A stretch of 64,000 bases of DNA from Nostoc carneum NIES-2107 (GTDB lineage: Bacteria; Cyanobacteriota; Cyanobacteriia; Cyanobacteriales; Nostocaceae), in contig AP018180.1 in the NCBI GenBank assembly GCA_002368155.1, forward strand, positions 2,327,947 through 2,391,946, given 5' to 3'. The notes beneath the pieces are model-generated. The model worked only from the letters and a program-made list of their open reading frames with translations. It made no database searches and had not been told where the DNA came from. A program made the translations under genes and the position numbers. Positions 1-64,000 of the stretch are shown one piece after another. Numbering within the stretch: the first letter of the stretch is position 1; every line of letters begins with the position of its first letter.

Positions 1-936
1 TGTCGAAATTGATATGATTTTTTCCAGTCCTATTGCTTGTCTACGCAGGATTAAATAAAGACCTGCTACTATAGAGCCTAATGCCGAAGCTGTCATGATA
101 AATCCCATGATTTCAGCATTGCCATTTAAGATTTCTTTGGTAAAGACTGGCATTAAGTTCACATGGGTCATCACCATAAAACAAATCAAAACTTGTAATA
201 TGAGTACATATTTAATCGGGAGAAAATCGTAAGCGAAAATGAACCCTTCTTTTAAATTTTGCCAAATATTATATTTGGGCGACATAGATTTAGTAGAGAA
301 GGAATTTATTTTGACAGTTAGAATTGCCGAAATAAAAGGTAAATAGCTAATGCTATCTACCAAAAAGCAGGCTGATGCTCCAATTCTTGCCAAAAACGCA
401 CCAGCTATCATGGGACTTACGAACTTAGCTGTATTAATTAAGAATGAATGAATCGAAATCGCACTATAAGTATCTGCTTTGTTATCGACAAGTCTAGGAA
501 TAGTTACCAGACGCGCTGGTAAATCAAAAGCTTTCACAATTCCTTGAAGGATTCCAATGATGATAATCCACTCAACTGTAATCCGTTCGCTGATGCATAA
601 AAAAGTGAGAGTTCCAGATAAAATAATAGATACTATCTGTGTAGTTAGTAAGACATATCGTAAGTTCCAGCGGTCTAATAATACTCCTACCAAAGGTGTA
701 ATAACTAAGCCAGTAGCTTGATTGCTAAATCCTGCTATCCCAACTAACATGGCTGAGTTGGTTAGCTGATAAACCATCCATACTAAAGCAAATTGAGTCA
801 TCCAAGAACCGAAAAAAGATACGCTTTCTCCAATTACAAAACAACATACATTTGCGGATTTAAGCGCAGACGGAATCTGAAAAAAACTCGACTTTAGCCT
901 GTTTTTTTCAGAATTTACTTGATTAAGTTGTGCCAT
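1..936 (-). CDS. MFS transporter, partial (C-terminus beyond window)
   Basis: An open frame runs from an ATG at 934-936 to the window edge, giving 312 codons with no stop. The translation opens with a short polar stretch (MAQLNQVNSEKNRLKS) and then shows successive hydrophobic helices, with loop signatures of the major facilitator superfamily (FFGSWMTQFALVWMVYQL; a GVLLDRWNLR loop between helices 2 and 3). The arrangement resembles the MFS_3 / EntS-like exporter branch, which expels siderophores or small natural products. The substrate cannot be read from sequence. The downstream neighbour lies outside the window, so operon context is unknown. Confidence 0.8.
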   Translation of the reverse strand, partial: MAQLNQVNSEKNRLKSSFFQIPSALKSANVCCFVIGESVSFFGSWMTQFALVWMVYQLTNSAMLVGIAGFSNQATGLVITPLVGVLLDRWNLRYVLLTTQIVSIILSGTLTFLCISERITVEWIIIIGILQGIVKAFDLPARLVTIPRLVDNKADTYSAISIHSFLINTAKFVSPMIAGAFLARIGASACFLVDSISYLPFISAILTVKINSFSTKSMSPKYNIWQNLKEGFIFAYDFLPIKYVLILQVLICFMVMTHVNLMPVFTKEILNGNAEIMGFIMTASALGSIVAGLYLILRRQAIGLEKIISIST

Positions 937-1234
937 ATTGCCCTTTTTGGTATTTACACCCTGTTTGATGGAGATTTACTGCTGAGGTTTACCAGCCTAA
1001 TTTGCACTGAAAATGACTGGCTTAGTTGAGGTAACTGATTAATTTTGCCCAAGTTTTAGCTTTACTTAAATTTAGGTAATCATAAATTTAGAATACTTAT
1101 TATTTTTTGACAGCAATAGAAAGTAAACCAATTAACTCTTGTGGTTATTGGCTGCATATTTAAATACTATATTTTGATAAAGTAACCGTAGTATTATATA
1201 GGAGATAGAATAAAAATCCAATAGAGCGGAACTT

Positions 1235-1333
1235 ATACCAATTTGAAAAAAGAATGCGACAGATTGTAGGGGCATGGCGTGCCGTGCCCTCTAGAATATA
1301 TTGATGCGTCGCGAACATTTTTTGATTTGGTAT
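1235..1333. repeat. MITE-like repeat, copy 1
   Basis: About 99 bp bounded by ATACCAATT on the left and a matching TTGGTAT end on the right. The interior closely matches the element at 1447-1549 (AAAAAAGAATGC, ACAGATTGTAGGGGCA, TCTAGAATATATTGAT, GTCGC-AACATT). It has no coding capacity. It is probably a non-autonomous dispersed element. Confidence 0.65.
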
Positions 1334-1446
1334 CACTGATTAAAGAAGCCAGAACAATTGGGGGATTCTCCCCCAAACCCCCGATTGGGTGACGGTTGCG
1401 TCCCCCAAACCCCCTCCAAAATTATTGTTCGGTTTTTTGTTGAGTA

Positions 1447-1549
1447 ATACCAATTGGAAAAAAGAATGCAACAGATTGTAGGGGCACGGCACGCTGTGCA
1501 ATCTAGAATATATTGATTGATGTGTCGCAAACATTATTTGAATTGGTAT
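1447..1549. repeat. MITE-like repeat, copy 2
   Basis: About 103 bp, same orientation as the copy at 1235-1333, with ends ATACCAATTGG and AATTGGTAT. Small indels, such as an extra GATT after TATTGATT, separate the copies. The DNA between them (1340-1440) is itself rich in CCCCCAAACCCCC, another repetitive sequence. Confidence 0.65.
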
Positions 1550-1833
1550 TAGCACAGTAAGCGGATGCGTTAGCGATAGCGTAAGTAGGGAGGCATAATT
1601 ATTTGTAGGATGGGTTAGCGATAGCGTAACCCATGCGGGTGTTGGGTTTCGTTCCTCAACCCAACCTACGTCCATCTTATATTTAATTCCCACCAGCTAC
1701 TTAACGCATCCTACGCTGTCATTCATGTATTGAAAACACTATAGATATGCAAATTAGGGTTCTTTATGCATAAATAACTCTAATTTGCTATCAAGAATTT
1801 CGTCAGCCTTAATATTTATTACTTTTCCAATAT
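1550..1833. repeat. Gap with GTTAGCGATAGCGTAA-type dispersed repeats
   Basis: GTTAGCGATAGCGTAA occurs twice (about 1569 and 1614), followed by a TGTTGGGTT / AACCCAACCTACG pair able to snap back. This repeat vocabulary is common in filamentous cyanobacterial intergenic DNA. No gene is supported here; open frames crossing it are repeat artefacts. Confidence 0.5.
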
Positions 1834-2181
1834 TTACCAATTTTTTTTCAGCAAGGATTCTAACTCAGCTTGTAAAGCGGCAAAATCCGCAACTCTTGCT
1901 ACTAATAAATTATCCTTACCTGCATCACCTAAGCGCTTTTTCCAATAATCAATACTCTCGGAATTATTTAACCAAAAATTGATGACAGTATCAACTACTT
2001 GGTCAAGATTCCAGTTCCATTTAGGTGGCACTGGTTCTATAGATTCCAAGAAGGCATCTAAAGTACAAATATGCGTACCAACGTATTCGACACCTGGTTT
2101 TTGTGGTTTTTTCAGGCTTTGTTGATGATTAAAAAACTGTAAAACTGGCGATACTCCTACAATGTTAAAAGTGTATGTCAT
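1834..2181 (-). CDS. Hypothetical protein, 115 aa
   Basis: The frame starts MTYTFNIVGVSPVLQFF and ends in a helical, charged tail (ALQAELESLLKKNW). There is no signal peptide or membrane helix. The middle is aromatic and acidic (PPKWNWNLDQVVDTVINFW), followed by a predicted amphipathic helix. The protein looks soluble and folded, with codon use like its neighbours. I do not recognise a family. It stands alone on the minus strand, divergent from the EamA transporter. Confidence 0.6.
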   Translation of the reverse strand: MTYTFNIVGVSPVLQFFNHQQSLKKPQKPGVEYVGTHICTLDAFLESIEPVPPKWNWNLDQVVDTVINFWLNNSESIDYWKKRLGDAGKDNLLVARVADFAALQAELESLLKKNW

Positions 2182-2403
2182 TCCAGTCCTCCAAATTGTT
2201 AATCAATTATATGGAAGTTTGAGTTTTCTTGGCAAGAATTATAACTATAATTTTAGACAAATGCTATCCATAAAAAGTAGAATTTTCGTTTATATCGTTA
2301 GTATTAGGATTCAGTAACAAATTAGCACTTGCGACCTTTGAGTGCTAATTTTTTAATAAAATAAGTAGTGTAATATTAGATAGTTTCAAGCATTATTTCA
2401 TGG

Positions 2404-3342
2404 GTGCAGATTATTTTTAATAATTTTTTAAGTTCATCCTTAACAAATGGACAGGGTGAAGTAGCGGCTTTAGCTGCTGCTGGTTTATGGGCTGTGGCTT
2501 CAGTGGTGTATGGGCTTGTAGGGCAGCATATTCCGCCAATACAGCTAAATTTGATTAAAGGAGTAATTGCGATCGCACTATTGCTGCTGACAATTGCGAT
2601 TGGTGGTGAATTGTTACCGCAGATTCCTGCCTTATCGATATGCTTACTCTTTCTTAGCGGTGCTGTAGGTATTGGCTGGGGTGATACAGCTTTTTTGGCA
2701 GCAATCAATTATTTAGGGGCGCGGCGTGTTTTACTTTTAGGAACCCTGTCCCCACCGATGACAGCGATCGCTGCCACTATTTTTCTCGATGAACAACTCA
2801 ATGTCAGCGCTTGGTGCGGGATTTTGCTGACTATTTTAGGAGTCGCTTGGGTGGTAACAGAACGAGTTCCCGGTAATAGCGAGGTGAACTCAGCAAACCT
2901 GTGGCAAGGTATCGGCTTTGGTTTGTTAGCAACCATTACCAATAGCGCAGGTTCCATCTTTTCCCGCGCCGCATTTGCCAACGCCAGTATTTCCCCCTTG
3001 TGGGCTGCTGTGTTGCGCTTAAGTGCTGGAGTGCTGACGATTTTAGTGTGGGTATGGTTTTCCCGCCGCCAGCAGATTGCATTTCCTTATCCCTATTGGC
3101 AATCTAGAAAAGTGATTTTAGCAAGTTTCTTTGCCGCCTTTTGTGGCACGTATTTAGGTATTTGGTTGCAGCAAACAGCTATTAAATTCACATCTGTAGG
3201 TATTGCTTCAACGCTGTTGCAGACTAGTCCATTGTTTGTGATACCTATTGCGATCGCGTTAGGAGAAAAGGTGAGTGTGAGAGCGATCGCAGGTGTGGGA
3301 ATTGCGATCGCCGGTATCGGATTGTTGTTTTACTTGAAGTAA
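2404..3342 (+). CDS. EamA/DMT-family transporter
   Basis: The 312-residue product has about ten hydrophobic helices in two homologous halves, as in EamA drug/metabolite transporters (RhaT/YdcZ-like). The first half carries AALAAAGLWAVASVVYG and a LGARRVLLLGTLSPPMTAIAA segment; the second repeats the pattern at ISPLWAAVLRLSAGV and SVGIASTLLQTSPLFVIP. The start is a GTG at 2404; the ATG at 2400 is in another frame and hits a stop at once, so the true start is somewhat uncertain. Substrate unknown; the family exports amino acids, nucleotides or metabolites. Confidence 0.85.
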   Translation: MQIIFNNFLSSSLTNGQGEVAALAAAGLWAVASVVYGLVGQHIPPIQLNLIKGVIAIALLLLTIAIGGELLPQIPALSICLLFLSGAVGIGWGDTAFLAAINYLGARRVLLLGTLSPPMTAIAATIFLDEQLNVSAWCGILLTILGVAWVVTERVPGNSEVNSANLWQGIGFGLLATITNSAGSIFSRAAFANASISPLWAAVLRLSAGVLTILVWVWFSRRQQIAFPYPYWQSRKVILASFFAAFCGTYLGIWLQQTAIKFTSVGIASTLLQTSPLFVIPIAIALGEKVSVRAIAGVGIAIAGIGLLFYLK

Positions 3343-3802
3343 TTGTGATGACTTTCAGAGAAATTACTGGATGAAGTTAGCTCATGATTTGCTTTCAAAA
3401 GGCTGACAATATAAGGTATCCGTGGATTCCTCGAGTCAGCTTTTTGGGAATATTTGACCCCTCAGTATAAATACAGAATCTTTAACTTGGAAAAATTTAA
3501 TTTTCTTTTAAGCTGTGGTATATTCACTATATGACTATATTCTGCAAATCGAAATTCGCAGAAAAGGATTGTTGAGGGCACAGAAAAATTTTTATTCATT
3601 AGGAACCTATGCAAAATACGCCAAGCTACTTGCTGTCTAGGTGCTAACTTATCTCTACCGTCCGAATGAAATTGATTGGCATCGAAACAGATATTCTCAC
3701 TCAACACACTTAGATACAGAGAAGCTTGTCGTTAGGTCTTTACTTGTGCTTGTCACACCCACTGAAAATGCTGATTAGCAAAGCACGGTGATTTGATGTG
3801 AC

Positions 3803-3923
3803 AACCTACTATCACTTTGTCATACACATTAACGCTTGTAGTCAAAAGCTGAACGCAGCTTTCTCAAGCACAATTAGTGCTGACTACAAACAGATCCTAG
3901 TAGCTATGACAGAGTAATAGGTT
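3803..3923 (+). ncRNA. Candidate structured RNA with a three-way junction
   Basis: Nested complementarity is direct in the sequence. An outer imperfect stem pairs AACCTACT...GTCATA (3803-3824) with TATGACAGAGTAATAGGTT (3905-3923). Inside it, TTGTAGTC (3836-3843) pairs perfectly with GACTACAA (3882-3889). Inside that lie two hairpins: AAAGCTG-AACG-CAGCTTT (3845-3862) and AGCAC-AATTA-GTGCT (3867-3881). This gives a compact three-way junction on an outer stem. The strand and whether it is transcribed are inferred; it could instead be a mobile palindromic element. Confidence 0.4.
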
Positions 3924-4009
3924 AATTGTCTTGGGGTATCAATTAGCGCTCAGGTAATGACTGCTGTGAGCCATGATCGCTGCCATCAAATCTCAAGACT
4001 AATTTATCA

Positions 4010-4048
4010 AACCCTTGATAAACAAGGGTTAAATTCAGCTGAGAATTT
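4010..4048 (+). promoter_or_regulatory. Tandem hairpins upstream of the oxoamine synthase gene
   Basis: A perfect 8-bp hairpin, AACCCTTG-ATAAA-CAAGGGTT (4010-4030), is followed at once by AAATTC-AGCTGA-GAATTT (4031-4048) and more Ts. The pair sits about 65 bp before the ATG at 4112. It could be a leader attenuator or a terminator for a transcript arising in the structured region upstream. Confidence 0.4.
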
Positions 4049-4111
4049 TTCGGCCACTTGCAGAATTAGCTATTTCTTTTTTGCGTATAATTACTTAACC
4101 ACAACAACACT

Positions 4112-5440
4112 ATGACACTATCAATAGAACGTAAGCATCAAACACCTAGCTATGCGATCGCACCAGCTAAAACTCCAGTTAGCCTATCCACCTCAATAGG
4201 TTTGCTCAAAAGACAGTTAAAGTCAGAAGGTATTACTAGCTTTGAAGATATAGCTACAGCTATTTATCAGCATAAGCAATTGCAGGTTGAGGCGGGTTTG
4301 TATTCCCACGACAAATTTACCTTGGAAGGGAGCAGGGGAGAAACCCAATTAGTTTGTCCATCTACAGGCACTTTGCATCAATGCATTGTTTGGTGTATTA
4401 ATCACTATACTGGCTTAAACAGAAACCAGAAGATTATTGATAAAGTCTGCGAAGCCGTACAAAAATTTGGCACAGGAAGCGGGACTTCTGCCATGTCGGG
4501 GGGTATGTCTTCGTTGCATAAAGAAGCAGAAAGAAGGCTTGCGTCTTTAGTGGGTAAAGAATCGGCTTTATTGTTCCCCACAGGATACACCACCAATTTA
4601 GGTGTGATCTCTGCTTTACCAGGAACCAATGATTTTTTACTTTTCGACCGTGAAGCCCATGCTTCAATTATTGATGGGATCAAGCTTTCTGGGAAGAAGT
4701 TTGCTTCGTTTAAGCATAACTCAGTTGCAGACTTAGAGAACAAACTGCAAAAATATCGGCACCAGTACGAAAACGTCATTGTTATTGTCGAGTCTGCATA
4801 TTCTATGAGTGGCGATTTAGCGCCTTTAAAGGAAATTGTCCAACTCAAGCAGAAATACAATTTTCATCTTTATGTAGATGAAGCGCACACATTTGGTTTT
4901 TATGGTCACCAAGGTGCAGGTTACTGTGCTCAACTGGGCGTAACGGAAGAAGTAGACTTCATCATGTCTACATTGTCAAAATCCACAGCTTCCATCGGTG
5001 GTTTTCTTGCTTGTAAAAGTAAATATATACCTCTACTGCAATGGAGCGCTAATTCTTACCTATTTCAAGCTTGCTTAACACCAGGAGATGCAGCCGCTAT
5101 CTTAGCCTCACTTGATGAATTAGCTGCTAATCCCGAATTAATCGCACAAATTCATCAAAAAAATAGCTACATGAGGCAAAAGCTTACAGGAATGGGTTTT
5201 GATTTAGGCCATAGTCAAAGTCCAATTATCCCAATATTTATTCCTGAACCAGAGACTTTACACGCATTTAATCGAGATTTACTCTGGGAAGGAATTTATT
5301 CTGTCGCGATTGTCTATCCTATCGTTAAGCCTTCTGAAGGTCGCATTCGTTTTATTTTGAATGCTTCACACACCTACGAAAATATTGATCGGACATTGGA
5401 TGTCCTCGAGAAACTCGGCAAAAAATATCGACTGATCTAA
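4112..5440 (+). CDS. Alpha-oxoamine synthase (AONS/serine palmitoyltransferase family)
   Basis: The 442-residue product is a fold-type I PLP enzyme of the group that condenses an amino acid with an acyl thioester and releases CO2 (BioF, KBL, HemA, serine palmitoyltransferase). The family motifs are present: a GSGTSAMSGG stretch, the LFPTGYTTNLGV loop, VDEAHTFG with Asp256 to bind the pyridine nitrogen, and STLSKSTASIGGF with the Schiff-base Lys290. It has an N-terminal extension of about 90 residues compared with minimal BioF. A downstream SDR (6082) could reduce the 3-keto product, as in sphingoid-base synthesis. No bio genes or acyl carrier protein are nearby, so biotin synthesis is unlikely. 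Substrates are inferred only. Confidence 0.85.
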   Translation: MTLSIERKHQTPSYAIAPAKTPVSLSTSIGLLKRQLKSEGITSFEDIATAIYQHKQLQVEAGLYSHDKFTLEGSRGETQLVCPSTGTLHQCIVWCINHYTGLNRNQKIIDKVCEAVQKFGTGSGTSAMSGGMSSLHKEAERRLASLVGKESALLFPTGYTTNLGVISALPGTNDFLLFDREAHASIIDGIKLSGKKFASFKHNSVADLENKLQKYRHQYENVIVIVESAYSMSGDLAPLKEIVQLKQKYNFHLYVDEAHTFGFYGHQGAGYCAQLGVTEEVDFIMSTLSKSTASIGGFLACKSKYIPLLQWSANSYLFQACLTPGDAAAILASLDELAANPELIAQIHQKNSYMRQKLTGMGFDLGHSQSPIIPIFIPEPETLHAFNRDLLWEGIYSVAIVYPIVKPSEGRIRFILNASHTYENIDRTLDVLEKLGKKYRLI

Positions 5441-5447
5441 GCGAAAA

Positions 5448-5475
5448 AGGCTTTGACAGTCAAAGGTCAAAGCCT
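5448..5475. terminator. Intergenic hairpin after the oxoamine synthase gene
   Basis: A perfect 10-bp stem, AGGCTTTGAC / GTCAAAGCCT, with an 8-nt loop starts 7 bp after the stop at 5440. The A-run on its left would be a U-run on the minus strand, and no clear U-run follows on the plus strand. It acts as a terminator more plausibly for minus-strand transcripts, or as a 3'-end stabilising hairpin. Confidence 0.5.
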
Positions 5476-5525
5476 ACAAATAAAACTATATTCTCAAGTT
5501 CATTATCATATCCAAATTGCAAGCC

Positions 5526-5918
5526 ATGATCACTACAACAACTCTCAGCATTCGTGATGCAATTGTTGCAGCCAACAAGAACTTTATGCAGACTTTTGCA
5601 GGGGGTGATGCTGCAAGTTTAGCTAACTTGTACACACAAGATGCTCAAATCTTCCCCACCCACAGCGATTTAATTGGTACAAGACAAGGGATTGAACAAT
5701 TCTGGGAAGCAATTTTTCGACTGAATATTAGCCAAGCAACTCTAGAAACCCAAGAGGTAGAAAGTCACGGTAATACAGCCATTGAAGTAGGAAAATATTC
5801 GTTGAGCGATCGCAATGGGCAAATGGTAGACACAGGTAAGTATATCGTTGTCTGGAAACAAGAAGATGGGCAGTGGCGACTACATCGCGATATGTGGAAC
5901 AGTAGCTTACCTGTTTAA
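5526..5918 (+). CDS. SnoaL-like / NTF2-fold protein (SgcJ/DUF4440 type)
   Basis: A small 130-residue protein of the NTF2-like cone fold: an N-terminal helix (IRDAIVAANKNFMQTFAGGDAASLANLYT) followed by DAQIFPTHSDLIGTRQGIEQFW, then strands ending VVWKQEDGQWRLHRDMWNSS, the typical SnoaL/SgcJ/ketosteroid-isomerase-like pattern. These proteins are often accessory cyclases or binding proteins in small-molecule pathways. I chose the ATG at 5526; an in-frame TTG three codons upstream gives a longer version. It sits between the oxoamine synthase and the SDR on the same strand, so all three may serve one pathway. Confidence 0.75.
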   Translation: MITTTTLSIRDAIVAANKNFMQTFAGGDAASLANLYTQDAQIFPTHSDLIGTRQGIEQFWEAIFRLNISQATLETQEVESHGNTAIEVGKYSLSDRNGQMVDTGKYIVVWKQEDGQWRLHRDMWNSSLPV

Positions 5919-5941
5919 TCTCAAGTCCGGCTAATTACTGG

Positions 5942-5990
5942 CGATTGGGGATTAGGGACTGGGGACTGGGGATTGGGGACTGGGGACTGT
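5942..5990. repeat. Heptanucleotide tandem repeat (GGGGATT/GGGGACT)
   Basis: About six consecutive 7-bp units alternating GGGGATT and GGGGACT, with one AGGGACT variant. It is a short tandemly repeated repetitive sequence of the type common in filamentous cyanobacteria, in the gap between the SnoaL-like and SDR genes. Confidence 0.8.
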
Positions 5991-6081
5991 TAAACTGTAT
6001 TTTTCTTTTCATTACTCATTACCTATTACCCATTACCCATTACCGACCTTCACAGATAAGACAATTGTTCAATGCTAATTT

Positions 6082-6819
6082 ATGGACATTAAAAATTCAG
6101 TTGTTCTAGTTACTGGTGCTAATCGCGGGATTGGTGAAGCTTTTGTCAAAGCCTTATCTGATGCAGGTGCTTCCCGAATCTATGCAACAGCGCGCAACAT
6201 TGATTCTCTCAAAGAAATTGTCGCAATTAACCCCGCAAGAATTATTCCCTTAGAGTTAGATATTACCAATCTCGAGCAAATTGCCCAAGTAGCCGAATTA
6301 GCCCAGGATGTGAATTTACTGATTAATAATGCAGGTGTAGGTAGTGGAGGTGGATTTTTCAAATCCAACAGCGTAGAAATTGCACGTTGGGAAATGGAAA
6401 CTAACTACTTTGGCTCACTCTACATGATTCGTGCCTTTGCACCAATTCTCAAACAAAATGGTGGTGGTGCGATCGCCAATATACTTTCCATCGCATCTGT
6501 AATGAACATACCAATGTTTGGTTCTTACAGCGCTTCCAAAGCTGCATTACATTCCCTCACCCAAGGGGTGCGCGCTGAACTAGCCGCACAAGGAACCTTA
6601 GTAGTAGGCGTATTTCCTGGGCCTGTAGATACAGATATGGGTAAACAGGTACCCTTAGACAAAGTTCCACCCAGCCAAATCGCACTTTCTACACTACAAG
6701 CAATCGAACAAGGAATTGAAGACGTAAACCCTGATCCCACGTCACAACAGGTATTTACCAGTATTCAGCAAGATGCGAAAGCTCTAGAAAAACAGTTTGC
6801 CAAATTGTTACCAGAATAG
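6082..6819 (+). CDS. Short-chain dehydrogenase/reductase
   Basis: Classical SDR of 245 residues. The Rossmann cofactor motif TGANRGIG lies at residues 11-18, the NNAG motif at about 84-87, a catalytic Ser in ILSIASV, and YSASK with Tyr149 and Lys153. Family members oxidise or reduce carbonyls and alcohols with NAD(P). After the SnoaL-like gene and oxoamine synthase on the same strand, reduction of a 3-keto intermediate is a reasonable role. Gaps of about 160 bp with repeats separate it from its neighbour, so co-transcription is not certain. Confidence 0.85.
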   Translation: MDIKNSVVLVTGANRGIGEAFVKALSDAGASRIYATARNIDSLKEIVAINPARIIPLELDITNLEQIAQVAELAQDVNLLINNAGVGSGGGFFKSNSVEIARWEMETNYFGSLYMIRAFAPILKQNGGGAIANILSIASVMNIPMFGSYSASKAALHSLTQGVRAELAAQGTLVVGVFPGPVDTDMGKQVPLDKVPPSQIALSTLQAIEQGIEDVNPDPTSQQVFTSIQQDAKALEKQFAKLLPE

Positions 6820-6884
6820 GGTGTTTGGTAATGGGTAATTGGTAATTGGTAATGGGAATTTCTCCCCTTTTCCCCCTCATCTAC

Positions 6885-6922
6885 CCAGTCCCCAGTCCCT
6901 AGTCCCCAATCCCCAATCCCCC
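6885..6922. repeat. Heptanucleotide tandem repeat (AGTCCCC/AATCCCC)
   Basis: Several 7-bp units of AGTCCCC and AATCCCC, the complement of the GGGGATT/GGGGACT family at 5942. It follows a GGTAATT-type stretch at 6827-6855. Confidence 0.75.
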
Positions 6923-6928
6923 TTCCAT

Positions 6929-6956
6929 AAAAAAAACCTCAGCTACCAAGCTGAGG
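6929..6956 (-). terminator. Rho-independent terminator for the small gene at 7013-7159
   Basis: On the minus strand the 8-bp stem CCTCAGCT / AGCTGAGG with a 4-nt loop is followed by a run of eight Ts. It lies 57 bp beyond the stop codon of the 48-codon gene, supporting that gene as a real transcript. Confidence 0.75.
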
Positions 6957-7012
6957 TGAGGGGGAGAAAACCAAATAACGATGAGAGATTCTGATACTGA
7001 TGTCAAAAAATT

Positions 7013-7159
7013 TTAGCTGATACCCAAAGCCACCAATATTAAGGCACTGACAAGCAATGTAGCGAATCCTGCTTTTAATGCGTAGCGGCGTTGTTTATCT
7101 GGATTGTAGTCAGCAGTGTATTTATTTACAGTGTTTTCTCCATTACTGTTTGTATACAT
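7013..7159 (-). CDS. Small single-helix membrane protein, 48 aa
   Basis: A short frame from ATG (7157-7159) to TAA (7013-7015). The product has a hydrophilic start rich in Asn, Thr and Tyr (MYTNSNGENTVNKYTADYN), a basic patch (KQRRYALKAG), then one hydrophobic helix (ATLLVSALILVALGIS) running to the C-terminus: N-in by the positive-inside rule. No ribosome site is obvious, but a strong terminator sits just downstream. I do not recognise a family. It resembles in design the other small one-helix protein at 7926 and lies in the same psaB neighbourhood. Confidence 0.55.
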   Translation of the reverse strand: MYTNSNGENTVNKYTADYNPDKQRRYALKAGFATLLVSALILVALGIS

Positions 7160-7925
7160 AAGAGTTTTATAAATATTAACTTATGTAAACAAATTTAACT
7201 GGATTGTTACAAACAGTCAACAGTACATAACATTAAAAATGTTTATTATAAATATAAGTATTAGTTATATAAAAGGAAGCGATCGCATCTAATGTATGCC
7301 GAATCTATTCCTTTTGCAGTTGATTATGCTCTCTTGAGATTCCAACTCACAAACCATTTATAAAGTAGGGTGTGTTACGGCTGTGAAAGGATTTGGGACA
7401 CAGAGACAATGAAATTTAGCCGTAACGCACCATCGATGCGAGACGCTAGGATAGTCATTTTGTCACAAGTCAGCACGATTTAGATACCCGACTTTTGCAA
7501 AAGTCACGGAACTACGTCATTACGAGCGTAGCGACGTAATCGCCTAAAATTATGGGATTGCTTCCCTACACTACGTTCCGGTCGCAATGACAGATTTTGC
7601 TTAAGTAAGTACTATTCCACCCTACAGTTATTTCATTTTTACTTTAGAAATAACTTCTCAAAATATTCTATTTGTCCTTTTACCCTTTAACCTTTCCCCT
7701 CAAAGATAGGTACTACAAAAATATTGGAATTACGATTAGCTAGAGAAATAGTGCACAGAATGATAGTAAAAATGTTCTTCCAGAACTTCTTTACTTCACA
7801 TTTAATCATCCCTTAAGAGTAACTACATATCAAGTTAAGGTAATTCTTTAGATTGATGCCATTATAAGTAAATATTTGGAACTATGGCAGGAGATTTAGT
7901 CACAAAGTCATGGTGAAAAAAGTTT
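7160..7925. other. 766-bp gap with dispersed repeats
   Basis: Holds the MITE-like element at 7365-7433 and a second repeat-like stretch at about 7490-7600 (CGTCATTACGAGCGTAGCGA ... CCGGTCGCAATGACA), whose ends GTCATT/AATGAC are complementary. No gene is supported. Confidence 0.5.
7365..7433 (+). repeat. GTAGGGTGTGTTACGGCT MITE-like element, copy 1
   Basis: Ends GTGTTACGGCT and AGCCGTAACGCAC are imperfect inverted repeats. The interior (GAAAGGATTT, GGACACAGAGACAATG) is nearly identical to the reverse complement of 23653-23720. On its left, ATTTATAAAGTA also matches the flank of that copy. Confidence 0.7.
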
Positions 7926-8168
7926 ATGAAATCTCAAGATAATCCATCAATTAGGGAAGAAAATAATTATTCGGCGGCTGAGAATACACCTGACTATATG
8001 AATAGCCAAAAGCCAGGGCAATCTGAACCAGTAACTCAGATTCAAAAAGAAAATGTCATTACTGGTGAAGATTTACCAAACCGAAGGTTTCGCTATGGCT
8101 TTCCTTTAATTATGCTGGCGATTCTTGTATTTGTTGCTGCTCTTTACTACGGAATTATTAACCCCTAG
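7926..8168 (+). CDS. Small C-terminally anchored membrane protein, 80 aa
   Basis: About 50 polar residues rich in Asn, Gln and Glu, then a basic turn (NRRFRYG) and one hydrophobic helix near residues 57-77 (LIMLAILVFVAALYYGI), ending INP. The tail is loosely reminiscent of the small photosystem I subunit PsaX (FR...LL...VAA-YY--II), and the next gene is psaB, but the N-terminal region is much longer than PsaX and the likeness could be chance. I leave it as a hypothetical membrane protein. Confidence 0.6.
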   Translation: MKSQDNPSIREENNYSAAENTPDYMNSQKPGQSEPVTQIQKENVITGEDLPNRRFRYGFPLIMLAILVFVAALYYGIINP

Positions 8169-8878
8169 GTGCATAAATTTTCAACAGCAATAGGACAGAG
8201 AATAGAAAATAAAAATACCTGTTTTCTATTCCCTGATGCTATGCAATATTTCCACCAAATAGCAGCAACAGTTTTGAGGTAAGTATAAATTACCATAACC
8301 AACAACTCTACTGTCAATAATTGTGGTTTTAAGGTGCAAAGATAAAGACAAAATCTTTAACTCTTAAACCTATGTAAACAATGTTTGTGACTGATAAATC
8401 ATCCGGAATACACAAAATTGTTGTGCACCTACATATCTGTCACATTATTTTTTCCAATTGGTATTATCTTCCACCTTTGAGTTAACAAAGCTGACAGTTT
8501 AAACTCCTAAATCTACACCGATAAAGTTGTCAACCATTTTTTACAAATTGTTAGGACTATCTTTACAAAGCTTTGGCATTTCACTTGTATTGACAACTAC
8601 AAATCGATGTAATGTTAATCTCCTCCTTTAGTGTGATGGAAATAACCGCTAATAATTTTTTGATTACTCCTATGTGCTGTAATTGCATCACACTACCCAG
8701 GGATCTAAACTTGGGGATTACACTTGTTTGCTCCTGATGTTCGCCAGCTTTTCTATTCGATCAACCTCCAATTGAAGGCAGAAAGAATGAAAGGATGTCT
8801 ATTCAATTACTTCTGTATTGCTGACTTGGTAGAAGCAGCAATTTGAAAGAGAGTTTAGGGAGGAAGTGATTAAGGTAC
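8169..8878. other. 710-bp leader region of psaB
   Basis: No open frame is supported. The region carries an NtcA-like site (8587-8600) and ends in a purine-rich ribosome-binding stretch AGGGAGGAAG (8857-8866), 12 nt before the psaB start. The long untranslated region suggests a distant promoter. Confidence 0.5.
8587..8600 (+). promoter_or_regulatory. NtcA-like site GTA-N8-TAC upstream of psaB
   Basis: GTATTGACAACTAC matches the GTAN8TAC consensus of the nitrogen regulator NtcA and lies 279 bp upstream of the psaB start. TAN3T boxes follow at 8610, 8616 and 8629, but none has the usual spacing of about 22 bp. With six fixed bases, chance occurrences are expected in a window of this size. Confidence 0.35.
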
Positions 8879-11107
8879 ATGGCAAAAAAATTTCCTAAAT
8901 TTAGCCAGGATCTCGCCCAAGATCCGACTACGCGTCGGATTTGGTATGCGATGGCTCAGGGCAATGACTTTGAAAGCCATGATGGTATGACTGAAGAAAA
9001 TCTTTACCAAAAGATTTTCGCGACTCACTTCGGTCATGTGGCAATCATATTTCTATGGGCTTCCAGTCTCCTGTTCCACGTAGCCTGGCAAGGTAACTTT
9101 GAACAGTGGATTAAAGATCCGCTGCATATTCGCCCGATCGCTCATGCGATTTGGGATCCACACTTTGGTAAAGCAGCAGTTGATGCTTTTACCCAAGGTG
9201 GTGCTAGTAATCCAGTAAACATTGCTTATTCTGGGGTTTACCACTGGTGGTATACCATCGGGATGCGGACAAACAATGAGCTCTACATGGGCTCAGTGTT
9301 TTTACTGTTATTAGCAGCATTATTTTTGTTTGCTGGTTGGTTACATCTACAACCAAAGTATCGTCCTAGCCTCGCTTGGTTCAAGAGTGCTGAACCTCGC
9401 CTCAACCATCACTTGGCTGGTTTGTTTGGTGTGAGTTCTTTGGCTTGGGCTGGTCATTTAATTCACGTTGCCATTCCCGAATCTCGTGGTGTTCACGTTG
9501 GTTGGAGAAATTTCCTCACCACCTTGCCTCATCCTGAGGGTTTGACACCTTTGTGGACGGGTAACTGGGGTGCTTATGCTCAAAATCCAGATACACCTGG
9601 GCATTTGTTCGGTACATCTCAAGGTGCAGGGACTGCAATATTGACTTTTTTAGGTGGCTTCCACCCACAGACAGAATCACTGTGGTTGACTGATATGGCT
9701 CATCACCATTTAGCGATCGCTGTGATTTTCATCATCGCGGGTCATATGTACCGGACTAACTTTGGTCTGGGTCACAGCATCAAGGAGATGCTCAACTCCA
9801 GAAAGTTCTTTGGTATCGAAACTGAAGGACAATTTAACCTGCCACACCACGGGCTATATGACACCTACAACAACTCGCTGCACTTCCAGCTGTCTATCCA
9901 CTTAGCAGCCCTAGGTACAGCAGCTTCGTTGGTGGCGCAGCATATGTACTCCCTGCCTCCGTACACCTTTATAGCGAAGGATTACACCACGCAGGCAGCG
10001 TTGTACACCCATCATCAATATATTGCTGGATTCTTGATGATTGGTGCCTTTGCCCATGCCGGCATTTTCTGGATACGGGATTACGATCCAGAGCAAAACA
10101 AAGGCAATGTTCTTGATCGCGTACTCCAACATAAAGAGGCAATTATCTCTCACCTCAGTTGGGTATCGTTATTCTTGGGCTTCCATACTCTGGGTTTGTA
10201 CGTCCATAACGATGTCGTAGTTGCCTTTGGTACTCCAGAAAAGCAAATTCTGATTGAGCCAGTATTTGCCCAGTTCATTCAATCAGCTCACGGTAAAGCA
10301 CTCTATGGCATGAATGCTCTACTATCAAACCCAGATAGTATTGCTTACACAGCTTGGCCAAACCACGGTAACGTTTGGTTATCAGGCTGGTTGAGTGCGA
10401 TTAACTCTGGTAAGAACTCCCTCTTTTTAACTATCGGGCCTGGCGATTTCTTGGTTCACCATGCGATCGCTCTCGGTTTGCACACCACTACCCTAATTTG
10501 TGTTAAGGGTGCGTTGGATGCTCGTGGAACCAAGCTGATGCCCGATAAAAAGGACTTCGGTTTTACCTTCCCCTGTGATGGCCCTGGTCGTGGTGGTACT
10601 TGTCAAACCTCCTCTTGGGAGCAATCCTTCTTCCTGGCTACCTTCTGGATGTTGAACCTGCTAGGCTGGCTAACATTCTACTGGCACTGGAAGCATCTCG
10701 GTATTTGGCAAGGTAACGTTGCTCAGTTCAACGAAAACTCAACTTACCTCATGGGCTGGTTCCGTGATTATCTCTGGGCTAACTCTGCTCAGGTAATTAA
10801 CGGGTACAACCCCTACGGTGTAAATAACCAGTCTGTCTGGGCTTGGATGTTCCTCTTTGGACATCTGGTTTGGGCAACCGGTTTCATGTTCCTCATCGCC
10901 TGGAGAGGTTACTGGCAAGAGTTAATCGAAACTCTAGTATGGGCACACGAACGGACTCCACTTGCTAACCTAGTGCGCTGGAAAGATAAACCTGTGGCAC
11001 TTTCTATTGTTCAAGGTTGGTTAATTGGTCTAGCTCATTTCACAGTTGGCTATGTCCTTACCTTTGCAGCATTCCTGATATCTTCAACTGCTGGTAAATT
11101 TGGCTAA
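8879..11107 (+). CDS. psaB: Photosystem I P700 apoprotein A2 (orphan psaB copy)
   Basis: The 742-residue product is clearly PsaB, the thylakoid core subunit that with PsaA binds P700 and the early electron acceptors. The FX iron-sulfur motif [12 protein letters not shown] supplies Cys566 and Cys575. His662 in [11 protein letters not shown] is the probable axial ligand of P700, and Met670 the probable A0 ligand. Eleven helices and the conserved C-terminus ASTAGKFG-like end (SSTAGKFG) are intact. No psaA precedes it, unlike the usual psaA-psaB operon, so this is probably a second copy, as some Nostocales carry (psaB2). It is about one residue longer than typical PsaB, with an altered stretch ([14 protein letters not shown]) after the FX loop. 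A terminator follows. Confidence 0.97.
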
Positions 11108-11142
11108 AAATTTTTGATATCCTCTGACCTTTTGCAATCCTT

Positions 11143-11177
11143 CCTCACTATGTTGTCATTATAGTGAGGAGTTTTTT
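11143..11177 (+). terminator. Rho-independent terminator of psaB
   Basis: A perfect 9-bp stem CCTCACTAT / ATAGTGAGG with a 9-nt loop is followed by AGTTTTTT. It starts 36 bp after the psaB stop. Confidence 0.85.
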
Positions 11178-11198
11178 ATCAGAATATCTTGATTCCCT

Positions 11199-11240
11199 AT
11201 TACCCAATCCCCAATCCCCAATCCCCAATCCCCAGTCCCT
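11199..11240. repeat. Heptanucleotide tandem repeat (CCCAATC)
   Basis: Consecutive CCCAATC/CCCAGTC units fill the gap between the psaB terminator and the end of the minus-strand GGDEF gene, reaching its stop codon. Confidence 0.75.
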
Positions 11241-12189
11241 AACTAATATGATAACGATTCTTCCCAAATGCTTTTGCCTGATACATTGCCGCATCTGCCT
11301 TGCGTAGTAATTCTTCAGGTAATTTATCGTTTTTCGAGATTGTTGATATGCCAATGCTGACAGAACAAGAGAGATGATGACCGTTGACTAAAACAGGTTG
11401 TTTTAGGGATGCAATTACTTGATTAGCTATCCGAGCCGCACCACGAAAATCTTTGATATCTTCCAACAAAATTACAAATTCATCTCCACCCAGACGGGCG
11501 ATAAAATCTCCCCATCGTAGTTTAGCTTTTAACTTTTTGCTAATTTCAATTAAAAATTTATCTCCGGTATCATGACCAAAGTTATCATTAATGGCCTTAA
11601 ATTCATCTAAGTCTAAAAATAATATCGAATAAAAATAGTTATCATAATGTTGCCTACAGGCGATCGCATAATCTAACTGCTGCATAAAGTAGGCTCGATT
11701 GGGTAATCCTGTTAGAGGATCATGCATCGCAATTCGGCGTAAATTTTCTTCCAACGCTTTGCGCTCTGTGATATCACGAATAATATTTAGTAAATAAGTT
11801 TTTCCTTGCCATTCTAAAAGTTTTACTGATAATAAGCCTATGCGTTTTTCACCATTTTTGAGACAAAATTCAATTTCCAAATTCTCAACGGTTTGTTGAT
11901 TTATGAGCTTTTTTTGAATTTTTGAGTATGTTGCTGTAGTAAATCCCATATCTAACACGGTAATCGGGTAACCAATCACATTCTCGCGACTGTAGCCCGT
12001 TACATTGAGAAATGACTGATTAATCTCTACACAATAACCTTGACTGCGTGTAGTGATTATTATTAAATCAGGAAAGTAATCGATAAATTTAAAATAATTA
12101 TCTGATAATTTGTCAGATTTATGATTTTTTTTAGGCTTTTTATTATCTTGAATTATACCAGCTTTCCAACTAGTATCGATAGATTCCAT
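11239..12189 (-). CDS. PAS-GGDEF diguanylate cyclase
   Basis: The 316-residue cytoplasmic protein has a PAS domain (about 32-142, with FPDLIIITTRSQGYCVEINQ and the C-cap DITERK) and a GGDEF domain (about 150-316). The active-site motif GGDEF is intact at 234-238, and an RxxD inhibitory site (RWGD, 225-228) sits five residues before it, so it should make cyclic di-GMP and be product-inhibited. There is no membrane segment, so the PAS domain would sense a cytoplasmic signal or cofactor. It follows the cyclodehydratase gene by 63 bp on the same strand and may be co-transcribed, though a functional link is not established. Confidence 0.93.
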   Translation of the reverse strand: MESIDTSWKAGIIQDNKKPKKNHKSDKLSDNYFKFIDYFPDLIIITTRSQGYCVEINQSFLNVTGYSRENVIGYPITVLDMGFTTATYSKIQKKLINQQTVENLEIEFCLKNGEKRIGLLSVKLLEWQGKTYLLNIIRDITERKALEENLRRIAMHDPLTGLPNRAYFMQQLDYAIACRQHYDNYFYSILFLDLDEFKAINDNFGHDTGDKFLIEISKKLKAKLRWGDFIARLGGDEFVILLEDIKDFRGAARIANQVIASLKQPVLVNGHHLSCSVSIGISTISKNDKLPEELLRKADAAMYQAKAFGKNRYHIS

Positions 12190-12252
12190 AGGTTAAATAT
12201 ATGCTAAAAAGCAATTCCTGATAATATTTGAATTCTTTGCAGCAACACAGGT

Positions 12253-14490
12253 CTAAATAAACATAGGAATTGGATTTAGTTGGTCTTCTGTTAATTTTGT
12301 TTTTAACCATCCCAGTTGTACGGGTACATCGTAAAGCCGACCTGGGGCAAACTGTGCCCAAAAATGACGTAAACCAGGAACTACAACTTTAACAACAGCC
12401 ATTCCAATATCTGGACGTGTTTGCTCGAGAACCAATATTTCTAATCCATGTTTAGCTGCTATATCAACACAAGCCAGCACATCTACTTGCAAATCTTGAC
12501 TGTGGTAAACAGGATAGTCTCCGTAAACTTTAGGAATTACATTGGCATCGGGAGCAAGATAAACTTGGTTATTTAATGTTGCTGTTTGGCACCAATTTTG
12601 CATATCCTGACGAGTAAATTTGGCAGAAGAATTTGGATTTGCCCCATTAGAAAGAAATATCATTTGATTCATTTCAGTGACAGCACGTAATAGGGCTACT
12701 TTGGGATGAAAGTGAGTCCCAAAGCCAAACAGAATATCTTCTGGTTGGTGATTGATGCGTCGAGAAATGGCGGCAAAGGTGGGAATATTTAAATCAGTAG
12801 TGAGGTCTAATACCCAAAAATCGCGTCCAATCAATTGATAGTAGCTTTTTAATTTATCCAAATAAGGCTCGTCAAAACTATTTAAATCAACAGCAGGTCT
12901 TTGTAACCGGTTGTACCACCAAATTGCTACTGCATCTCGCTCTACCAACTCCATAAATCCTTGGAGAATAGCTTCTTCTTTACAAGTTCCCGCAGCGGTT
13001 CCATTGGTATCTGCATAACAAAAGCAAGCATCTTCAGCTAAAGGATAGCCATAATAACAATATGCTGTGGGTAGATATTTGAATTGCTGATTGCTGAGCG
13101 ACCAAATGGGAGTCCATTCAATTTCTTGATTGTCATCAAAGGGTACAGGTACCCATTGAATAATCTCATGTTGCTGATTCCAGGTTTGGCGATCGCAATA
13201 TTGATTCGCGCTATAGTGCATACACTCGTAGGGATGAATAGCCTGTTCGCGGAGATTGGTGTAAGCAGCTTTGATTCTTGGTTCTTCTCCCGTATAGGTT
13301 CCACAGTAGCGCTCAATTGCTTCCCCAACAGCACTCATTTTCGCTTGGGCCGCTGTTGTTCCTTTACCAAAGCTTTTTAGGCGCGCTGTCTGGCGTAAAT
13401 CTTCTAACTGTCTACCTTCTTTCGGAAAACTATGCTCTACAACATAAGCATGAATTAAATCGTTCTGGGGAAAAGGTTGAAATAAACTGCTGATAATTCC
13501 TGTAATCGGGCTAATATGATGTTCGTATTTTTGTAAGGCTTTTTCAGGCGCACAGCTGCGATACCCACCATCATCACTCAACGGCTGCTGATGATTTAGC
13601 ACCAATGGTTGAGCTTGGCGTTGACTTAGATAAGTCGGCTCACCACAACAATGACATTGTGGACGACGAACTAAGGTATGGCGTTGCAAGTTAAGATGCA
13701 GCAAATCAAAAGTTAACAGAGTTCCTTCTAAAGGATGTGGTTGTGGGTGACTTAACCATTTAGCAATTTCTGTAGCTGCAAGATTTAACCCAGTGTTGAC
13801 AGTTGAAGGTAAAGCCGCACGGGAAATCGGAAACGAGTTGAGAGTTTGTTGTTGCGCTTGTAAAAAAGACTCAACCCCACGATTCATCCGCAGACGTTGT
13901 GCTAAACATTCCCAACATCCTGTATCTCCAGGTTTAAAGATAGGGCCAATCCAAATTACGCCACCGACTGGCTTGACTAGCAACCAAGAACGCTTTTCTT
14001 GTAAAGCTTCTCGGTTAAAATTTGCCAAATCAGGCTGGAGATAATCATCTGTGACTACAACAGCAAACTTACCAAAATCACCAATGGGAATATTCAGGGA
14101 TTCCAAGATGTTATGCAATGGTTCAGATGTGACATTACCAAATGTGGTAATGCTAACTTTCGATTCTTGGAAACGTTGGCTGACAACGCTAGCATCTTGA
14201 TTCAGCAGTTCCCAAAAAGCTGATGCTCCCAGTGGGATATGATCTGCATTGGTAATATATCCCTTACGTTCCAGTTGTTGTAGTGCGTAGATAATCTCGT
14301 CAGCCGTAGCTTGTCCTTGCAGCTGTTGAGCGATTTCAGCCACAGAGTAAAGCCCGTTGAGTAGTGGTGCTAGTAGGCAATATAAACGCCCATTTAACAC
14401 AAAATGCCCTTTCTCACTTAATAGGAATACAGTTTTAGGAGGAGATATTTCCACATGGAAGTGTGCTTTAAACTTCGGCTGACTAAGCAT
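12253..14490 (-). CDS. RRE/E1-like/YcaO fused cyclodehydratase (azol(in)e RiPP maturation)
   Basis: The 745-residue protein has three parts. Residues 20-80 resemble a RiPP recognition element, a winged-helix that binds leader peptides (FVLNGRLYCLLAPLLNGL ... ALQQLERKGYIT). Residues 90-300 are a degenerate E1-like partner with zinc cysteines Cys192/Cys195 (GCWEC) and Cys279/Cys281/Cys282 (CHCC). Residues 340-745 form a YcaO domain with ATP-binding glutamates in SAVGEAIER (386-394) and a later MELVERDAVA, ending in the proline-bearing tail NPIPMFI typical of azoline-forming YcaOs. Known members turn Cys/Ser/Thr of a peptide into thiazolines or oxazolines using ATP. Two leader-bearing proteins lie just upstream on the same strand and are the best substrate candidates. 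No dehydrogenase or exporter is in view. Confidence 0.9.
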   Translation of the reverse strand: MLSQPKFKAHFHVEISPPKTVFLLSEKGHFVLNGRLYCLLAPLLNGLYSVAEIAQQLQGQATADEIIYALQQLERKGYITNADHIPLGASAFWELLNQDASVVSQRFQESKVSITTFGNVTSEPLHNILESLNIPIGDFGKFAVVVTDDYLQPDLANFNREALQEKRSWLLVKPVGGVIWIGPIFKPGDTGCWECLAQRLRMNRGVESFLQAQQQTLNSFPISRAALPSTVNTGLNLAATEIAKWLSHPQPHPLEGTLLTFDLLHLNLQRHTLVRRPQCHCCGEPTYLSQRQAQPLVLNHQQPLSDDGGYRSCAPEKALQKYEHHISPITGIISSLFQPFPQNDLIHAYVVEHSFPKEGRQLEDLRQTARLKSFGKGTTAAQAKMSAVGEAIERYCGTYTGEEPRIKAAYTNLREQAIHPYECMHYSANQYCDRQTWNQQHEIIQWVPVPFDDNQEIEWTPIWSLSNQQFKYLPTAYCYYGYPLAEDACFCYADTNGTAAGTCKEEAILQGFMELVERDAVAIWWYNRLQRPAVDLNSFDEPYLDKLKSYYQLIGRDFWVLDLTTDLNIPTFAAISRRINHQPEDILFGFGTHFHPKVALLRAVTEMNQMIFLSNGANPNSSAKFTRQDMQNWCQTATLNNQVYLAPDANVIPKVYGDYPVYHSQDLQVDVLACVDIAAKHGLEILVLEQTRPDIGMAVVKVVVPGLRHFWAQFAPGRLYDVPVQLGWLKTKLTEDQLNPIPMFI

Positions 14491-14917
14491 AATTCTGGTA
14501 GTGAAATAATTCTTTAATTAAACTGGCTGTGGTAATTGTTTGTTGATGGAACATAGACATAATGTTAAAAAAGCCTTAATTTGATGAATATGTAAAAAAA
14601 ATCTTTGCTAATCTCTAATAATTAACACAACTTTTAAAAATAGTTGTAGTGTTTGTCCAAAAAAAATCGTTTTGGACTTTATTTAAACTTAAATGTTGGC
14701 TAGGAAATTACTGAATAAATGAAATCACTTTTGCATTTATTTCAGCAATTTCAGATAGGTTATGTAGCAACAATCATGATTTAGAACAGTAAAGACACGG
14801 AATGGCTACCCTAGGAGTTATATCTTCTCTATCTCAAATTTGAGTCAAGAAGGAGTAGCTGTAGAGTAGCCGAGAAAAAACATCACAAATATGTTCACAA
14901 ACAATTTAAAATTGCTG
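14491..14917. other. 427-bp gap between YcaO gene and leader-S74 gene 1
   Basis: AT-rich, with no coding frame noted. It contains the long inverted repeat at 14804-14871, listed separately. Confidence 0.4.
14804..14871. promoter_or_regulatory. Long hairpin between leader-S74 gene 1 and YcaO gene
   Basis: GGCTACCCTA (14804-14813) pairs with TAGAGTAGCC (14862-14871) with one mismatch, enclosing a 12-bp palindrome CTCAAATTTGAG (14833-14844). On the minus strand it lies after the leader-S74 genes and before the cyclodehydratase, so it could partly terminate or process the transcript and set substrate-to-enzyme ratio. Confidence 0.4.
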
Positions 14918-15427
14918 TTATTGCTTTAATTCAAGTAATTGTGTTTGCAATTCATTGATTTGAGATGCTTGCTTTTGCACTACATGGTAAAGTGCTTGAA
15001 TCGCGGCAAAAGCTACACCATGAGCATCGACAACATTAATGCTGCGATCGCTCTCACCCAGGTGGAAAGTGGCTGCAAAGTCTTGAGCCATCGGGCCAAT
15101 ATGGCGAACTGTTTGATCTTGGTCTTTGTATTGCCAAGTTGTAATCGGTAACTTAGCGATACCTTGAAGAATAGCGTAGATATCAACCTCAGCTATGGAT
15201 TCTTTGAGATGGCGATCGCTTTTATAGCGGATAGAACCATTGGGGTCATACTCCATATTTAGATTTTTTTGCAGCCCCAGAGCGTTGAGGATACCATTGT
15301 TAGCAGGAATTTCCTGACCTCCTGGATTAATATAACCACAACCTCCAACACAATTTGCTAAATCAGTATCAGTTAATTCGGCAATTAAACTCTCTTGAAT
15401 CAGCAATTCTTGATTTTTACTATCCAT
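14918..15427 (-). CDS. Double-glycine leader protein with C-terminal S74 chaperone domain (1)
   Basis: The 169-residue protein starts with a RiPP-like leader: QESLIAELTDTDLANCVGG, ending in Gly28-Gly29 followed by Cys30. This resembles Nif11/NHLP-type leaders (L(S/T)D--L--V-GG). Residues 30-69 form a short Gly/Asn/Pro-rich segment with no clear fold. From about 58 to 169 is a peptidase S74 / intramolecular chaperone domain, as in phage tail fibres: SDRHLKESI (Ser70-Asp71, Lys75), WQYKDQD, RHIGPMAQDF, and a C-terminal coiled coil (QINELQTQLLELKQ). Such domains trimerise and cut themselves before the Ser-Asp pair. The start has a GGAG 12 nt upstream. It is closely related to the gene at 15611 and next to the YcaO gene. 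Confidence 0.85.
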   Translation of the reverse strand: MDSKNQELLIQESLIAELTDTDLANCVGGCGYINPGGQEIPANNGILNALGLQKNLNMEYDPNGSIRYKSDRHLKESIAEVDIYAILQGIAKLPITTWQYKDQDQTVRHIGPMAQDFAATFHLGESDRSINVVDAHGVAFAAIQALYHVVQKQASQINELQTQLLELKQ

Positions 15428-15610
15428 AATTTATTAACTCCTATCGATAAATTTCTTGTTAAAAGAAGATAATATTCTCTATTTTTTCCTAATTTCTTTT
15501 TACAGATATCAAACAAAGCTATAATGCTGGTTTTAAAAAGATTAAGTCTGTATTTAAAGTCAAAAAATGCTGGTATATTACTGAGAAATGCTAAAAAATC
15601 GATGCAACTA

Positions 15611-16156
15611 CTAAATAATCTGTTGCTTTAACTCAACTAACTGTGTTTGCAGTTGATTAATTTGAGCATCTTGCTTTTGAATTACTTGGTAAAGTGCTTG
15701 AATAGCTGCTAAAGCTACACCATTAGCATCGACAACATTAATAGTGCGATCGCTCTCCCCAACATTGAAAGTAGCTGCAAAGTCTTGAGCCATTGGGCCA
15801 ATATGGCGAATTGTCTCGTCTTGGTCTTTGTATTGCCAGGTAGTAATTGGTAAACTGGCAATACCCTGAAGAATGCTGTGGACATCAGCCTCAACTACAG
15901 CTTCTTTGACATTGCGATCGCTTATATAGCGCCTTGAGCCATTAGGATCGTAAGAGATGCCTAAAAAGGTGATTTTGAGCTTGGTTTCTCCTAATAGTGG
16001 CAGTTCATATAACGGCACTTGTGCAACTTTATCGTTGCTAGAAGTAATCTGAATATCACAGCCACCAACATAATCTGCTAATTGCTCATCACTTAAATCC
16101 TCAAGTAAAGATTCTGTCACGCTCAAATTTTGAGGGTTCACATCCATATTATTCAT
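15611..16156 (-). CDS. Double-glycine leader protein with C-terminal S74 chaperone domain (2)
   Basis: I chose the ATG at 16154-16156 (181 residues); TTG and GTG codons just upstream are weaker. The leader VTESLLEDLSDEQLADYVGG ends in a double Gly followed by Cys33. A variable segment of about 46 residues follows, unlike that of the paralogue, with Ser/Thr residues (ITSSND) and a Leu/Pro stretch. The last 110 residues are nearly the same S74 domain: YDPNGS, SDRNVKEAV (Ser79-Asp80), RHIGPMAQDF, and coiled coil QINQLQTQLVELKQ. The usual Arg of the SDxRLK motif is Asn here and His in the paralogue. The pattern of conserved leader, divergent core and conserved tail is what a precursor family shows. 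Confidence 0.85.
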   Translation of the reverse strand: MNNMDVNPQNLSVTESLLEDLSDEQLADYVGGCDIQITSSNDKVAQVPLYELPLLGETKLKITFLGISYDPNGSRRYISDRNVKEAVVEADVHSILQGIASLPITTWQYKDQDETIRHIGPMAQDFAATFNVGESDRTINVVDANGVALAAIQALYQVIQKQDAQINQLQTQLVELKQQII

Positions 16157-16784
16157 CACCAATGTGTAAATTACATTTGGATCAACAGCTAACTGATTTA
16201 TCTTGTTAGATAAATCACAAAATTATTTACTAGTAGTCAAATATTTAGCTTGTAGACAACATATTAGCTAGATAGAATAGTTGCTTATTCAAGCTAAATA
16301 CTCTGACAATTAGTCAACTTATCTTGTATTTACATTGTTTGCCAAAATCGCTTCAATGTAAATTACATACTAAAAAATTACTTTTAAAAAATATATAGTA
16401 ATAGTACGCAAATTAGAGTTTAACTAATTCATAGAATCTTTAATAACAAATACTTATACAATTCAAGTAATCCAAGAAATTTTGCCGGAAATGAGATGTT
16501 ATAAGGCTATTTGCTAGACTTCAACTGGATTAATAACTCAAAAATCGCAGCAATTTATTTAAAAACAGTGATTAATCAAGTCTGAGAGCAATAATCAAAC
16601 AGTGAAAATACTGATTTATGGGCTTGATAACTTTACGGAATATCTAAAAATTTCTTCTGATAATAATTCAAAAAAACTTTGCAACACATCAATCATCCGT
16701 ACCTCACGTTGGCGTAAAATCTCTGTTTGAGAAGTTACCATCTATTGTCAATCAATCAGCAACACCAATTATTTTGATTAATAT
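16157..16784. other. 628-bp AT-rich gap, no gene seen
   Basis: Very AT-rich and without a credible frame or strong hairpin. It lies upstream of the leader-S74 genes and downstream of the adhesin gene on the minus strand, so a promoter for the leader-S74 / YcaO run probably lies here. Confidence 0.4.
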
Positions 16785-19448
16785 CTAATTGCTAGAACAG
16801 CTAGCTGAGTTGAGTCCAGAACTATGAGGAGTAGTGGCTGGTGCGTTTGCTGTTAATAACATTTCGCCTTGAGGAGTAATCACCAGTCCCTGAGCTTCTA
16901 CAATCTCATTGGCAGTCGGCGATGGTAAATTTATAGGAGTGGCAATCTGCCCAGAGCGATCGCTGTTTGTGAGAATCGGAACTGTTTGGATATCTTCTAA
17001 AATTGTGTCACCCCCCAATGCTACCTCTGGATTTTGGGGTAAACCACCCCGTCCCGTGACAACGAAACGGCTAGATTGACTGGGTTGATTCTGACCACAG
17101 CCTTGAGTAATTAATGATGAAGCATCATTTGGCTGTACTGGTAAGGTAACAATCCCTTTGCTAGGGTCAACGGCTAGAGTTTTAATTTCTACAGCACCAT
17201 TTAACCCAAACTGAGAACTAGCTGTAATATCGCTTTCAGGTGTGAGTTGTGGGCGGAATTCAATACCAAAGATACCTTGAGTTGTAATTTGAACGTTCCC
17301 CCCTTGACCTTGAATTGCATTAGCTGTGATGTCGCTATTTTCTGCAGCTGCTAATAAATTGGCACTAATAGTAATATTGCCACCATTGCCATTACCACCT
17401 GTAGCATCAGTAGTAATCTTGCTACCGTTACGCATCAACAAAACATCTTTTATTTGTAAAGTGATATTACCGCCTTCACCTGATTTAGTTGTGGCTTGAA
17501 TTCCACCTGCATCATGTAGTGGGTTACCTGCATTATCAAGCAAGATTGAGTTGGCGTTAATGTTAATGTTGCCACCTTTACCCAATCCTTCATTATCAAC
17601 ACTTACCCTAGCTCCTGCTTGAACTAAGAATTTGCCTGTATTAATTTCTACGTTACCGGCATCGTTTTTATTATTACTGTTTAAAACATTAGCAAATAGG
17701 CTACTAAATATGAAAGTGGCATCAATTTCGGGGTCTAATGGCTCATTTTCAGGCAGTCCAGTACCTAATAACTGAATCAATTTGGTTGCGTTAATATTCA
17801 TTGTGCCTACCTTACCCAAACCCTGTGTACCTACACTAATTGTGGCTCCATTTTGGATGGTTAAATTATTGGTATTAATTGTTAAATTTCCAGCATCACC
17901 TGTAGAATAAATATCCCCACTACTAAACACACCTCCAGCATATTTCTTGATGGGAGAAACTCCATTGACATTGATATAATCGCTGGCATTAAGAATGATA
18001 TTGCCACCATTGCCTTCAGCCAATGTTCCAGAAAAAATTTGCGCTCCATCGCTGATTATTAGCTGTCCAGTATTAACGATTAAATCGCCTGCTTGTCCGC
18101 TACCTTCTTGCACGGAAGTATACAAACCACTAGCGAGAATATCAGCAGGTGAAACACCTAACAATTCAACGGATTTTGTGGCATTGACTGTTAAATTGCC
18201 GCCTTTGGCATTACTCAAAGTTGCAGCAGATAGTTGTGCTCCATTTTTAACAGTTAACTTGCCAGTATTAACAGTTAAATTGCCTCCTGCACCATGACCG
18301 AATGTATCTGTGACTAACCCAGTAGCCACAGCTTCATCTAATGAGTCAACACCACTCAGTTCAATTGTATCCGCAGCATTAATAGTTATATCTCCTCCCT
18401 TACCTAGGGAGTCAGGTAAAGTGACTGTTGAGATTCGAGCTTCGCCTTCAACCTGAAGTTTATTAGTATTGATGGTGATTCCTAAGCTATCACCACTGCC
18501 ATTGTTTTCTGCAAACAACCCATCCGTAAAGGTTTGAGTATTGCGATCGCTTTTGACAATCACCGCATCGGAAGCATTTAAAAGCAAGTTTGCGCCTGAA
18601 ATTTCACCTAATGTAAAAGTAGATATGCGAGAGTTCTCAATAGTTAAATTTTTTCCTGTGAGTTGAATAATACCGCCGCCACTGCCGCTAGTTGTTACTA
18701 AACTATTATTACTAATTAATACATTAGCCCTCGCCAAATCCTGAGGAAAACTCAATTGTGGTTGGCTTCCTATCCATGAAAGCTCAACCATTCCTGAATC
18801 TGCTACTCCACCTAACTCAATATGACCGCTATTGGCAATTAATTTACTGTTATTTATAGTTAGATCGCCACCTATTAAAGCTAGCATTTGATATTTTGAA
18901 ATTGTTAGATTAGCGCCATTGACTTCAATAGATGATGCTTTACTGCCATACTGTAATCCAATAGGGACGCTGACAGTTAGTAAGGGCGGATTTCCATCAG
19001 TTGATGTATGAAATTCTTTACCATCAGCAAATTTTATACTGTTGGCTGTGGTCGCAAAAAATGAACCACCAATGTCTAATTTTGCATGAGAACCAAAGAT
19101 AATTCCATTAGGATTAATTAAGAAAAGATTAGCTTTACCAAGAGTCCGAATTCTGCCATCGATCAACGAAGGTTCTAGACTAGTAATACGACTAATAATA
19201 TTTTGAATAGAGAGATTATTATTAAAATTAGCAGACCCACCAGTTGGTACAGAAAATTCGCTAAAACTATGAAAAAGATTTCCTCCAACTTGGCTACCGC
19301 CATTAATCGTAAAATTGAGGCGATCGCTAGATTTAACTATTGTCGGTAAAGTACCATCGGCTGCAATCTGAGCATCACAAGTGTGTGCAAATGTGAGATT
19401 ACAAATACTAAATATTCCCGCAATACTAATAGCACAATACCAATTCAT
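16785..19448 (-). CDS. Two-partner-secretion filamentous haemagglutinin-like adhesin
   Basis: From the ATG at 19446-19448 the product is 887 residues. A longer frame opens at a TTG (19640), but the first ATG begins a good Sec signal peptide (MNWYCAISIAGIFSICNLTFA, cut near DAQ). After it comes a TPS secretion domain (haemagg_act): QIAADGTLPTIV, a FHSFSEFSVPTGGSANF stretch, IQNIISRITS, and LFLINPNGIIFG. The rest is a repetitive right-handed beta-helix with GGNLTVN/GGNITIN repeats. Such proteins pass the outer membrane through a TpsB/Omp85 partner, which is not in this window. The C-terminus is Pro/Thr-rich and ends SCSSN. Confidence 0.9.
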   Translation of the reverse strand: MNWYCAISIAGIFSICNLTFAHTCDAQIAADGTLPTIVKSSDRLNFTINGGSQVGGNLFHSFSEFSVPTGGSANFNNNLSIQNIISRITSLEPSLIDGRIRTLGKANLFLINPNGIIFGSHAKLDIGGSFFATTANSIKFADGKEFHTSTDGNPPLLTVSVPIGLQYGSKASSIEVNGANLTISKYQMLALIGGDLTINNSKLIANSGHIELGGVADSGMVELSWIGSQPQLSFPQDLARANVLISNNSLVTTSGSGGGIIQLTGKNLTIENSRISTFTLGEISGANLLLNASDAVIVKSDRNTQTFTDGLFAENNGSGDSLGITINTNKLQVEGEARISTVTLPDSLGKGGDITINAADTIELSGVDSLDEAVATGLVTDTFGHGAGGNLTVNTGKLTVKNGAQLSAATLSNAKGGNLTVNATKSVELLGVSPADILASGLYTSVQEGSGQAGDLIVNTGQLIISDGAQIFSGTLAEGNGGNIILNASDYINVNGVSPIKKYAGGVFSSGDIYSTGDAGNLTINTNNLTIQNGATISVGTQGLGKVGTMNINATKLIQLLGTGLPENEPLDPEIDATFIFSSLFANVLNSNNKNDAGNVEINTGKFLVQAGARVSVDNEGLGKGGNININANSILLDNAGNPLHDAGGIQATTKSGEGGNITLQIKDVLLMRNGSKITTDATGGNGNGGNITISANLLAAAENSDITANAIQGQGGNVQITTQGIFGIEFRPQLTPESDITASSQFGLNGAVEIKTLAVDPSKGIVTLPVQPNDASSLITQGCGQNQPSQSSRFVVTGRGGLPQNPEVALGGDTILEDIQTVPILTNSDRSGQIATPINLPSPTANEIVEAQGLVITPQGEMLLTANAPATTPHSSGLNSASCSSN

Positions 19449-19712
19449 AAAAGTAAAATTTCTTAAAGTCTGGATTTGCCTCTCCTTCAGTATTCCCGGA
19501 ATACCTGAAACTATTGCAAGCAACAGAGGTAAAAGTAAAAAGACTCTTTTAGGGATTTTATGGCTAATTTTCGCGGAAATCTTGATTATTTCGTGATAGC
19601 AAGAGCCAAGACTATAAAAATTGTCCTCAATAATGATCAAGGCACAACATTGTTGTGCCTTTAGCTATGTATTTCGTTTACCTAAAAAACAGTGTATGGG
19701 TAAGCTGATTAT

Positions 19713-20453
19713 CTAAAATTTGCCCAGCCAACCGCCAAAAACAGCTAAACCATAGTATTTCCAAGGTACTGCGACTGTTAAAAACCCTGCTTGTCTGAGC
19801 ATTTGTAAATGAGCATCCACAGAAGCTAATTGGTCTTGGCTTGAGTAGCCCTGTGTAGTAGTTGTACCCACCTTAGCACGAACCTCCGCCAGAGTTTTCC
19901 CCTGTTGGTTAGCCCATTCCTCTCGCGCTGCTTTGTATACTTCCACCAAGGCAGGTGATTCCGGTAGGATAGGGTCAGCATTCCAAAAACAACCATTAGG
20001 ACTCAAGCTAGCAGCAATTTGCTGAAATAACTTAAATTTCATCTCATCTTGGAGATGATGAATTGCCAGAGAAGAAACACAGGCATCAAATTCCTTACCC
20101 GTAGCAAATTTTTCTGGATTATTTGCCCATTCGCCAAAATCCGCTTCTATACAACTCCACCGATTTTGATATCCAGCTGCAGCAATTTTACTTTGAGCAA
20201 ATTGCAACATTCGCGGCGAGTAATCTAAGGCAATGACTTGAGCATCTGGACAGCGTTGGAGTATTTTTAAGCTCAGTTCACCTGTGCCACAGCCTAATTC
20301 TAAGATGCGAAGACTTGTAGAAGGCAGACAACGGGTAATTACCTCCAGCATTTCGTCATAGCGCGGTAATAGCTGACGAATCCCTGTATCAAAATCAGCA
20401 GTGTTGGCAAATACTTCACCGGGAAATAGTTGTTGCATATCGCTGGCACTCAT
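19713..20453 (-). CDS. Class I SAM-dependent methyltransferase
   Basis: The SAM-binding motif I ILELGCGTGELSLKIL is followed by VIALDYSPRML (motif acidic residue), EADFGEW, and SLAIHHLQDE, all typical of small-molecule methyltransferases. I chose the ATG at 20451-20453 (MSASDMQQLF, 246 residues); a GTG start 11 codons upstream is possible. The substrate is unknown. It lies downstream of crtO on the same strand, with about 200 bp between them containing a repeat hairpin, so a link to carotenoid metabolism is not shown. Confidence 0.85.
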   Translation of the reverse strand: MSASDMQQLFPGEVFANTADFDTGIRQLLPRYDEMLEVITRCLPSTSLRILELGCGTGELSLKILQRCPDAQVIALDYSPRMLQFAQSKIAAAGYQNRWSCIEADFGEWANNPEKFATGKEFDACVSSLAIHHLQDEMKFKLFQQIAASLSPNGCFWNADPILPESPALVEVYKAAREEWANQQGKTLAEVRAKVGTTTTQGYSSQDQLASVDAHLQMLRQAGFLTVAVPWKYYGLAVFGGWLGKF

Positions 20454-20590
20454 TGTTTGTGAGAAATAGAGAATCTTCGACACCACAATGATAATATTGG
20501 CGATCGCACTTATTTTGGCGTTAGTAGTACGTCTATTTACAAAGGGGGATCATTTAAAGAATTTTGTCGCACTACCAATTAAATAAACAA

Positions 20591-20616
20591 GGTGCGTTAC
20601 ACTGCGTTAACGCACC
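20591..20616. repeat. GGTGCGTTA hairpin, dispersed repeat fragment
   Basis: GGTGCGTTA (20591-20599) pairs perfectly with TAACGCACC (20608-20616), followed by CTACG. Same sequence family as the elements at 7365, 23653 and 57541. Confidence 0.6.
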
Positions 20617-20650
20617 CTACGCGGATGAAAAAATTTATTTTGAATCTTCT

Positions 20651-22345
20651 CTAAAGAATTCCAAATACTGAGCCGACAGTAGATTTAATCGAATCCCTAG
20701 CATCCTTCAAAGTTTGGGCTATAGGATGTTTAGTTTGCAAGAATACCCGTGCACAATTACGACCTGGCATACCAGAGATTGAACCACCGGGATGTGTGCC
20801 AGCACCAGTTAAAAAGAGGTTATCAATTGGTGTTTTGTAGTTGGCTATTTCTGGTAAGGGACGGAAAAATACCATTTGATCTAGTGTCATATCAATGTGG
20901 TAATAATTCCCTTTGTAAGCACCTAGCCTTTCTCCTAATTCTGCAGGACTTTCTACGCGACGGGCGATAGTTGCTGTTTTCACATTTGGTGCATAGGTTG
21001 CTAACTTATCAACTACCTTATCTGCAACTTGATTTTTTAATTCATCAGTCCAACCTGTACCTTTTAAACCTGTACCTTCTGCACCAGCAATTTGATAGGG
21101 AGCAAAAAATTCAATCCATACTGTATGCTTACCTGGTGGTGCTAATGTGGGATCTAAAGCGCTAGGCATCACTACATACATTGATGGATCAGAATCTGGG
21201 ATTTCTCCTAAAGTACATTTACTATGGGCTTGTTCAACATGAGCTACAGAATCGGCAATTAAGATAGAACCAATGAGATATTCATCTTTGTGTTCATGGT
21301 AAGGAAAACGCAAGGGTTCATCTAAGGCTAAATCTATTTTGAGAATAGTTTCGTTATTGTTAACAATGCGGCGTTCTAATCTTTCCCACAAATCTGGATC
21401 GACTGCATCAATATCAGTTTTATCAGTCATTTGCAAGAATAAACGCTTGGCATCAATATTAGAAATTACCCCATATTTAGCTCGATATTCTTTACCGCCA
21501 GCAACGCGTACACCCACTGCTTTTTTATCATCAATCAACACTTTTTCTACGTGCTGGTCTGTGAGAATTACGCCGCCTTTACTTGTAACTAAATTCACTA
21601 AAGCTTTGACAAGTGCGCCAGTACCACCGCGAGGTCTAGCCATACCAGGATTGTGACGCATTGCCATCATAATTGCACCAATCGCAATAGTTTTTTGTGA
21701 TGGTGGCGCACCCAGTTCTGCTGCTAGCCTCGCTAAGGGTGCTTTGAGAAACTCTTCATCAAACCATTCGTTAAGTAAATCTTCCGCGCTGGTCATCATG
21801 TTGCGAATAAAGTCCAGCGTTTTATTCGGGGAACCAATGACAGAAAATAAATCTTTGATTTTCGTGATGTCGTAATTACCAGCAATATCAATAATCGACT
21901 TTGGAGGAGCATTAAACATAGGAATCATAGCACCTAATGCTCGTTGCCAATAGTCGGTAAATTCGGCGTATTTTTTAGCATCACGTTCGTTATAACGCGC
22001 GATTTCTGCACAGGTTTTTTCGAGAGATTTGTGAGCTAAAAAATATTTACCATCTGGATGGGGACAGAAAACTACTGGATCGCATTCCAGATATTCCAAA
22101 CCATATTTTTCTAATTCTAATTCTTCAACAACTGGCCCTAAATGTATAAATTCGTGGTCAATGGCACATAAATTAAATTTAAATCCAGGTGCTTCTTGTG
22201 GTAAACATTCTTCAGTGGTAGCTGCACCACCAGGAACAGAACGCTTTTCTAATAGCAGGACACTATAGCCAGCTTTTAGTAAATAGGCAGCACATACTAA
22301 ACCGTTATGTCCTGCACCGATAATCACAACATCGTACTCTTGCAT
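20651..22345 (-). CDS. crtO: CrtO-type beta-carotene ketolase
   Basis: The 564-residue flavoprotein has an N-terminal dinucleotide-binding motif (VVIIGAGHNGLVCAAYLL) and the phytoene-desaturase-family C-terminal FAD motif (NLFLTGAGTHPGGSISGMPGRNCA). Long stretches, such as CAIDHEFIHLGPV, RLAAELGAPPSQK and HTVWIEFFAPYQIAG, match what I recall of Synechocystis CrtO, which introduces a keto group into beta-carotene to make echinenone. This is distinct from the non-heme CrtW ketolases. It would act at membranes. The DUF2993 gene lies 80 bp upstream on the same strand and may be co-transcribed. A more general CrtI-like oxidoreductase role is the alternative. Confidence 0.85.
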   Translation of the reverse strand: MQEYDVVIIGAGHNGLVCAAYLLKAGYSVLLLEKRSVPGGAATTEECLPQEAPGFKFNLCAIDHEFIHLGPVVEELELEKYGLEYLECDPVVFCPHPDGKYFLAHKSLEKTCAEIARYNERDAKKYAEFTDYWQRALGAMIPMFNAPPKSIIDIAGNYDITKIKDLFSVIGSPNKTLDFIRNMMTSAEDLLNEWFDEEFLKAPLARLAAELGAPPSQKTIAIGAIMMAMRHNPGMARPRGGTGALVKALVNLVTSKGGVILTDQHVEKVLIDDKKAVGVRVAGGKEYRAKYGVISNIDAKRLFLQMTDKTDIDAVDPDLWERLERRIVNNNETILKIDLALDEPLRFPYHEHKDEYLIGSILIADSVAHVEQAHSKCTLGEIPDSDPSMYVVMPSALDPTLAPPGKHTVWIEFFAPYQIAGAEGTGLKGTGWTDELKNQVADKVVDKLATYAPNVKTATIARRVESPAELGERLGAYKGNYYHIDMTLDQMVFFRPLPEIANYKTPIDNLFLTGAGTHPGGSISGMPGRNCARVFLQTKHPIAQTLKDARDSIKSTVGSVFGIL

Positions 22346-22425
22346 ATTTGTAATTTAGAAATGGTGTAGCTTGAATAAATTTACAACACTAATAGTGAGA
22401 AAAACCTCGGTTAGCCGCTTTCTTT

Positions 22426-23187
22426 TTATTGAGGGGAAAGCATAGAATCTGTTGAGGGAATTTGCTTAACATGGGCTTTGACTAGCATAATGATATTGTC
22501 TGCCTGTACTTTCATATCTTTAATGCTTAATAGCATATTTTGCCATTCAAAATATGGTAATTGCAGCATTTCTTTTACCTTTTGCATTAATGCTGCCATG
22601 AGATTGACTGACAAACCATCTCCCTGATGACAGTTGAAGCTCTCTAAGAGGAATGGTTGTGAATGGGTAAATGGCTTAAGTCTCGCGGTAAAATCTAGTA
22701 AGCGGCTGTTTCCCAGTTCATTGAGCAGCACTTTTCCCCTAAATTCTATTTTATCGCTATCAGGTAGGGATACTTGAATTCCTTGCAGATTAAAATTGAC
22801 AATTTCGCCATCTACATTTAAATCCCACTTTTGTGATTGACTGCGAATTAAGTCGGAAGATAAAGCATGATTAATATCTGCTACTGTCATGACAATTCGA
22901 GCGATCGCATTTACTGGCTCGTTTAGTTCAATTTGTCCAAAAATTGCATTTAAAGGATTGACAGCAACGTTATCTGTTTTGACTTTTATTTCCTGTACAC
23001 GGATATCTTTTTGGAACACCAGACCTTGACCAGTTAGAGAAACTTCGTCTACCTGTCCCTGAACAATTTTGAGTAGATCGGTTCGCACATCTACATCTAT
23101 TTGTTCTACTTCGTCCAACTGGTTGGATAGAGTGTTTTCTGCCGCCTGTGATAATATATGCTCCTCTAACCTTTCCTTGTCTGGCAT
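22426..23187 (-). CDS. DUF2993 / LmeA-like lipid-binding protein
   Basis: The 253-residue protein has the DUF2993 pattern: an N-terminal helix (ERLEEHILSQAAENTL), IDVDVRTDLLKIVQGQVDEVSLTGQGLVF, ISxLDL-like strands, and repeated beta strands to the end. LmeA, a mycobacterial member, binds phospholipid. There is no clear signal peptide, so it may be cytoplasmic or membrane-peripheral. It lies 80 bp upstream of crtO in the same direction. Confidence 0.75.
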   Translation of the reverse strand: MPDKERLEEHILSQAAENTLSNQLDEVEQIDVDVRTDLLKIVQGQVDEVSLTGQGLVFQKDIRVQEIKVKTDNVAVNPLNAIFGQIELNEPVNAIARIVMTVADINHALSSDLIRSQSQKWDLNVDGEIVNFNLQGIQVSLPDSDKIEFRGKVLLNELGNSRLLDFTARLKPFTHSQPFLLESFNCHQGDGLSVNLMAALMQKVKEMLQLPYFEWQNMLLSIKDMKVQADNIIMLVKAHVKQIPSTDSMLSPQ

Positions 23188-23576
23188 GAGTTCTTATACT
23201 CCTACTATCCTCTTACCTACTCAATTTAATCTTTGCAGAGTCAGGAAGGTATCTATAGTATGGTATATGCATCTAGGAAGATAGAAAACAATATATCAAA
23301 ATCAGATTTGTGTTGTAAAATTACTTGCACATAAATGAAATATTCAATTATCTTGTACAGATTATATATGAATTACCAAAAAATCTGTTTTATTGCAATA
23401 AAATATATCATTGGTATGAAGATAAATAATTAAAATATCTACCAAATTGTAGATATTTTAAGTTAAAAATTATTTCTTTATAGCAATCCTATTTTAGTTG
23501 TGAAAAATATCGGTTTTGGCTGTTGGCTGTTAACCGTTAAGAGGTTATTTATAAAGTAAAAATAAAATTATCGTAG

Positions 23577-23642
23577 GATGCGTTAGGCGCTGGTTTCCAA
23601 TATGATTTGTCATGAAAGAACTATCCTAGCGCCTAACGCATC
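23577..23642. repeat. Palindromic unit with perfect 15-bp terminal repeats
   Basis: GATGCGTTAGGCGCT (23577-23591) is the exact reverse complement of AGCGCCTAACGCATC (23628-23642). The 36-bp centre is AT-rich. Confidence 0.75.
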
Positions 23643-23652
23643 ATCCACGCGG

Positions 23653-23720
23653 TGGTGCGTTACGGCTAAATTCCATTGTCTCTGTGTCCTAAATCCTTTC
23701 ATAGCCGTAACACACCCTAC
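23653..23720 (-). repeat. GTAGGGTGTGTTACGGCT MITE-like element, copy 2
   Basis: Near-identical, in reverse orientation, to 7365-7433. In this copy AAATCTCAAGTA separates the element from the ATTTATAAAGTA end; in copy 1 that stretch is missing, as expected from a deletion between AAGTA direct repeats. Confidence 0.7.
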
Positions 23721-23879
23721 TTGAGATTTACTTTATAAATATTCTCTAACGGTCAACATTTCAGATGATTTTATTTTGTCAAGCTATGAGTGTAAATGGT
23801 CATAAGCAGTTGATCGCGTAGTTATATCAAAATTTTGGGTTGTTTGTCAGCATCCCTATATTCCCCCATATTCAACAAT

Positions 23880-23918
23880 AAGCAAAAAGTGAACAATTTT
23901 TGACCTGGAAGATGAGCA
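23880..23918 (+). promoter_or_regulatory. TGARCA-N17-TRARCA element, copy A
   Basis: AAGCAAAAAG precedes TGAACA (23890-23895); a 17-bp spacer with TTG at positions 5-7 and CTGG at 10-13 leads to TGAGCA (23913-23918). The element sits 68 bp before the start at 23987. A TATCGA follows 22 nt later (23941), at the same distance as in copy B. Matches copies at 28810 and 34091. Confidence 0.65.
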
Positions 23919-23986
23919 ATAGGACAAGACAGACTACAACTATCGATTCAGAAAACAGTAGTTTGTCAAGTACAAAGAGGTCAAAA

Positions 23987-24460
23987 ATGATTCGTCACAT
24001 TTCGATTCCTGCTGCTAACCCCCGTCACGTTGCGGAAGCGATCGCTGAACTTTGGGGAGGACGTGTGTTACCATTCCTTATTCATGGCGATAGTTATATG
24101 GCTATGGCTTGGGATGCTAGAGGAACCATGATTGAGGTTTATCCACTAGGTACAGAATTGGTTCCTGGTAATGGTGATGCAGAAGTGCAGTTTCGAGACA
24201 CTAATTCTTCTAGCCAGTTTCAAGCAGTACACGCAGCCATTGATGTACCTACAAGCCAAGAACAGATTTTTGCAATTGCAGCACGTGAAGGTTGGCGTGT
24301 GGTACGTTGCGATCGCGGCGGATTTTTTGAAGTTATAGAATTATGGGTTGAAAACCGCCTGTTGTTGGAATTGTTAACCCCAGAACTGGCGGCAAAATAT
24401 ACCAATTTTATGCAACCACAGTCATTAGAGCAGCTTGTTGCGGCTATGGGTGTGGGTTAA
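23987..24460 (+). CDS. Hypothetical protein, 157 aa (VOC-like size and pattern)
   Basis: The start is the ATG at 23987, preceded by AGAGG with ideal spacing; an upstream in-frame extension to 23900 runs through the regulatory element and is rejected. The product opens MIRHISIPAANPRHVAEAIAELWGGRV, with later AWDARGTMIEVYPLG and ELWVENRLLLELLTPE. The His-to-strand opening and acidic C-terminal strand recall a single vicinal-oxygen-chelate module, but I cannot confirm metal ligands. It stands alone on the plus strand behind the TGARCA element, so its expression is probably tied to that signal. Confidence 0.7.
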   Translation: MIRHISIPAANPRHVAEAIAELWGGRVLPFLIHGDSYMAMAWDARGTMIEVYPLGTELVPGNGDAEVQFRDTNSSSQFQAVHAAIDVPTSQEQIFAIAAREGWRVVRCDRGGFFEVIELWVENRLLLELLTPELAAKYTNFMQPQSLEQLVAAMGVG

Positions 24461-24555
24461 AGAGATGGGGAAAGGGGAAAGGTGAAAGGGGAATGGGGAA
24501 TGGGGAAATACCAAATCTTTCTCCCTTTTTGCGACTTCTGTTAAGAAGCCTAGTG

Positions 24556-24587
24556 GGTAGAGGGTTTAGCAATGCTAAACCCCTACC
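24556..24587. terminator. Repeat-type hairpin after the hypothetical gene
   Basis: GGTAG-A-GGGTTTAGC (24556-24570) pairs with GCTAAACCCCTACC (24574-24587) around a 3-nt loop, followed by AAAAAA. It may act as a terminator for the gene ending at 24460, but this sequence is also a dispersed repeat type. Confidence 0.4.
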
Positions 24588-24734
24588 AAAAAAATATCTT
24601 TGCCAGAATTTTCATCAATTGATATCAGCACTTAGCTTTATTTTGCAGCTTGGTGGTAATTAATCTGCGCCTAGACAGATCCAAGCGCAATGAATAAACG
24701 TATATAACTTTAGCCTGGGAAGGAAACATATAAT

Positions 24735-26300
24735 ATGAGTCTTGGCGATTGTGTAATCAATGCTAGTAACTTATACTGTGACAAAATAGCGATTCTGTTT
24801 GAGGATCAAGCTTGGAACTATCAAGACTTGAATGAGATTACAGACAAAATCGCTGCTTCCTTGATGAAGATGGGGGTTTCTCAAGGCGATCGCATTGCTA
24901 TTCATCTATCAAATTGTCCAGAAATTGTCTTTTGTTACTACGCCTGTTTTAAAATTGGTGCGATCGCAGTTCCTCTCAACAATCGTTTGAAAGCACCAGA
25001 ACTCGAATATATCCTCCATCACTGTCAAGCTAAAATCTGTATCAGCCAAGGAGATTTATTTGGGGAAATTCAGGCGATCCAAGATAATCTTGCGAGTGTA
25101 GAAGCATACTTTGTATTGCGTAATAATTCTAGATTTCCTGATGTGCGTGCTTTTGAGGAAATGTTGCAACCACATAGAGGTAAGATAGAGTTTCCCAAAT
25201 TGGATGCAAGTGCGATCGCGGCAATTTTATACACTTCTGGCACCACAGCACGTCCTAAAGGCGTTACCCACACCCATAAATCTTTACTGATTACAGCTGC
25301 ATATCATAGCCAACAAACCAACTTAAGCAATGCAGATATTAGTGGTGTGATGTTACCTCTGTGTCATATCTTTGGTTTTGCCTTGCAAATGATTGCATCT
25401 ATGAGTGTCGGTGCAACATTAGTGATTATCCCTCGTTTTGAGCCTGGATTAGTCTTGCAAAATCTCCAGCAACATGGTGTTACCAAACTTTACGGACTAC
25501 CAGTCATGTATAACGCTTTGGTGAATTACCCAGAAGTAGCTGCTTACCGTCTAGATAGTTTGCAACTTTGTTTTGCTGGTGGTGATGCAGTTCCCGCAAC
25601 TTTACAACAACATTTTACCCAAATGTTTGGTGTAGAAATTCTTGAAGGATGCGGGATGACAGAAGTAATTCCTTATAGCATGAACCCCAACGATGCTAAA
25701 CGTCTTGGTTCTATTGGTAAAGCTACAGAGGGAATGATGCTGCGAATAGTCAATGACAAAGGGGAAGATGTTCCTCAAGGTGAAATTGGCGAAATTATTG
25801 TCAAAAGTGAAGCAATGATGCTTGGCTATTGGAATCAGCCAGAAGCTACCGCCGCCGTATTAAAAGATGACTGGTTATATACAGGTGATTTAGCTTGGAT
25901 GGATGGAGATAATTATTACTGGTTTGTAAGTCGTAAAAAAGAAATTATTGTTCGGGGTGGTTCTAATATTTCGCCTTTAGAAGTGGAAGCAGTTTTATAT
26001 CAACATCCATCTGTGAAAGAAGCTGCAGTTATTGGTGTACCCAATGCAACTTGGGGTGAAATTGTCCAAGCATTTGTCGTACTGAAATCAGGATATTCCA
26101 TCAGCAAAATAGAATTAAAGGAATTTATGAGTGACAGGATAGCAGCTTACAAAGTACCCGAAAATATTGCCTTTTTACCGGAATTACCTAAAGGCTTAAC
26201 AGGTAAAATCCACCGTAAAACCTTACGAGATTGGGCAACGGCTACTTTACCCGTATATTCCAATACGGTTCAGTTAAGGATAAATTGTAGGTTGGGTTGA
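24735..26300 (+). CDS. Acyl-CoA synthetase / AMP-dependent ligase
   Basis: The 521-residue enzyme belongs to the class I adenylate-forming family. Motifs in order: the P-loop-like YTSGTTARPKGVTHTH, LPLCHIFGF, EGCGMTE (A5), YTGDLAWMDGD (A7), SRKKEIIVRGG (A8) and the C-terminal catalytic lysine in LTGKIHRKTLR (A10). It activates a carboxylic acid as acyl-AMP and transfers it, usually to CoA. The sequence looks closest to medium- or long-chain fatty-acyl CoA ligases, but specificity cannot be read directly. GGAAGGAAAC gives a ribosome site close to the start. The C-terminus runs into a dispersed repeat (GTAGGTTGGG), so the last residues (RINCRLG) may be repeat-derived. Confidence 0.88.
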   Translation: MSLGDCVINASNLYCDKIAILFEDQAWNYQDLNEITDKIAASLMKMGVSQGDRIAIHLSNCPEIVFCYYACFKIGAIAVPLNNRLKAPELEYILHHCQAKICISQGDLFGEIQAIQDNLASVEAYFVLRNNSRFPDVRAFEEMLQPHRGKIEFPKLDASAIAAILYTSGTTARPKGVTHTHKSLLITAAYHSQQTNLSNADISGVMLPLCHIFGFALQMIASMSVGATLVIIPRFEPGLVLQNLQQHGVTKLYGLPVMYNALVNYPEVAAYRLDSLQLCFAGGDAVPATLQQHFTQMFGVEILEGCGMTEVIPYSMNPNDAKRLGSIGKATEGMMLRIVNDKGEDVPQGEIGEIIVKSEAMMLGYWNQPEATAAVLKDDWLYTGDLAWMDGDNYYWFVSRKKEIIVRGGSNISPLEVEAVLYQHPSVKEAAVIGVPNATWGEIVQAFVVLKSGYSISKIELKEFMSDRIAAYKVPENIAFLPELPKGLTGKIHRKTLRDWATATLPVYSNTVQLRINCRLG

Positions 26301-26435
26301 ACGGAGTGAAACCCAACAAAGTTGCGAAAATGTTGGGTTACCCTGCGGGAAGCCCCTTCGGGTCTACGTCCCTCAAACGCCACTTGCTTTAAGCCGGGAA
26401 ACCCGTCCAACGCAGTGGCTCCCCAACCTACGCCG
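26287..26435. repeat. GTAGGTTGGGTT...AACCTACG dispersed repeat
   Basis: GTAGGTTGGGTT with AAACCCAACA and TGTTGGGTTACC forms a hairpin near the left end, and CCCAACCTACG closes the right end as the reverse complement of the left. The element overlaps the last codons of the ligase gene. Confidence 0.6.
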
Positions 26436-26516
26436 ATTAAGCTTTTTGATACTAACTGAACGTTATTGCAGTGTATTCATGATTTGAAATAATTCGTAAT
26501 TACTTGGAGCTAATTT

Positions 26517-28598
26517 ATGCCATCATTATCAGAACGGCTGGCTTGGGAGAGAAATCGCAAATTTGTTGGTAGAGAACAAGAAATATCTATATTTCAAAAA
26601 GCTCTGATCTCATCAGAATTACCTTTCAATATTTTGCATATTTTTGGCCCCGGAGGTGTGGGTAAAACTAGCCTGATGCTTCAATTGCAAGGTTTATGTA
26701 ACCAGCTAAAAATATCATCACTTCATATTGAAGCCCGCAATTTAGAAGCTACACCAGAGTCTGTTTTAAGTGTATTGAGTTCTAGTATGGGTTTATTAGA
26801 AGGTAATTCTCCCTTAGAAAAACTTGCTGCTAATGAGGAACGTCAGGTAATTTTTATCGACACATACGAAAATATTTCTTCATTAGATGCATGGCTACAA
26901 TCAGAATTTTTACCAAATCTATCTCTAGAAACTTTAGTTGTTTTAGCTGGGCGTAATCCTCTTTCTGAAACTTGGCATAGTGATCCAGGGTGGCAAGCTT
27001 TAATTCATGCTTTACCTTTACGCAACCTTAGCCCCGAAGAAAGTTTAACTTACTTACAGAAAAAAGATATTCCGGCTAACCATCACCAAGGAATTCTCAA
27101 CTTTACCTATGGATATCCTTTGGCTTTATCTTTAGTTGCAGATGTATTAGCTCAAGGACAAGAAATTTCCTTTCAAGCAGAAACAGCACCAGATATTATT
27201 AAAACTTTACTAGAAAGATTTATTAAAGAAGTACCAACACCAGCACATCGCATGGCTTTACAAGCTTGTGCTGTAGTGAGGTTAACTACCGAAGCGTTAC
27301 TTACCCAAATATTACAGTTACCAGATACTCATAATTTATTTGAATGGTTACGAGGACTTTCGTTTATTGAAACCGGACAATTAGGTTTATTTCCCCATGA
27401 TTTAGCCAGGGAAGTTTTAATTGCGGATTTGCGTTGGCGGAATCCTGATTTTTATACCCAATTGCATCACCAAGCCCGTAGTTATTACAGCAAAAGATTA
27501 GGACAAACGCAAGGAGTAGAAAAGCATCGGGTTTTATTTGATTATATTTTTTTGCATCGAGATAATCCAGCGATTCGCCCCCGTTTTACTTGGGGCGAAC
27601 AAAGCGGTTTATTAACAGATTCATTGCAAGAAAGTGATCACGAGACAATTTTAGAAATAATTGCCACTAATGAAGGTGAAGAATCCGCCCGAATTGCAGC
27701 CCATTGGTTACAGCGTCAACCACAAAATGTCTTAGTATTTCGAGATTCTCAGCCCACACCAGCCGGATTTGCAATTATGGTGGCGTTACATGAAGCGACT
27801 AGCGAAGATATGAATATTGATCCTGGGGCTATTGCAGCTTGGCAATATCTGCAAAATCATGCACCCTTACGCCCACAAGAAGGCGCAACAATCTTCAGAT
27901 TTTGGATGGCGCGAGATACCTATCAAAGCGTTTCGCCTATCCAAAGTCTAATTTTTGTCAATTTTGTGCAATATTTCCAAAAAACGCCAGGATTAGCATT
28001 TACCTTTTTACCCTGTGCCGAACCAGAGGCATGGGCACCAATGTTAACATACTTCGATTTAGCGCGATCGCCTGCTGCTGATTTTACAGTTGGTGGACGC
28101 AATTATGGCGTATATAGCCATGATTGGCGCATAGTATCACCAATCGCATGGCAAGAACTATTAGCACAAAGAGAAATCGCCGCCGCTGAGGTAGTCGCCG
28201 CCACAACTCCCCCTAGCCGAAATTTGTTGGTTCTCAGCCAGTCAGGATTTATGGAAGCAGTACAGGATGCTTTGCGTAACTTCACAAGGGCTGATACATT
28301 GCATCAAAATCCCTTGTTACGTTCCCGGCTAGTAGAAGAACAAATTGCAGAATCAGGTAGCGTACCCAAAAGAGTTGCAGCTTTGCAAACTCTCCTCAAA
28401 CAAGCAGCAGAATCGCTGCAATCATCACCCCGCGATGAAAAATTGTACCGCGTTATTCATCGCACTTATTTACAACCCGCACCCACCCAAGAAACCGCCG
28501 CCGAGTTATTAGATTTACCCTTCAGCACCTACCGCCGTCATCTCAAAGCCGGAATGACGCGCATAGCAGAGATACTTTGGCAAAGGGAAATTAGTTAA
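26517..28598 (+). CDS. STAND-like P-loop ATPase with C-terminal helix-turn-helix
   Basis: The 693-residue protein begins with an AAA_16/NACHT-like ATPase: FVGRE at 16-20, Walker A GPGGVGKTS at 44-52, and Walker B VIFIDTYE. A middle helical region (about 230-620) has no recognised repeats. The last 60 residues (RTYLQPAPTQETAAELLDLPFSTYRRHLKAGMTRIAEILW) look like a sigma-region-4 or LuxR-type helix-turn-helix. The layout fits an ATP-dependent switch regulator; ligand and target are unknown. A dispersed repeat lies before it and a tandem repeat after, so it is probably transcribed alone. Confidence 0.75.
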   Translation: MPSLSERLAWERNRKFVGREQEISIFQKALISSELPFNILHIFGPGGVGKTSLMLQLQGLCNQLKISSLHIEARNLEATPESVLSVLSSSMGLLEGNSPLEKLAANEERQVIFIDTYENISSLDAWLQSEFLPNLSLETLVVLAGRNPLSETWHSDPGWQALIHALPLRNLSPEESLTYLQKKDIPANHHQGILNFTYGYPLALSLVADVLAQGQEISFQAETAPDIIKTLLERFIKEVPTPAHRMALQACAVVRLTTEALLTQILQLPDTHNLFEWLRGLSFIETGQLGLFPHDLAREVLIADLRWRNPDFYTQLHHQARSYYSKRLGQTQGVEKHRVLFDYIFLHRDNPAIRPRFTWGEQSGLLTDSLQESDHETILEIIATNEGEESARIAAHWLQRQPQNVLVFRDSQPTPAGFAIMVALHEATSEDMNIDPGAIAAWQYLQNHAPLRPQEGATIFRFWMARDTYQSVSPIQSLIFVNFVQYFQKTPGLAFTFLPCAEPEAWAPMLTYFDLARSPAADFTVGGRNYGVYSHDWRIVSPIAWQELLAQREIAAAEVVAATTPPSRNLLVLSQSGFMEAVQDALRNFTRADTLHQNPLLRSRLVEEQIAESGSVPKRVAALQTLLKQAAESLQSSPRDEKLYRVIHRTYLQPAPTQETAAELLDLPFSTYRRHLKAGMTRIAEILWQREIS

Positions 28599-28630
28599 TT
28601 GGGGTTTGTCATTGGTCATTTGTCATTTGG

Positions 28631-28684
28631 TAATGGGTAATGAGTAATGAGTAATGAGTAATGAGTAATGAGTAATGAGTAATG
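28631..28684. repeat. Heptanucleotide tandem repeat (GTAATGA), copy 1
   Basis: About seven units of GTAATGA, the first degenerate (GTAATGG). The CCCAATC heptamer family follows at about 28755-28797. Confidence 0.85.
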
Positions 28685-28799
28685 GCTATTCTCCCCTGCA
28701 CCCCTGCTTCCTCTGCTCCTTCTTCTTCCTCATCCCCCTCATCTCCCTCTTCTCCCAATCCCTAGTCCCCAATCCCCAATCCCCAATCCCCAATCCCAT

Positions 28800-28838
28800 G
28801 AACAAAAACTGAGCAGATTTTGAACTGGTGAATAAACA
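28800..28838 (+). promoter_or_regulatory. TGARCA-N17-TRARCA element, copy B
   Basis: GAACAAAAAC precedes TGAGCA (28810-28815); a 17-bp spacer with TTG at 5-7 and CTGG at 10-13 leads to TAAACA (28833-28838). TATCGA follows 22 nt later (28861). It lies 57 bp before the start at 28896. Confidence 0.65.
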
Positions 28839-28895
28839 ACGAAGACAGAGAAACTATGACTATCGAAAAGCAGATTTGCCAGGAGAAATTAAACT

Positions 28896-29270
28896 ATGAT
28901 CAAGAAACACCACGCTGTCATTTTAACTGTGATCGCAACTCTAGGAATCTTTACTAGCAGTACTTTACCTCTGAAAGTTTCCGCCCAAGAAGTTAGCGAC
29001 AATGATGTTCAGGAACTCAATCAAGCGCTAGAAGAATTAAATCAAGCTTTACAGGAACTCAATCAATCTCTGGAAGCTAGCCAAAAACCTTCTCAACCAC
29101 CTACTAATATCAATGCCAATCAACCAGCAGCAAATCAACAAAATACAGCAAAAGGTAAACAATGCCGCACTGTATTGCAACCACGCACATTTTTTGGTAA
29201 TGGCGGATTATATGGTGTGCCATCTGTAACTGTCCAGACATATACAGTTCCAGTCACAGTTTGCAACTAA
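28896..29270 (+). CDS. Small secreted coiled-coil protein, 124 aa
   Basis: A Sec signal peptide (MIKKHHAVILTVIATLGIFTSSTLPLKVSA, cut near A-Q-E) is followed by three near-perfect heptads (ELNQALE, ELNQALQ, ELNQSLE) predicting a short coiled coil. A Pro/Asn/Gln linker follows, then a C-terminal segment with two cysteines (KQCRTVLQPRT...VPVTVCN) that may form a disulfide. It is predicted periplasmic or extracellular. I do not recognise a family. It is behind the TGARCA element and 80 bp before the aldehyde dehydrogenase gene, so both may respond to that element. AGGAG lies 12 nt before the start. Confidence 0.75.
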   Translation: MIKKHHAVILTVIATLGIFTSSTLPLKVSAQEVSDNDVQELNQALEELNQALQELNQSLEASQKPSQPPTNINANQPAANQQNTAKGKQCRTVLQPRTFFGNGGLYGVPSVTVQTYTVPVTVCN

Positions 29271-29350
29271 AACTTAATTCTCATTCTTTCTCTTTCTGCG
29301 CCTCAGCTTGTGACTATTTTATACTTTCACTAAAAGATAAAACAAAATCT

Positions 29351-30847
29351 ATGACTACCCAACTCACACCTCCCCAATCACAAACCACAATTCGCACCTA
29401 CCAAAATTTCATCAACGGTAAATATATTTCACCCTCATCGGGCGAAAACTACGAACGTAAAAGCCCGTTAACTGGTGAAACTATCGTTCAAATTCCTTGG
29501 AGTAATCAAGCTGATACTGATATTGCTATTCAAGCTGCAAGACAAGTATTTGATGATGGTACATGGTCAACATCCCACGCTCGCGTGCGTCATGATATTC
29601 TGAGAAAAACTGCCGAATTACTAACAACAAAAACCTCAGAAATAGCTACAGTTATTTGCCAAGAAGTAGGTAGACCAATAGGAATGTGTATTGGCGAAGT
29701 GCAAATGACAGCACAAGTATTTGACTACTTTGCAGCTTTAACACTGAATCTACAAGGAGAATCTACTACTCAATACGATCGCAATGCTATTGGTTTAACA
29801 GTACATGAACCCGTGGGTGTCGTGGGGATTATTACCCCGTGGAACTTCCCCCTACTATTGGTGGCGTGGAAAGTTGCACCTGCGATCGCAGCTGGTTGCA
29901 CAATGGTAGTTAAACCCAGCGAATTTACTCCCTCCACGGCCTTTATGTTGGCGGAAATTCTCAGCGAGGCTGGTTTACCTGATGGTGTACTTAACATTGT
30001 CACAGGTGACGGCCCAGTGGTCGGAGAACATTTAGTTGAATCACCCTTAGTTGATAAAATCGCCTTTACAGGTTCAACGGCTGTTGGTAGACGCATCATG
30101 GCTAAAGGCGCACCTACCCTAAAGCGAATTAGTTTAGAGTTAGGTGGTAAAAGTCCTAATATAGTCTTTCCAGATGCAGATTTATCTCAAGCAATTCCCG
30201 GGGCATTATTTGGCATCTATATGAATAGTGGTCAAGTCTGCCAAGCAGGTTCTCGATTGTTATTGCATGAGTCAATTAAAGATGTATTTATCGAGCAATT
30301 TATTGCCGCTACCCAAACTTTTCAAATAGGCAACCCCACTGATAATACAACAATGATGGGGCCAGTAATTAACGAAAGACAGTTTGAACGCATTCAAAAC
30401 TATATTCAACTGGGCGAAAAAGAAGGTGCAAAACTCTTAATTGGTGGTAGCGGACGTTATCTTGTACCCGGATTTGAGCAAGGTTTATTTATTAAACCCA
30501 CCGTTTTTGATCATGTTACCAATGAAATGGCGATCGCTCAAGAAGAAATCTTTGGCCCGGTGCTGTCAATTATGACATTTAAAGATGAAGCGGAAGCATT
30601 ACAAATCGCCAATCAAACTATGTACGGTTTAACAGCAGCCGTCTGGACTAAAAATCTTGATACAGCCTTAAAAATGGCTAAAGGAATTCGTGCTGGTACA
30701 GTTTGGGTGAACTCTTATCATGCTTCTGGATTAGAACCAACTATGCCTTATGGTGGTTACAAACAAAGCGGAATTGGTCGTGAAGTCGGTAAGAATGGTT
30801 TAGAAGAGTATTTAGAAACAAAAGCCATTCACATCAAATTAGCTTAA
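29351..30847 (+). CDS. NAD(P)-dependent aldehyde dehydrogenase
   Basis: From the ATG at 29351 the enzyme is 498 residues, the usual length; an in-frame extension to 29261 has no support. Family motifs: GVVGIITPWNFPLLL, FTGSTAVGRRI (cofactor), the general base Glu in LELGGKSPN, and the nucleophile Cys in MNSGQVCQAGSR, ending with PYGGYKQSGIGRE. It oxidises an aldehyde to a carboxylic acid. It resembles betaine-aldehyde or retinal-type dehydrogenases, but the substrate is not certain. The small secreted protein gene precedes it closely, and an esterase follows 75 bp later on the same strand. Confidence 0.92.
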   Translation: MTTQLTPPQSQTTIRTYQNFINGKYISPSSGENYERKSPLTGETIVQIPWSNQADTDIAIQAARQVFDDGTWSTSHARVRHDILRKTAELLTTKTSEIATVICQEVGRPIGMCIGEVQMTAQVFDYFAALTLNLQGESTTQYDRNAIGLTVHEPVGVVGIITPWNFPLLLVAWKVAPAIAAGCTMVVKPSEFTPSTAFMLAEILSEAGLPDGVLNIVTGDGPVVGEHLVESPLVDKIAFTGSTAVGRRIMAKGAPTLKRISLELGGKSPNIVFPDADLSQAIPGALFGIYMNSGQVCQAGSRLLLHESIKDVFIEQFIAATQTFQIGNPTDNTTMMGPVINERQFERIQNYIQLGEKEGAKLLIGGSGRYLVPGFEQGLFIKPTVFDHVTNEMAIAQEEIFGPVLSIMTFKDEAEALQIANQTMYGLTAAVWTKNLDTALKMAKGIRAGTVWVNSYHASGLEPTMPYGGYKQSGIGREVGKNGLEEYLETKAIHIKLA

Positions 30848-30922
30848 TTCGTAATTCTCGCTTCTCTCGCTTCTAGTCAATGGGTGCGTTAGGCTAAAGT
30901 CATAACGTGCCCTTTTTTCATC

Positions 30923-32125
30923 ATGATGTTCTCTACATATCAAATAATTTTACCTTGGCTGGCAATAATACTGAGTGTTACCAGTTTATTTCTCAGTTCT
31001 TGGATTATCATTCCGGCTCCGAATCGTTTGTTGCAGCCTTTAGGAGTAGGCGCGCCAGAAGTTAGCCCTTGGTTATTTATATTGAATATCATCTCTTTAT
31101 TAACAGCTATTTTATGTATCTATAAACCGCAAATACAAATTATCACTTGCATTTTCAGCTTAATTGGATTACTGCTCTGTGGTTCAGTTTTAATCAAAAT
31201 TGCACCAACTCAAATGCAAATGTCAGCCGCAATACAACAAGGATTAGGCGAGAATTATTTAGCACAAATCCCACTTCAAGTAAGTGCTAAAATGCAACCC
31301 CAACCTTTTTCTTTAGTGAACAGCTTTCGCGGTATTACCCTAGAAAAAATCCGTCACAGGAAAGATATTTTATTCGCTACACCTGGGGGAGTTCCTTTAA
31401 AAATGGAAGTTTACCAACCACAAGCAGTAGGAAAATATCCCGCATTAGTAGTAATTTATGGTGGAGCTTGGCAAAATGGTAATCCTCATGCCAATTATAA
31501 ATTCAATCAATATTTAGCATCTCGCGGATATACAGTATTTGCCATTGATTACCGACACGCGCCCAAATATCAGTTTCCCGCACAGTTGGATGATGTGCGT
31601 ACAGCACTCAATTTTATTCGCCAACAAGCCGCAGAATATGAAGCCGACCCCGAAAACATGATACTTTTAGGTCGTTCTTCTGGCGCACACCTCGCCATGC
31701 TAGCGGCTTATCAACCAGATGCGCCACCGATTCGTGCTGTAGTGAGTTATTACGGGCCTGTGAACTTAACTGAAGGCTATAATGAGCCGCCACAACCAGA
31801 TCCGCTAAATACTCGTGCGATTCTCAAAACTTTTCTTGGTGGTTCTCCGCAAGAATTACCTGATGAGTATAAAATTGCTTCCCCAATTAATTACGTAACT
31901 CGCCCTTTACCACCAACATTATTAGTTTACGGTAGCCGTGACCATGTTGTCCAAGCAAAATTTGGGAGGCGGATGTATGAAACTTTACACCGATCTGGCG
32001 AAACTGCGGTTTTCTTAGAAATACCTTGGGCGGAACATGCTTTTGATGCTGTTTTCAACGGTGTCAGCAATCAATTAGCCCTATATTACACCGAGAGGTT
32101 TTTGGCTTGGGCGTTGTTTAGGTAA
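30923..32125 (+). CDS. Membrane-anchored alpha/beta hydrolase (BD-FAE/esterase type)
   Basis: The 400-residue protein starts with three hydrophobic helices (about 1-95). A C-terminal alpha/beta hydrolase follows (about 140-400): oxyanion-hole YGGAWQNGNP (HGG-like), the nucleophile elbow GRSSGAHLA, an acidic residue in YGSRDHVV, and the catalytic His in WAEHAFD. These enzymes hydrolyse esters of small or sugar-linked acyl groups; the active site faces whichever side the helices dictate, not clear here. The 3' end overlaps the convergent anti-sigma gene by 8 bp. Confidence 0.85.
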   Translation: MMFSTYQIILPWLAIILSVTSLFLSSWIIIPAPNRLLQPLGVGAPEVSPWLFILNIISLLTAILCIYKPQIQIITCIFSLIGLLLCGSVLIKIAPTQMQMSAAIQQGLGENYLAQIPLQVSAKMQPQPFSLVNSFRGITLEKIRHRKDILFATPGGVPLKMEVYQPQAVGKYPALVVIYGGAWQNGNPHANYKFNQYLASRGYTVFAIDYRHAPKYQFPAQLDDVRTALNFIRQQAAEYEADPENMILLGRSSGAHLAMLAAYQPDAPPIRAVVSYYGPVNLTEGYNEPPQPDPLNTRAILKTFLGGSPQELPDEYKIASPINYVTRPLPPTLLVYGSRDHVVQAKFGRRMYETLHRSGETAVFLEIPWAEHAFDAVFNGVSNQLALYYTERFLAWALFR

Positions 32126-32672
32126 TAATTTGATCGTCAAGAGAAGTCTTGAGAAATAACAAACAACCTTGTTGGGTTTCTGGTTGATGTACAGTATTGG
32201 GAAGTGAGTAAATGCGATCGCCAGCTTGATAAATTTCCCCATCAACAATTAAATCCCCTTCCAGTACCACAATTTCCTCATTTTCTGCGTGTTGATGCTT
32301 GGGAAAGCGAATATTAGCCACAGAACGCACAAAGCAAGCGATTTCGCGTTTCTCGTTATCTTGGTACAATGTACCCACCATCACCCCAGGAATTGTGTAA
32401 GCTTGCCATTCCACATCAGCAGCTTTTTCCTGTAAAGCTGTCATTGATGTTTCGTTATTGATGCGCTCAAATAAACGTGCTTTTAAATTAGCAGCCATTG
32501 GTACAGAAGGCGCACTATAAGCAAGCGCTGCAGCTACTTCCGTCAATGCAGCTAATTCCGATTCTAGTTCGGGAGAATTTGCGATCGCTTCTTCCAATAT
32601 GGGAAAATCTGCTTGAGCGAGAATATTTAATGCATATGATGCAGCTAATTCATCAAATTCTTCTTGTTTCAT
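32118..32672 (-). CDS. Anti-sigma factor, RskA-like N-terminus with ChrR-type cupin
   Basis: Residues 1-75 (ELAASYALNILAQADFP ... PELESELAALTEVAAALA) follow the RskA/anti-sigma pattern that clamps ECF sigma factors, but no His/Cys zinc motif is present, unlike Rhodobacter ChrR. Residues 85-184 are a ChrR-type cupin with metal ligands in PKHQHAENEEIVVLEG and a later His (NTVHQPE). The cupin probably senses a reactive species or ligand. It lies 352 bp downstream of the sigma gene on the same strand, the usual sigma/anti-sigma order, although the gap is long and contains CCTCTGCTT repeats. Confidence 0.85.
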   Translation of the reverse strand: MKQEEFDELAASYALNILAQADFPILEEAIANSPELESELAALTEVAAALAYSAPSVPMAANLKARLFERINNETSMTALQEKAADVEWQAYTIPGVMVGTLYQDNEKREIACFVRSVANIRFPKHQHAENEEIVVLEGDLIVDGEIYQAGDRIYSLPNTVHQPETQQGCLLFLKTSLDDQIIT

Positions 32673-33024
32673 GACATAAATCGCTGACTTGTAAATAGTG
32701 TTGATAGTTGACGGATGACTGTTGGCTGGAAAGAGATATTTTCATGCGTGCTGGTGTACGCAGTTCATAACGGCTGTTGGAAAAATGGTAATTGGTAATT
32801 GTAGAATATAGATTTTTCTATGATTAGCTGTCTTAAGATTGAAAAGATTTAATTTCTATATAATGTAATTTTTTTGAGACTTGTGATTTTAAGAAATTAG
32901 ATTATCTATTTTTCAGAGCGAAGACCATTATTTTACTCTTCCTCCTCTGCTTCCTCTGCTTCCTCTGCTTCCTCTGCTCCCCTGCTTACCAAAGCGATTG
33001 ATTATTTTTTCATTTGAAAATCCC
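32673..33024. other. 352-bp gap with CCTCTGCTT low-complexity repeat
   Basis: A CCTCTGCTT 9-bp unit is repeated about four times at 32943-32980. The remainder is AT-rich. No gene or clear terminator. Confidence 0.5.
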
Positions 33025-33615
33025 TTAGCCATATCCTAACTTGTCTGAAGCTAAATCTGCCAAAGCACTACGCAACTTATTTAATGCTAAACGAATCCTG
33101 GTTTTAATTGTGCCTAAAGCCACACCTGTTTGATTGGCAATTTCTGCATGAGTTAAGCCTTGAAAATAAGCTAATTCCACAACCTGACGCTGTTCTAATG
33201 GTAATTGTTTAATCGCTGCTATTACTTGGGTACGACGTTCTAAAATTACTACGTCTTCTGTGGGATTTGTCATCAAAGATGGTGTATCTAAATCCACTGC
33301 ATCTAAAGATATCGATGCAGTGCGTGCAATTCGCTGTTTCGCCCGCAATTTATCCAAGGCGCGACTACGAATTTGCATAAATAACCATGTATCAACCCTT
33401 GATTTACTTGCATCATAACGTCCTGCAGTTCGCCACACCTGTTGAAAAACATCTAACACGGCTTCCTCTGCTTCCTCAACAGTACCTAAAATTTTGAAAG
33501 CCACACCATACAATACACCAGCATAGCGATCATAAAGTTGTGCCATAGCGGTTTGGTCTTGCTGGGCAATTTTGGCTAAAAGTCCAGATTCGTCGGTATT
33601 TGGTTGCGTGGTCAT
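33025..33615 (-). CDS. ECF sigma factor (SigK/RpoE-like)
   Basis: The 196-residue protein has only sigma regions 2 and 4. Region 2: MAQLYDRYAGVLYGVAFKIL ... EEAVLDVFQQVWR ... SRVDTWLFMQIRSRALDKLR. Region 4: LPLEQRQVVELAYFQGLTHAEIANQTGVALGTIKTRI, with a clear helix-turn-helix. It belongs to the ECF family and is probably held by the anti-sigma factor encoded downstream. The DUF4331 gene starts 580 bp away in the opposite direction, behind a conserved promoter-like element. A direct link between this sigma factor and that element is inferred. Confidence 0.95.
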   Translation of the reverse strand: MTTQPNTDESGLLAKIAQQDQTAMAQLYDRYAGVLYGVAFKILGTVEEAEEAVLDVFQQVWRTAGRYDASKSRVDTWLFMQIRSRALDKLRAKQRIARTASISLDAVDLDTPSLMTNPTEDVVILERRTQVIAAIKQLPLEQRQVVELAYFQGLTHAEIANQTGVALGTIKTRIRLALNKLRSALADLASDKLGYG

Positions 33616-33764
33616 CTATAGGCTAGATAGTGAGCTTAAATAACTTATTTGCCTCCCATTGCTAAAAATAGCACTCGTTGACAAAAGTATATTTATTTCT
33701 TCATGAACCCACATCTTTTAAGCTAATCAGCATGTACAGCACTTTTGAAGTAAGTGAGATACAT

Positions 33765-33815
33765 CATGAGTAATGAGTAATGAGTAATGAGTAATGAGTA
33801 ATGAGTAATGAGTAC
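33765..33815. repeat. Heptanucleotide tandem repeat (GTAATGA), copy 2
   Basis: About seven units of GTAATGA, same unit as at 28631, in the gap between the ECF sigma gene and the DUF4331 gene. Confidence 0.85.
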
Positions 33816-34080
33816 AGGACTTACGCGACTGGTACACCTATGTGTAAAGTGCCATCCTCTGTTGGTCTGATATTTGCGGAAAAAGCTAAATTTATTTTTT
33901 GACCCAGAGATCCAAGTTACTCACTTCAACGTATATCTGTTTATAAATGCTGAATTAGCAGTTAGCAACCTAGAAATTTTCTAGGAATCTTAAACATACT
34001 GTTGCGAGGGTGTAGGGAAGAAATATTCCCGCACATCTCTATATTTTCATGCCTAGAAATAATTCTGGATGAACAACAGT

Positions 34081-34119
34081 AAGCAAAAAGTGAGCAGTTA
34101 TTGGTCTGGAAAGTGAGCA
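34081..34119 (+). promoter_or_regulatory. TGARCA-N17-TRARCA element, copy C
   Basis: AAGCAAAAAG precedes TGAGCA (34091-34096); a 17-bp spacer with TTG at 5-7 and CTGG at 10-13 leads to TGAGCA (34114-34119). TATCGA follows at 34151. The element lies 77 bp upstream of the DUF4331 start. Confidence 0.65.
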
Positions 34120-34196
34120 TTTCCATCCGACACAATACAACCATCAAAGCTATCGAGTTTGACTTTTACTTATTTCATTTGATCGGAGATACAAAT

Positions 34197-35450
34197 ATGG
34201 TGAACAACACAAAAATCAATAACCAAAAAATTGAGCCAAGCTTTAATTTTGGCAAAATGAAAAAAATTGCTGGTATTGGTTTATTGGCTGTTGGTTTAAC
34301 GGTAGGTTTTGCAACTATAGTCCCACAATATGTTACTGCTTCTGACCATGATGATGGGGAATTTGATACTAAAGGTCGCAATTTGAATTTAACTGATTTA
34401 TATGTATTCCGCGAACAAGACCAAAACCCAGCAGCGAGTCCAGATGATTTAGTTTTTGTGATGAATACCAATCCGCGATCGCTCGCTCGTCAGCAGTATT
34501 ATTTTAGTAGTAATGCTGTTTACGAATTCAAAGTCAGCCGCGTTGCTCATAAAGATGCAACCCCTACAGGGAAAGAAGATGCAGTGTTACAGTTTGAATT
34601 TAGCCCCCCAAACAGCAATGGGGAACAGGAATTTAAACTAACTGCGATCGCAGATGGTAAGAAAAGATCTGCTACAGGTAGAACTACACCCTTAAGTGCA
34701 GATCCCCAAAACCCCACAATTAATAGATTATCTTTAGGTAAAACTGAAGTCAGCGTATTTGCTGGTTTAAGAGAAGACCCATTCTTCTTTGATGTGGAAC
34801 AATTCTTCCGAGTACGTGCAGGTGCTTTAGGTTTCGGCCCAGCTGTCGGTTTCCGTCCCGCCAACCAAGCAATTGACTTTGCTAAAGGGTACAACGTCAA
34901 CTCAATTGTGGTGAAAATCCCACGTTCCTTTTTAGCCGGACACACCAACGCCACTACTTTCGATGTTTGGGAAACTATCTCTGTCCAAAACCCACGTAAT
35001 AACAAATTCCAACAAGTTGAGCGCCTAGCAAGGCCGGCTATTAACGAAGGCTTGATTGTGACTAACGATTTTCTCAACGCCTTTAACAGCATTCCTCCCA
35101 CCGCTGACTTAAGTCCCGCCGCTGCACCTGTGGGAGCAGAAGCGAAAAAGACACTCAAAGCTTTGGGTAACGACGACAACCGAGCTAATGTACTTCTCGG
35201 CGCATTCCTCCCCGATGTCATGCGGATTGATACTACTGTCCCCAGTGGTTATGCTAATGCGCTCAACGCCAAAGGCAGCCCCATAGCTGGCAGAAAGTTA
35301 AAAGATGATGTGGTAGATATCACCTTACAAGTACTGACTAATGGTGCAGTCAAAACCGATAACGTCTCCTATGAAGGTACTCCCGATAATCCTGGTCAAG
35401 GACATAAACCCTTAGAGCCGCAATTTCCTTACTTGGCGTTACCGAATTAA
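34197..35450 (+). CDS. DUF4331 exported protein
   Basis: I start at the ATG 34197, which has GGAG 8 nt upstream; a TTG frame to 34101 would overlap the regulatory element. The 417-residue product has a charged N-terminus and a signal or anchor helix (MKKIAGIGLLAVGLTVGFA), then the DUF4331 signature SDHDDGEFDTKGRNLNLTDLYVFRE. The fold is predicted to be beta-rich and periplasmic. The family's biochemical role is unknown. It leads a tight run with a TPR protein and a HupE/UreJ protein, a grouping I recall from other bacteria, and stands beside an ECF sigma/anti-sigma pair. Confidence 0.9.
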   Translation: MVNNTKINNQKIEPSFNFGKMKKIAGIGLLAVGLTVGFATIVPQYVTASDHDDGEFDTKGRNLNLTDLYVFREQDQNPAASPDDLVFVMNTNPRSLARQQYYFSSNAVYEFKVSRVAHKDATPTGKEDAVLQFEFSPPNSNGEQEFKLTAIADGKKRSATGRTTPLSADPQNPTINRLSLGKTEVSVFAGLREDPFFFDVEQFFRVRAGALGFGPAVGFRPANQAIDFAKGYNVNSIVVKIPRSFLAGHTNATTFDVWETISVQNPRNNKFQQVERLARPAINEGLIVTNDFLNAFNSIPPTADLSPAAAPVGAEAKKTLKALGNDDNRANVLLGAFLPDVMRIDTTVPSGYANALNAKGSPIAGRKLKDDVVDITLQVLTNGAVKTDNVSYEGTPDNPGQGHKPLEPQFPYLALPN

Positions 35451-35586
35451 TGAGGCAAGGGGAGCAGAGGGGGCAGAGGACGCAGAGGAAGCAAGGGAGA
35501 CTTTTCTCATTCTATTACCAATGCCCAATGCCCCATGCCCAATGCCCCATCACCCATCTCTGCATTAAAAAAATTAGAACCAAATC

Positions 35587-36981
35587 ATGATACAAACTTT
35601 TGACAAACAGCAACCCAAGAGTGTCAAACCTCTATGGTTGCTGCTAATTCCAACACTATTAGTAACTATCTCCACGCTGTTATATTTTCGCCCATCTGCC
35701 AAGCTAGCAGCACCTTACGGCTATCGCTTTTCCACATCGTTACCTGGAACTGATGACCGTCGCGCCAACTTACAGGCGGAAATTACGTTTTATCAAGAAA
35801 AAGTTCGCCAAAATCCCCAAAGCGGCTTGAATTTAGCGTCTTTAGCTCAGGCTTACTTGAAAATGGCAAAAGCTACAGGCGAAAGTAACTGGTATTTACT
35901 TGCAGAACAAGCCGCCAAGCGATCGCTCTCTAGTTTACCTTTTAATAATCATGGTGCAGTGATTGTTCTTGCCCGTGTAGCTCAAGCTAGGCATGATTTT
36001 TCTGAAGCTATTCGTCTATCTCAGCAAGTATTACAGTTGCAGCCTCGTAACGATAATGCCTTGGCTATTTTAGTTACATCTAACTTAGCAATGGGTAAGT
36101 TAGCAGTTGCCAAAACTGCCGCCGATGCTTTAGTTAACAAAATTCCTACTCAAAGCAATTTGAGTTTACAAGCTTTGGTACTGGCTGCCCAAGGACAAGA
36201 TAAAGCAGCGATTGATACCTTTAAATTAGCGCTCTCCGTGGAGGAAGCAGGCGAAATCGGCAGTTCAGCCTCTACCAGAGTATTGCTTGGTCAGCTTTAC
36301 TACAAACATGGTCAACTGGATTTAGCCTCACAACTCTACCAAGAAGCACTGCGGATTTTACCTCGATATCCTTTAGCATTGCTGCATCTGGCAGAATTAG
36401 AAACACGCCAGGGAAATTACCAAACAGCAGCTAATCTTTACGCTCAAGTTTTGCCAAACCAGCAAAAAACATCAACGACTTTTGACCATGCTGTGTTGCG
36501 AGGTCAAGCCAGAATCAAGCAATTACAAGGTGATACAGTTGCAGCGAGTACCTTATTAAACCAAGCAGAAACCTTACTGCGTCAAGAAAATGCCGCCGGA
36601 CACAATAATGCTTCCTTTGGTCATCGCCGGGAATTGGCGCGATTGTTATTAGATAAAAACCGTCCCCAAGATGTAGCAGAAGCATTATCACTGATGCAAG
36701 CAGAAGTCAGTATTCGGCGTGATGCTCAAACTCTAGATACCTTAGCTTGGGCGCTGTTGCGTACTGGAAAAGTTAAAGAGGCGCAAGCAATTATTCAAGA
36801 AGCAGTGCGATTAGGTACACAAGATGCCAGTATATTCTACCGTGCGGGCATGATTGCCAAAGCTATGGGCAATCAACAACAGGCTATGAATTACGAACAG
36901 CTAGCGCAAAAAGTTGACCCCAGCTTTGATGAACAAGCGCGGCGTACTTTGGGACTGGGATTAGATAATTTAGGATTTTAA
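35587..36981 (+). CDS. Membrane-anchored TPR protein
   Basis: The 464-residue protein has one N-terminal membrane helix (PLWLLLIPTLLVTISTLLYF, about 19-38) and then a series of tetratricopeptide repeats: e.g. AEQAAKRSLSSLPFNNHGAVIVLARVAQARHDFSEAIRLS, and STRVLLGQLYYKHGQLDLASQLYQEALRILP. It is predicted to face the periplasm and scaffold protein contacts. It sits 136 bp after the DUF4331 gene and 4 bp before the HupE/UreJ gene, so the latter pair is almost surely co-translated from one mRNA. Confidence 0.88.
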   Translation: MIQTFDKQQPKSVKPLWLLLIPTLLVTISTLLYFRPSAKLAAPYGYRFSTSLPGTDDRRANLQAEITFYQEKVRQNPQSGLNLASLAQAYLKMAKATGESNWYLLAEQAAKRSLSSLPFNNHGAVIVLARVAQARHDFSEAIRLSQQVLQLQPRNDNALAILVTSNLAMGKLAVAKTAADALVNKIPTQSNLSLQALVLAAQGQDKAAIDTFKLALSVEEAGEIGSSASTRVLLGQLYYKHGQLDLASQLYQEALRILPRYPLALLHLAELETRQGNYQTAANLYAQVLPNQQKTSTTFDHAVLRGQARIKQLQGDTVAASTLLNQAETLLRQENAAGHNNASFGHRRELARLLLDKNRPQDVAEALSLMQAEVSIRRDAQTLDTLAWALLRTGKVKEAQAIIQEAVRLGTQDASIFYRAGMIAKAMGNQQQAMNYEQLAQKVDPSFDEQARRTLGLGLDNLGF

Positions 36982-36985
36982 AAAG

Positions 36986-38083
36986 ATGAAAAATACCTGG
37001 CGCAGATATCGACTTTTGATCGCTGCATTTTTAGGCGCACTGTTATTATCAATTACTTGGGCTACGCCCAGTCAAGCACATTGGGCAGATTTAGCAGTGG
37101 CGGAAATAGCGGTGGACAAAACACAAACCGCAATGACGCTAACATTCCCTACAGGCTTAGTAGCTGCAGCTGATGATAACCGTGATGGGCAACTCTCAGC
37201 TGAAGAAGTTATTCAACATCAAACAGAACTAGAGAAAATTTTAGGCGATCACATTCGGCTGGTAAATGAGCAAGGACAAGCAGGTGTAGTGACAGTTGCA
37301 GCATCTAACAATTTACCACCCAATATCCAAAGCAATGCCAATACTCACACCACTTTAGAACTTACTTACACTTGGAAACAACCAGTTACCGGACTGACTA
37401 TTAATTATGATTTATTTTTACCCAATGTCCCCACAGCCCGTTGTCTAGCTACAGTCATTCAAGGAGGACAAACCCAAAATTTAGTATTTACACCAGAAAA
37501 ACACGAGTTTGCTTTAATTAATAGTTCAGTATGGCAACAAGTAAGCAGCTTTGTCTTACTAGGTATAGAGCATATTCTATCTGGTTATGACCATGTTTTA
37601 TTTTTAATTAGTTTATTAATGGTAGGTGGTGGATTAGGCTATTTACTCAAGGTCGTCACTGCTTTTACAGTTTCCCATTCCGTCACTTTATCATTAGCTG
37701 TACTCAATATTGTTACCCTACCCGTACAATTTGTAGAAAGTGCGATCGCACTGACAATTGTCTATGTAGCCTTAGAAAATTTCTGGCGTAAAAATGTGCG
37801 GGGGCGCTGGTTACTAACTTTTGCTTTTGGACTCATTCACGGACTAGGTTTTGCGGGAGTTCTCAAGGAAATTAATATTCCACAAGGTAATTTGGCTATA
37901 TCACTAGCTAGCTTTAATATTGGTGTGGAAATTGGTCAATTAGCTATTGTATTAACTGCCTTTTTCATACTACAAGTATTGCAAAAACAGCCTTGGGAAT
38001 TAAATTTCCGTCGCTTTGTATCTGCCTGTATTGTAGTTATTGGTTTATTTTGGTTTGTCCAAAGAGCTTTTGGTTTTTCTTGA
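36986..38083 (+). CDS. HupE/UreJ-family membrane protein with EF-hand-bearing exported domain
   Basis: A signal peptide (to about residue 31, SQA-HWAD) is followed by an exported domain of about 150 residues containing a classic 12-residue EF-hand loop (DDNRDGQLSAEE, residues 63-74), suggesting calcium binding. The C-terminal half has six or so helices with the HupE/UreJ_2 motifs GIEHILSGYDHVLFL and FGLIHGLGFA, whose histidines and acids could carry a metal ion. HupE/UreJ proteins are nickel/cobalt permeases, but this DUF4331-linked group has no proven substrate. It ends the three-gene unit. Confidence 0.88.
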   Translation: MKNTWRRYRLLIAAFLGALLLSITWATPSQAHWADLAVAEIAVDKTQTAMTLTFPTGLVAAADDNRDGQLSAEEVIQHQTELEKILGDHIRLVNEQGQAGVVTVAASNNLPPNIQSNANTHTTLELTYTWKQPVTGLTINYDLFLPNVPTARCLATVIQGGQTQNLVFTPEKHEFALINSSVWQQVSSFVLLGIEHILSGYDHVLFLISLLMVGGGLGYLLKVVTAFTVSHSVTLSLAVLNIVTLPVQFVESAIALTIVYVALENFWRKNVRGRWLLTFAFGLIHGLGFAGVLKEINIPQGNLAISLASFNIGVEIGQLAIVLTAFFILQVLQKQPWELNFRRFVSACIVVIGLFWFVQRAFGFS

Positions 38084-38548
38084 ACTACAATCATCTTGGC
38101 GTTAGTAACTATATAATTTGAGTTTGTATACTGGAAAAAATTTAATTATTTGTAGTAGATTAGGTGTAGTAGCGTGTCTAAACTAAAATAGTGCGTTAGA
38201 TTAGAAAAAATTAACCGCCGATAAACGCAGATAAACGCGGATAAAATTAACCTCTAATGCAACATTTATTCCAGATGTTGGGTCTCACGCTTCACTACGC
38301 GACGCTGACGCAAACGACTCAACTACAATTTTTTTGCACCAATTTAGTCATCTCAGTCCGATAGAAAAGCCCACCAACTGAATAGACTCTGAGAAGATAT
38401 CAGATTTTGGCACTAATCCCCTTGATTTGCGTCTATTATCTTACTCAGCTCAACCTGCATCAGTTTTACTGGTGCGGTAATTTTATGTTTGTATTATATG
38501 GAATGTTATAAATTAACCTCAATTTTCAGCATAAATATGTAGGGAGCA
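38084..38548. other. 465-bp gap with GATAAACGC repeats
   Basis: Contains a GATAAACGCAGATAAACGCG direct repeat (about 38221-38241), found in many cyanobacterial intergenic regions, and a CACGCTTCACTACGCGACGC stretch. No gene is seen. Confidence 0.5.
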
Positions 38549-40768
38549 ATGGCAATTCAATTGATGTTCAAAAGTATAAAAATTAAAAGTATGCTCACTA
38601 AATTATTATCCATATTTCGACAATTTCCTTTATATAATCAGGGTTTACGCTCAATTAAGCACCTTTTCTCCTTACTATTTGCAATATCATTTGCTACAGT
38701 CTTACTCCTACATAACCTCACCCCTGCAACCGCTCAGGTATCACAAGTACCTGCTACAGAAATTCGCGGGGTTTGGATGACGAATAATGACTTTGAGATT
38801 TTGAGCGATCGCGCTAAACTTCAAGAGACTATAGGTCAACTCCGCAGCTTGAACTTTAACACCATTTATCCCTTAGTCTGGAATGATGGCTATACCAAAT
38901 ATCCCAGTGCTGTAGCACAACGCGCTGGTATCCCCTTTTACTTCAAAGGAAAAGAAGGCCAAGACATCATTGCAGATATCGTGGCTCAAGCCCGTCGTCA
39001 AGGGGTACTGGCTATACCTTGGTTTGAGTTTGGCTTTATGGCTCCCCTCACTTCCGAACTCGCATCCAACCATCCCGATTGGCTGACACAAAAGCAGGAT
39101 GGAACCCAAACTTCTATTAGCGCTGCGGGTGAAGTGGCTTGGCTGAATCCCTTTCACCCAGAAGTACAAAAGTTTATTACTGACCTCGTCTTAGAAATCA
39201 TCACTCAATATGACGCTGATGGCATTCAATTTGACGACCACATGAGTTTACCGGTTGATTTTGGCTACGACAAGTACACAATTAACCTATATACTCAAGA
39301 AACTGGCAGCCCTCCCCCAACTAATCCTCACGCTCAAGCATGGAAGCAATGGCGCACAGATAAAATCACAGCTTTTATGTTCCAGTTAAACCGAGCTGTG
39401 AAAGCTAAAAAACCCAATGCTATTTTCTCTGTATCGCCTAATTACTACGATTTTGCTTATAAATATCAATTGCAAGACTGGCTCACCTGGGTACGCTTGG
39501 GTGCTGTAGACGAGTTGATTGTCCAGCTTTACCGGAATGATTTGGACAGTTTCAACAGTAAACTCACCAGCCCAGAACTCATCGAAACCAAACAAATTAT
39601 CCCCACAGGTGTCGGGATCATGGCTGGGTTGAGAAATCGCCCAGTTTCCATCCAACAAATTCAATCCCAAGTGCGGGCGGCTCAACAACAGGGTTTAGGT
39701 GTCACCTTCTTCTACTACGAAAGCCTTTGGGACTATGGACAAGAACCAGTAGCACAGCGCCAAGCTGGATTTCAAGAAGTGTTTGCTAATCCGGCTGTAC
39801 GCGATCGCTTGCAATTTACAGCCCGTAAACCTACCTTTAATACCATATCAGTTCCTTTATATGCTAAAGGTTCAGTTGGTCAGCGATCGCGCGGCTATTT
39901 TATGGAATTAGCGATCGCAGGTGGTCAGCCAAAACGGGTTTTATTAGATACAGGCTCGGCTGGTTTAAGAGTTCCAAAAGAATTTTTAGGTAATGCTCCT
40001 ATAAACAAAACAGGTCAAATTCTCAAAGAAGTCTTAAGTGATGGTACTGTTCTAGAAGGAGAGTTAGTTTACACCAATATGCAGATTGGTCTGATTTCCA
40101 CAGACGAACCTGTTCCCGTGCAGATTGTTACCAGCCGCCAATGTCTTCCCCAAAAACCTAACTGCTCTGCAAAAAGTGGTACACCGTTCTCCGGTATTAT
40201 TGGTGTCAATTATTCAGAAAAGTCTCTTCCTTATAACCCTTTGCGAAAACTACCAGGAAATCTGAGTAATGGCTTGATTATTACTAGTAGCAAAAACAAA
40301 GCTACCCTCATCCTAGGCTTAACAGCTAATAATCAAAATGGTTTTAAGATGGTATCCTTAAGCCCACAACCTGCAATTAATGATATACCCGGTAATAGCT
40401 GGGACTCTGGGCTTAACGGCGTTTGTGTAACTATCTCCGGTACTTCCTTGAAAAATACCTGTAACGGAAAAATGGTCGTTGATAGTGGCAGCAACAGCGG
40501 TTTTACCGAAGTGAAATCTGCTGCTTTAATGGGTAAACTCAAACCTGGCAGGTTACGCCCAGAAAATGCACTGAAAGTAGGAATCCCTGGAGTTTTTGAC
40601 TACAGCGTCACACCAGGAAACCGTGATGGCATTAATGTATGGAACGTCAATATCTCTGCAAAAGCGGAAAATCCTGTATTAGTAAATAGTGGGATGGGAT
40701 TTTTTGATAAATACGATGTCCTACTCGATCCAGTTAACGGACAACAGGGTTTTCGTAGTCGTACTTGA
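38549..40768 (+). CDS. GHL10 glycosidase-like domain fused to a pepsin-like aspartic protease
   Basis: A leader with a hydrophobic helix (LFSLLFAISFATVLLLHNL) suggests export. Residues about 70-425 form a GHL10 domain (PF02638-like TIM barrel): EIRGVWMTNNDFEIL, FNTIYPLVWNDGYTKYPS, AIPWFEFGFM, DGIQFDDHMS. After a short linker, residues about 430-739 carry two pepsin-type active-site motifs, VLLDTGSAGLRV (Asp467) and MVVDSGSNSGFTEV (Asp645), about 180 residues apart, as in a two-lobed aspartic protease. Both catalytic Asp residues are present. Bacterial pepsin homologues are uncommon and I do not know this fusion. The AGGGAG before the first ATG is unusually close (2 nt). Confidence 0.8.
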   Translation: MAIQLMFKSIKIKSMLTKLLSIFRQFPLYNQGLRSIKHLFSLLFAISFATVLLLHNLTPATAQVSQVPATEIRGVWMTNNDFEILSDRAKLQETIGQLRSLNFNTIYPLVWNDGYTKYPSAVAQRAGIPFYFKGKEGQDIIADIVAQARRQGVLAIPWFEFGFMAPLTSELASNHPDWLTQKQDGTQTSISAAGEVAWLNPFHPEVQKFITDLVLEIITQYDADGIQFDDHMSLPVDFGYDKYTINLYTQETGSPPPTNPHAQAWKQWRTDKITAFMFQLNRAVKAKKPNAIFSVSPNYYDFAYKYQLQDWLTWVRLGAVDELIVQLYRNDLDSFNSKLTSPELIETKQIIPTGVGIMAGLRNRPVSIQQIQSQVRAAQQQGLGVTFFYYESLWDYGQEPVAQRQAGFQEVFANPAVRDRLQFTARKPTFNTISVPLYAKGSVGQRSRGYFMELAIAGGQPKRVLLDTGSAGLRVPKEFLGNAPINKTGQILKEVLSDGTVLEGELVYTNMQIGLISTDEPVPVQIVTSRQCLPQKPNCSAKSGTPFSGIIGVNYSEKSLPYNPLRKLPGNLSNGLIITSSKNKATLILGLTANNQNGFKMVSLSPQPAINDIPGNSWDSGLNGVCVTISGTSLKNTCNGKMVVDSGSNSGFTEVKSAALMGKLKPGRLRPENALKVGIPGVFDYSVTPGNRDGINVWNVNISAKAENPVLVNSGMGFFDKYDVLLDPVNGQQGFRSRT

Positions 40769-40892
40769 TACTGCTCGGTTAAGGATTGTCAACTCTTAAT
40801 TTTGGTTTGGGGAAAAGGTGAAGGGGTAAGGGTTAAAGGTTTTTTCTTGCCCCTTTTCCCTTTCCCCTTTTGCCCTTCACCGACAAGTATTG
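40768..40892 (+). repeat. 125-bp snapback repeat, copy 1
   Basis: Begins ATACTGCTCGGTTAAGG and ends CACCGACAAGTATTG, with an inner GGGGAAAAGGTGAAGG... / ...CCCCTTTTCCC self-complementary core. Nearly identical, in the same orientation, to 42537-42663. Its left end overlaps the last base of the preceding gene. Confidence 0.75.
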
Positions 40893-40987
40893 AGTTCGCT
40901 GTTGGTTAAGATGTTTTAAAAGAGGTGCGTGATTCAGTATTGAGGCAGGATTTTCATGATTCTTGCTTGTTCTTTGCTTTATGCTAT

Positions 40988-41548
40988 CTACTTGGCATAC
41001 AGCCACTTACTAAACAAACGGCTAATCCTCGGCATAACAACGTAGGTCAACAGTAAAACCATAGTTACAGTGATAATCAGCGAAATAATCAACGGTGGTA
41101 AGCCGCGAATCAGGGGGACTAAGAAAGTATTCAACAAGTTAATCAACACAAATACAGCCCCCCAAGTCAGCAATGCCATTTTATAACGTGGTGGGGTTTT
41201 TAACGGTTGACCAGGGAGAGAAAACCAGGCTTCTAAGCCACAAATTTCTTGAATATGAGGTTCAGATTCTACTAAATGTTTGCCTTTATTTAACCAATAT
41301 TCGCGATCGCGTGATGTCATCCAGGCTTTTAAGTTTTCATAGTTGTTAAATCGCAGGATAATCACATATTCTGGTCTTCCGCCTGGTTGGGGACGAATCA
41401 AATTTGTGCCCAAATAACCAAAATAGGTTTTGGCTGCACCGATAATTTCTTTCATCCAAATCTCGTAATCTTGTTCGCATCCTGGCTTGACCAGTTGTGA
41501 AATGACTACGGTGACAAATTGCTCTTCTTGTTGTATTTGCATTTTCAA
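40988..41548 (-). CDS. ABM-domain protein with two C-terminal membrane helices
   Basis: Residues 1-105 form an antibiotic-biosynthesis-monooxygenase-type ferredoxin-like fold ([52 protein letters not shown]). Residues about 125-180 contain two membrane helices ([38 protein letters not shown]). The combination is a known but unstudied small family; the ABM part may be a cofactor-free oxygenase. Its start overlaps the stop of the upstream beta-propeller gene in an ATGA (41545-41548), indicating translational coupling. Confidence 0.85.
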
Positions 41549-42462
41549 CCCAAGGGATAACCAACTTTTCCAACTTCCAAGCGCACAACATTTGCTGGTA
41601 CAACCCCTGTGGGCGGAGGTAAAAACATTCCACCGTTCATCACCACATAGATGGCGGTGTTGTCGTTTTCTTGTTGACCAAAAGCGACAGCCGTACTACC
41701 AATTACCCCCTGTTCAGCTTGAGCAATGATAGTTGTACTCCCATCTGGTGAAATCTTCACAACGCTGTTGTATATGTGCGTTGCTCCGTAAAGGTTACCT
41801 TCTACGTCGAAGGCAAAATCATCAAGATTGGTCTTTTGCACAAAGATTTCTGGTTCACCTGGTTGATTTGCAGCAGTAATTGGAATCCGCAACAGTAACA
41901 TTCTTTCTGTGTTGGAAACATAGAGGTCATTGCCAAACCGCTTCAAACCATTGGCAGCCGGAATAATATTTTCGGGGTTGCTGCGCGCTAGTAAAGGATG
42001 TTCCAGCCAAATTGAGCTACTAGATTGGGCAATATCTACTAACCAAATTGCACCTCGATAGGAATCGGCAATTAAATACTGAGTGCCAAAAATTGGGGTT
42101 ATGCCGTTGAGAAATATGGCATCTGGCATATTTAGCAGGGTTTCCACCTTACCATCTACGGTCACTAATGAGACTACTGGTATAGAATCTGCATTCCATC
42201 CAGTTGTGACTAAATCTGCATTTGGCGTAAAAGCTAGACCACTGACTTTACCTTCAAGGCTGGCATGGATTTGTTGATTGCCATCTGGTGTAATGCGAAC
42301 AATGGTACCAATTTCGTGATTACTTACAAAGATTGTGCCATTATGTGCGATCGCTATATTTTCGAGAAAAGTATTAACAGGAAATGAGGTAATGACTTTG
42401 GCTGGCGCTAATTCTATCGGCGTATCCGCGTAAATAAGGAGTAAACCTGCTGAATTTTCCAT
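41545..42462 (-). CDS. SMP-30/gluconolactonase-like beta-propeller
   Basis: The 305-residue protein has repeats typical of SMP-30/NHL six-bladed propellers: [69 protein letters not shown]. There is no signal peptide. Lactonase activity would need a bound metal, and I cannot assign all ligands. It is the first gene of a two-gene unit with the ABM protein and shares an ATGA overlap with it. Confidence 0.8.
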
Positions 42463-42536
42463 ATTGACCTAAAGATAGGTGGAATTCTCGTAGCCATAGA
42501 AATTTTACTTTACAATGGCCTGTTTACTCCCACTCC

Positions 42537-42663
42537 CAATACTGCTCGGTTAAGGATTTTCAACTTCGGAATTTGGTTTGGGGAAAAGGTGAAAGGGTAA
42601 GGGTTAAAGGTTTTTTCTTGACCCTTTTCCCCTTCCCCTTTTGCCCTTAACCGACAAGTATTG
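42537..42663 (+). repeat. 127-bp snapback repeat, copy 2
   Basis: Begins CAATACTGCTCGGTTAAGG and ends CCTTAACCGACAAGTATTG, so the termini are near-perfect inverted repeats (two mismatches). The interior matches copy 1 closely. With copy 1 it flanks the two-gene unit 40988-42462 in direct orientation. Confidence 0.75.
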
Positions 42664-42703
42664 CTTCCACTCCCTAAGAATTGCAGAATTTCCACCTGAA
42701 CAG

Positions 42704-42746
42704 CAAAAATCGGGACTGAGAGATAAATCTCAATCCCGATAAAAAA
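42704..42746. terminator. Terminator downstream of ycf35
   Basis: A 13-bp stem (one mismatch) of ATCGGGACTGAGA / TCTCAATCCCGAT with a 6-nt loop, A-rich on the left and AAAAAA on the right. On the minus strand it is followed by TTTTTG, so it should end the RHH-ycf46-ycf35 operon. A second hairpin, CGGGCTAACC / GGTTAACCCG (42748-42778), lies just before it. Confidence 0.8.
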
Positions 42747-42807
42747 GCGGGCTAACCGCTAGGAACATGGTTAACCCGTTCAGCTTTGGGAACGCGCAGA
42801 GAAATTG

Positions 42808-43158
42808 TTATTGCAATACCAACTTCACATTGGCGTTTTGTAGACCGCGCTGTTTTACTTCAGCCAAGGTCTTGTTAACGGCATACTTTTGGTTAATGGA
42901 GTTGATTAACTCAGTTTGGTTGTGCTTCTTAGCAACACCCCACAAGTCAGCGATGAGGTCAAAGGAACCATCACTGTTGCGAGACCAACCTAGGTCATAT
43001 TCGCCTTCCAGCACAGCAACGATGTCGGAACGGACGCGCTGACCGTTATAACCACGAACATCAGCTTCAGTCTTTACGCTGATACCCAGGTCGCGCAAGG
43101 ATGCTTTGAGGATTTCTGCATCGGTGATCTTGGTGCGAAGAGTGCTAAAGTGAGACAT
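42808..43158 (-). CDS. ycf35: Ycf35 / DUF1257 protein
   Basis: The start is the ATG at 43156-43158, with a strong GGAGGAAA site upstream; a longer frame to 43254 runs into the hairpin region. The 116-residue product opens MSHFSTLRTKITDAEILKASLRDLG, the hallmark of Ycf35, a small protein of cyanobacteria and plastids of unknown function. It has a mixed alpha/beta pattern and no membrane segment. It ends the operon with ycf46 and the RHH gene and is followed by a strong terminator. Confidence 0.9.
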   Translation of the reverse strand: MSHFSTLRTKITDAEILKASLRDLGISVKTEADVRGYNGQRVRSDIVAVLEGEYDLGWSRNSDGSFDLIADLWGVAKKHNQTELINSINQKYAVNKTLAEVKQRGLQNANVKLVLQ

Positions 43159-43214
43159 TTGGGTTTCCTCCAATAGAGAAGATTGAGAACAACGACAACG
43201 GTTTGTTTTTGGGG

Positions 43215-43247
43215 AAGCCGCACTTAAAATGAGAAGCGGCTTTTTTT
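43215..43247 (+). terminator. Hairpin with plus-strand T-run between ycf46 and ycf35
   Basis: AAGCCGC (43215-43221) pairs with GCGGCTT (43236-43242), followed by TTTTTTT on the plus strand. The genes here run on the minus strand, so it would terminate an antisense transcript. On the minus strand it is a leader hairpin before ycf35 without a U-run. Confidence 0.5.
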
Positions 43248-43305
43248 CTATCAACTGCTAGCATTTACTGCTAGCCTTTCCCCCTGGGTTAGCAGGAGAA
43301 AGCTT

Positions 43306-44826
43306 TTAGAACTCCATTCGCTGATATTCAGCAACGGAGGATGCTGCGGGTCTGGCGCGCTGTCTGGCCCAGTCTCTCAACGCTGTGACCTGTTCTTGCA
43401 TCGTACGAGACAGCGGCAAGGTTGCCTTCAGTGCAGCAATAATATCTAGTTGGGTGAACTCGCGTTCTTGGGCAAAAGCTTCGTACATTGCCGCTACAAT
43501 CGCTTGTTCAATTTCTGCCCCAGAAAAGCCGTCGGACATCTTAGCTAGTTGTCCTAGATCAAATCTAGTGATGTCTTCACGACGCTTTGTTAGGTGAATA
43601 TTATATATATCTTCCCGTTCTTCCGGTGTGGGCAGATCCACAAAGAAAATTTCATCAAAACGACCTTTTCTTAAGAACTCTCCAGGCAATCTTTCCACTC
43701 TGTTAGCGGTTGCCATCACGAACACAGGAGATTTCTTTTCTTGCATCCAGGTCAAGAATGAGCCGAATATCCGGCTAGAAGTACCACCGTCTGAATCACC
43801 AGAACCAGCACTACCAGCAAAGGATTTATCTAACTCGTCAATGAACAGAATCGTGGGAGAAATTGATTCTGCTGTTTTGAGGGCATTACGCAGGTTGGCT
43901 TCACTTCGACCCACCATTGAGCCGTCGTAAACTCTACCCATATCTAGACGTAATATTGGTAACCCCCAAAGTCTGGAAGTAGTTTTAGCAATCAACGACT
44001 TTCCACAACCAGGAACACCTAGAATTAACATCCCTTTAGGTTGAGGTAGACCGTACTCTCTAGCTTTTTCTGTGAAAGCATTAGAGCGTTGCTTGAGCCA
44101 CTTTTTCAACTCTTCTAAGCCACCTACAGCCTCAATGGTTTCATCTTCTTCGATGTATTCTAATATACCATTGCGCCGAATTAGTTGCTTCTTCTCCGAT
44201 AAAACTATATCTACTTCATCTTCCGTCAAACGCCCTGTAGTTACCTGTGCCTTGCGATAGACTTTTTCGGCTTCATCTTTGGTTAAACCCAAGGCGGCTC
44301 TAAGAAGCTTTTCTCTCGCCTCTGTTGTTAGTCTGCGCCCACGATTTTGATCTAAATGGTGAGTTAAAACTTTGTTCAGCTCGGCCATGTCTGGCAATTG
44401 GAAGTCGAGAACTACAACTTCTTTTTCCAGTTCGATAGGCACTTGCTGGACTGGCGACATCAAAATAATGTTTTTCGGTATATTATGCGCGCCTTTAAAA
44501 CTTGCGATCGCATCTCTTAACGATCTAGTTGTTGCAGGCGCATCTATAAAAGGATGTAAATCTTTAAGAATAAAAATACCAGGTTCTTTATGCCGGATAA
44601 TCCACTCAATTGCTGCTTCCGGAGAAACAGTATTATGCTGGGTGACATTCCGGGGTTGACCATACTCCACGATGCCGTGAGTTACTGTCCAAACAAATAC
44701 TCGGCGTTGAGGCTTTAACAACTGGGCGATGGTGGAGATTGATTGCTCAGCCCGCTCTTCCTCGGAGGTCACAAGGTAGATTAAAGGGTATTGAGCTTGA
44801 ATTAGAATATTGAGCTCTTCTTTCAT
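43306..44826 (-). CDS. ycf46: Ycf46-type AAA ATPase
   Basis: The 506-residue protein has a short N-terminal region (LNILIQAQYPLIYLVTSEEERAE) and a single AAA module: Walker A GVPGCGKS, Walker B ILFIDELDKSF, the second region of homology with arginine finger (RLPGEFLRKGRFDEIFF). This is the Ycf46 / Slr0374 family of cyanobacteria and plastids, linked in Synechocystis to stress and inorganic-carbon responses. The upstream RHH protein and downstream ycf35 are on the same strand, and the arrangement resembles the slr0373-slr0374-slr0376 operon as I recall it. Confidence 0.92.
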   Translation of the reverse strand: MKEELNILIQAQYPLIYLVTSEEERAEQSISTIAQLLKPQRRVFVWTVTHGIVEYGQPRNVTQHNTVSPEAAIEWIIRHKEPGIFILKDLHPFIDAPATTRSLRDAIASFKGAHNIPKNIILMSPVQQVPIELEKEVVVLDFQLPDMAELNKVLTHHLDQNRGRRLTTEAREKLLRAALGLTKDEAEKVYRKAQVTTGRLTEDEVDIVLSEKKQLIRRNGILEYIEEDETIEAVGGLEELKKWLKQRSNAFTEKAREYGLPQPKGMLILGVPGCGKSLIAKTTSRLWGLPILRLDMGRVYDGSMVGRSEANLRNALKTAESISPTILFIDELDKSFAGSAGSGDSDGGTSSRIFGSFLTWMQEKKSPVFVMATANRVERLPGEFLRKGRFDEIFFVDLPTPEEREDIYNIHLTKRREDITRFDLGQLAKMSDGFSGAEIEQAIVAAMYEAFAQEREFTQLDIIAALKATLPLSRTMQEQVTALRDWARQRARPAASSVAEYQRMEF

Positions 44827-44924
44827 ACATCGACCTACTTGAGACCTAAGTACAGTACAGACATCGTTTTTTTGGTGACGACAACCGAAGGAATCATGAA
44901 TATTCAGTTATTCATAATTCATAT

Positions 44925-45272
44925 CTAACAAGGGACTAACTCTTCCTCATCCTGGGGATGGGTTTTAGCTTCATCCATTTCATCAATGGAGATGGATTCT
45001 TGACCAATTACTCCTGGTTGACTTCCTAAAGTAATCAGTTCTCCATCACGTAGCACCAGGGAACTTTCACAGTTGGGACAAGAATATACTCTGTGAGTTC
45101 TGCCATAAACAGATGCTTCTACTTCTTCAACTAATTCAGAATTAGATAAGTAGAAAAATAAAGCACGTTCGGCAAGTTCTGACATTGGCTCAGAATCTAC
45201 TGCTGATCGAATCTTCAATTTCCTGTGCAGTTCTGGCGACAAATATAAAGTAACCTTTTGCTTAGTTTGCAT
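44925..45272 (-). CDS. RHH DNA-binding protein with zinc-ribbon-like CxxC
   Basis: Residues 5-45 (KVTLYLSPELHRKLKIRSAVDSEPMSELAERALFFYL) match a CopG/Arc-type ribbon-helix-helix. A CPNC motif (YSCPNCESSLVLRDG) and an acidic tail ending VPC follow. It is probably a DNA-binding dimer. As first gene of the operon, 98 bp before ycf46, it may repress its own promoter, where a 12-bp palindrome overlaps the upstream edge. Confidence 0.8.
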   Translation of the reverse strand: MQTKQKVTLYLSPELHRKLKIRSAVDSEPMSELAERALFFYLSNSELVEEVEASVYGRTHRVYSCPNCESSLVLRDGELITLGSQPGVIGQESISIDEMDEAKTHPQDEEELVPC

Positions 45273-45306
45273 AACTCTTTGGCGGCCTTACCCGGGTATG
45301 TATATA

Positions 45307-45352
45307 ACGTTATCGGTTCTCTTTGGGGTTGTCAAGACAGCAAAACGTTTTG
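45307..45352 (-). promoter_or_regulatory. Sigma70-type promoter and palindromic site for the RHH-ycf46 operon
   Basis: On the minus strand a perfect -35 TTGACA (45330-45335) is spaced 17 bp from TAACGT (45307-45312), a good -10. Just upstream of the -35 is the 12-bp palindrome CAAAACGTTTTG (45341-45352). It lies 35 bp before the RHH start codon. Confidence 0.65.
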
Positions 45353-45588
45353 ACGGCAATATTGTTACATTGCTTAATATTAGGGACTGGGGATTGGTGA
45401 TTGGGGATTGGGCATAGGGCATGGGTAAAAGGGAAAACTGTTGATATATAAGGAAAATCCCACTCTTTAGCAAAGGTGGGATGAAATGAGAAAAGAGGAA
45501 TTTTGTGTAAAGCGGGGGCTGCTTAATATTTATTGGGCAGTGTCTCAATCAAGTTGGGCGAAGGGAAAAAACCTTTAACCCTTTCCCC

Positions 45589-48531
45589 TTATGCCTCTTG
45601 TAATACGGCTGACTTTTGGTTGTTGGCTAGTTGCTGTTGCAAGTCTTGCCAGCTGACTTTTTCTAGGCTGGGTAAGACTACATTAGCTATACCTAATCTT
45701 TCTACTGGCCCTAATCCTACAGACCACATACCAGCAGATCTAGCGGCTTCAATGCCAGCGCTGGCATCTTCTACAACTAAACATTTGGCTGGTGCAACAC
45801 CAATTTGTTCGGCAGCAAACAAAAAGAGGTCTGGTGCGGGTTTGGGTTGGGAGACGCTGTAACCATCGGCTATGGCATCAAATTTATTGCCAATACCCAA
45901 ACGTTGAATGACGGTTTGAGCATTTTTGCTGGATGAACCTAAAGCAACTTTAATCCCGGCTGCGCGTAGTTCCTTTAAGAGGTTTTCGACTCCTGGAAGT
46001 AAATCGGCTGCGGTGATTTCCTCGATTAATTGCAAAAAGTAGTTGTTTTTGCGCTCCATCATTTCCTGAATTTTGGCTTCAGTAACGGGGCGATCGCCTA
46101 AAATTTGCATGAGGGTTTCTCTTCTGGGTAATCCCCTGATTGCGTCGTTGGCTTCGCGGTCAAAGGGAATGCCTTCTTCATCGGCTACTCGCTTCCAGCC
46201 TAAATAATGTAATTCTGAGGTATCAGTTAACACACCATCTAAGTCAAAGATTACGCCTTGAATTTCTGGCTGGGAACTGGGCAAATTTTCATCTGCTGGT
46301 TGGTTAGCAATTTCCATGTCTGTTTCTTGTCGCAGGTCGAAGTCGTACCACTGATTGCGCCATTGCAGCCTAAATTTTAAACGTTGCCAAGTGGGAGGTA
46401 AATGTGGTGAAGCAACTGGGCCAAATTCCGTCATTTTAATGCCGGCAAACCCAAATACCACTGCTTGCCAAACTCCTCCAGCACTGGCGGCGTGAATTCC
46501 TTCGGCTGCATTCCGCCGGACATCTTCCAAGTCTACCAATGCTGAACGGAGAAAATGTGTATAGGCGTGGGTGGGTTGGTTGAGGTCGCAAGCTAAAATG
46601 GCATGAATTGCTGGGCCAAGGGAGGAACCATAGGTATGGTCGGTGCGCTTGGTGTAGTAATCCCAGTTGGTTGCTAAGGTTTTGTAGTCATACTGTTCCC
46701 TTAACAAATAAATCAGCATCAAGACATCTGGCTGTTTGAGAATTTGCTTTTGGCTGGTGGCTTCAATTCCCAGTAAACCTTGTAGGGATGTGGTGCGGGG
46801 TTCGTAATCGGCAAAGTTGATTTCTTCGAGTTGGTAAAATCCTTCAAATTGCTCAATTAAACCAGTTGACTGATCCTGATTCACAAATATACGCTCTTGG
46901 ATATCAGTCCACTTATGCAAACGCTCTGTGGTTAGGTTGAGTTGTTGGGCTAATTGTGCAGATTTTTCGGGATAGGCTTGCTTCATCCAATCCCAAAGCG
47001 CTAAGGCTGATTGTAAATGCCAGCGCACCATTAAATTGGTAAAGGCGTTATTATCGACGCGATCGTGATTTTCATCAGGGCCAATCACATCTAAAATATC
47101 GTAGGATTGACGCTCGGCATTCCAATTAACTCGGCTTTCCCAGAATACGGCTGTATCTAAAATGATTTCTGCACCGTAATTATGCATCCAATCATCATCG
47201 GCTGTGGTTTGCCAATAATGCCAAACTGCATAAGCGACATCAGTGTTGATATGTACTTCGATATCACCACACCAAATCCTTACTAACTCACCGTTGCCAC
47301 TGGCATGGGGTACCCAGCGAGGTGTAACTTCATCACCAGTATCGGCACTTTCCCAAGCATACATAGCGCCCTGAAATCCTGCTTCTTGGGCTTTGCGTCG
47401 CGCACCTGGTAATGTGTGGTAGCGGTAGGTCAGTAAGTTACGGGCTAGGGCTGGTTGGGTTAAGGTTAAGAAGGGAAGAATAAAAATTTCTGTATCCCAA
47501 AATATATGTCCACGATAGGCAAAACCAGAGAGGGTTTTGGGTGGAATGCTTACACGGTCATCGTGGCGGGGTGCGACAGCTAAGATTTGAAAAAGATTGT
47601 AGCGGACAACTAACTGAGCATAGCGATCGCCTTCAATGATTATGTCACTGTCTTGCCATACTTGCTCCCATGCGGCGATATGTGCTGCCAACAGAGTTGC
47701 GTAACGGGGTTCATCTGCTAAACGTTGTAGCGCTGCGGCGATGGGAATGTCTGTTTCCCGGGAAGTAAAGACGGTGACAATCTTTTCTACAGTAGCAGCT
47801 TTACCGGGTGTCGCTTGAAAGGTTGTGGTTAAAGTTGGGGCAGTATTCGCATTCTCTAAGCATACAGGTGGTGCATTTTCGCCTTCTACCACCAACTTAG
47901 TCGCCATTCCCAATTGAATTTCTGAGTGGCGAGTTTGGTTATATAACCAAATAATTTGCTCAATACCACCTTGATTCAAAACTTTCCAGTGTGGGACACC
48001 TTGGGTTTGGGGTTCTGGATCTAAGCCCACGCTAAAAGAAATTTCGCCTGTAAAATCTATGGATGTTACCTGAGCGCGAATCGCTAACACATGTTGATCG
48101 GCTAAACTAGCGAAGCGCTCAAAGTGGAAATCTAATGTGTGTCCTTTGGGGGAACGCCAGCGCACATCACGACTCAGTATCCCCAAACGCAAATCTAGGC
48201 GGCGTTCGTAATTGAGAATTTCACCACTGTCCATACTAAAGCGATCGCCTGCCACTTTCACCTCTAAAGGCAGCCAGCTGGGACAATTAACTAATTCTGT
48301 ATGGGAAATTACAACCTTATCGTATAAACCATTAATTAATGTAGCCGTGGAATCTCCGGGATAGCCTTCCTCAAAAGTCCCCCTCGTTCCTAAATAACCA
48401 TTACTAATAGTAAAAACAGTTTCTTTATGATGCAGTTGGGCGGGATCAAAGACTGTTTCAATAACGTTCCAGTCTGTAGCTTCAGTCAGTGTCTGATTTT
48501 GTTGGGAATCGCGAACGGATAAGTTGACCAT
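45589..48531 (-). CDS. GH65 glycoside phosphorylase fused to beta-phosphoglucomutase
   Basis: Residues 1-755 form a GH65 enzyme (maltose/trehalose/kojibiose phosphorylase family): ETVFTISNGYLGTRGTFEEG at the N-terminus and the general-acid region DVIGPDENHDRVDNNAFTN. Residues about 765-980 are a HAD-type beta-phosphoglucomutase: nucleophile motif FDLDGVLTDT, GLPRRETL, LGSSSKNA, and VVEDASAGIEAA. The phosphorylase would release beta-glucose 1-phosphate from a disaccharide and the mutase turn it into glucose 6-phosphate, in one polypeptide. Which disaccharide is used is not clear from sequence. It is cytoplasmic and stands alone; a heptamer repeat lies downstream at 45383-45412. Confidence 0.93.
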   Translation of the reverse strand: MVNLSVRDSQQNQTLTEATDWNVIETVFDPAQLHHKETVFTISNGYLGTRGTFEEGYPGDSTATLINGLYDKVVISHTELVNCPSWLPLEVKVAGDRFSMDSGEILNYERRLDLRLGILSRDVRWRSPKGHTLDFHFERFASLADQHVLAIRAQVTSIDFTGEISFSVGLDPEPQTQGVPHWKVLNQGGIEQIIWLYNQTRHSEIQLGMATKLVVEGENAPPVCLENANTAPTLTTTFQATPGKAATVEKIVTVFTSRETDIPIAAALQRLADEPRYATLLAAHIAAWEQVWQDSDIIIEGDRYAQLVVRYNLFQILAVAPRHDDRVSIPPKTLSGFAYRGHIFWDTEIFILPFLTLTQPALARNLLTYRYHTLPGARRKAQEAGFQGAMYAWESADTGDEVTPRWVPHASGNGELVRIWCGDIEVHINTDVAYAVWHYWQTTADDDWMHNYGAEIILDTAVFWESRVNWNAERQSYDILDVIGPDENHDRVDNNAFTNLMVRWHLQSALALWDWMKQAYPEKSAQLAQQLNLTTERLHKWTDIQERIFVNQDQSTGLIEQFEGFYQLEEINFADYEPRTTSLQGLLGIEATSQKQILKQPDVLMLIYLLREQYDYKTLATNWDYYTKRTDHTYGSSLGPAIHAILACDLNQPTHAYTHFLRSALVDLEDVRRNAAEGIHAASAGGVWQAVVFGFAGIKMTEFGPVASPHLPPTWQRLKFRLQWRNQWYDFDLRQETDMEIANQPADENLPSSQPEIQGVIFDLDGVLTDTSELHYLGWKRVADEEGIPFDREANDAIRGLPRRETLMQILGDRPVTEAKIQEMMERKNNYFLQLIEEITAADLLPGVENLLKELRAAGIKVALGSSSKNAQTVIQRLGIGNKFDAIADGYSVSQPKPAPDLFLFAAEQIGVAPAKCLVVEDASAGIEAARSAGMWSVGLGPVERLGIANVVLPSLEKVSWQDLQQQLANNQKSAVLQEA

Positions 48532-49657
48532 GAGTAATCATACCTAAGTTGTTTAGAGGTTAGGTTGGGGCAGGATGAAATGCAATTTTCAAGAGTTCAA
48601 TGAGCAATTGCGCTCTAGCTTTATTGCCTAGACTTGGTTGTAGTCTTAACGGGCGGATTGACGTTGTTGCTAATAGCAACGTTCCCAATTTCATCTGTCT
48701 ATAGTTAGGTGTTTTTAATAACTCATGTTATGAGTCATTAATAATACAAATTTCACGAATCTATAGATTTGGTTGAATAGCGTAACACAACAATATAAAT
48801 ATGCAACTTTAACTCAAGAAAATGCTCACTGAGTAATAATACTAAAAAGCTCACTTAGTAGCCTGGACATCAAAAAAGGTAATAATTATTAAATTTTAGA
48901 TATCATAGCGAACTGGTGAGTTTTTTAAATTGCTGTTCATTTCAGCAATTTTTATCTAAAACCTTATGAATAAAGGGTTTTAAGCCGCTATTGACTAACC
49001 ACAAAATTATATATTTGTTTATTTTATATAAAATGAACTAACTAAAATATATTTAAAAGTCCATTGTGGGCGGCTAGGAGTAAAAATAGCTGAAAACGTT
49101 ATCTAAGCTGTGTATTATAGGTTTGTCTTTCGCTTTTGGGTTAGTGGTCTTGTGACAGTTCGGGAGATGGCTCCCTGCTATAAAATTTCCCTTTGTAACT
49201 TTAGGGTTATATAGATATTCATAATTGATATACCTGATAAATATTTTTAGGTTTTAATTGATATTTTCTACGGAGAAAATGTGATACCAGCCTCCTCGTT
49301 AATTCATTGATAATTTATTAGGATATTTGCCAAATATTAGGGCGATGATTAAAGCAATACAACAGTAATATTGACTAGGTCACAAAATTATTTTTGACTG
49401 CTAATATCTAATAATACATATTAACGTAAATTAACCTTATATTCTCAATTTTTAACAGCAAAATAGCCATCAAGACAGTAGTTTTGGCGTTTAGCTTTTG
49501 AATGGCACTTAGGAGTAAAATCTATACTCATTAAAGCAGTTTGAAACCACTGAAATGAGTATAGAATAGCCATTCTCTACCTTTCAATTGCAGATGATTA
49601 TGATGTAGTGGGCATTGCCCACAGTACTACTACTAATTGCGATCGCTCAATTACGGA
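48532..49657. other. 1.1-kb AT-rich gap without a gene
   Basis: No frame with protein-like features was found. It contains small inverted repeats: GTTGCT-AAT-AGCAAC (about 48666-48680) and TTAATAACTCAT-GTT-ATGAGTCATTAA (48716-48742, one mismatch), the latter operator-like but about 185 bp upstream of the GH65 gene. Confidence 0.5.
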
Positions 49658-51580
49658 TTACTTCAAAAGTCTTAAACCACTTAAGGTTACTAATACTGTA
49701 GAGCCTTCATGTCCAATCACGCCGATGGGTAAGTTAATATTGCCGAGAAAGTTGCCGATGAGTAGCAACAGAATAAAACCTAAAGCGACAACGATATTTT
49801 GTTTGACTATACTTTGCGATCGCCTACCTAAATGCATGGCTACAGCAATTTTTTCTAGTTTATCGGCCATGAGGACAACATCGGCTGTTTCTAGCGCTAC
49901 ATCGCTACCAGCCACACCCATAGCAATACCCACAGAAGCCTGGGCGAGGGCTGGTGCATCATTGATCCCATCCCCTACCATTGCCACTGTTTGATATTTT
50001 TGCTGTAAATCGCTAATTACAGATAGCTTGTCTTCTGGTAACAGTTCAGCATACACGCGATCAATGCCTACAGCTTGAGCGACACTATCGGCAGTTCGCT
50101 GATTATCCCCGGTAATCATTACAATTTCAGCAACACCCAACTTTCTTAAGCGTTTAATGGTTTCGGCTGCTTCTGCACGTACCATATCTGCAATAGCGAG
50201 GACACCCACAATTTCATAACCATCCTCTCTTCTGGTTTGGGCTACCCACACAACTGTCTTGCCTTCTTGTTCCCAGAATTGAGTTAAATTCTGCAAATCT
50301 GGGGGCAATTCTGGCACATACTCCCCAATAAACGCCGCATTTCCCACCATTACCTGTTGCTCTTGAATAATACCACTAATTCCCTTTCCAGGGATAGCTT
50401 GCACTTCCAGTGCGCCCACCCAATCTATATTTGCTGCTGCCTGCACAATAGCTTTACCAATAGGATGTTCTGAGTATGATTCTAGAGACGCGGCGGCTGT
50501 TAACACATCAGTTTGCGAGTATTTACCATAAGGTATTACTTCACAGACCTGCAACTCCCCTGTTGTCAAAGTACCAGTTTTATCAAATGCGATCGCTCTT
50601 ACTTGACCAATCTTTTCCAATTGAGCACCATTTTTAAATAAAATCCCCTGTCTGGCTCCATTGGCAATTGCTGACAGCAGTGTAGGCATAATAGCAGCCA
50701 TCAAAGCGCAGGGAGAAGCTACCACCAAAAATGTTAGCGCCCGGTAAATTGTGGTTTCCCAATCCCAACCCCAAATAAATGGCGGCATAATTGCTAGAAA
50801 TACGCCCAAAGTGACAATTATTAGTGCATATTTCCGTTCAAATCGCTCAATAAATTCTTGGGAAGGCGGCGCTTCTGTTTGTGCTTGTTCGACTAACCGA
50901 ATCACCCGTTGAATCAAGCTGCTGGAGGCTGGCTTATGTAACTTTAGCTTTAGCGCCCCATAGCCGTTGATTGTCCCCGCAAAAACTTCATCGTTGACTG
51001 TCTTCTCTACTGGTAAAGACTCGCCTGTAATCGCCGCCTGATTGAGGGTGCTGTAACCAGAGATAATTAAAGCATCAGTAGGAATTAACTCTCCTGGCTT
51101 GACAATAATTTCATCCCCCACCTGTAACTGGTGAATGGGAACTAACTCTTCTCTTCCTTGACGTGAAATCCTAGCTGTATCTGGAGTCAGACTCATCAAA
51201 CTGCGGATACTGCGTTCAGTTCGCCGCATGGCGTAGCCTTCTAATGCGCCACTAATCGCAAAAATCAAAATTAAAATAGCCCCATCAATAATTAAGTGGT
51301 ATTCTCTGCGCCATAAGCCCAAGCTAGCAGCACCAAGCGCTGCCACAATCATCAGCAAATCTACATCCAGTTGTTTTTCCTTGACGAGGGTAGTTAACCC
51401 CTCACGGGCGCTTTCATAACCACCAATCACATAAGCTGCGGTTAATAACAACATTGCCCATCCCAGCCAGCCAAGATGCAAGGTGAACCAGCCCAGAAAT
51501 AACAGCAAGCCACAAATTAAGGCTGCTAAGGTGTCTCCATGTTCTTTGGTGAATTTGGTTAAATGCTGTGGGTAGAGCAT
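49658..51580 (-). CDS. coaT: Cobalt-type P1B-4 efflux ATPase
   Basis: The 640-residue P-type ATPase has actuator motif TGES, phosphorylation motif FDKTGTLT, and hinge GDGINDAPAL. The membrane motif is SPC (VVASPCALMAA), not CPC, and the penultimate helix has HEGST. These mark the P1B-4 group, which exports Co2+ and possibly Zn2+ or Fe2+. No N-terminal metal-binding domain is present, as usual for the group. A divergent MerR-type regulator with a precorrin-isomerase domain (51666) and an operator between them match Synechocystis CoaT/CoaR. Confidence 0.9.
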   Translation of the reverse strand: MLYPQHLTKFTKEHGDTLAALICGLLLFLGWFTLHLGWLGWAMLLLTAAYVIGGYESAREGLTTLVKEKQLDVDLLMIVAALGAASLGLWRREYHLIIDGAILILIFAISGALEGYAMRRTERSIRSLMSLTPDTARISRQGREELVPIHQLQVGDEIIVKPGELIPTDALIISGYSTLNQAAITGESLPVEKTVNDEVFAGTINGYGALKLKLHKPASSSLIQRVIRLVEQAQTEAPPSQEFIERFERKYALIIVTLGVFLAIMPPFIWGWDWETTIYRALTFLVVASPCALMAAIMPTLLSAIANGARQGILFKNGAQLEKIGQVRAIAFDKTGTLTTGELQVCEVIPYGKYSQTDVLTAAASLESYSEHPIGKAIVQAAANIDWVGALEVQAIPGKGISGIIQEQQVMVGNAAFIGEYVPELPPDLQNLTQFWEQEGKTVVWVAQTRREDGYEIVGVLAIADMVRAEAAETIKRLRKLGVAEIVMITGDNQRTADSVAQAVGIDRVYAELLPEDKLSVISDLQQKYQTVAMVGDGINDAPALAQASVGIAMGVAGSDVALETADVVLMADKLEKIAVAMHLGRRSQSIVKQNIVVALGFILLLLIGNFLGNINLPIGVIGHEGSTVLVTLSGLRLLK

Positions 51581-51616
51581 GAAATTGAGAAACTAAGCGG
51601 ACTATCTCACACTAAA

Positions 51617-51642
51617 CGTTGACATTAATGTTAATGTCAACG
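51617..51642 (-). promoter_or_regulatory. CoaR-type operator in the coaT/coaR intergenic region
   Basis: Two 12-bp arms, CGTTGACATTAA and its exact complement, are separated by 2 bp. On the minus strand the palindrome places a TTGACA -35 (51635-51640) about 20 bp before TAGTGT, the long spacer typical of MerR-controlled promoters. It lies 37 bp before the coaT start. Confidence 0.8.
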
Positions 51643-51665
51643 GTGTAGGAGTTAAAAAGGGAGAC

Positions 51666-52775
51666 ATGAATACTGGTTGCTTAACCATCAAAGAACTTAC
51701 TGATGCTGTGGGTGGGGGGATTACTCCGCGCATGGTGCGCCATTACCATCAATTAGGATTACTACCGCAACCAGTGCGATCGCCTAGCAATTATCGCCTT
51801 TATACTGAGAAAGACGTGATTAGGCTGCAACGGATTGTGGCTTTGAAGCAGCAAGGGTTTCAACTCAACCACATCCAGCAAATTCTGGAAGTCGAACCAG
51901 AAGCAGACACCACGAAAACCTTGATGGCGCAATTGCAAAAGCAGTATCGCGCAGTTATGCAGCAAATTTCCCAACTGCGACAAACCGCATCCGCATTAGA
52001 AGGATTATTAGGGCGGGATCAACATTGTCAAAATACCCAAGCGGAAGTTTTAGCACAACTGAAGTTACTGGAAGTTGAAACCCAAACGGGATTAGGCGGA
52101 TTAGAACAACTGTGGAGTGGCTTGGATGCAGAAATTCATACTCACCCAGAAGCTTTTGCAGAATCTTTGCAGCGGTTGCTACCTGACTTATCTGAACGTT
52201 CCGAGATTGAACAATATTTAATTTCCCAACTAGTATTAGCTTGTGGTGATGTGAGTTTGGTATCATTTGTCAAGCTCAGTCGAGATGCGATCGCAGCTAG
52301 TCGTCAAGCTCTCTCTGCAAATTGTCAAATTGTTGTCGATATCCCTACAGTAGCGGCTGCTCTAGATAATACGAGATTAGTCCATTTAGGTTGTCCAGTA
52401 GAAACATTGATTGATAATCCCCACATTACAACAGCCACAGAAGCAGAACTGGCTTTTTGGGAACAGCAGCAATGGCGAGAGAAATTACAGCAACTCACCA
52501 CAGGTTGTATTTTGGTAATTGGTTATGCGCCTTCAGTGCTGGTGGAAGTATGTGAAGCTATAAATAAGCAACAAATTCAGCCTGCATTAGTGATTGGAAT
52601 GCCTATTGGCTTTAGTCATGCTCCCGCAGCCAAGCGGCTTTTGCTGCAACAATCGATACCTTTTATTACAGTAGAAGGGACTGTAGGTGGTGGTTTGTTA
52701 GCGGCTACAGCCTTGAATGCTCTAATAGAATCACTAATTGAGAAGCCAGATTGTCATTGTTATCTTAGTCACTAG
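51666..52775 (+). CDS. coaR: CoaR-type MerR regulator with precorrin-isomerase domain
   Basis: Residues 7-80 are a MerR helix-turn-helix (LTIKELTDAVGGGITPRMVRHY...NYRLYTEKDVIRL), followed by a coiled coil. Residues about 170-360 resemble precorrin-8X methylmutase (CobH/CbiC): DIPTVAAALD, GCPVETLIDNP, IGMPIGFSHAPAAK. The C-terminus ends CHCYLSH, matching the Cys-His-Cys motif that CoaR of Synechocystis needs for cobalt sensing. It is divergent from coaT with 85 bp between them. GGAG sits 4 nt before the ATG. Confidence 0.92.
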   Translation: MNTGCLTIKELTDAVGGGITPRMVRHYHQLGLLPQPVRSPSNYRLYTEKDVIRLQRIVALKQQGFQLNHIQQILEVEPEADTTKTLMAQLQKQYRAVMQQISQLRQTASALEGLLGRDQHCQNTQAEVLAQLKLLEVETQTGLGGLEQLWSGLDAEIHTHPEAFAESLQRLLPDLSERSEIEQYLISQLVLACGDVSLVSFVKLSRDAIAASRQALSANCQIVVDIPTVAAALDNTRLVHLGCPVETLIDNPHITTATEAELAFWEQQQWREKLQQLTTGCILVIGYAPSVLVEVCEAINKQQIQPALVIGMPIGFSHAPAAKRLLLQQSIPFITVEGTVGGGLLAATALNALIESLIEKPDCHCYLSH

Positions 52776-52788
52776 GAAACTGGATTTA

Positions 52789-55700
52789 TTAATTTTGAAT
52801 TGGTACAACCGATGCTCCTAAGGCTTTGAGATTATCAATTATTGTTGGTGTCAATCCTGTCACACCTTGAATATTCATACCTTCATAAAGGCGATCGCCT
52901 GGCAAAATTTTGATATCCTCAGATGTATTGAGGTTGTATAGATGAATGGTTTCAGCATTGCTACCACAAGCCAGAATTTCACCATCTGGACTAAAAGCCA
53001 ATGACCACACGGAACCAGTATTTATCTCGATAATCTTTATGCATTGGCTGGTGCTGAGATTCCACAAAGCCACTGTGCCATCAAAACTACCAGTAGCTAA
53101 AATTTCACCATCTGGACTAAAAGCTAAAGAGATAATTGGTTTACCATATCTGCCTAAAGTCGCAACACACTCGCCATTGCGAATATCCCAAAGTTTAATT
53201 AAGCCGCTAGTATTTCCACTAGCTAAAATGTAGCTATTGGGACTAAAGCTTAAAACATAGGAAGCAACTTCTTGTATAGTTTGCAGACATTCTCCAGTCG
53301 TCACATCCCACAGTTTGATGATGGAGTGACCACCACAACTGGCTATAGTTTTTCCATCAGGACTAAAAGCGACTGAAATTACAGGCCGAGTATGTCCTGA
53401 AAAGGTTTTTAAGCATTGTCCTGTTTGCGAATCCCAAAGTTTCACAGTGCGATCGCTACTACCACTGACTATGATTTTACTATCGGGACTGAATGCGATC
53501 GCCCAAATATTATCTGTATGTCCTGGTAAAATTTTGTCAGGTGTCTGGCAAATATTTCCCTGTGGCAAAGACTCTAATTGCCAAAGTCTGATGATATGAT
53601 TTTCGTTGCCAAGGTTGGCACAAGCTAGTAATTTACCGTCGGGACTCAAATTTAAGGAATAAAGCCAATCTTGATCAACTGATAGATTTGTCAAACATTG
53701 GCCAGAATTAAAATCCCAAAGCCTAATTTCATGTTGACTACCACTAGCGAGTATCTTACCATCACAGCTAAATCCCACGGAATGCACAAAATCTGTTCGA
53801 CCTTGTAAAGTTTTCAGACATTTACCTGTCGCTACATCCCAGAGTTTTACAGTCCTATCGACACTACCAGTAGCCATAATTTTGCTATTAGGACTAAAAG
53901 CAATGGTGTTGATTTCAGAAAGATGTCCTTCTAAACTTTGTAAATATTTATTAGTATGAATATCCCAGGTTTTGATAATTTTCTCACCGCTACCTGTCGC
54001 TAAATTTAGTCCATCGCGACTGATAGCAATTAATGAAAAATTGTAACTTTGGGCGAATAAATCTAAAATACAACTACGCTTATCCACATCCCAAATCTTT
54101 AGCGTTTTATTGGTTAAGCTACTAGCTAAAATCTTTTGTTTATCAGTAATGATGACAGATAATATTATGCCACTCTCTGTATGTAAAGTTTTTACTAATT
54201 TCCCTATATTGATATCCCAAATATTAATTGTCCCATCTACCGCACCAAAAGCCAAAATATCTCTGTGATTTGATACAGCCATTGCTGAGATGCGGCTTTC
54301 ATATTCCACCAAAGTCGAGTAGTTACCTGTCTGCACATCCCAAGCAATGATTTGCTTTTCTAAACAACCAAATAGCTGGTTACCATTTTGGCTAAAGGCA
54401 AGATTTTTGATACTTCCATGAGGTAAATGCCAAGTTAGCAGACATTGCCCTGTAGAAACATCCCATAATTTTACAGTTTTATCTCTACTAGAACTCGCTA
54501 TTAATTCACAATTAGGACTAAAGGCAACAGATTCTACAATTGTATGATGTGCTGCTTGCTTAAATATCTGTTGATTATCTCGCCATCGCCATACACAAAG
54601 TTCGCCATCAATACTACCTGTAACTAAAAGTTCACTGTCTGCGCTAAAAGCTAAACTAAAAATAATCCCGAATGTATTTGTAAAAACTGATTTAGCAAAA
54701 TGGCTATGACTAAAATTTACATTCTGCAGATTATATCCTTGTAAATTAGCTTGCCAAATGGTCAAATGGGAAAAATCTTCATTCTCCAGTTTGGGTAATA
54801 ACTGAGACAGTAAGTTAATCGCGTTACCGCCAACATAACCAGTAATGTATGGGGCTTGACTGCGATAATTATCAATAATCTTGAGTAATTGTGCTTTAAT
54901 TTGGCTAGGACTGCCTAATAATATCTGTAAATTTTCAATAATTGGTGTTAATATGAGGCGAATTTGAATTTCTTGAATATAATCAGCAGCAGTTGCTTTG
55001 ATTAAAGCATGACTTTGAAATAAGGAAATCTGAGCATTATTAATTTCTTGGGATACTTGCTCAATAAAATTCATAGTCACGTATTCCATGACTACAGGTT
55101 GTAATGTAAATTTACTACCTTGTTTTTCAATTAAAGAGCGACGATATAATGATTCTAAAACTTCTAATAAATTATGTGAGCTATGAGGAGATAATAAATC
55201 TGCTTTTAATTCTTTTAGCTCAACAGGTTCGCGGTTAATCGCCAACCAATATAATAAAGATTTTTCTAAAATCGATAAACGATTAAATTGTTGACTTACA
55301 AGATTGCGAACATCACCAAATACAGTTGTCCCTTGAGCAAGAAAATCATCAATACTGCCATTAAATAAATCTAAAATTGTAGTAGCGATAATTTTTAAGT
55401 AGAAAGGATTTCCGCCATAGCTATCAATTAACTGCTTCCAATCAGCATGGCTATAGCTGACAATTCCTTTGGCGCTAAAAATCTTTTGTCCTTCTGCAAT
55501 ATTTAAACCATGAATTTGTAAAGAACGTACAGGTAATTCACTACCTGCTATTGCTGCGATTTCTTTTGGTTTTTCTCGAGAAGTAATTAATAAACAACTT
55601 TGATGCTGAGTTTCTCCTATACGCCGGAAGATTTCAGCATAGCCTTCATATCCTGGTAGATAATAACCAGCGTACTTATCACTAGAGAAAATTGTCTCCA

Positions 55701-56358
55701 GATTATCAAAGACTAATAAACAACGTTGTTGCTGGAGATATTCAAGCAAGCAATCAATTCGTTGACTAAGATTTTTGGGTAACTCAGTTTCTTCACCATT
55801 AGATAATAACTGAATTAAAGTTGCGATGATTTCTAAAGGTAGTGGAGCATGACGTAGAGATAACCAAATTACATGACTAAATTTTTCTGCAATATTTTGA
55901 GCTAGTTTAACTGATAAACTAGTTTTACCAATGCCACCCAGACCTATGAGTGTAATTAAACGACAATGGTCATCAATAATCCATTTTTGTAGAATATCTA
56001 GTTCTTGAGTGCGACCATAAAAAATCGAAACATCGGGTGCTTCACCCCAAAACACTTTATTTTGATTAAAAATATTAATTTCTTGAGATTTTATCGATAC
56101 AACATCTAGCTTGGCATAATCACTAGGGGATAATTCCAGATTAAACACCCGAAAAAAGCGTTCTAAAGTACGCTTATCAACCCCAACTTCTCGATGTAAT
56201 ACCTTAGAAACTGTAGCCGGATCTAATCGGGTGAGTTCGCTTAAAGCTTCAATAGTATAAGGTACACCAAAATTTTTCTGTTCTTCCCATTCTTGTTGAG
56301 CATTTTGTAGCCGCTGATATCCTGCTTTTGTCAGGACTACCCCCCGTTTACGTGCCAT
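52789..56358 (-). CDS. NB-ARC/WD40 STAND protein with N-terminal DNA-binding-like domain
   Basis: The 1189-residue protein starts with a helix-turn-helix-like region (33-75: YTIEALSELTRLDPATVSKVLHREVGVDKRTLERFF). The STAND ATPase follows: Walker A LIGLGGIGKTS at 137-147 and a Walker B-like CLLVFDNLE. Residues about 560-1150 hold fourteen WD40 repeats (…AFSPD--ILASGS-D-TVKLWD…), enough for two seven-bladed propellers. A short C-terminal tail follows. Such proteins are signalling hubs; some related NTPases defend against phage, but no effector domain is obvious here. The gene ends 13 bp from the convergent coaR stop. Confidence 0.9.
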   Translation of the reverse strand: MARKRGVVLTKAGYQRLQNAQQEWEEQKNFGVPYTIEALSELTRLDPATVSKVLHREVGVDKRTLERFFRVFNLELSPSDYAKLDVVSIKSQEINIFNQNKVFWGEAPDVSIFYGRTQELDILQKWIIDDHCRLITLIGLGGIGKTSLSVKLAQNIAEKFSHVIWLSLRHAPLPLEIIATLIQLLSNGEETELPKNLSQRIDCLLEYLQQQRCLLVFDNLETIFSSDKYAGYYLPGYEGYAEIFRRIGETQHQSCLLITSREKPKEIAAIAGSELPVRSLQIHGLNIAEGQKIFSAKGIVSYSHADWKQLIDSYGGNPFYLKIIATTILDLFNGSIDDFLAQGTTVFGDVRNLVSQQFNRLSILEKSLLYWLAINREPVELKELKADLLSPHSSHNLLEVLESLYRRSLIEKQGSKFTLQPVVMEYVTMNFIEQVSQEINNAQISLFQSHALIKATAADYIQEIQIRLILTPIIENLQILLGSPSQIKAQLLKIIDNYRSQAPYITGYVGGNAINLLSQLLPKLENEDFSHLTIWQANLQGYNLQNVNFSHSHFAKSVFTNTFGIIFSLAFSADSELLVTGSIDGELCVWRWRDNQQIFKQAAHHTIVESVAFSPNCELIASSSRDKTVKLWDVSTGQCLLTWHLPHGSIKNLAFSQNGNQLFGCLEKQIIAWDVQTGNYSTLVEYESRISAMAVSNHRDILAFGAVDGTINIWDINIGKLVKTLHTESGIILSVIITDKQKILASSLTNKTLKIWDVDKRSCILDLFAQSYNFSLIAISRDGLNLATGSGEKIIKTWDIHTNKYLQSLEGHLSEINTIAFSPNSKIMATGSVDRTVKLWDVATGKCLKTLQGRTDFVHSVGFSCDGKILASGSQHEIRLWDFNSGQCLTNLSVDQDWLYSLNLSPDGKLLACANLGNENHIIRLWQLESLPQGNICQTPDKILPGHTDNIWAIAFSPDSKIIVSGSSDRTVKLWDSQTGQCLKTFSGHTRPVISVAFSPDGKTIASCGGHSIIKLWDVTTGECLQTIQEVASYVLSFSPNSYILASGNTSGLIKLWDIRNGECVATLGRYGKPIISLAFSPDGEILATGSFDGTVALWNLSTSQCIKIIEINTGSVWSLAFSPDGEILACGSNAETIHLYNLNTSEDIKILPGDRLYEGMNIQGVTGLTPTIIDNLKALGASVVPIQN

Positions 56359-56712
56359 AATCTGAACTTAAAATCTGGAAGTTATTGATTTTTCTGGATT
56401 TTAATTTATGCAAGATATACCTAAAATCGAAATTATTAAGCAACTGAAATTCCTGAGAATCAAAGCTTTAAGAAATTGAATTTAACAAGTTAGCCTTAAC
56501 TTCCCGAACTTCCCTGGCGCTAATCAGCATCAGGTGTGATGATATTTTTAGTTGGAACGATACACAACCTCAACATCACTAGTTAATTATTCACAAAAGC
56601 CGCACAAAAAGCTGTATAGCTTGTAGCGGGAAAATTTAGGGGATATCTCTGCGACTAACACAAATAGCAGTATTTACGATTACTTGGTTGTCATTTTTGG
56701 GCAGAGGTATTT
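56359..56712. other. 354-bp gap, promoter region of two divergent genes
   Basis: AT-rich with no clear repeat or hairpin. It separates the STAND gene (leftward) from the SnoaL-like gene (rightward), so both promoters should lie here. GGGCAGAGGT is just before the latter's ATG. Confidence 0.4.
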
Positions 56713-57528
56713 ATGACTGAGATTAACATTGAAAATATGCCATTGTGGGTACAAAATCGAGATGTCGTACTCAAGCATAATAGTAATGTAACGTGGCGTT
56801 ATGGCGAGCAGCCAGATTATACTCGTTCCAATGAAAATTTAGCTAAGGAAAGTTTACGCAATCACCCAGCGAATTCACTGGAATTACTAGTGCAAAACTT
56901 AGTACGAACTTTCGATATTGAAGCTAACTTTAAAACCAATCCCCAAGAGTGGATTTCTGTAGTACAAGATAAGTTTCGCATGAGTACCAACGGTGGTACT
57001 AGCTATAAATTAGAAGATTTAGTTCAGGCTGGTACTTACAAACTTTTGATTGGTAATACCAAACACTACAAAGCTACAGATGAAGATTTTGAGACTTCTA
57101 CTAATCTATTTCATACCGCCTTCCCTGATGGTTTTTTGTGGGAAGTATTAGAGGTTTATTCCGCACCACCTACTATTACTTTTAAATGGCGACATTGGGG
57201 ACATTTTCGCGGTAATTATAAAGATTATACTGCAACTGGGCAGATGATTGAAGTTATAGGGATGAGTGTGGTTCAAGTTACTGAAGACTGTAAAATTCTC
57301 TCTTTGGAACACTATTATGATAATGGTAAATTTTTAGAGCAGCTAACTTCAGGTGGTAAAACTGGAACAGATAGCCAACAACAATCATCGACACAAGGGA
57401 CAACTTCTCAGAGTTCTTGGCAACCAAATTTCTTGGGATTTTTTAAGCGGCTTTTTTCACCAAAATTAAAGCCAGCCACAGCTAATTTAGATGTTAGTAA
57501 TTGTCCGTTTGCAGCTTTAATGCGGTAA
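56713..57528 (+). CDS. SnoaL/NTF2-fold protein, 271 aa
   Basis: The core contains a cone-fold pattern (NLFHTAFPDGFLWEVLEVYSAPPTITFKWRHWGHFRG ... MIEVIGMSVVQVTEDCKILSLEHYYD), matching the SnoaL-like polyketide cyclase superfamily. The N-terminal 70 residues and the Gln/Ser-rich linker before a short basic tail (FFKRLFSPKLKPA ... CPFAALMR) are extra. Catalytic residues cannot be assigned, and its role is unknown. Confidence 0.7.
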   Translation: MTEINIENMPLWVQNRDVVLKHNSNVTWRYGEQPDYTRSNENLAKESLRNHPANSLELLVQNLVRTFDIEANFKTNPQEWISVVQDKFRMSTNGGTSYKLEDLVQAGTYKLLIGNTKHYKATDEDFETSTNLFHTAFPDGFLWEVLEVYSAPPTITFKWRHWGHFRGNYKDYTATGQMIEVIGMSVVQVTEDCKILSLEHYYDNGKFLEQLTSGGKTGTDSQQQSSTQGTTSQSSWQPNFLGFFKRLFSPKLKPATANLDVSNCPFAALMR

Positions 57529-57540
57529 TTTATGATTCGA

Positions 57541-57624
57541 GTAGGGTGCGTTACGCGAAGGCTAACGCACGTTGAATTATAGATGCTATATCGGTGCGTT
57601 GCGCTGCGCGACAACACACCCTAC
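57541..57624. repeat. GTAGGGTGCGTT MITE-like element
   Basis: Ends GTAGGGTGCGTT and AACACACCCTAC are inverted repeats (one mismatch). An inner GTGCGTTA / TAACGCAC hairpin is present. Related to 7365-7433 and 23653-23720 by its ends only. Confidence 0.7.
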
Positions 57625-57645
57625 AACATTATTTGATATTCAAAA

Positions 57646-58824
57646 TTAAACGGCAAATAGTGCAATGAGTAAGGTTATGGGTGCGGCAATTAACAACCAC
57701 ATAGTAGTTTGTAAACCATAATACTGAGCAACTAAACCCAACACTAATGGTATTAAACCACCAACTAAACCAAACAAATTATTGAGCGTCATTACTGTAC
57801 CACTTTGTCCTGGCATAGCTGTGTATAATTGCCCTTGGAGAATTGAGTACCAACCAGCATTACAGAAACCTAACAGACCGAGAATTATCAATTTGATATT
57901 TGTGTTCGCTACCAGCAAAAAAGCTGGATAAAGACACAAAACAATTGTGGCGCTGAGTTTTAAATAATGCAATCCCTGCACTCTTTCTAGTAAAGGGATA
58001 AGTAAAAAATCTCCCAGCAACCCAAAGCCTAACCAAACGGTGACAGCAAAACTTGCTTGCGTATTATTTGCACCGACTATATCAACAAAGTACAGTGCTA
58101 AAAAGCTACGCAAAATATCTAGCATTAAATCTGAAAATTGCAATAAAGTTAACCACAGAATAACTTTACGCCGTTTTAATGCTGTCAATGCATTGGTTAT
58201 TCCATCCTGAAAACTATGCAGTGGTTCATCAATATGGGAAGTTGCGGTTTTTGTGGGAAATTGCCATAACATTTCCACAAGTAACAGCGCCAATAGCGCT
58301 AATACCAAAAACGCGCTTCGCCAACTTTGATTTAATGCTACAGCACCAGCTAAAATTAAGGGGCCAATTACATTTCCCACAGAACCAGCTAATGCCCAAC
58401 GTGCCATATTTTGCTCATGGCGCGTCGGTTCGATATCCATGAGAGTGGCTTGGGAAAGGCTGACAAAGCAACCAGATGCGGGATAAAACAGCACAAAGGC
58501 TGCTAATAATATTGAAAAATTATAGCTTTGGCTTAAAAGGAGGAGTGCGATCGCAAAACTTACTCCTCCTCCCAAGATTAATTGTCGCCGCTTCCCAATA
58601 TCCCCCCAGATTCCTACTATCGGCTCAATTAAGCTACTGATAGTATTGGGTATTGTCAGTAACATTCCTACTTGCACGTAGTCAAGATTTAGGTCATGGC
58701 GAATTAACGGCCAAGCCGCACCAAATAAACCATCAATCACCTCGTCTAAGAATTCGATCGCGAGAAAAATGATGGTTAATATAATTACATTCTTTGCAGT
58801 TCTGTTTTTACCATGCAATGGCAT
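57646..58824 (-). CDS. MFS transporter, 12 helices
   Basis: The 392-residue product has twelve hydrophobic helices and MFS signatures: FLAIEFLDEVIDGLFGAAWPLI in helix 1, a GIWGDIGKRRQLILGG loop between helices 2 and 3, and a long cytoplasmic loop between helices 6 and 7. No substrate motif is recognisable. It may be an exporter. It is transcribed alone. Confidence 0.85.
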   Translation of the reverse strand: MPLHGKNRTAKNVIILTIIFLAIEFLDEVIDGLFGAAWPLIRHDLNLDYVQVGMLLTIPNTISSLIEPIVGIWGDIGKRRQLILGGGVSFAIALLLLSQSYNFSILLAAFVLFYPASGCFVSLSQATLMDIEPTRHEQNMARWALAGSVGNVIGPLILAGAVALNQSWRSAFLVLALLALLLVEMLWQFPTKTATSHIDEPLHSFQDGITNALTALKRRKVILWLTLLQFSDLMLDILRSFLALYFVDIVGANNTQASFAVTVWLGFGLLGDFLLIPLLERVQGLHYLKLSATIVLCLYPAFLLVANTNIKLIILGLLGFCNAGWYSILQGQLYTAMPGQSGTVMTLNNLFGLVGGLIPLVLGLVAQYYGLQTTMWLLIAAPITLLIALFAV

Positions 58825-59141
58825 GATTTGATTCTCCCGTCTTCAACATTTGATTACCAACGCAAACTCTTCACAGCGTTGGCTGTTGGCGGGGGAATCC
58901 ACGAACAAAACTGTACAGGTTGTAAAAGAAACCGCTGAGGCGATAACTTTCTAGCGGCTTACCAAGGTGGGAAGATCATAAAAACCAGAAAATGATTACC
59001 TAAATAAACATTAGCTTATTTCATTCCGTTGCGACCAGTTGAGTTTTTAATATCACCGTGATATATGTACCTGATTGCCAAGTAAAGATAGTTCTGATCA
59101 CAGGTCTATCACTCTCCTAAATATTTCCTTGACCCACAGAG
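58825..59141. other. 317-bp gap between divergent genes
   Basis: No frame or long inverted repeat was seen. It holds the promoters of the MFS gene (leftward) and the dehydrogenase gene (rightward). Confidence 0.4.
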
Positions 59142-60614
59142 ATGAAAAAAATTTATATTCTATTTTGTAGTTTTCTAGCATCATTTCTATTCTTAATATA
59201 TTGCAGTATTTCTGCTGCTCAAATTACTAATCCCATCCCTGCGAAAATTGAAAAATCAAATTTAGCTATAGCAATGAAAGAAATAGTACAGGTTCCTCAG
59301 AGTGGGATTGGTAGAGATAGAATAGCACGATTAAACTTTATAACTCATGCAGGCGATGGTAGCGGCAGGTTATTTGTCAACGATATGCGGGGCAAGCTTT
59401 ATGTAATTAATAATGGCAAACTATCCCTATACATGAATCTCAAAAATTTAGTATGTTCGGGCTTTGGTGATGAGACTTCACAACAGGGTTTTGCCTATTT
59501 CGCTTTTCACCCAGAATTTGCTAAAAATGGAATTTTTTATACAGTAAATAGCGAAGAAAAAAATAATCGGATTCCTGACTTTCCTGTAAGAAAAACAGTT
59601 CGTGATAACGAAGGAAATATTATCGAAAGCTCACATCATGATGTAATTCGGGAGTGGAAAGCAGATAATCCAGCTGCTAATAGTTTCACTGGTAAAGTTC
59701 GGGAAATCATGCGTATTGAAGAACCATACCCAGATCATAATGTTGGGGAAGTCGGCTTTCATCCTCATGTTAAACCTGGTGATACTGATTATGGTCTTTT
59801 ATATATCGCCATCGCTGATGGCGGGAGTGACGGATTTCCTGTTAGTCATACAGACCCCTTAGATAATGGACAAGATTTAAATACACCCCTGGGTAAAATT
59901 CTCCGTATAGATCCTTTGGGTAAGAATAGCGCTAATGGTAAGTATGGTATCCCTGAAGATAATCCTTTTGCGAAAGATGGAAAATCGCAGACATTAGGTG
60001 AAATTTGGGCTTATGGATTCCGAAATCCCCATCGTTTTAGCTGGGATACGCCAGGAACAAATAAAATGTTGATTGTCGATATTGGACAAGCTTTTATTGA
60101 AGAAATTAATCTTGGTATCAAAGGTGCTAATTACGGTTGGGGAAACCGAGAAGGAACCTGGTTAGTAGACGAAAAAAATGAGAACGTTCTATTTCCTTTA
60201 CCGAAAAATGATGTCCAGAATGGTTATACCTATCCTGTAGCGCAATATGCTCATCACAGACCAGAAAAATGGTCAGGTTTTTATGGAGTTGCGATCGCAG
60301 GCGGTTATGTTTATAGAGGTAAAGCAATTCCTGAATTAGTCGGTCAGTATGTTTTTGCTGACTTTGGTAATGATGGTCGCTTCTTTCATGTACCTGTAGA
60401 TGAACTAGTTAATGGTAAGCAAGCCAAAATTAAAGAACTGAGAATCTTTGAGGGTGACAAAGAAAGTTCTTTTCTGCAAATCATTGGTAACAAACGTTCA
60501 GATGTCCGCTTGGGAGTAGACGAAGCTGGCGAAATCTATGTGACATCCAAGAGCGATGGTAAAGTCAGAAAAGTGGTTCCTGCGTTAAAATCAGCAACAA
60601 CACCTGGAAATTAG
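59142..60614 (+). CDS. Secreted PQQ-type sugar dehydrogenase-like beta-propeller
   Basis: The 490-residue protein has a signal peptide (MKKIYILFCSFLASFLFLIYCSISAA). The rest resembles soluble glucose dehydrogenase (GdhB/Yah, PF07995): FHPEFAKNGIFYTVNS, YIAIADGGSDG, GKILRIDPLGKN, IWAYGFRNPHRFSWD, and GYVYRGKAIPELVGQYVFADFG. These enzymes use PQQ and calcium to oxidise sugars in the periplasm. The catalytic His and PQQ ligands of GdhB cannot all be confirmed by eye, and a sugar-binding propeller without dehydrogenase activity is possible. No pqq genes are near. Confidence 0.88.
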   Translation: MKKIYILFCSFLASFLFLIYCSISAAQITNPIPAKIEKSNLAIAMKEIVQVPQSGIGRDRIARLNFITHAGDGSGRLFVNDMRGKLYVINNGKLSLYMNLKNLVCSGFGDETSQQGFAYFAFHPEFAKNGIFYTVNSEEKNNRIPDFPVRKTVRDNEGNIIESSHHDVIREWKADNPAANSFTGKVREIMRIEEPYPDHNVGEVGFHPHVKPGDTDYGLLYIAIADGGSDGFPVSHTDPLDNGQDLNTPLGKILRIDPLGKNSANGKYGIPEDNPFAKDGKSQTLGEIWAYGFRNPHRFSWDTPGTNKMLIVDIGQAFIEEINLGIKGANYGWGNREGTWLVDEKNENVLFPLPKNDVQNGYTYPVAQYAHHRPEKWSGFYGVAIAGGYVYRGKAIPELVGQYVFADFGNDGRFFHVPVDELVNGKQAKIKELRIFEGDKESSFLQIIGNKRSDVRLGVDEAGEIYVTSKSDGKVRKVVPALKSATTPGN

Positions 60615-60922
60615 CCAATACCATTGATATTGGGGGAGTGTGGACAAGTAATCGCTTCTTTTTTTAGAGGAAAAGGGGAAAGGTTAAAGGTTATTTTCGT
60701 TTACTTGTTGCGATACTTACACTTCCCCGGAAGCTATTTGATTTTAAATAAAAAAAAGGTTTGGCTCATCACCAAACTCTATATAAATCCAGTGCATAAC
60801 AACATCCCGAATTAATGTACTCTTTCTGTTTTTAATCGGTCATCATCCCATAGAAATAGAAATAATATGGCAATCATTGACTAAATTGAGAATTTTAAAT
60901 TTTGAACTCGGAGTAAAGCGAC
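60615..60922. other. 308-bp gap, no gene accepted
   Basis: Contains a GGAAAAGGGGAAAGGTTAAAGG purine stretch related to the 40768/42537 repeats and a weak hairpin GGTTTGG / CCAAAC (60758-60777) with an A-run on its left. A 63-codon frame here runs through the repeat and is not credible. Confidence 0.4.
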
Positions 60923-61498
60923 GTGACATCACTTACATTAAAGCTCGATTCTGTAATTAAACTAACTTCAGAAGAGTTTTATCAACTATGTCAAGATAAC
61001 CCCGATTTGAAGTTAGAACGTAATGCTGCAGGAGAATTAATTATCATGCCACCTACAGGAGGAGAGACAGGGAAACGCAATGTTAATTTAATATTGCAAG
61101 TAGCACAATGGAACGAGCAAAATCAACTAGGAGAAGTGTTTGACTCTTCTACAGGATTTACATTACCAAATGGTGCTGATCGTTCTCCTGATGTGTCTTG
61201 GGTAGAAAAAAGTCGCTGGAATGCTTTGACTGCAGAACAAAGAGAAAAATTTATTCCTCTATGTCCTGACTTTGTTATTGAAATACTTTCACCATCAGAT
61301 AGACTGCAAAAAGTTCAAGAAAAAATGCAAGAGTATCTTGCTAATGGCTGTCGTTTAGGTTTTTTGATTAATCGTAAACAACAAGAGTTAGAAATTTATC
61401 GTCCTCAGCAACCAGTAGAGATTCTCAAAGCACCTTTAACTGTTTCTGGGGAAGATGTATTACCGGGATTTATTTTAAATTTGCAGAAAATTTGGTAA
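60923..61498 (+). CDS. Uma2-family endonuclease (DUF820)
   Basis: The 191-residue protein is typical of the large Uma2 (PD-(D/E)XK-like) family abundant in cyanobacteria: MTSEEFYQLCQDNPDLKLERNA, the GELIIMPPTGGETG loop, SPDVSWVEKSRW (catalytic Asp), FVIEILSPSDRL (Glu), and QEYLANGCRLGFLI. The start is a GTG at 60923 with GGAG upstream. Family members are often in many copies; biological targets are unknown. It stands alone beside the TIR-like gene. Confidence 0.93.
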   Translation: MTSLTLKLDSVIKLTSEEFYQLCQDNPDLKLERNAAGELIIMPPTGGETGKRNVNLILQVAQWNEQNQLGEVFDSSTGFTLPNGADRSPDVSWVEKSRWNALTAEQREKFIPLCPDFVIEILSPSDRLQKVQEKMQEYLANGCRLGFLINRKQQELEIYRPQQPVEILKAPLTVSGEDVLPGFILNLQKIW

Positions 61499-61548
61499 TT
61501 GGTAATTGGGGAGATGAAAAATCTAAAATCTAAAATTCGTTGACTTCA

Positions 61549-62319
61549 TTAAAAAAACAACTTAAATCTTGCTAACTGGGCTGTAATCGCTACTGTCAGA
61601 ACTTTATTCAGTTCTTTAGCATCTTGAAATTGCAGAATTTGCTGCTTTGGTAAATCGAAAGGAAACTCGCCTTCTAAATCTGGGCGTTGCATTTGTGCTA
61701 GTAAAATTTGTTCTGAACGCTTACTTTGCATTGCATAGCCAAGTTCAATACAGACATTAGGGCTAGGGATTAGTTGTGTAGTTTCTTTATCAGCGATGTT
61801 AGCAATGGGTGTAGTATCTGCAATAAACAATAAACTCTTGCGGATTTTTCGCAGAATACCAGTAGAAAGCCGTAAAGGCCCGTTACTTGGACGGTAGGAT
61901 TCTACTAAGGATAAGGGAAGACGCGATCGCTTATTCAAATTTTCTAGACTAGTTTGTATCCCGGCGCGCAAAGCCTCACTCGCTTCGGCATACTCGGTTT
62001 GATAGCATAAAAAAATTGTCGGATCTAACTGTGCTAACAGCGCTTGCTTGGTGAAATAGATTTCATGACTAATCAAGTCAATATTAGCTACCGCGTAACC
62101 ACCGCTACCTTCAATATAAAATTCAATATTTTCGCCTTCCAAATAGCGCCCAAACCAAGTTGACTGCTTGACATCGTCACTGTCTTCCAAAAAATCCGCA
62201 CGTAAACCTGATCGCAGTAAACTTTTTTTACTGAGGCGAATGTCTGGCTGACGCTTTTCTAGTTCCGCGATCGGCTCATAATCTTGTATATACCATGCTC
62301 TGAGCGCAATAATTGACAT
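61549..62319 (-). CDS. TIR-like / nucleoside-deoxyribosyltransferase-like nucleotide-binding protein
   Basis: The 256-residue protein has an N-terminal part of unknown fold (1-100). From about 100 on it has a flavodoxin-like pattern: IFLCYQTEYAEASEALRAGIQTSLE, LLFIADTTPI (Asp168), and SPNVCIELGYAMQ with Glu192. The spacing of D...(P)NV--ELGYA is that of predicted nucleotide-binding TIR-like domains and nucleoside 2-deoxyribosyltransferases, in which this Glu can be catalytic. A role as an NAD-consuming effector in defence is possible but not shown. Confidence 0.65.
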   Translation of the reverse strand: MSIIALRAWYIQDYEPIAELEKRQPDIRLSKKSLLRSGLRADFLEDSDDVKQSTWFGRYLEGENIEFYIEGSGGYAVANIDLISHEIYFTKQALLAQLDPTIFLCYQTEYAEASEALRAGIQTSLENLNKRSRLPLSLVESYRPSNGPLRLSTGILRKIRKSLLFIADTTPIANIADKETTQLIPSPNVCIELGYAMQSKRSEQILLAQMQRPDLEGEFPFDLPKQQILQFQDAKELNKVLTVAITAQLARFKLFF

Positions 62320-62478
62320 AAGGCGCTATTCTTTGCTATTCAACTTCGTACCAGCTTATACCAATTTTGGATTTTGGGAGAGATGATCATATTGTTTCTT
62401 TGTTAATTTCCTGAGAGAGGGAACAGGGTAAAGAAAAACAGCCTCCTTGAGGAGTTCACTCTACAATTGGCAAATGAG

Positions 62479-62760
62479 TTCTCCAAAATAGCAATTGTAG
62501 TCTCGAAAATAGCAATTGTAGTATCAAAAGCAGCAATTGTAGTCTCCGAAATAGCAATTGTAGTATCAAAAGCAGCAATTGTAGTCTCGAAAATAGCAAT
62601 TGTAGTATCAAAAGCAGCAATTGTAGTCTCCGAAATAGCAATTGTAGTATCCAAAACAGCAATTGTAGTGTCCGAAATAGCAATTGTAGTATCAAAAGCA
62701 GCAATTGTAGTCTCCGAAATAGCAATTGTAGTGTCCGAAACCGCAATTGAGGTCTATTTT
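62479..62760. repeat. 21-bp tandem repeat, 13 units
   Basis: The unit contains GCAATTGTAGT and recurs exactly every 21 bp, with CAATTG at 62492, 62513, and so on to 62744. Units alternate between TATCAAAAGCA and TCTC(C/G)GAAATA ends, giving a 42-bp higher order. Because 21 is a multiple of three, several frames stay open on both strands and produce heptapeptide repeats (SKIAIVV on the plus strand). No frame has independent evidence for translation. Confidence 0.9.
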
Positions 62761-62942
62761 GCGATAACTGCTTAGATGTTTATGTAATTACTTCAGCAAA
62801 ATTTATGAATACTAACATTATTGCAACAGGTCTTGTCTCATAGTGAGATTTTTTGCGACATAACCCATTAAAAAGTAAATTGGGAACAGGTTTTGCTTAA
62901 ATGGTTGTCTTCTTTTAAGAACCACGAACGAGGTTGCATCCC

Positions 62943-63611
62943 ATGAATCGTATTCTCATCGTTGAAGATGAACCCCGCATAGCAGCTTTTATAGAGAAGG
63001 GACTACGTTCTCATGGTTTTATCACGACTGTAGCAGGTGATGCCCACGCCGCTACTAATATGGCATTAAGTAGCAGTTTTGACTTGATAATTTTGGATTT
63101 AGGGCTTCCTGGTAAAGATGGTTTGGAGATATTAGAAGAACTACGGGGACAGGGTGAAACCTTACCAGTAATTATTTTAACCGCACGTGATGATATCAAA
63201 GATAAAGTTGCAGGGTTTGAGGCGGGTGCAGATGACTATGTAACCAAGCCTTTCCGGTTTGAAGAATTATTAGTACGGGTAAAAGCTAGGTTGCGTAACA
63301 GTGGTAGCACTGCAACCAGAGAAGAGATGCTACTCAAAGTCGGGGATGTCGCTTTAGATTTGCGATCGCGTAAAGTAAAAGTAGGTCAAAACACAGTAGA
63401 CTTACCAGCGCGAGAATTTACTTTAGCAGAAACTTTCTTTCGCCATCCTGGGCAAGTTTTAAGTCGCGAACAATTGTTAGATAGAGTCTGGGGTTACGAT
63501 TACGATCCTGGTTCCAATATTGTTGATGTTTATGTGGGTTATTTACGTAAAAAATTAGGTAGTGATTTAATAGAAACTGTCAGGGGGATGGGTTATAGAT
63601 TGAGGAATTAA
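62943..63611 (+). CDS. OmpR/PhoB-type response regulator
   Basis: From the ATG at 62943 the protein is 222 residues. The receiver has the acidic pocket (VEDE), phospho-acceptor Asp52 in LIILDLGLPG, the Thr of ILTARDD, and Lys in YVTKPF. The C-terminal winged helix has REFTLAETFFRHPGQVLSREQLLDRVWG and VDVYVGYLRKKL. It should bind DNA as a dimer when phosphorylated. The histidine kinase gene starts 194 bp downstream on the same strand. The signal is unknown. Confidence 0.95.
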   Translation: MNRILIVEDEPRIAAFIEKGLRSHGFITTVAGDAHAATNMALSSSFDLIILDLGLPGKDGLEILEELRGQGETLPVIILTARDDIKDKVAGFEAGADDYVTKPFRFEELLVRVKARLRNSGSTATREEMLLKVGDVALDLRSRKVKVGQNTVDLPAREFTLAETFFRHPGQVLSREQLLDRVWGYDYDPGSNIVDVYVGYLRKKLGSDLIETVRGMGYRLRN

Positions 63612-63633
63612 TGGGGCATTGGGCATGGGGCAT

Positions 63634-63699
63634 GGGTAATTGGTAATTGGTAATTGGTAATTGGTAATTGGTAATTGGTAATTGGTAATTGGTAATTGG
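63634..63699. repeat. Heptanucleotide tandem repeat (GGTAATT)
   Basis: About nine perfect GGTAATT units separate the response regulator from its kinase gene. A CCCTCAT(C/T) stretch follows (63720-63780). Confidence 0.85.
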
Positions 63700-63805
63700 A
63701 ATTTATTATTGATTCTTTCTCCCTCATCCCCCTCATCCCCCTCATCTCCCTCATCTCCCTCATCTTCCTCATCTCCCTCATGTTTAACGCTGAGCTACTT
63801 AATTA

Positions 63806-64000
63806 ATGTGGATAAATAAAAAAGCACAACAATCGGTAGAGACAACAAATACCAAACGTGGTAAAGGTTTTTTTTGGGCTACGCGTACCCGGATTCTTTT
63901 GTGGTATGCGTTAATTTTTGGCTTAGTTTTTGTGGTTTTTGTGCCAGCATTTCGACAAGTTTTATATGCAAGGATTAATAGTCGGGTGCATGGGCAAATA
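63806..64000 (+). CDS. Sensor histidine kinase, partial (N-terminus only)
   Basis: An open frame of 65 codons from the ATG at 63806 runs off the window. It begins with a basic, polar segment (MWINKKAQQSVETTNTKRGKG), then a hydrophobic helix (ILLWYALIFGLVFVVFVPAF), and a periplasmic-like start (RQVLYARINSRVHGQ). This fits the N-terminal anchor of a two-component sensor kinase, given the response regulator just upstream. No kinase motif is visible in the part seen. Confidence 0.75.
   Translation, partial: MWINKKAQQSVETTNTKRGKGFFWATRTRILLWYALIFGLVFVVFVPAFRQVLYARINSRVHGQI

What the first reader, a model, noticed from the sequence alone, without database searches (positions are those of the whole stretch)
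14918..16156. Paired RiPP-like leaders fused to self-cleaving S74 chaperone domains, next to a leader-binding YcaO cyclodehydratase
Seen: two adjacent proteins share a leader, (I/V)xESL---L(S/T)D--LA--VGG-Cys, have unlike 40-46-residue middles, and end in nearly the same peptidase S74 domain with a coiled coil. The next gene downstream is a fused RRE/E1-like/YcaO enzyme (12253-14490). Known: RRE and E1-like parts bind leaders of this style and YcaO forms azolines; S74 domains trimerise phage fibres and cut themselves before a Ser-Asp pair. Inference: the S74 tail is a chaperone or display tag for a modified peptide. I know of no described RiPP class with such a tail.
Basis: partly seen in the sequence, partly recalled or inferred. 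Interest (0 to 1): 0.85.

Follow-up and report, generated by a model that had tools for sequence, protein, structure and literature searches.

The report
Modified-peptide precursors with self-cutting tails
Some cyanobacteria appear to make a pair of small modified peptides whose precursors each carry a phage-fibre-type domain that should trimerise and cut itself off, beside the enzyme likely to modify them; this would be a new way to build and release such peptides.

Summary
Two adjacent genes (A 15611-16156, B 14918-15427, minus strand) have a double-Gly leader, unlike 46/40-residue cores and a Peptidase_S74 domain. Next comes a 745-aa RRE/E1-like/YcaO enzyme, a full-length homologue of the cyanobactin cyclodehydratases LynD, TruD and MusD.

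The pairing is not chance. In 217 genomes of the window's family, the 14 with a strong precursor match are the same 14 that hold this YcaO clade, adjacent and on one strand each time. With three more loci they form one enzyme clade of 17: 12 with S74, 5 without.

All 21 S74 precursors examined keep S-D-R-x-x-K, the spacing of the Ser-Lys dyad of MyRF and phage S74 domains. In one S74-less locus a decayed S74 relic follows the stop, five codons past the predicted cut; the core was kept. So S74 looks like a removable tail and the front part the product.

The window's B core has only two cyclisable residues (Cys30, Ser65), so the modification site is nearly pinned down. Chemistry, cleavage and role are untested. 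New variant of a known kind (cyanobactin-related, GG-leader RiPP).

The parts
16061..16147 (-). Precursor A, 29-residue leader ending in VGG; holds L(X)4L (L-S-D-E-Q-L)
   Evidence: start set by orthologues, an in-frame ATG at 16156 is also possible
15923..16060 (-). Precursor A core (46 aa, CDIQ...YDPNGSRRYI)
15614..15922 (-). Precursor A S74 domain plus C-terminal helix; predicted cut before the Ser of SDRNVK (15920-15922); stop codon 15611-15613
   Evidence: Pfam PF13884; SDRxxK in 21 of 21
15341..15427 (-). Precursor B, 29-residue leader ending in VGG; L(X)4L present
15221..15340 (-). Precursor B core (40 aa); its only Cys/Ser/Thr are Cys30 (15338-15340) and Ser65 of DPNGS (15233-15235)
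14921..15220 (-). Precursor B S74 domain plus C-terminal helix; predicted cut before the Ser of SDRHLK; stop codon 14918-14920
12253..14490 (-). Fused RRE / E1-like / YcaO cyclodehydratase (745 aa), LynD/TruD/MusD homologue, C-terminus NPIPMFI
16785..19640 (-). TpsA-type exoprotein (TPS domain), next to the precursors in 15 of 15 loci with readable flanks; association conserved, role unknown
11239..12189 (-). PAS-GGDEF protein directly after the YcaO gene in 7 of 15 loci; role unknown

Best explanation
The locus makes a two-peptide RiPP (A and B). The LynD-like enzyme binds each precursor through its RRE at the leader's L(X)4L motif and forms an azoline at a Gly-Cys/Thr or Gly-Ser site of the core: Cys30 just after GG, or Ser65 of the conserved DPNGSxR[YF] motif (B numbering). 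The C-terminal S74 domain and its helix trimerise the precursors and then cut themselves off through the Ser-Lys dyad just before SDRxxK, releasing leader plus core with a defined C-terminus shortly after DPNGS. A C39-type (GG-cutting) ABC exporter removes the leader and exports the core. S74 is thus a self-removing C-terminal chaperone or timing tail, and lineages without it end the gene close to where the cut would be. Shown by sequence: architecture, linkage, dyad conservation, an S74 relic behind one S74-less precursor, purifying selection. Inferred: leader binding, azoline, trimer, cleavage, export, and the two-peptide action.
For: Linkage: in 217 family genomes, the 14 with strong precursor matches (E 1.7e-23 or better) are the 14 with this YcaO clade (1353-1586 bits; next 1140), adjacent and on one strand in 14 of 14. 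G003, of another family, repeats it. Substrate-enzyme fit: closest solved relatives MusD, LynD, TruD over almost the whole length; L(X)4[L/I] before GG in 22 of 22 leaders, a loose pattern; the Leu pair of this motif matters for LynD and MprC (PMC12455567, part 1 of 3 read). Cleavage: SDRxxKE in 21 of 21 S74 precursors (the 4 from G303 and G308 were picked with that pattern); Ser and Lys five apart as in MyRF S587/K592 and endoNF S911/K916 (PMC8326128, passages); the A4 profile aligns to MyRF in that register, though only at E 0.62. Product: S74-less precursors keep leader, core and motif; a decayed S74 lies downstream in L056, found with S74 alone at E 4e-9. Selection: dN/dS 0.02-0.33 for S74 and 0.17-0.48 for the core in 9 pairs. 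Export: C39-type ABC gene in L055, L058, L059, L062 (C39 domain itself scanned in L055 and L058); NHLP-type HlyD and ABC in G003.
Against: No modification, cleavage or product was observed. The AlphaFold model of precursor B was too poor to use (mean pLDDT 43.9). The sequence match to a solved S74-type domain (MyRF) is not significant on its own. Of the five S74-less loci only L056 has a relic that stands alone; L062 showed only a trace as an extension of the leader-core match, and L057, L058 and L135 none. If Cys30 were cyclised onto the preceding Gly, GG cleavage there would be blocked, so the two steps conflict unless Ser65 is the site. In L058 the residue after GG is not cyclisable and the motif reads DPNQS; [YF] after the Arg is missing in L045, L058, L132 and L133. 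The window locus has no exporter nearby; the 85%-identical C39-ABC is elsewhere in the genome. The cores are poor in Cys/Ser/Thr for an azole peptide (recalled expectation).
Confidence: 0.66

Rival explanations
1. The S74 domain trimerises but is not cut in the cell; A and B work as small trimeric surface or fibre proteins displayed with the neighbouring TpsA exoprotein, and the YcaO change only stabilises or anchors them.
For: TpsA neighbour in 15 of 15 readable loci; PAS-GGDEF neighbour in 7; core of A looks strand-rich by eye; dN/dS lower in S74 than in the core in 7 of 9 pairs.
Against: Catalytic Ser and Lys kept in 21 of 21; five of 17 loci do without S74 while keeping the core, one with a clear S74 relic.
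Confidence: 0.15
2. A and B are small secreted GG-leader proteins, like the EbfG biofilm proteins of Synechococcus elongatus, with one YcaO-made change; the role is in adhesion or biofilm, not antibiosis. Mechanism as in the main reading, so this overlaps with it; only the function differs.
For: GG leaders plus a C39 exporter serve biofilm formation there (PMC4997328, abstract and passages); TpsA and GGDEF neighbours.
Against: No sequence relation to EbfG was tested; no function data.
Confidence: 0.4
3. The YcaO enzyme acts on something else, or it is inactive; its place beside the S74 genes is incidental.
For: Few cyclisable residues in the B cores; orphan S74-less precursor genes exist away from YcaO.
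Against: One-to-one co-occurrence in 14 of 14 genomes and tight spacing, 45-551 bp in 14 of 15 loci and 1414 bp in one; full-length similarity to LynD/TruD/MusD.
Confidence: 0.08

Closest known systems
Cyanobactin cyclodehydratases LynD, TruD, MusD (PDB 4v1t, 4bs9, 7u58) and their precursors
   Same: Same fused RRE/E1-like/YcaO layout, aligned from residue 7 to 744 with LynD and TruD, C-terminal NP-x-(P/S); L(X)4L in the leader
   Different: No PatA/PatG-type S8 protease in the neighbourhood (own genome only); GG leader; 40-63-residue cores; S74 tail
GG-leader (NHLP/Nif11/bacteriocin-type) RiPPs of cyanobacteria with C39 exporters
   Same: GG leader; C39-type ABC or NHLP export genes at 5 of 15 loci
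   Different: Leader is short (about 29 aa) and gave no leader-family hit in Pfam or NCBIfam (two S74-less precursors in NCBIfam only); S74 tail
S74/ICA self-cleaving domains: phage endosialidase, tail fibres, MyRF
   Same: PF13884 over the cut-off; Lys at Ser+5; long C-terminal helix (low-confidence model)
   Different: Passenger is a leader and a 40-54-residue core instead of a fibre or a DNA-binding protein; no relative found in one scan of viral contigs
Bottromycin-type follower peptides
   Same: A C-terminal part of the precursor that must be removed
   Different: There the follower is cut by a separate amidohydrolase (PMC10885120, passage); here the tail carries its own catalytic dyad

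Membership tests
TOMM / azoline RiPP pathway | YcaO (D) with E1-like/RRE (C) cyclodehydratase | tested here: met
   TIGR03604 276 bits (cut-off 219), TIGR03882 167 bits (cut-off 36.9)
TOMM / azoline RiPP pathway | Adjacent precursor with recognisable leader | tested here: met
   14 of 14 genomes; L(X)4[L/I] 22 of 22
TOMM / azoline RiPP pathway | Cys/Ser/Thr in the core converted to azolines | not testable with these tools
   Candidate residues only: Cys30 and Ser65 in B
Cyanobactin | LynD/TruD/PatD-type cyclodehydratase | tested here: met
Cyanobactin | PatA and PatG S8 proteases in the cluster | tested here: not met
   PF00082 search of the own genome: 8 matches, none within 440 kb of the YcaO gene; the other loci were not searched for S8
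Cyanobactin | Short core cassettes with recognition sequences, macrocyclised | tested here: inconclusive
   Cores are single, 40-63 residues, no cassette repeats seen by eye; macrocyclisation not testable
Peptidase_S74 / ICA | Profile match over the curated cut-off | tested here: met
   47.8 and 42.2 bits against 22
Peptidase_S74 / ICA | Ser-Lys dyad, Lys at Ser+5 | tested here: met
   21 of 21 (4 of them picked with the pattern); spacing from PMC8326128
Peptidase_S74 / ICA | Trimeric fold and self-cleavage | tested here: inconclusive
   Model too poor (mean pLDDT 43.9); cleavage not testable
NHLP / Nif11 leader families | Match to the leader family model | tested here: not met
   No leader-family hit for A and B in Pfam or NCBIfam at E 0.1 (one unrelated weak hit in each library); none for two S74-less precursors in NCBIfam at 1e-6

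The most novel reading that the evidence does not exclude
A RiPP class whose precursors build their own exit: A and B co-trimerise through matched S74 domains, are modified while held together, and the trimer then cuts itself so that two modified peptides are released together with exact C-termini. The S74 domain would be a built-in, protease-free follower and a quality check that only lets assembled, perhaps only modified, precursors go.
Probability: 0.3. Interest if true: 0.88.

Novelty: new variant of a known kind. Interest (0 to 1): 0.72.

Why it matters
RiPP precursors are nearly always a leader plus a core, trimmed by separate proteases (general knowledge). A precursor with its own trimerising, self-excising C-terminal domain would add a new maturation logic and offer a protease-free way to make modified peptides with set ends. 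It also gives S74 domains a new kind of passenger. The system is small enough to test in E. coli: one enzyme, two precursors, two candidate modification residues in B, one predicted cut.

Tried and rejected
Structure prediction of precursor B gave mean pLDDT 43.9, so no fold search was run. Sequence search of the PDB with the S74 precursors gave no significant match (best E 0.087, a Mediator subunit matching the C-terminal helix; MyRF at 0.62). A viral origin was looked for with two short patterns and not found (105 stretches, none a relative), which does not exclude one.

Gene conversion between the A and B S74 domains: in the window's subgroup the A and B domains fall together (87/83), but most forks are weak (4 of 18 starred); kept only as a hint.

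S74 gain or loss: on the enzyme tree S74 status changes at least three times; three gains or three losses fit equally by my reading of the tree. The L056 relic favours loss there.

Weak precursor matches dropped before the 14-genome count: 6 of 20 genomes (G358, G360, G398, G240, G409, G417; best E 6e-5 to 9e-4, 30-50 of 75 positions). The precursor profile also misses members: G026, which has the contig length and enzyme coordinates of L058, holds an adjacent precursor but is not among the 4 genomes with a match in the class sample. G002 has a related YcaO at a contig edge, so its precursor cannot be seen. The contig scan and the genome samples overlap in many of the same strains and are not independent. 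My first filter for YcaO proteins dropped L055 and several outgroups; a wider one was used for the tree, which did not pick up L131. L063 is a 3.9-kb fragment with part of the enzyme only and was left out.

Full report
What is there. The minus strand of the window holds, in reading order, a TpsA-type exoprotein gene (16785-19640), precursor A (15611-16156), precursor B (14918-15427), a 745-codon fused enzyme (12253-14490) and a PAS-GGDEF gene (11239-12189). A and B share a 29-residue leader ending in VGG, differ in their 46- and 40-residue cores, and end in an S74 domain with a C-terminal helix that looks like a coiled coil by eye; the pair is 65% identical overall. The genome (9.36 Mb, 4 contigs) has two S74 matches, these two, and one YcaO match, this one.

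The enzyme. Profile search of solved structures puts MusD, LynD and TruD first; LynD and TruD align from position 7 to 744 of the 746-position profile. These are cyanobactin cyclodehydratases. PatE leader binds the LynD RRE through an L(X)4L motif, and the same two Leu matter for MprC (PMC12455567, part 1 of 3 of the text read). All 22 leaders aligned here have L(X)4[L/I] within 11 residues before GG; the pattern is loose. The own genome's eight S8-protease matches (the protease type of cyanobactin maturation) are all more than 440 kb from the YcaO gene, so this is not a standard cyanobactin cluster.

Linkage in relatives. With the leader-plus-core profile, 20 of 217 genomes of the family gave a match; 14 are strong (E 1.7e-23 or better) and 6 are weak and partial. 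With the enzyme profile, 117 of the same 217 gave a match, but 14 stand apart at 1353-1586 bits, the next being 1140. These are the same 14 genomes, and the genes are adjacent and on the same strand in each. S74 domains occur in 40 of the 217; in 10 of these the domain sits on the precursor (places). In the order sample, 8 of 291 genomes matched the S74-precursor profile; three matched through the leader (G000, G003, G077), five only through the S74 end. G003, of another family, has leader-S74 directly before its YcaO gene. In the order sample, enzyme scores over 1150 bits occur in G000, G077, G003, G026 and G002. G026 has the contig length and enzyme coordinates of L058, which carries an adjacent S74-less precursor. 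G002 is cut by a contig end. In the class sample, 4 of 388 genomes matched the leader-core profile: G000, G077, G003 and, weakly, G240; the miss of G026 shows that this profile does not find every member.

The set of loci. A scan of genome contigs with the enzyme alignment gave 11 loci, 10 with the whole enzyme; many are strains also met in the genome samples. Together there are 17 distinct loci, set apart from 8 outgroup enzymes by a branch with 100/100 support. Near those outgroup enzymes, the precursor candidates that I could make out by eye were of other, mostly Nif11-like or GG types. Of the 17, 12 have S74 on the precursor and 5 do not. S74 status changes at least three times on the tree. 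Precursor and enzyme ORFs are 45-551 bp apart in 14 of 15 loci and 1414 bp in one. TpsA is the neighbouring gene on the precursors' other side in 15 of 15 loci with readable flanks, in two of them divergently, although the own genome has 30 TPS matches. PAS-GGDEF follows the enzyme in 7. A C39-type ABC gene lies within 10 kb in L055, L058, L059 and L062, and G003 has an NHLP-type HlyD (381 bits, cut-off 156) and ABC subunit. The own genome's closest C39-ABC (85%) is unlinked.

Why the tail looks removable. In MyRF and phage endoNF the Ser-Lys dyad is S587/K592 and S911/K916, and MyRF cleavage needs a trimer (PMC8326128, passages). Here 21 of 21 S74 precursors keep SDRxxKE (4 of them were picked with that pattern). 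The core ends in a DPNGSxR[YF]-like motif a few residues before that Ser; the Ser and Arg are invariant in 22 of 22, the rest varies. The S74-less precursors keep the motif and stop 3-8 residues after it. Behind the stop of the L056 precursor lies a decayed S74 stretch, broken by stops and a frame change, which S74 alone finds at E 4e-9. So there S74 was lost and the front part kept. A fainter trace in L062 is not significant by itself, and L057, L058 and L135 show none. Where present, S74 is under purifying selection (dN/dS 0.02-0.33 in nine pairs; cores 0.17-0.48; S74 lower than core in 7 of 9).

What is modified. The residue after GG is Cys in 16, Thr in 5 and not cyclisable in 1 of 22 cores; the Ser of the motif is present in 22 of 22. 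The B cores of the window, L053, L054 and G308 contain no other Cys, Ser or Thr; other B cores on S74 precursors have one to four more. If the window's B is cyclodehydrated in its core, it is at Cys30 or Ser65. A heterocycle at Cys30 would use up the Gly-Cys bond that a GG peptidase would cut, so Ser65 fits export better; this is inference. The motif persists without S74, so it is not only an S74 docking site.

Literature. Searches for S74 with RiPP, chaperone of endosialidase with cyanobacteria, YcaO with haemagglutinin (20 of 25 listed), tail fibre or S74 with precursor peptide or YcaO (20 of 92 listed) and self-cleaving RiPP precursors (15 of 54 listed) listed no title that points to S74-tailed RiPP precursors; only this open-licence library was searched. 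Passages of PMC4603692, PMC3140520, PMC10885120 and PMC4997328 were read; the passages shown describe no such tail.

Judgement. The gene-level claim is firm. The mechanism (leader binding, one azoline, trimer, self-cut, C39 export) is the best fit but rests on homology and comparative evidence. The biological role is open: a two-peptide toxin, a signal, or an adhesion or biofilm factor.

Noticed in passing
L047:6105-6377 (G000:C1:5562104, outside the window): An orphan S74-less precursor of B-like type (GGCGWYN...YDPNGSARYKFY) lies far from YcaO, beside genes that look like ribosomal proteins L35 and L20 (recognised by eye). Similar frames of 90-93 aa match in G303, G304, G305 and G308; they may be modified in trans.
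   Followed up: partly
window 8879-11107: A psaB-like gene (recognised by eye) seems to stand alone: the [11 protein letters not shown] motif was found once in the window. A homologue of this gene also follows the GGDEF gene in L055 and L059.
   Followed up: no
G000:C1:2837757-2876642 (outside the window): A dense array of TPS-domain exoprotein genes: 12 of the genome's 30 TPS matches lie in about 39 kb.
   Followed up: no
L045 and L064 (G003 contig C47): The exporter beside the G003 locus appears to be a fusion of NHLP ABC1 and ABC2 subunits, read in two overlapping stretches.
   Followed up: partly
window 20651-22345: CrtO-type beta-carotene ketolase (1118 bits, cut-off 1000), in the same neighbourhood in L053 and L054.
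   Followed up: no
L132:8534-8974: In G459 an unrelated 146-aa ORF on the opposite strand lies in the 1.4-kb gap between precursor and enzyme.
   Followed up: no
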